Of a DNA stretch of 8,984 bases, positions 1 through 8,984 are shown in pieces (the first letter of the stretch is position 1; each line of letters starts with the position of its first letter). Made by a program: the position numbers and the translations under genes. The stretch spans positions 1 to 8,984 of the forward strand of contig JBFLYA010000152.1 of the NCBI GenBank assembly GCA_040757115.1. Reading direction: 5' to 3'. A model generated the notes under the pieces. It saw only the letters and a list, made by a program, of their open reading frames with translations. It was not told the DNA's origin and did no database searches. Origin of the DNA: a bacterium (GTDB taxonomy: Bacteria > UBA9089 > CG2-30-40-21 > SBAY01).

Positions 1-134
1 ATTCTGGAGTAAATGGGGTTGTGGAGTGGAATTGTCGGAATTCAGCTGGTGAAAAGGTTGCCAGTGAAATCTACATCTATTTCATCAGAGATGATAAAAG
101 TTCAAAAACAGGTAAATTGGGAGTGATGCGATAA
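1..134 (+). CDS. C-terminal end of an exported protein with a FlgD-Ig-like tail (5' truncated)
   Basis: The gene enters from the left edge; the first whole codon is at 3 and the frame ends in TAA at 132-134. The 43 visible residues contain W-N-C-R-N-S-A-G-E-K-V-A-S-E-I-Y-I-Y-F and end in K-T-G-K-L-G-V-M-R. This matches the usual end of FlgD-type Ig-like domains (W.G.N..G..VASGIY.Y, then a short basic K.GK.AV.R tail). Such domains often sit at the extreme C-terminus of large secreted or surface proteins, where they resemble type IX sorting domains. What the rest of the protein does cannot be seen. No terminator follows; the transposon-like element starts 8 bases after the stop and its 6-bp target duplication begins 2 bases after it. 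The domain type is fairly certain, the function unknown. Confidence 0.75.
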   Translation, partial: SGVNGVVEWNCRNSAGEKVASEIYIYFIRDDKSSKTGKLGVMR

Positions 135-141
135 ATTTCGT

Positions 142-178
142 TGTAACTATTCAGCCACAGAGGCACAAAGACACAGAG
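142..178 (+). repeat. Left inverted-repeat arm of the 142-350 element
   Basis: It comprises the 13-bp terminal repeat TGTAACTATTCAG (142-154) running directly into the inner 25-base arm (154-178). The terminal word recurs at both ends of the second element (383-394 and, inverted, 632-643), giving four copies in about 500 bases. Confidence 0.75.
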
Positions 179-187
179 ATGTTTAAG

Positions 188-294
188 ATGAAAGATTTCA
201 ATGAGATAACCAGAGAAAATCCTCGGATGTGCGATAGAAGTATATAAGCAAATTCCTCTTGTTAAAAGATGGCATCAAAAGGTATATCTTATAA
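188..294 (+). pseudogene. GxxExxY-family protein remnant (frameshifted, internally deleted)
   Basis: ATG at 188 opens M-K-D-F-N-E-I-T. Removing one extra A near 212 gives E-I-T-E-K-I-L-G-C-A-I-E-V-Y-K up to 248, which is the N-terminal signature of GxxExxY proteins (usually E-I-T-x-K-I-I-G-A-A-I-E-V-H-K). In a third frame, 250-294 reads K-F-L-L-L-K-D-G-I-K-R-Y-I-L and a TAA, which is the family's usual C-terminus (N-F-x-V-x-L-L-K-D-G-I-K-R). Only about 35 of the usual roughly 125 residues remain, and the GxxExxY core itself is missing. One inserted base and one large internal deletion explain this. The family is common in environmental bacteria and its role is not firmly known; a PD-(D/E)XK nuclease-like fold has been suggested. 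This copy cannot make a functional protein. Confidence 0.7.
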
Positions 295-298
295 AATG

Positions 299-350
299 CT
301 CTGTGTCTCTGTGTCTCTGTGGCAAATCTTCATACCTCTGAATAGTTACA
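299..350 (-). repeat. Right inverted-repeat arm of the 142-350 element
   Basis: It holds the complement of the inner 25-base arm at 299-323, a 14-base insertion at 324-337, and the 13-bp terminal repeat at 338-350. The same kind of 'ctctgtgtctctgtgg' sequence is, to my recollection, often found next to GxxExxY genes in environmental genomes. Confidence 0.7.
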
Positions 351-382
351 TTTCGTTTATCGTCTATCGTTTAAAACTATAA

Positions 383-643
383 GTAACTATTCAGCCACTG
401 ATTAACACGGATTAGCACGGATAAATACAAAGGTCAAAAGACAGAAGTCAGAGGCGGGTGTTCCCCGCTGGCGGGGGTTAGGGGTGGAAATTTCCTCCAC
501 TGGCAGAGAATCAAGAAGGATAGAAAATAAAAGTTAGAAGGAGAGAACCCTTCAGCCTTCAGCCTAATTACGGACACGGAAAACGGACACGATTTACGAA
601 TTTTCAGTGTTTCATCCGTATCCATCTGTGGCTGAATAGTTAC
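383..643. mobile_element. Second inverted-repeat element sharing the same ends, non-coding contents
   Basis: A perfect 16-bp inverted repeat bounds it: gtaactattcagccac at 383-398 and its complement at 628-643. Inside the left end is 'cacggattagcacggat'; inside the right end is a related but imperfect 'atccgtatccatctgtgg'. The first 12 bases are the same terminal word as in the 142-350 element. The interior has no convincing gene. It holds a nested GC-rich repeat (461-500), a tandem 7-mer ccttcag (549-562), and two copies of acggacac 13 bases apart (570-577, 583-590). No target duplication flanks it. The base pairs around the 16-mer differ, so either insertion was old or the boundary has changed. 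Confidence 0.6.
461..500. repeat. GC-rich palindromic repeat nested in the second element
   Basis: CCCCGC (463-468) and GCGGGG (471-476) form a hairpin with a TG loop, followed by 'gttaggggtgg' and a second palindrome GGAAATTTCC (486-495) framed by gtgg and ccac. The base content is sharply higher in GC than the AT-rich surroundings. It resembles the 'ccccctaacccccgccagcgggg' type of dispersed intergenic repeat that I recall from several environmental bacterial lineages. It probably inserted into, or was picked up by, the 383-643 element. Confidence 0.5.
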
Positions 644-655
644 GATTTGGTTTAT

Positions 656-684
656 AATTCTTCGTGTCCTTCGTGGTTTTAAAA
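656..684 (+). repeat. Orphan arm of a GxxExxY-associated type repeat
   Basis: The sequence is built around 'cttcgtgtccttcgtggtt' followed by ttaaaa. It has the same repeated-word style as the other arms (gtgtc-ct-tcgtgg). No inverted partner 'aaccacgaaggacacgaa' is present in the window, so this is a solitary arm, either a remnant or one whose partner was lost. Confidence 0.4.
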
Positions 685-799
685 GATGTGAGGAAGGTTA
701 ATCTAACCGCACAGGTGGAAAATTTTTATGATTTTGTCCTAATCGAGCAGATTTTCGATACTAATTTTTGGATTTTTTTCAAAAGAGCCGAATTTTTTG
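685..799. other. Stretch without a recognisable gene, upstream of gspK
   Basis: Nothing coding is supported here. The only structure is a tiny hairpin, ggtta (696-700) / taacc (704-708) with a three-base loop, and T-rich runs between about 760 and 800 that lead into the -35 box of the gspK promoter and could act as an AT-rich upstream element. Confidence 0.4.
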
Positions 800-829
800 T
801 TGACACAAGGATAAAATTTGTGGTAAAAT
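800..829 (+). promoter_or_regulatory. Predicted sigma-70-type promoter of gspK
   Basis: A consensus -35 box TTGACA (800-805) and a -10 box TAAAAT (824-829) are separated by 18 bases, and TGG before the -10 box gives an extended -10 (TGn). A T-rich run precedes it. Transcription would start near 835-837, only 2-4 bases before the gspK ATG at 839, so the predicted mRNA is essentially leaderless. Confidence 0.6.
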
Positions 830-838
830 ATCCTCACA

Positions 839-1924
839 ATGGGCACAAATGGCTATAATACCCAAAACACTCAAAAAGCAATTTCCTATCAGTTAAAAGG
901 TGCAGTACTGATTGTTACTCTCTGGATATTAGCTATCTTAACCCTATTGGCTATCTCTTTTGCACATCGAATGAGGGTAGAGGTAAAATTGACCAGATTT
1001 CAGGTCGATTCATTAAGGGCATTATATTTAGCTAAAGCAGGGATTAATCATGCTATGGCAGAATTGAAAAAGGATGCTAATGAATACGACAGCCTTAATG
1101 AAGAGTGGAATCTAAAAAAAGAGGTGGGATTAGGAAAAGGAAGGTTTATCTGTCAGATAAGTGATGAGGAACGGAAGATTAATCTGAATTGTGGCACCAG
1201 AACTGTTCTGGAGAAATTGCGCGGGTTGAATGTGAATGAGGGAATAGTCTCCTGCTTGATTGACTGGCGTGATGTAGATGATAAGGAAGAATACTGTGGA
1301 GCGGAGGATAAGTATTATCAAAGTATTGGTAAGAGCTACCACTGTAAAAATAACCCTTTTCAATCAATAGAAGAATTACTCTTAGTCAGAGAGGTCACTT
1401 CAGAAATACTTTATGGTGAGGATATGAATAATAATGGCATTTTAGATCCTAATGAGAACGATGGAGATGCCTCTTTTCCTAATGATGATATGGATGGAGA
1501 GTTGGATTTTGGAATCAGTAGATATGTTACCGTCTACTCTACCGGTATGGTTAATTTTAACACCGCTGAGGTAGAAGTATTAGAATGTCTACCATTCCTG
1601 GATAAAGAATTAGCTCAGGGAATTGTGGATTATCGGGATCAAAGGGAGTGGAAATATGATGAGAATGAGTGTCCTTTCCCAAATTTTAAGGCACTAATGA
1701 ATGTCGATGAGGTAAAGAATAAATATGACATCTATAAAGATAAAGATACACCTGAAGGTAAAAAAATGCAGGAAGAATATAAACAGTTGGAGCAAGATTA
1801 TTTTACTCCAAAATCTCGTAATTTTAAAATTACAGCTACTGGTATAGTAGATAAAGTGATAAGAAGGGTTACTGTAATTTTCGATAGGGAAACTGAGAAG
1901 ATGAAGTATTATCGGGAAGATTAA
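839..1924 (+). CDS. gspK: Type II secretion system minor pseudopilin GspK
   Basis: GspK caps the type II secretion pseudopilus with GspI and GspJ and is processed by the prepilin peptidase. The 361-residue length is normal for the family. A prepilin-like N-terminus is present: K20-G21 followed by A-V-L-I-V and a hydrophobic helix to about residue 42. Mature position 5 is Val rather than Glu, as is usual for GspK. Family landmarks follow in order: I-N-L-N (114-117), L-I-D-W-R-D-V-D-D-K-E-E (140-151) with G-A-E-D (154-157), N-P-F-Q-S-I-E-E-L-L-L-V (172-183), and V-N-F-N-T-A (238-243). A loop at 195-206 (D-M-N-N-N-G-I-L-D-P-N-E) has the spacing of an EF-hand calcium loop. The 21-residue leader is long for GspK. 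There is no Shine-Dalgarno sequence before ATG 839, but a stop at 824 in this frame rules out any earlier start. No other gsp genes are visible, so it sits alone here behind its own promoter. Confidence 0.88.
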   Translation: MGTNGYNTQNTQKAISYQLKGAVLIVTLWILAILTLLAISFAHRMRVEVKLTRFQVDSLRALYLAKAGINHAMAELKKDANEYDSLNEEWNLKKEVGLGKGRFICQISDEERKINLNCGTRTVLEKLRGLNVNEGIVSCLIDWRDVDDKEEYCGAEDKYYQSIGKSYHCKNNPFQSIEELLLVREVTSEILYGEDMNNNGILDPNENDGDASFPNDDMDGELDFGISRYVTVYSTGMVNFNTAEVEVLECLPFLDKELAQGIVDYRDQREWKYDENECPFPNFKALMNVDEVKNKYDIYKDKDTPEGKKMQEEYKQLEQDYFTPKSRNFKITATGIVDKVIRRVTVIFDRETEKMKYYRED

Positions 1925-1976
1925 GGACGCTATTTTAGAGAAGGCTTAGATGTACAGAGAAGTTTCTTTTTCCCAT

Positions 1977-2007
1977 TTGACAAATTATTTAGTGTCTATG
2001 CTACACT
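1977..2007 (+). promoter_or_regulatory. Possible promoter for the propeller-amidase unit
   Basis: TTGACA (1977-1982) is a consensus -35 box. The best -10 candidate is TACACT (2002-2007), four of six consensus bases, at a long 19-base spacing. The rest of the gap between gspK and the next gene (1925-2049) shows no clear terminator, so read-through from the gspK promoter is also possible. Confidence 0.4.
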
Positions 2008-2033
2008 ATAACTACACAAAAATTACTTTTACG

Positions 2034-2039
2034 AGGAGG
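2034..2039 (+). promoter_or_regulatory. Ribosome binding site of the propeller gene
   Basis: AGGAGG lies 10 bases before ATG 2050, with a second weaker GAGGT at 2042-2046. Together with the signal peptide that follows, it fixes the start at 2050. Confidence 0.65.
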
Positions 2040-2049
2040 TTGAGGTAAG

Positions 2050-2958
2050 ATGAGTAAAAAAGCATTAAGTGGTTTGATGATCGGGTTAATAGTAGGAGCT
2101 TTTACTTGGGTTTATGCTATGGAAGAAGAGCCTAAAGAGATTGTAAGGGAAGAAGTAGATAAAAGCACTCCCGCGCCAGAGCAGAAGGAAGAAGAGAAAA
2201 AAAGTCCTCTATGGGGTATAAGTGCAGAAAAGATAAAGGTGGAAAAAATTGTTCAGTTGACTACAGATGGAGGGGTTGAATCAATTCAATTTTCTCCTGA
2301 TGGTAAGAAGATTGTAATATCAGGTAGAGGTGAAACATGGATAATGGATGCTGATGGGAAGAATAAGGGGACACTCTCTAAGAATGCACTCCCTAATTGG
2401 ATTGGCAAGCAAGTATCCGGAAGTCCACTTTATTCTCTTTCCTCACCAGATGGAACTAAAATTATTGAACTGTCTCATGACAAGTCACATAAGTATTGGG
2501 AGGCTTCACCATATAGATTAGGGAAAATAAAGAATTTGACTACGGGTAAAGAAATTATATTCCCAACTAAAATGTATTCGAGTATGATTCAATGGTCGCC
2601 AGATGGACAAAAAATTTATTATAATGCCCCTGGTGCTTACAGTTATATCATTGATGTTAATGGGACTATTTTAACCCGTTTTTATCATGATGGAGAGTTT
2701 GTTTGGGCACCAGATAGTATTAAAGTTGCATATAGTGATATGGAGATTGAAGGAGACCTAGGAGATTTGGTGGGTTCGGAGATTTATGTGATGAATGCCA
2801 AAGGTACTGGTAAGATTCAATTAACTAAGACCCCTGGTAAGACGGGAATTGAGGTATCTCCTGTCTGGTCTCCTGATGCAAGTAAGATTTTATATAGACG
2901 AGAATATGATGGAAATTATTTTGTCTTAATATTAGGTGTTAAGGAGGTTGAAGAATAA
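2050..2958 (+). CDS. Exported TolB-like (PD40) beta-propeller protein
   Basis: This is a 302-residue protein of unknown specific function. Residues 1-23 look like a signal peptide: two lysines, a hydrophobic stretch from L6 to W20, and V-Y-A before the likely cut. A charged, probably disordered linker follows (about 25-55, rich in E, K and P). The remainder is a chain of PD40 blades of the TolB type: I-Q-F-S-P-D-G-K-K-I-V-I (79-90), L-S-S-P-D-G-T-K-I-I (130-139), Q-W-S-P-D-G-Q-K-I-Y-Y (181-191), V-W-A-P-D-S-I-K-V-A-Y (218-228), and V-W-S-P-D-A-S-K-I-L-Y (272-282). That gives five recognisable motifs, enough for a five- or six-bladed propeller. Such propellers usually bind proteins or ligands in the periplasm or at the surface rather than catalyse reactions. 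It is tightly coupled to the amidase frame (2 bases apart). That frame contains a related propeller of its own, which suggests a shared partner or envelope role (inference). It is too short, and in the wrong context, to be TolB itself. Confidence 0.8.
   Translation: MSKKALSGLMIGLIVGAFTWVYAMEEEPKEIVREEVDKSTPAPEQKEEEKKSPLWGISAEKIKVEKIVQLTTDGGVESIQFSPDGKKIVISGRGETWIMDADGKNKGTLSKNALPNWIGKQVSGSPLYSLSSPDGTKIIELSHDKSHKYWEASPYRLGKIKNLTTGKEIIFPTKMYSSMIQWSPDGQKIYYNAPGAYSYIIDVNGTILTRFYHDGEFVWAPDSIKVAYSDMEIEGDLGDLVGSEIYVMNAKGTGKIQLTKTPGKTGIEVSPVWSPDASKILYRREYDGNYFVLILGVKEVEE
2941..2947 (+). promoter_or_regulatory. Ribosome binding site of the amidase gene, inside the end of the propeller gene
   Basis: AAGGAGG encodes part of the final K-E-V-E-E of the propeller protein and stands 13 bases before ATG 2961. 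The spacing is longer than usual, but the 2-base gap between stop and start would allow translational coupling. Confidence 0.55.
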
Positions 2959-2960
2959 TA

Positions 2961-3611
2961 ATGACAAATCCAAAACTAAGGGTTATTTTTATAATAGGTT
3001 TTCTGCTTCTATTTAGTCCTCCATCATCTCTATTTGCTGGTCTTCTAACAGGCAAGAGATTTTGTATCGACCCTGGACATGGTGGGACGAAAGCAGATGT
3101 CCCTCAAGGGGTAAACTATAATTTAGGTGCAGGTGGCTATAATGGCTCTGCATGGCCTGATGAAAAGGATCTCGTTCTTGATTGTAGCAAATGCCTATGG
3201 CTCCTCTTGAAGGAAACAGATGCCACTGAAGTAAGATTGACAAGGATAGAAGATGTATATACCTCTTATCATAGAAGAGTTACAGTAGCCAATGGGACTC
3301 CAACTGGTACACCAGCAGTCGATATGTTTATCTCTGTCCATCACAATGGGGTTAGTAACACCGAGAGTAATTATACCCAGACAAATTATGACCCCTCTCC
3401 TGGTACATGTAGCACAAATGGTACTAAAAATCATGAGTTAGCTGTATATACGGTTAATGAGTTGGATTCTCTACTTCGCATAGGTAAGTACAAAAGTAAT
3501 GATGGAACATTAGCCCGAAAATGGGGTAAAAATGGGGTGTATGTTTTACATCATATCACAATGGTAGGTGAATTAACAGAGGCTTCATTCATTAGTTGCC
3601 GTACCGAATAG
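2961..3611 (+). CDS. N-acetylmuramoyl-L-alanine amidase domain (Amidase_3), ends at an in-frame TAG
   Basis: It is predicted to cleave the bond between N-acetylmuramic acid and L-alanine in peptidoglycan, as a zinc enzyme outside the cytoplasm. Residues 1-26 are a signal peptide (hydrophobic 8-20, then S-S-L-F-A). The Amidase_3 catalytic set is complete: H40 in I-D-P-G-H-G-G, E68 in D-E-K-D, H127 in I-S-V-H-H-N-G, and catalytic E207 in L-T-E-A-S-F-I-S. As translated to the TAG it has 216 residues and lacks the last family helix. That helix appears straight after the stop in the same frame (N-K-L-V ... E-E-Y-M-S-Y-A-I-L-L-G-I-L-D-Y-Y, to about 3725). The frame stays open to 8984, so this is most likely the first part of one giant protein interrupted by a nonsense codon, an assembly error or a recoded stop. 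Alone it might still be made, but would probably fold poorly. Confidence 0.8.
   Translation: MTNPKLRVIFIIGFLLLFSPPSSLFAGLLTGKRFCIDPGHGGTKADVPQGVNYNLGAGGYNGSAWPDEKDLVLDCSKCLWLLLKETDATEVRLTRIEDVYTSYHRRVTVANGTPTGTPAVDMFISVHHNGVSNTESNYTQTNYDPSPGTCSTNGTKNHELAVYTVNELDSLLRIGKYKSNDGTLARKWGKNGVYVLHHITMVGELTEASFISCRTE
3609..3611 (+). other. Single in-frame TAG inside the amidase-adhesin frame
   Basis: The context is GAA-TAG-AAC, between C-R-T-E and N-K-L-V. Reading frame and domain continuity are kept on both sides: the amidase domain begins before it and its C-terminal helix lies after it. GAG or CAG to TAG would be a one-base change. The intact genes of the window whose ends are visible all stop with TAA. 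Confidence 0.85.
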
Positions 3612-3683
3612 AACAAATTAGTCACTTCTAACAATGAATTTATTGATTACAATGAGAATGACCATTGTGATCGTGAGGAGTAC

Positions 3684-6600
3684 ATGTCCTATGCTATTCT
3701 ACTTGGTATTTTAGATTATTATGACAAGTCTCATCCAGTAGTTCATACACCTGTAACTACAGCCAATGTAAATCAAGCAATAACTATTACGGCTGAAGTG
3801 ATAGACTTTGCTACAGTTACTTTATGCTATCGAACTTCACCCGGAGGGACCCACACATTTACAAAAGTGCCTATGGTTAAAGGGGCAGAGACTACGTGGT
3901 CAGCAACTATTCCAGCCTCAGCAGTAACCTTATCTGGAGTAGAATATTACATTGCAGTAACTGAGGAATATCTTCAGACTTCAGCTCCATATTTGATAAC
4001 CGTACTCTCTCCACAGGATGGAGCTACACTCAATACACCAAGACCAACCTTTGATTGGAGTGATTCACCCTATACCTCAAAATACACAATACAGGTAGCC
4101 ACATCCACTACCTTTACTAATCCTGTGATTAACGCTACTATTACAACTTCATCATATACTCCCAATCTTGACCTTTCTACTAATACAACCTACTACTGGA
4201 AGGTGTATACTTCTCATTCAGATAGAATTAGTACCTGGACTTTACCATGGAGTTTTATGATAGGTCCCCCTCCAACTTCTCCACCTACAATTGTAAGTAC
4301 AGCTCCAGTTGATGAAGCTCAAAATGTCCCAGTAGACACAAAAATCGTTGTCACCTTCAGTCTTCCTATGAATAAAGCTGATACAGTAGCGGCCTTCTCC
4401 ATTTCCCCTATGGATATCAGATTAATAAATCCAACTTGGAGTGATAATGATACTGTCGTAACTTTTGATTTAAGCGATAAATTAAAGATGAATACAACTT
4501 ATAGAGTAACAATTACTACTATAGCAAAAAGTGCAAATAACGTTTCGTTAGTACAGAATTATAATTGGACATTTACCACTATTCAGAGATGTTGGAGTGA
4601 GGATATAAGATTGACTAATACATCAGGTTACTCCCAATATCCTGCAATTGCTGTAGAGGATAAAAACGTCCATGTTGTCTGGATTGATAAGCGTACTGGA
4701 AGTTGGGAAATTTATTACAAGAAAAGTATGGATGGTGGAAATACGTGGGAAGCTGATGAAGAATTGACTAATTTCCCAGACACCCCTATGCCTGCGATTC
4801 CTCTTAGAGATCCTCGTATTGTTGTAGAGAATAATAATATTCATCTTGTCTGGAGTGAAGATAGAGATGGAAATTGGAAGACTGAAATTTATTATAAGAG
4901 AAGTACCGATGGTGGGAATACATGGGAACCTGAGAAAAAATTAACTAATACTCCAAAAGAATGTGAAGCCCCTACTATTGACATAGATAATGGAAATGTT
5001 CATATAATCTGGGAGGATGATCGAGATGGTGCTTCTCAACTTTATTATAGAAGAAGTACTGATAACGGATTCAGTTGGAACTCTGAGACACGATTGCCTA
5101 ATGTTAGCTATGGACATGATCCCGTGGTTATTGCAAAAGATAATGTTGTTCATGTGCTCTGGAATGATTTTTTCTATCCTAATCACGCAATTTGTTATAT
5201 GAAAAGTATTGACGGAGGACAGAGTTGGGGTTCTAGAGTAATGTTAGCCAGTTACAAAGGAGACATGTGGACACATGATATGGCTATAAATGGTAATAAT
5301 ATTCATGTGGTTTGGATACAAGACTATTTTATAGAATATCACCGGCAGTGGGCAATATATTATACAATGAGTACAGATGGTGGAAATAGTTGGAAAAATA
5401 ATGTAATCCTGAAAGATTCAGGAAATTATGACGACTCTGTCATAACAGATACATCTACAGGTGATATTTATCTAGCTTATAAAAGTTATGAGGATGAAGA
5501 AAGTTATATTTATTATATAAAAAGTATGGATAACGGAGTTACATGGGAAGATGCTATAAAGTTAAGTACTGGCTATTCACCTCAAATAATTTCAGATAAT
5601 AATGATGTACATATAGTTTGGGATGACAATCGTGAGGAAGATTGGGAAATCTATTATAAATCCTATACTTCAGGTTTTGATGTTCCTCCAATTACTCCAA
5701 CAGATTTAAATTTCGAAGCAGGATATGGAATTGTACGCTTAAGTTGGACGCCTAATCCAGAAACTGATATAGCTAAATACAATATCTATAGAGATGATAC
5801 CAAAATAGGAAGTGTTACTATTCCATTTTATCAGGATACCAATGTAGTCAGTGGCAAAACCTACATATACACTATAACTGCTGTAGACAATGCTGGTAAT
5901 GAAAGCAGCCCACAGCTTCCTAATACTCTGAATCCCCCACTTATAGTTCAGGTTCCATCACCTATTCCATTAACTGTTAATCCAGCTATTGATAGTACCC
6001 CCAGTTATTCACCGGATGAGTCTACAATAATCTTTTATACTGACCGTAATGGAACAGGGGATATTTATGGAATGAATTCTGATGGAAGTAATTTAATAGG
6101 TATTATGGAAGACTCATATAATAATTATTCTCCTGATTGTTCTCCTGGTGGAGATATGCTTGCTTTTGTCTCTAATAGAAGTGGGAATGATGACATCTGG
6201 GTATTGAAGAATTTAAATAAAGTTATACAAGGAAATTCACCTGAATTAGTTCCATTAGATGTGGGTGGACAGGGTTGTGATTCTCCAAAATGGTCACCTG
6301 ATGGTAAAATGATAGCTTTTAATCATACTACAGGAGAAAAGAAACATATTTTTGTAGTAACGAATGTCCAGGATATAATTTCAGGTGATGCTACTACTGC
6401 TATAGTAAAACAAGTGACCGATGAAATTGGTGATGATTCAAAACCAATGTGGTCACCTGATGGAGCTATGATTGCTTATACTTCCAAAAGAAATCTTAAT
6501 AATTCGGATGTCTATGTAGTTAAGAATGTGTTAGATGTTATCTACAATGCAGAACCTATTTTAGCTCAATTAACTAATGATTCATCAGAGGATATGGGAT

Positions 6601-8984
6601 GTGGATTTTCACCTGATGGAGAGAGATTTGCGTTAGCTTCAGAAAGAGGTAATAATGGAAAACTTAATACCTGGATAATTAATAATGTTCAAGAGGTAAT
6701 AACTGAAGGCCCACAGGTAGCAAGTATGTCTTATCTTTTTCCATCTCATGCAAATGAAACTGTTACCTGGTTTCCAGATGGGACTAAACTGTTAGTAACC
6801 TCAGACAAAGAAGGGAATTTAGATATCTATGTAGCGGATTATTTATCTGACAATTCAGCCTTTCCAGTAGCTAACATAACTTCACCTATTTCAAATCAAC
6901 AAGTAAGAGGAGAAGTAATAATCAAAGGCACAGCAGAGGATAATGTAAGTGTGGATGGCGGAACCATCCTGTCAAAGTTAGTTTCATATACCCTTGAGTA
7001 TGGAGAATGTCCGGCACCGGATAGTTGGGTAGAAATTATTACTTCTACTACCCCTGTGACCAATGGCACCTTAGCTGTCTGGGATACCAGCGGGCTTTTA
7101 GATGGGATTTATACCATAAGGTTAACGGCTACTGATGGGGAAGATAGTAATGTGGAGAGGGTAACTATTAAAATTGATAATGCACCTCCAATTATAACTA
7201 ACCCACAAGTTACACCAGATACTGTAAGTATAGGTGAACAAGTAAAATTTACTGCCCAAGTAACTGATGAATTTAGTGGAGTAAAATCTGTTACAATTAA
7301 CCTTACTCCTATTGATGGCTCAGCCAATCAACTGATGTTTGACGATGGAACATACGGGGATGAAATAGCCAATGATGGAGTTTATACTTATAAAACTACA
7401 ATACCAGACTCTGTCTCAGTTGGAATAAAGGATTTGGTTATCACTGCTGAGGATAATGTCTCTAATATCAATAAAGCAACTATTTCCCTACAGGTAATAA
7501 ATCCTAAGATAACATCAGTTAATCCTACCTCAGGCACTATTGGAACAGAGGTTACACTGAAAGGTGAAGGCTATCTTGCCACAGAAGAAGTCCGTATTGA
7601 CTTTGGCACTACACGGTCTATTGGGGTTGTGCAAATAAACCAGGCAGGTAGTTTTACGGCTACCTTTACTGTAGATACCCAACCAGGAGGTACCATTACT
7701 GTTACTGCGAGAGGTAAAGATTACACTGACTTCACCTGGTTTAAAATATTTGGTCGGATAACTTTGGTCAGTCCGCAGCAAGGCACAGTTGGGACACGGA
7801 TAGAGGTTATGGGTGATGGATTTGCTGCCAATGAGCGGATAGAGATAGACTTTGGGACTAACCCTACGATAACAGTAACCTCAAGTGATAATGCCGGCAG
7901 GTTCTGGACAGTATTTACTGCCGATACCCAGCCGGGATGTGGCACAATAACCGTCAGTGCCAGAGGTAAAGATTGTGTGGCATACAGCTGGTTCCGAATG
8001 ATTGGTCGGATAACTTTGGTCAGTCCCCAACAAGGCACCGTTGGCCCACGGATAGAGGTTATGGGTGATGGATTTGGTGCAAGTGAGCTGATATACATTG
8101 ACTTTGGGACTAACCCTACCATAGCAGTAACCTGGAGTGATAATGTCGGCAGGTTCTGGGCAGTATTTACAGCGGATACCCAGCCAGGATGTGGCACAAT
8201 CACCATTAGTGCCAAAGGCAAAGATTGTGTGGCATATAGCTGGTTCCGAATGATTGGTCGGATAACTTATGTAAGTCCCCAGCAAGGCACAGTTGGGACA
8301 CGGATAGAGGTTATGGGTGATGGCTTTGCAGCCAATGAGCGGATAGAGATAGATTTTGGGACTAATCCGACGATAGCAGTAGCCTCAAGTGATAATGCCG
8401 GCAGGTTCTGGGCAGTATTTACTGCCGATACCCAGCCAGGATGTGGCACAATAACCGTCAGTGCGAAAGGAAAAGATTGTGTGGCCTACAGCTGGTTCAG
8501 GATGCTGGGCAGGATAACCGCTGTCAGTCCACAGCAAGGCACTATTGGAACAGCAGTAACCGTTAGAGGTGATGGATTTGCGGCAAGTGAGTTAATCTAT
8601 ATCGACTTTGGGACTAACCCGACGATAGCGGTAATCTTAAGTGATGGACTGGGTCGGTTCACTGCTGTATTTACCGCAGACACCCAGCCAGGTTGTGGCA
8701 CAATAACCGTTAGTGCGAAGGGGAAGGATTGCGTGGCATACAGCTGGTTCAGGATGCTGGGTAGGATAACCGCTGTCAGTCCACAGCAGGGCACTATTGG
8801 AACAGCAGTAACCGTTAGAGGTGATGGATTTGCGGCAAGTGAGTTAATCTATATCGGCTTTGGGACCAATCCAACAATAACAACGACCATAAGTGATTAT
8901 CTTGGCAGATTCATCGCCGTATTTACCGCAGATACACAGCCAGGATGCGGGACAATAACCGTGAGTGCGAAAGGGAGAGATTGT
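3684..8984 (+). CDS. Giant multidomain surface protein: continuation of the amidase frame, 3' end beyond the window
   Basis: The frame runs without a stop from 3612 past 8984. ATG 3684 is the first in-frame start after the TAG, with GAGGAG only 3 bases before it and no signal peptide, so independent expression is doubtful. Read through from 2961, there are 2,008 codons in view. Domains by position: end of amidase helix (to 3725); Ig-like (3730-4000); FN3-like, with W-S-D-S-P and Y-Y-W-K-V-Y (4000-4260); Big_5-like, A-P-V-D-E-A-Q-N-V-P-V-D (4290-4590); Asp-box/BNR propeller (4590-5675) with six S-x-D-x-G-x-x-W boxes starting at 4725, 4902, 5055, 5205, 5370 and 5523; FN3 (5685-5930); six PD40 blades (5990-6850); two Ig-like domains (6870-7500); IPT/TIG-like repeats (7509 on). 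Sialidase catalytic residues are not apparent, so the BNR propeller is probably a binding module. Likely role (inference): wall-anchored or secreted adhesin with peptidoglycan-cutting head. Confidence 0.75.
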   Translation, partial: MSYAILLGILDYYDKSHPVVHTPVTTANVNQAITITAEVIDFATVTLCYRTSPGGTHTFTKVPMVKGAETTWSATIPASAVTLSGVEYYIAVTEEYLQTSAPYLITVLSPQDGATLNTPRPTFDWSDSPYTSKYTIQVATSTTFTNPVINATITTSSYTPNLDLSTNTTYYWKVYTSHSDRISTWTLPWSFMIGPPPTSPPTIVSTAPVDEAQNVPVDTKIVVTFSLPMNKADTVAAFSISPMDIRLINPTWSDNDTVVTFDLSDKLKMNTTYRVTITTIAKSANNVSLVQNYNWTFTTIQRCWSEDIRLTNTSGYSQYPAIAVEDKNVHVVWIDKRTGSWEIYYKKSMDGGNTWEADEELTNFPDTPMPAIPLRDPRIVVENNNIHLVWSEDRDGNWKTEIYYKRSTDGGNTWEPEKKLTNTPKECEAPTIDIDNGNVHIIWEDDRDGASQLYYRRSTDNGFSWNSETRLPNVSYGHDPVVIAKDNVVHVLWNDFFYPNHAICYMKSIDGGQSWGSRVMLASYKGDMWTHDMAINGNNIHVVWIQDYFIEYHRQWAIYYTMSTDGGNSWKNNVILKDSGNYDDSVITDTSTGDIYLAYKSYEDEESYIYYIKSMDNGVTWEDAIKLSTGYSPQIISDNNDVHIVWDDNREEDWEIYYKSYTSGFDVPPITPTDLNFEAGYGIVRLSWTPNPETDIAKYNIYRDDTKIGSVTIPFYQDTNVVSGKTYIYTITAVDNAGNESSPQLPNTLNPPLIVQVPSPIPLTVNPAIDSTPSYSPDESTIIFYTDRNGTGDIYGMNSDGSNLIGIMEDSYNNYSPDCSPGGDMLAFVSNRSGNDDIWVLKNLNKVIQGNSPELVPLDVGGQGCDSPKWSPDGKMIAFNHTTGEKKHIFVVTNVQDIISGDATTAIVKQVTDEIGDDSKPMWSPDGAMIAYTSKRNLNNSDVYVVKNVLDVIYNAEPILAQLTNDSSEDMGCGFSPDGERFALASERGNNGKLNTWIINNVQEVITEGPQVASMSYLFPSHANETVTWFPDGTKLLVTSDKEGNLDIYVADYLSDNSAFPVANITSPISNQQVRGEVIIKGTAEDNVSVDGGTILSKLVSYTLEYGECPAPDSWVEIITSTTPVTNGTLAVWDTSGLLDGIYTIRLTATDGEDSNVERVTIKIDNAPPIITNPQVTPDTVSIGEQVKFTAQVTDEFSGVKSVTINLTPIDGSANQLMFDDGTYGDEIANDGVYTYKTTIPDSVSVGIKDLVITAEDNVSNINKATISLQVINPKITSVNPTSGTIGTEVTLKGEGYLATEEVRIDFGTTRSIGVVQINQAGSFTATFTVDTQPGGTITVTARGKDYTDFTWFKIFGRITLVSPQQGTVGTRIEVMGDGFAANERIEIDFGTNPTITVTSSDNAGRFWTVFTADTQPGCGTITVSARGKDCVAYSWFRMIGRITLVSPQQGTVGPRIEVMGDGFGASELIYIDFGTNPTIAVTWSDNVGRFWAVFTADTQPGCGTITISAKGKDCVAYSWFRMIGRITYVSPQQGTVGTRIEVMGDGFAANERIEIDFGTNPTIAVASSDNAGRFWAVFTADTQPGCGTITVSAKGKDCVAYSWFRMLGRITAVSPQQGTIGTAVTVRGDGFAASELIYIDFGTNPTIAVILSDGLGRFTAVFTADTQPGCGTITVSAKGKDCVAYSWFRMLGRITAVSPQQGTIGTAVTVRGDGFAASELIYIGFGTNPTITTTISDYLGRFIAVFTADTQPGCGTITVSAKGRDC
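7509..8984 (+). repeat. Tandem IPT/TIG-like domain repeats, 252-bp period, six units visible
   Basis: Units begin at 7509 (divergent, 249 bp), 7758, 8010, 8262, 8514 and 8766; from 7758 the spacing is exactly 252 bases (84 residues), and the last unit runs off the window. Each starts I-T-x-V-S-P-Q-Q-G-T-x-G (unit 1: I-T-S-V-N-P-T-S-G-T-I-G), then G-D-G-F, I-D-F-G-T-N-P-T-I, V-F-T-A-D-T-Q-P-G-C-G-T-I-T, and G-K-D-C-V-A-Y-S-W-F. That is the pattern of IPT/TIG Ig-like folds, common in stacked stalks of surface proteins. Units 2-6 have two cysteines each; unit 1 has none. Nearly identical DNA stretches mark recent duplication, most clearly between units 5 and 6. Confidence 0.85.

What the first reader, a model, noticed from the sequence alone, without database searches (positions are those of the whole stretch)
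3609..3611. A lone in-frame TAG splits an amidase-adhesin frame of more than 2,000 codons
The frame starting at 2961 is interrupted only once, within the amidase domain, just after catalytic E207 and before its last helix. About 1,790 codons after it contain no stop or frameshift. Long decay would have left more damage, so the options are a very recent nonsense mutation, an assembly error, programmed read-through, or amber recoding (for example suppression or pyrrolysine). Read-through would make two products from one gene: a short secreted amidase and a small amount of a wall-attached giant. The visible intact genes end in TAA, which keeps recoding possible but does not show it.
Basis: partly seen in the sequence, partly recalled or inferred. 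Interest (0 to 1): 0.68.

Follow-up and report, generated by a model that had tools for sequence, protein, structure and literature searches.

The report
Giant surface gene broken by TAG
One very long cell-surface gene of an uncultured bacterium carries a single TAG stop near its start; this bacterium uses TAG as an ordinary stop and shows no machinery for reading through it, so this is most likely an ordinary recent loss-of-function mutation, or a one-base error in the assembled sequence.

Summary
TAG 3609-3611 is codon 217 and the only stop in the frame from 2961 to the window end, which is also the contig end; 1,791 open codons follow it. It lies inside an Amidase_3 domain, ten codons after catalytic E207, and the codons after it still encode the domain's last helix. 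The unbroken frame is therefore ancestral and the stop is derived. All 25 aligned homologues have a sense codon there, and this is the only stop-containing Amidase_3 match in 19 genomes of the phylum. Recoding was tested and not supported. None of the 47 tRNAs found reads UAG, RF1 is present, no PylS passes its cut-off, and TAG ends 21.5% of sampled ORFs with no excess of open frame behind it. Programmed read-through has no positive sign: no known motif, no unusual RNA structure, no conserved stop. A restart at ATG 3684 would lack a signal peptide. In 936 kb of the same genome, no other long in-frame pair lacks a start codon beside the stop. The best reading is a recent nonsense allele in a lineage-specific giant surface gene. 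A single-base consensus error or strain mixture cannot be excluded without reads. More striking in passing: contig C1 (85,129 bases) is one open frame of 28,375 codons.

The parts
2961..3608 (+). 5' part of the broken gene: signal-peptide-like N terminus (about residues 1-26) and most of an Amidase_3 (N-acetylmuramoyl-L-alanine amidase) domain; H40, E68, H127 and E207 at the zinc/catalytic positions
   Evidence: (PF01520, 64 bits against cut-off 27)
3609..3611 (+). in-frame TAG, codon 217, inside the Amidase_3 domain
   Evidence: sense codon in 25 of 25 aligned homologues; only stop-containing Amidase_3 match in 19 phylum genomes
3612..3743 (+). remainder of the amidase domain, including its last helix, now behind the stop
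   Evidence: alignment of 25 homologues; family HMM score 85.5 for the part before the stop, 90.1 read through
3612..8984 (+). 1,791 stop-free codons after the TAG, running off the contig end
4275..4580 (+). Big_5 Ig-like domain
   Evidence: 66.7 bits
4644..5252 (+). BNR_2 repeat domain
   Evidence: 59.3 bits
5990..6850 (+). PD40 beta-propeller repeats (four stretches; approximate limits)
   Evidence: 117 bits; best stretch residues 1150-1186
7497..8984 (+). IPT/TIG repeats; 252-base tandem unit from 7736, where the assembly breaks
   Evidence: PF01833, 100.5 bits, 5 stretches
3676..3686 (+). AGGAG and ATG 3684, the first possible restart after the stop; lies inside the last amidase helix and gives no signal peptide
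3645..3672 (+). possible 10-base-pair hairpin 33 bases after the stop; surrounding 120 bases fold no better than shuffles
   Evidence: z -0.64
2050..2958 (+). upstream gene, 302-aa PD40/TolB-like propeller protein, ends 2 bases before the amidase start

Best explanation
A one-piece gene for a secreted giant protein (signal peptide, amidase, Ig-like, BNR, PD40 and TIG repeats) has been interrupted by a single recent nonsense change that turned a sense codon of the amidase domain into TAG. TAG ends translation there as it does elsewhere in this genome. The cell then makes at most a 216-residue amidase fragment without its last helix, probably unstable or inactive, and none of the giant except by background leakage. 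Shown: the stop, the intact frame on both sides, homology across the stop, a sense codon in all homologues, ordinary use of TAG in the genome. Inferred: that the change is real rather than a consensus error, and the fate of the products.
For: 25 of 25 homologues have a sense residue at the TAG column (Glu in 18) and keep at least 28 further residues, including the last helix. Of 30 Amidase_3 matches above cut-off in the phylum, only this one holds a stop. TAG is a normal stop: 106 of 492 sampled ORFs end in it, in-frame extensions after TAG are no longer than after TAA or TGA, and complete genes such as phosphoglycerate kinase and VorB end in TAG. RF1 present; no CUA anticodon among 47 tRNAs; no PylS above cut-off. 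No stop in 1,791 codons although 680 single changes would make one, so the frame has drifted less than about 0.013 neutral substitutions per site. No counterpart of this amidase gene or of its 302-aa neighbour was found in the same-genus genome, which suggests a dispensable lineage-specific gene. An intact 436-aa amidase gene lies elsewhere in the genome (C21).
Against: No reads and no second genome of the species were available, so a wrong base or minority strain variant in the consensus would look the same. No true orthologue (over 50% identity) was found, so the sense codon is inferred from homologues of at most about 47% identity.
Confidence: 0.6

Rival explanations
1. The TAG is a single-base error or a strain-mixture artefact in the metagenome consensus; the cell's gene is intact.
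For: Explains the undamaged 1,791 codons at no cost. The contig is short and ends in repeats. The codon lies outside the repeats but could still be a mixed base.
Against: No other split of this kind in about 936 kb of the same assembly, and no stop in the related giant frames, e.g. 28,375 codons of C1, so substitution errors making stops are rare. The amidase region has no second DNA copy in the genome, so repeat collapse is unlikely here.
Confidence: 0.31
2. Programmed read-through: the gene makes a short amidase and, at low level, the giant fusion.
For: The downstream frame is perfectly open. UAG followed by A is not the strongest termination context (UAAU is; PMC5289835). A 10-base-pair hairpin could form 33 bases downstream.
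Against: No relative has a stop at this place. What follows is AAC AAA, not the known CAR-YYA read-through motif (own knowledge). The 120 bases after the stop fold no better than shuffles. The short product would lack part of its catalytic domain. The other amidase fusions of the phylum (787, 791, 774, 778 aa) have no stop.
Confidence: 0.04
3. The downstream frame is an independent gene starting at ATG 3684.
For: AGGAG stands three bases before ATG 3684.
Against: The start lies inside the last amidase helix, the protein would lack a signal peptide, and all 24 comparable in-frame neighbour pairs in the sample have their start within 12 codons of the stop, against 24 here.
Confidence: 0.04
4. 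UAG is recoded in this organism by a suppressor tRNA or pyrrolysine.
For: Only the open frame itself.
Against: No CUA tRNA, RF1 present, no PylS, TAG used normally as a stop.
Confidence: 0.01

Closest known systems
Recent nonsense pseudogene (single-stop null allele) in a bacterial surface protein gene
   Same: one derived stop, intact frame after it, sense codon in all homologues, dispensable lineage-specific gene
   Different: the gene is unusually long, so the missing further damage is easy to see; allele frequency unknown
Amidase_3 (PF01520) wall amidases with long C-terminal adhesin-like extensions, e.g. the 787- and 791-aa genes of G013 and G008
   Same: N-terminal amidase followed by a long extension
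   Different: those frames have no stop and shorter extensions; the domain here is more divergent (64-70 bits)
Giant ORFs of candidate phyla such as Omnitrophota (PMC10066038)
   Same: very long repetitive open frames with extracellular domains
   Different: different phylum; this gene is cut by a stop and by the contig end
Viral UAG read-through (MuLV gag-pol, PMC4178896) and pyrrolysine or amber recoding
   Same: in-frame UAG before a long open frame
   Different: no motif or unusual structure, no conservation of the stop, no suppressor tRNA

Membership tests
Amidase_3 (PF01520) | profile score above the curated cut-off | tested here: met
   64 bits against 27; 69.8 bits across the stop
Amidase_3 (PF01520) | zinc ligands and catalytic Glu | tested here: met
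   H40, E68, H127 and E207 align with the family positions; activity not testable
Amidase_3 (PF01520) | complete domain, with last helix, in one translated frame | tested here: not met
   the last helix lies after the TAG; the other high-scoring phylum members run to model position 171-174 without a stop
Amber recoding / pyrrolysine | tRNA with CUA anticodon | tested here: not met
   47 tRNAs found, none CUA
Amber recoding / pyrrolysine | PylS | tested here: not met
   best match 35 bits against cut-off 178
Amber recoding / pyrrolysine | TAG rare as a terminator, open frames continuing behind it | tested here: not met
   21.5% of ORFs end in TAG; extensions of 100 codons or more: 4/106 TAG, 13/280 TAA, 5/105 TGA, the long ones beginning with their own start codon
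Programmed stop-codon read-through | stop conserved in orthologues with intact downstream frame | tested here: not met
   no homologue has a stop there; no close orthologue exists in the held genomes
Programmed stop-codon read-through | stimulatory motif or RNA structure just after the stop | tested here: not met
   AAC AAA follows; fold z-score -0.64
Programmed stop-codon read-through | both products made | not testable with these tools
   needs proteomics or a reporter assay
Recent nonsense pseudogene | single derived stop, frame otherwise intact, sense codon in homologues | tested here: met
Recent nonsense pseudogene | stop present in reads or in a second genome of the species | not testable with these tools
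   no reads; one genome per species held

The most novel reading that the evidence does not exclude
The TAG is a functional leaky stop that sets the ratio of a short secreted amidase to a giant amidase-adhesin fusion in this lineage alone.
Probability: 0.04. Interest if true: 0.6.

Novelty: new member of a known kind. Interest (0 to 1): 0.13.

Why it matters
As an ordinary null allele or consensus error it matters little. It shows that a single in-frame stop before a very long open frame need not mean recoding, and that a few genome-wide checks (tRNA set, release factor, stop usage, open extensions, homologues) can settle most of the question without reads. If read-through were shown, it would be a rare bacterial case of one gene giving a short enzyme and a giant surface protein.

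Tried and rejected
(1) Amber recoding: rejected on the tRNA, RF1, PylS and stop-usage tests. (2) Repeat-driven misassembly at the TAG: no second DNA copy of the amidase region; the tandem repeats start at 7736. (3) Other TAG-interrupted giants in relatives: the one flagged in G002 (C44) is a normal gene end with several stops behind it. (4) Independent downstream gene from ATG 3684: rejected on start position and missing signal peptide. (5) Orthologues in GTDB contigs: the amidase query gave none; an exact 24-mer from the gene was not in IMG/VR. (6) Same-genus synteny: the GspK-like neighbour has relatives (74-75%), but no counterpart of the amidase gene was found. (7) Solved structures: only CwlV (1jwq), aligned before the stop. 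(8) No structure prediction was run: homologue loci came from the genome search, which the tool does not list as acceptable input, and a single divergent sequence would give a poor model.

Full report
What is there. The frame from ATG 2961 runs to base 8984 with one stop, TAG at 3609-3611, codon 217. It follows by two bases the stop of a 302-aa PD40/TolB-like gene. The window is the whole of contig C152 in a 4.32-Mb metagenome-style assembly of 462 contigs, 99.87% complete, so the 3' end of the gene is missing; the contig stops inside a 252-base tandem repeat. Read through, the protein has a signal-peptide-like N terminus, Amidase_3, Big_5, BNR_2, PD40 and TIG repeats. After the stop there are 1,791 open codons; the chance of that at this composition is about 10^-55.

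Is the stop inside a domain? Yes. Relatives found by the genome search were translated and aligned. Every one of 25 homologues has a sense residue at the TAG column (Glu in 18) and continues for at least 28 residues through the final helix. The window continues likewise after the stop (NKL...REEYMSYAILLGILDYY). A profile built from the homologues scores 85.5 bits for the part before the stop, 90.1 read through, and 4.1 for the part after it alone; the gain is small because the domain is divergent. Among 30 Amidase_3 matches above cut-off in the 19 held genomes of the phylum, this is the only one with a stop. The unbroken frame is therefore the older state. This rests on homologues of at most about 47% identity; no close orthologue was found.

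Does this organism read TAG? Three lines say no. First, the RF00005 scan found 47 tRNAs and ARAGORN read no CUA anticodon on them; the scan scored 150 of 280 first-look candidates. Release factor 1 is present (493 bits against cut-off 423). PylS has no match above cut-off (35 bits against 178). Second, in 800 kb of the genome 492 ORFs of 120 aa or more end in TAA (57%), TAG (21.5%) or TGA (21.5%), and the open extension after TAG is not longer than after the others (means 22, 32 and 30 codons for TAG, TAA and TGA). Third, complete phosphoglycerate kinase, VorB and a peptidyl-prolyl isomerase end in TAG. In 936 kb there are 24 stop-separated pairs of open frames of 150 codons or more (14 TAA, 5 TGA, 5 TAG); in all of them a start codon lies within 12 codons of the stop, as for operon neighbours. 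In the window the first start codon comes after 24 codons. The window's split is thus an outlier in its own genome, and not part of a TAG pattern.

Is it programmed read-through? There is no positive sign. The next codons are AAC AAA. The 120 bases after the stop fold with z -0.64, although one 10-base-pair hairpin could form 33 bases downstream. The short product would lack the last helix of its own enzyme. Other amidase fusions of the phylum have no stop.

How old is it? In the 1,791 codons, 680 single-base changes would create a stop. With none seen, the frame has accumulated less than about 0.013 neutral substitutions per site since any loss of function (95% limit). So if the stop is real and inactivating, it is recent.

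Mutation or error? This cannot be decided here. In favour of a rare error rate: no comparable split in the 936-kb sample, and no stop in the related giant frames. In favour of a real allele: no counterpart of this gene or of the adjacent propeller gene was found in the same-genus genome, and another intact amidase gene is present (C21). I put about 0.6 on a real recent nonsense allele, 0.31 on a consensus or strain-mixture artefact, 0.04 each on read-through and on an independent downstream gene, and 0.01 on recoding. These figures are judgement.

Context. Related repeat-rich giants are common in this genome: C1 is one open frame of 28,375 codons across its whole 85,129 bases, C29 holds 8,268 codons, C13 4,368, C122 3,334 and C87 3,268. 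C87 begins with what reads as an M23-type peptidase (by eye, not scanned) and carries the same repeats; C122 carries the 3' end of such a gene and ends in a weak Por_Secre_tail/FlgD-like domain, below cut-off. Giant ORFs are known from Omnitrophota (PMC10066038). One genome of this phylum (G016) matches the record of bacterium UBA9088; the phylum name itself was not established here.

Noticed in passing
G000 contig C1 (L244-L248), minus strand, 85,129 bases: The longest contig is one open frame of 28,375 codons with no stop, open at both ends, made of TIG-like repeats by eye (no Pfam match in a 4,000-residue piece). Among the longest bacterial frames known to me; worth a study of its own.
   Followed up: partly
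G000 C29, C13, C122, C87 (L249-L252, L097, L096): Further giant frames of 3,268 to 8,268 codons sharing the repeats of the window; C87 reads as an M23-type wall peptidase at its start, and C122 ends in a weak Por_Secre_tail/FlgD-like domain.
   Followed up: partly
window 839-1924: GspK-like minor pseudopilin gene with a paralogue at C15 (75% identity); the window copy has an extra acidic stretch (DMNNNGILDPNENDGD...).
   Followed up: no
window 143-652: Intergenic direct and inverted repeats around GTAACTATTCAGCCACAGA and the CACAGAG motif.
   Followed up: no
window 7497-8981: A Pfam match to the pertussis toxin S2/S3 C-terminal model in the TIG repeats (35.6 bits on the repeats, 25 on the whole frame) is carried by 48 repeated residues with no single passing stretch; read as a repeat artefact, not a toxin.
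   Followed up: yes
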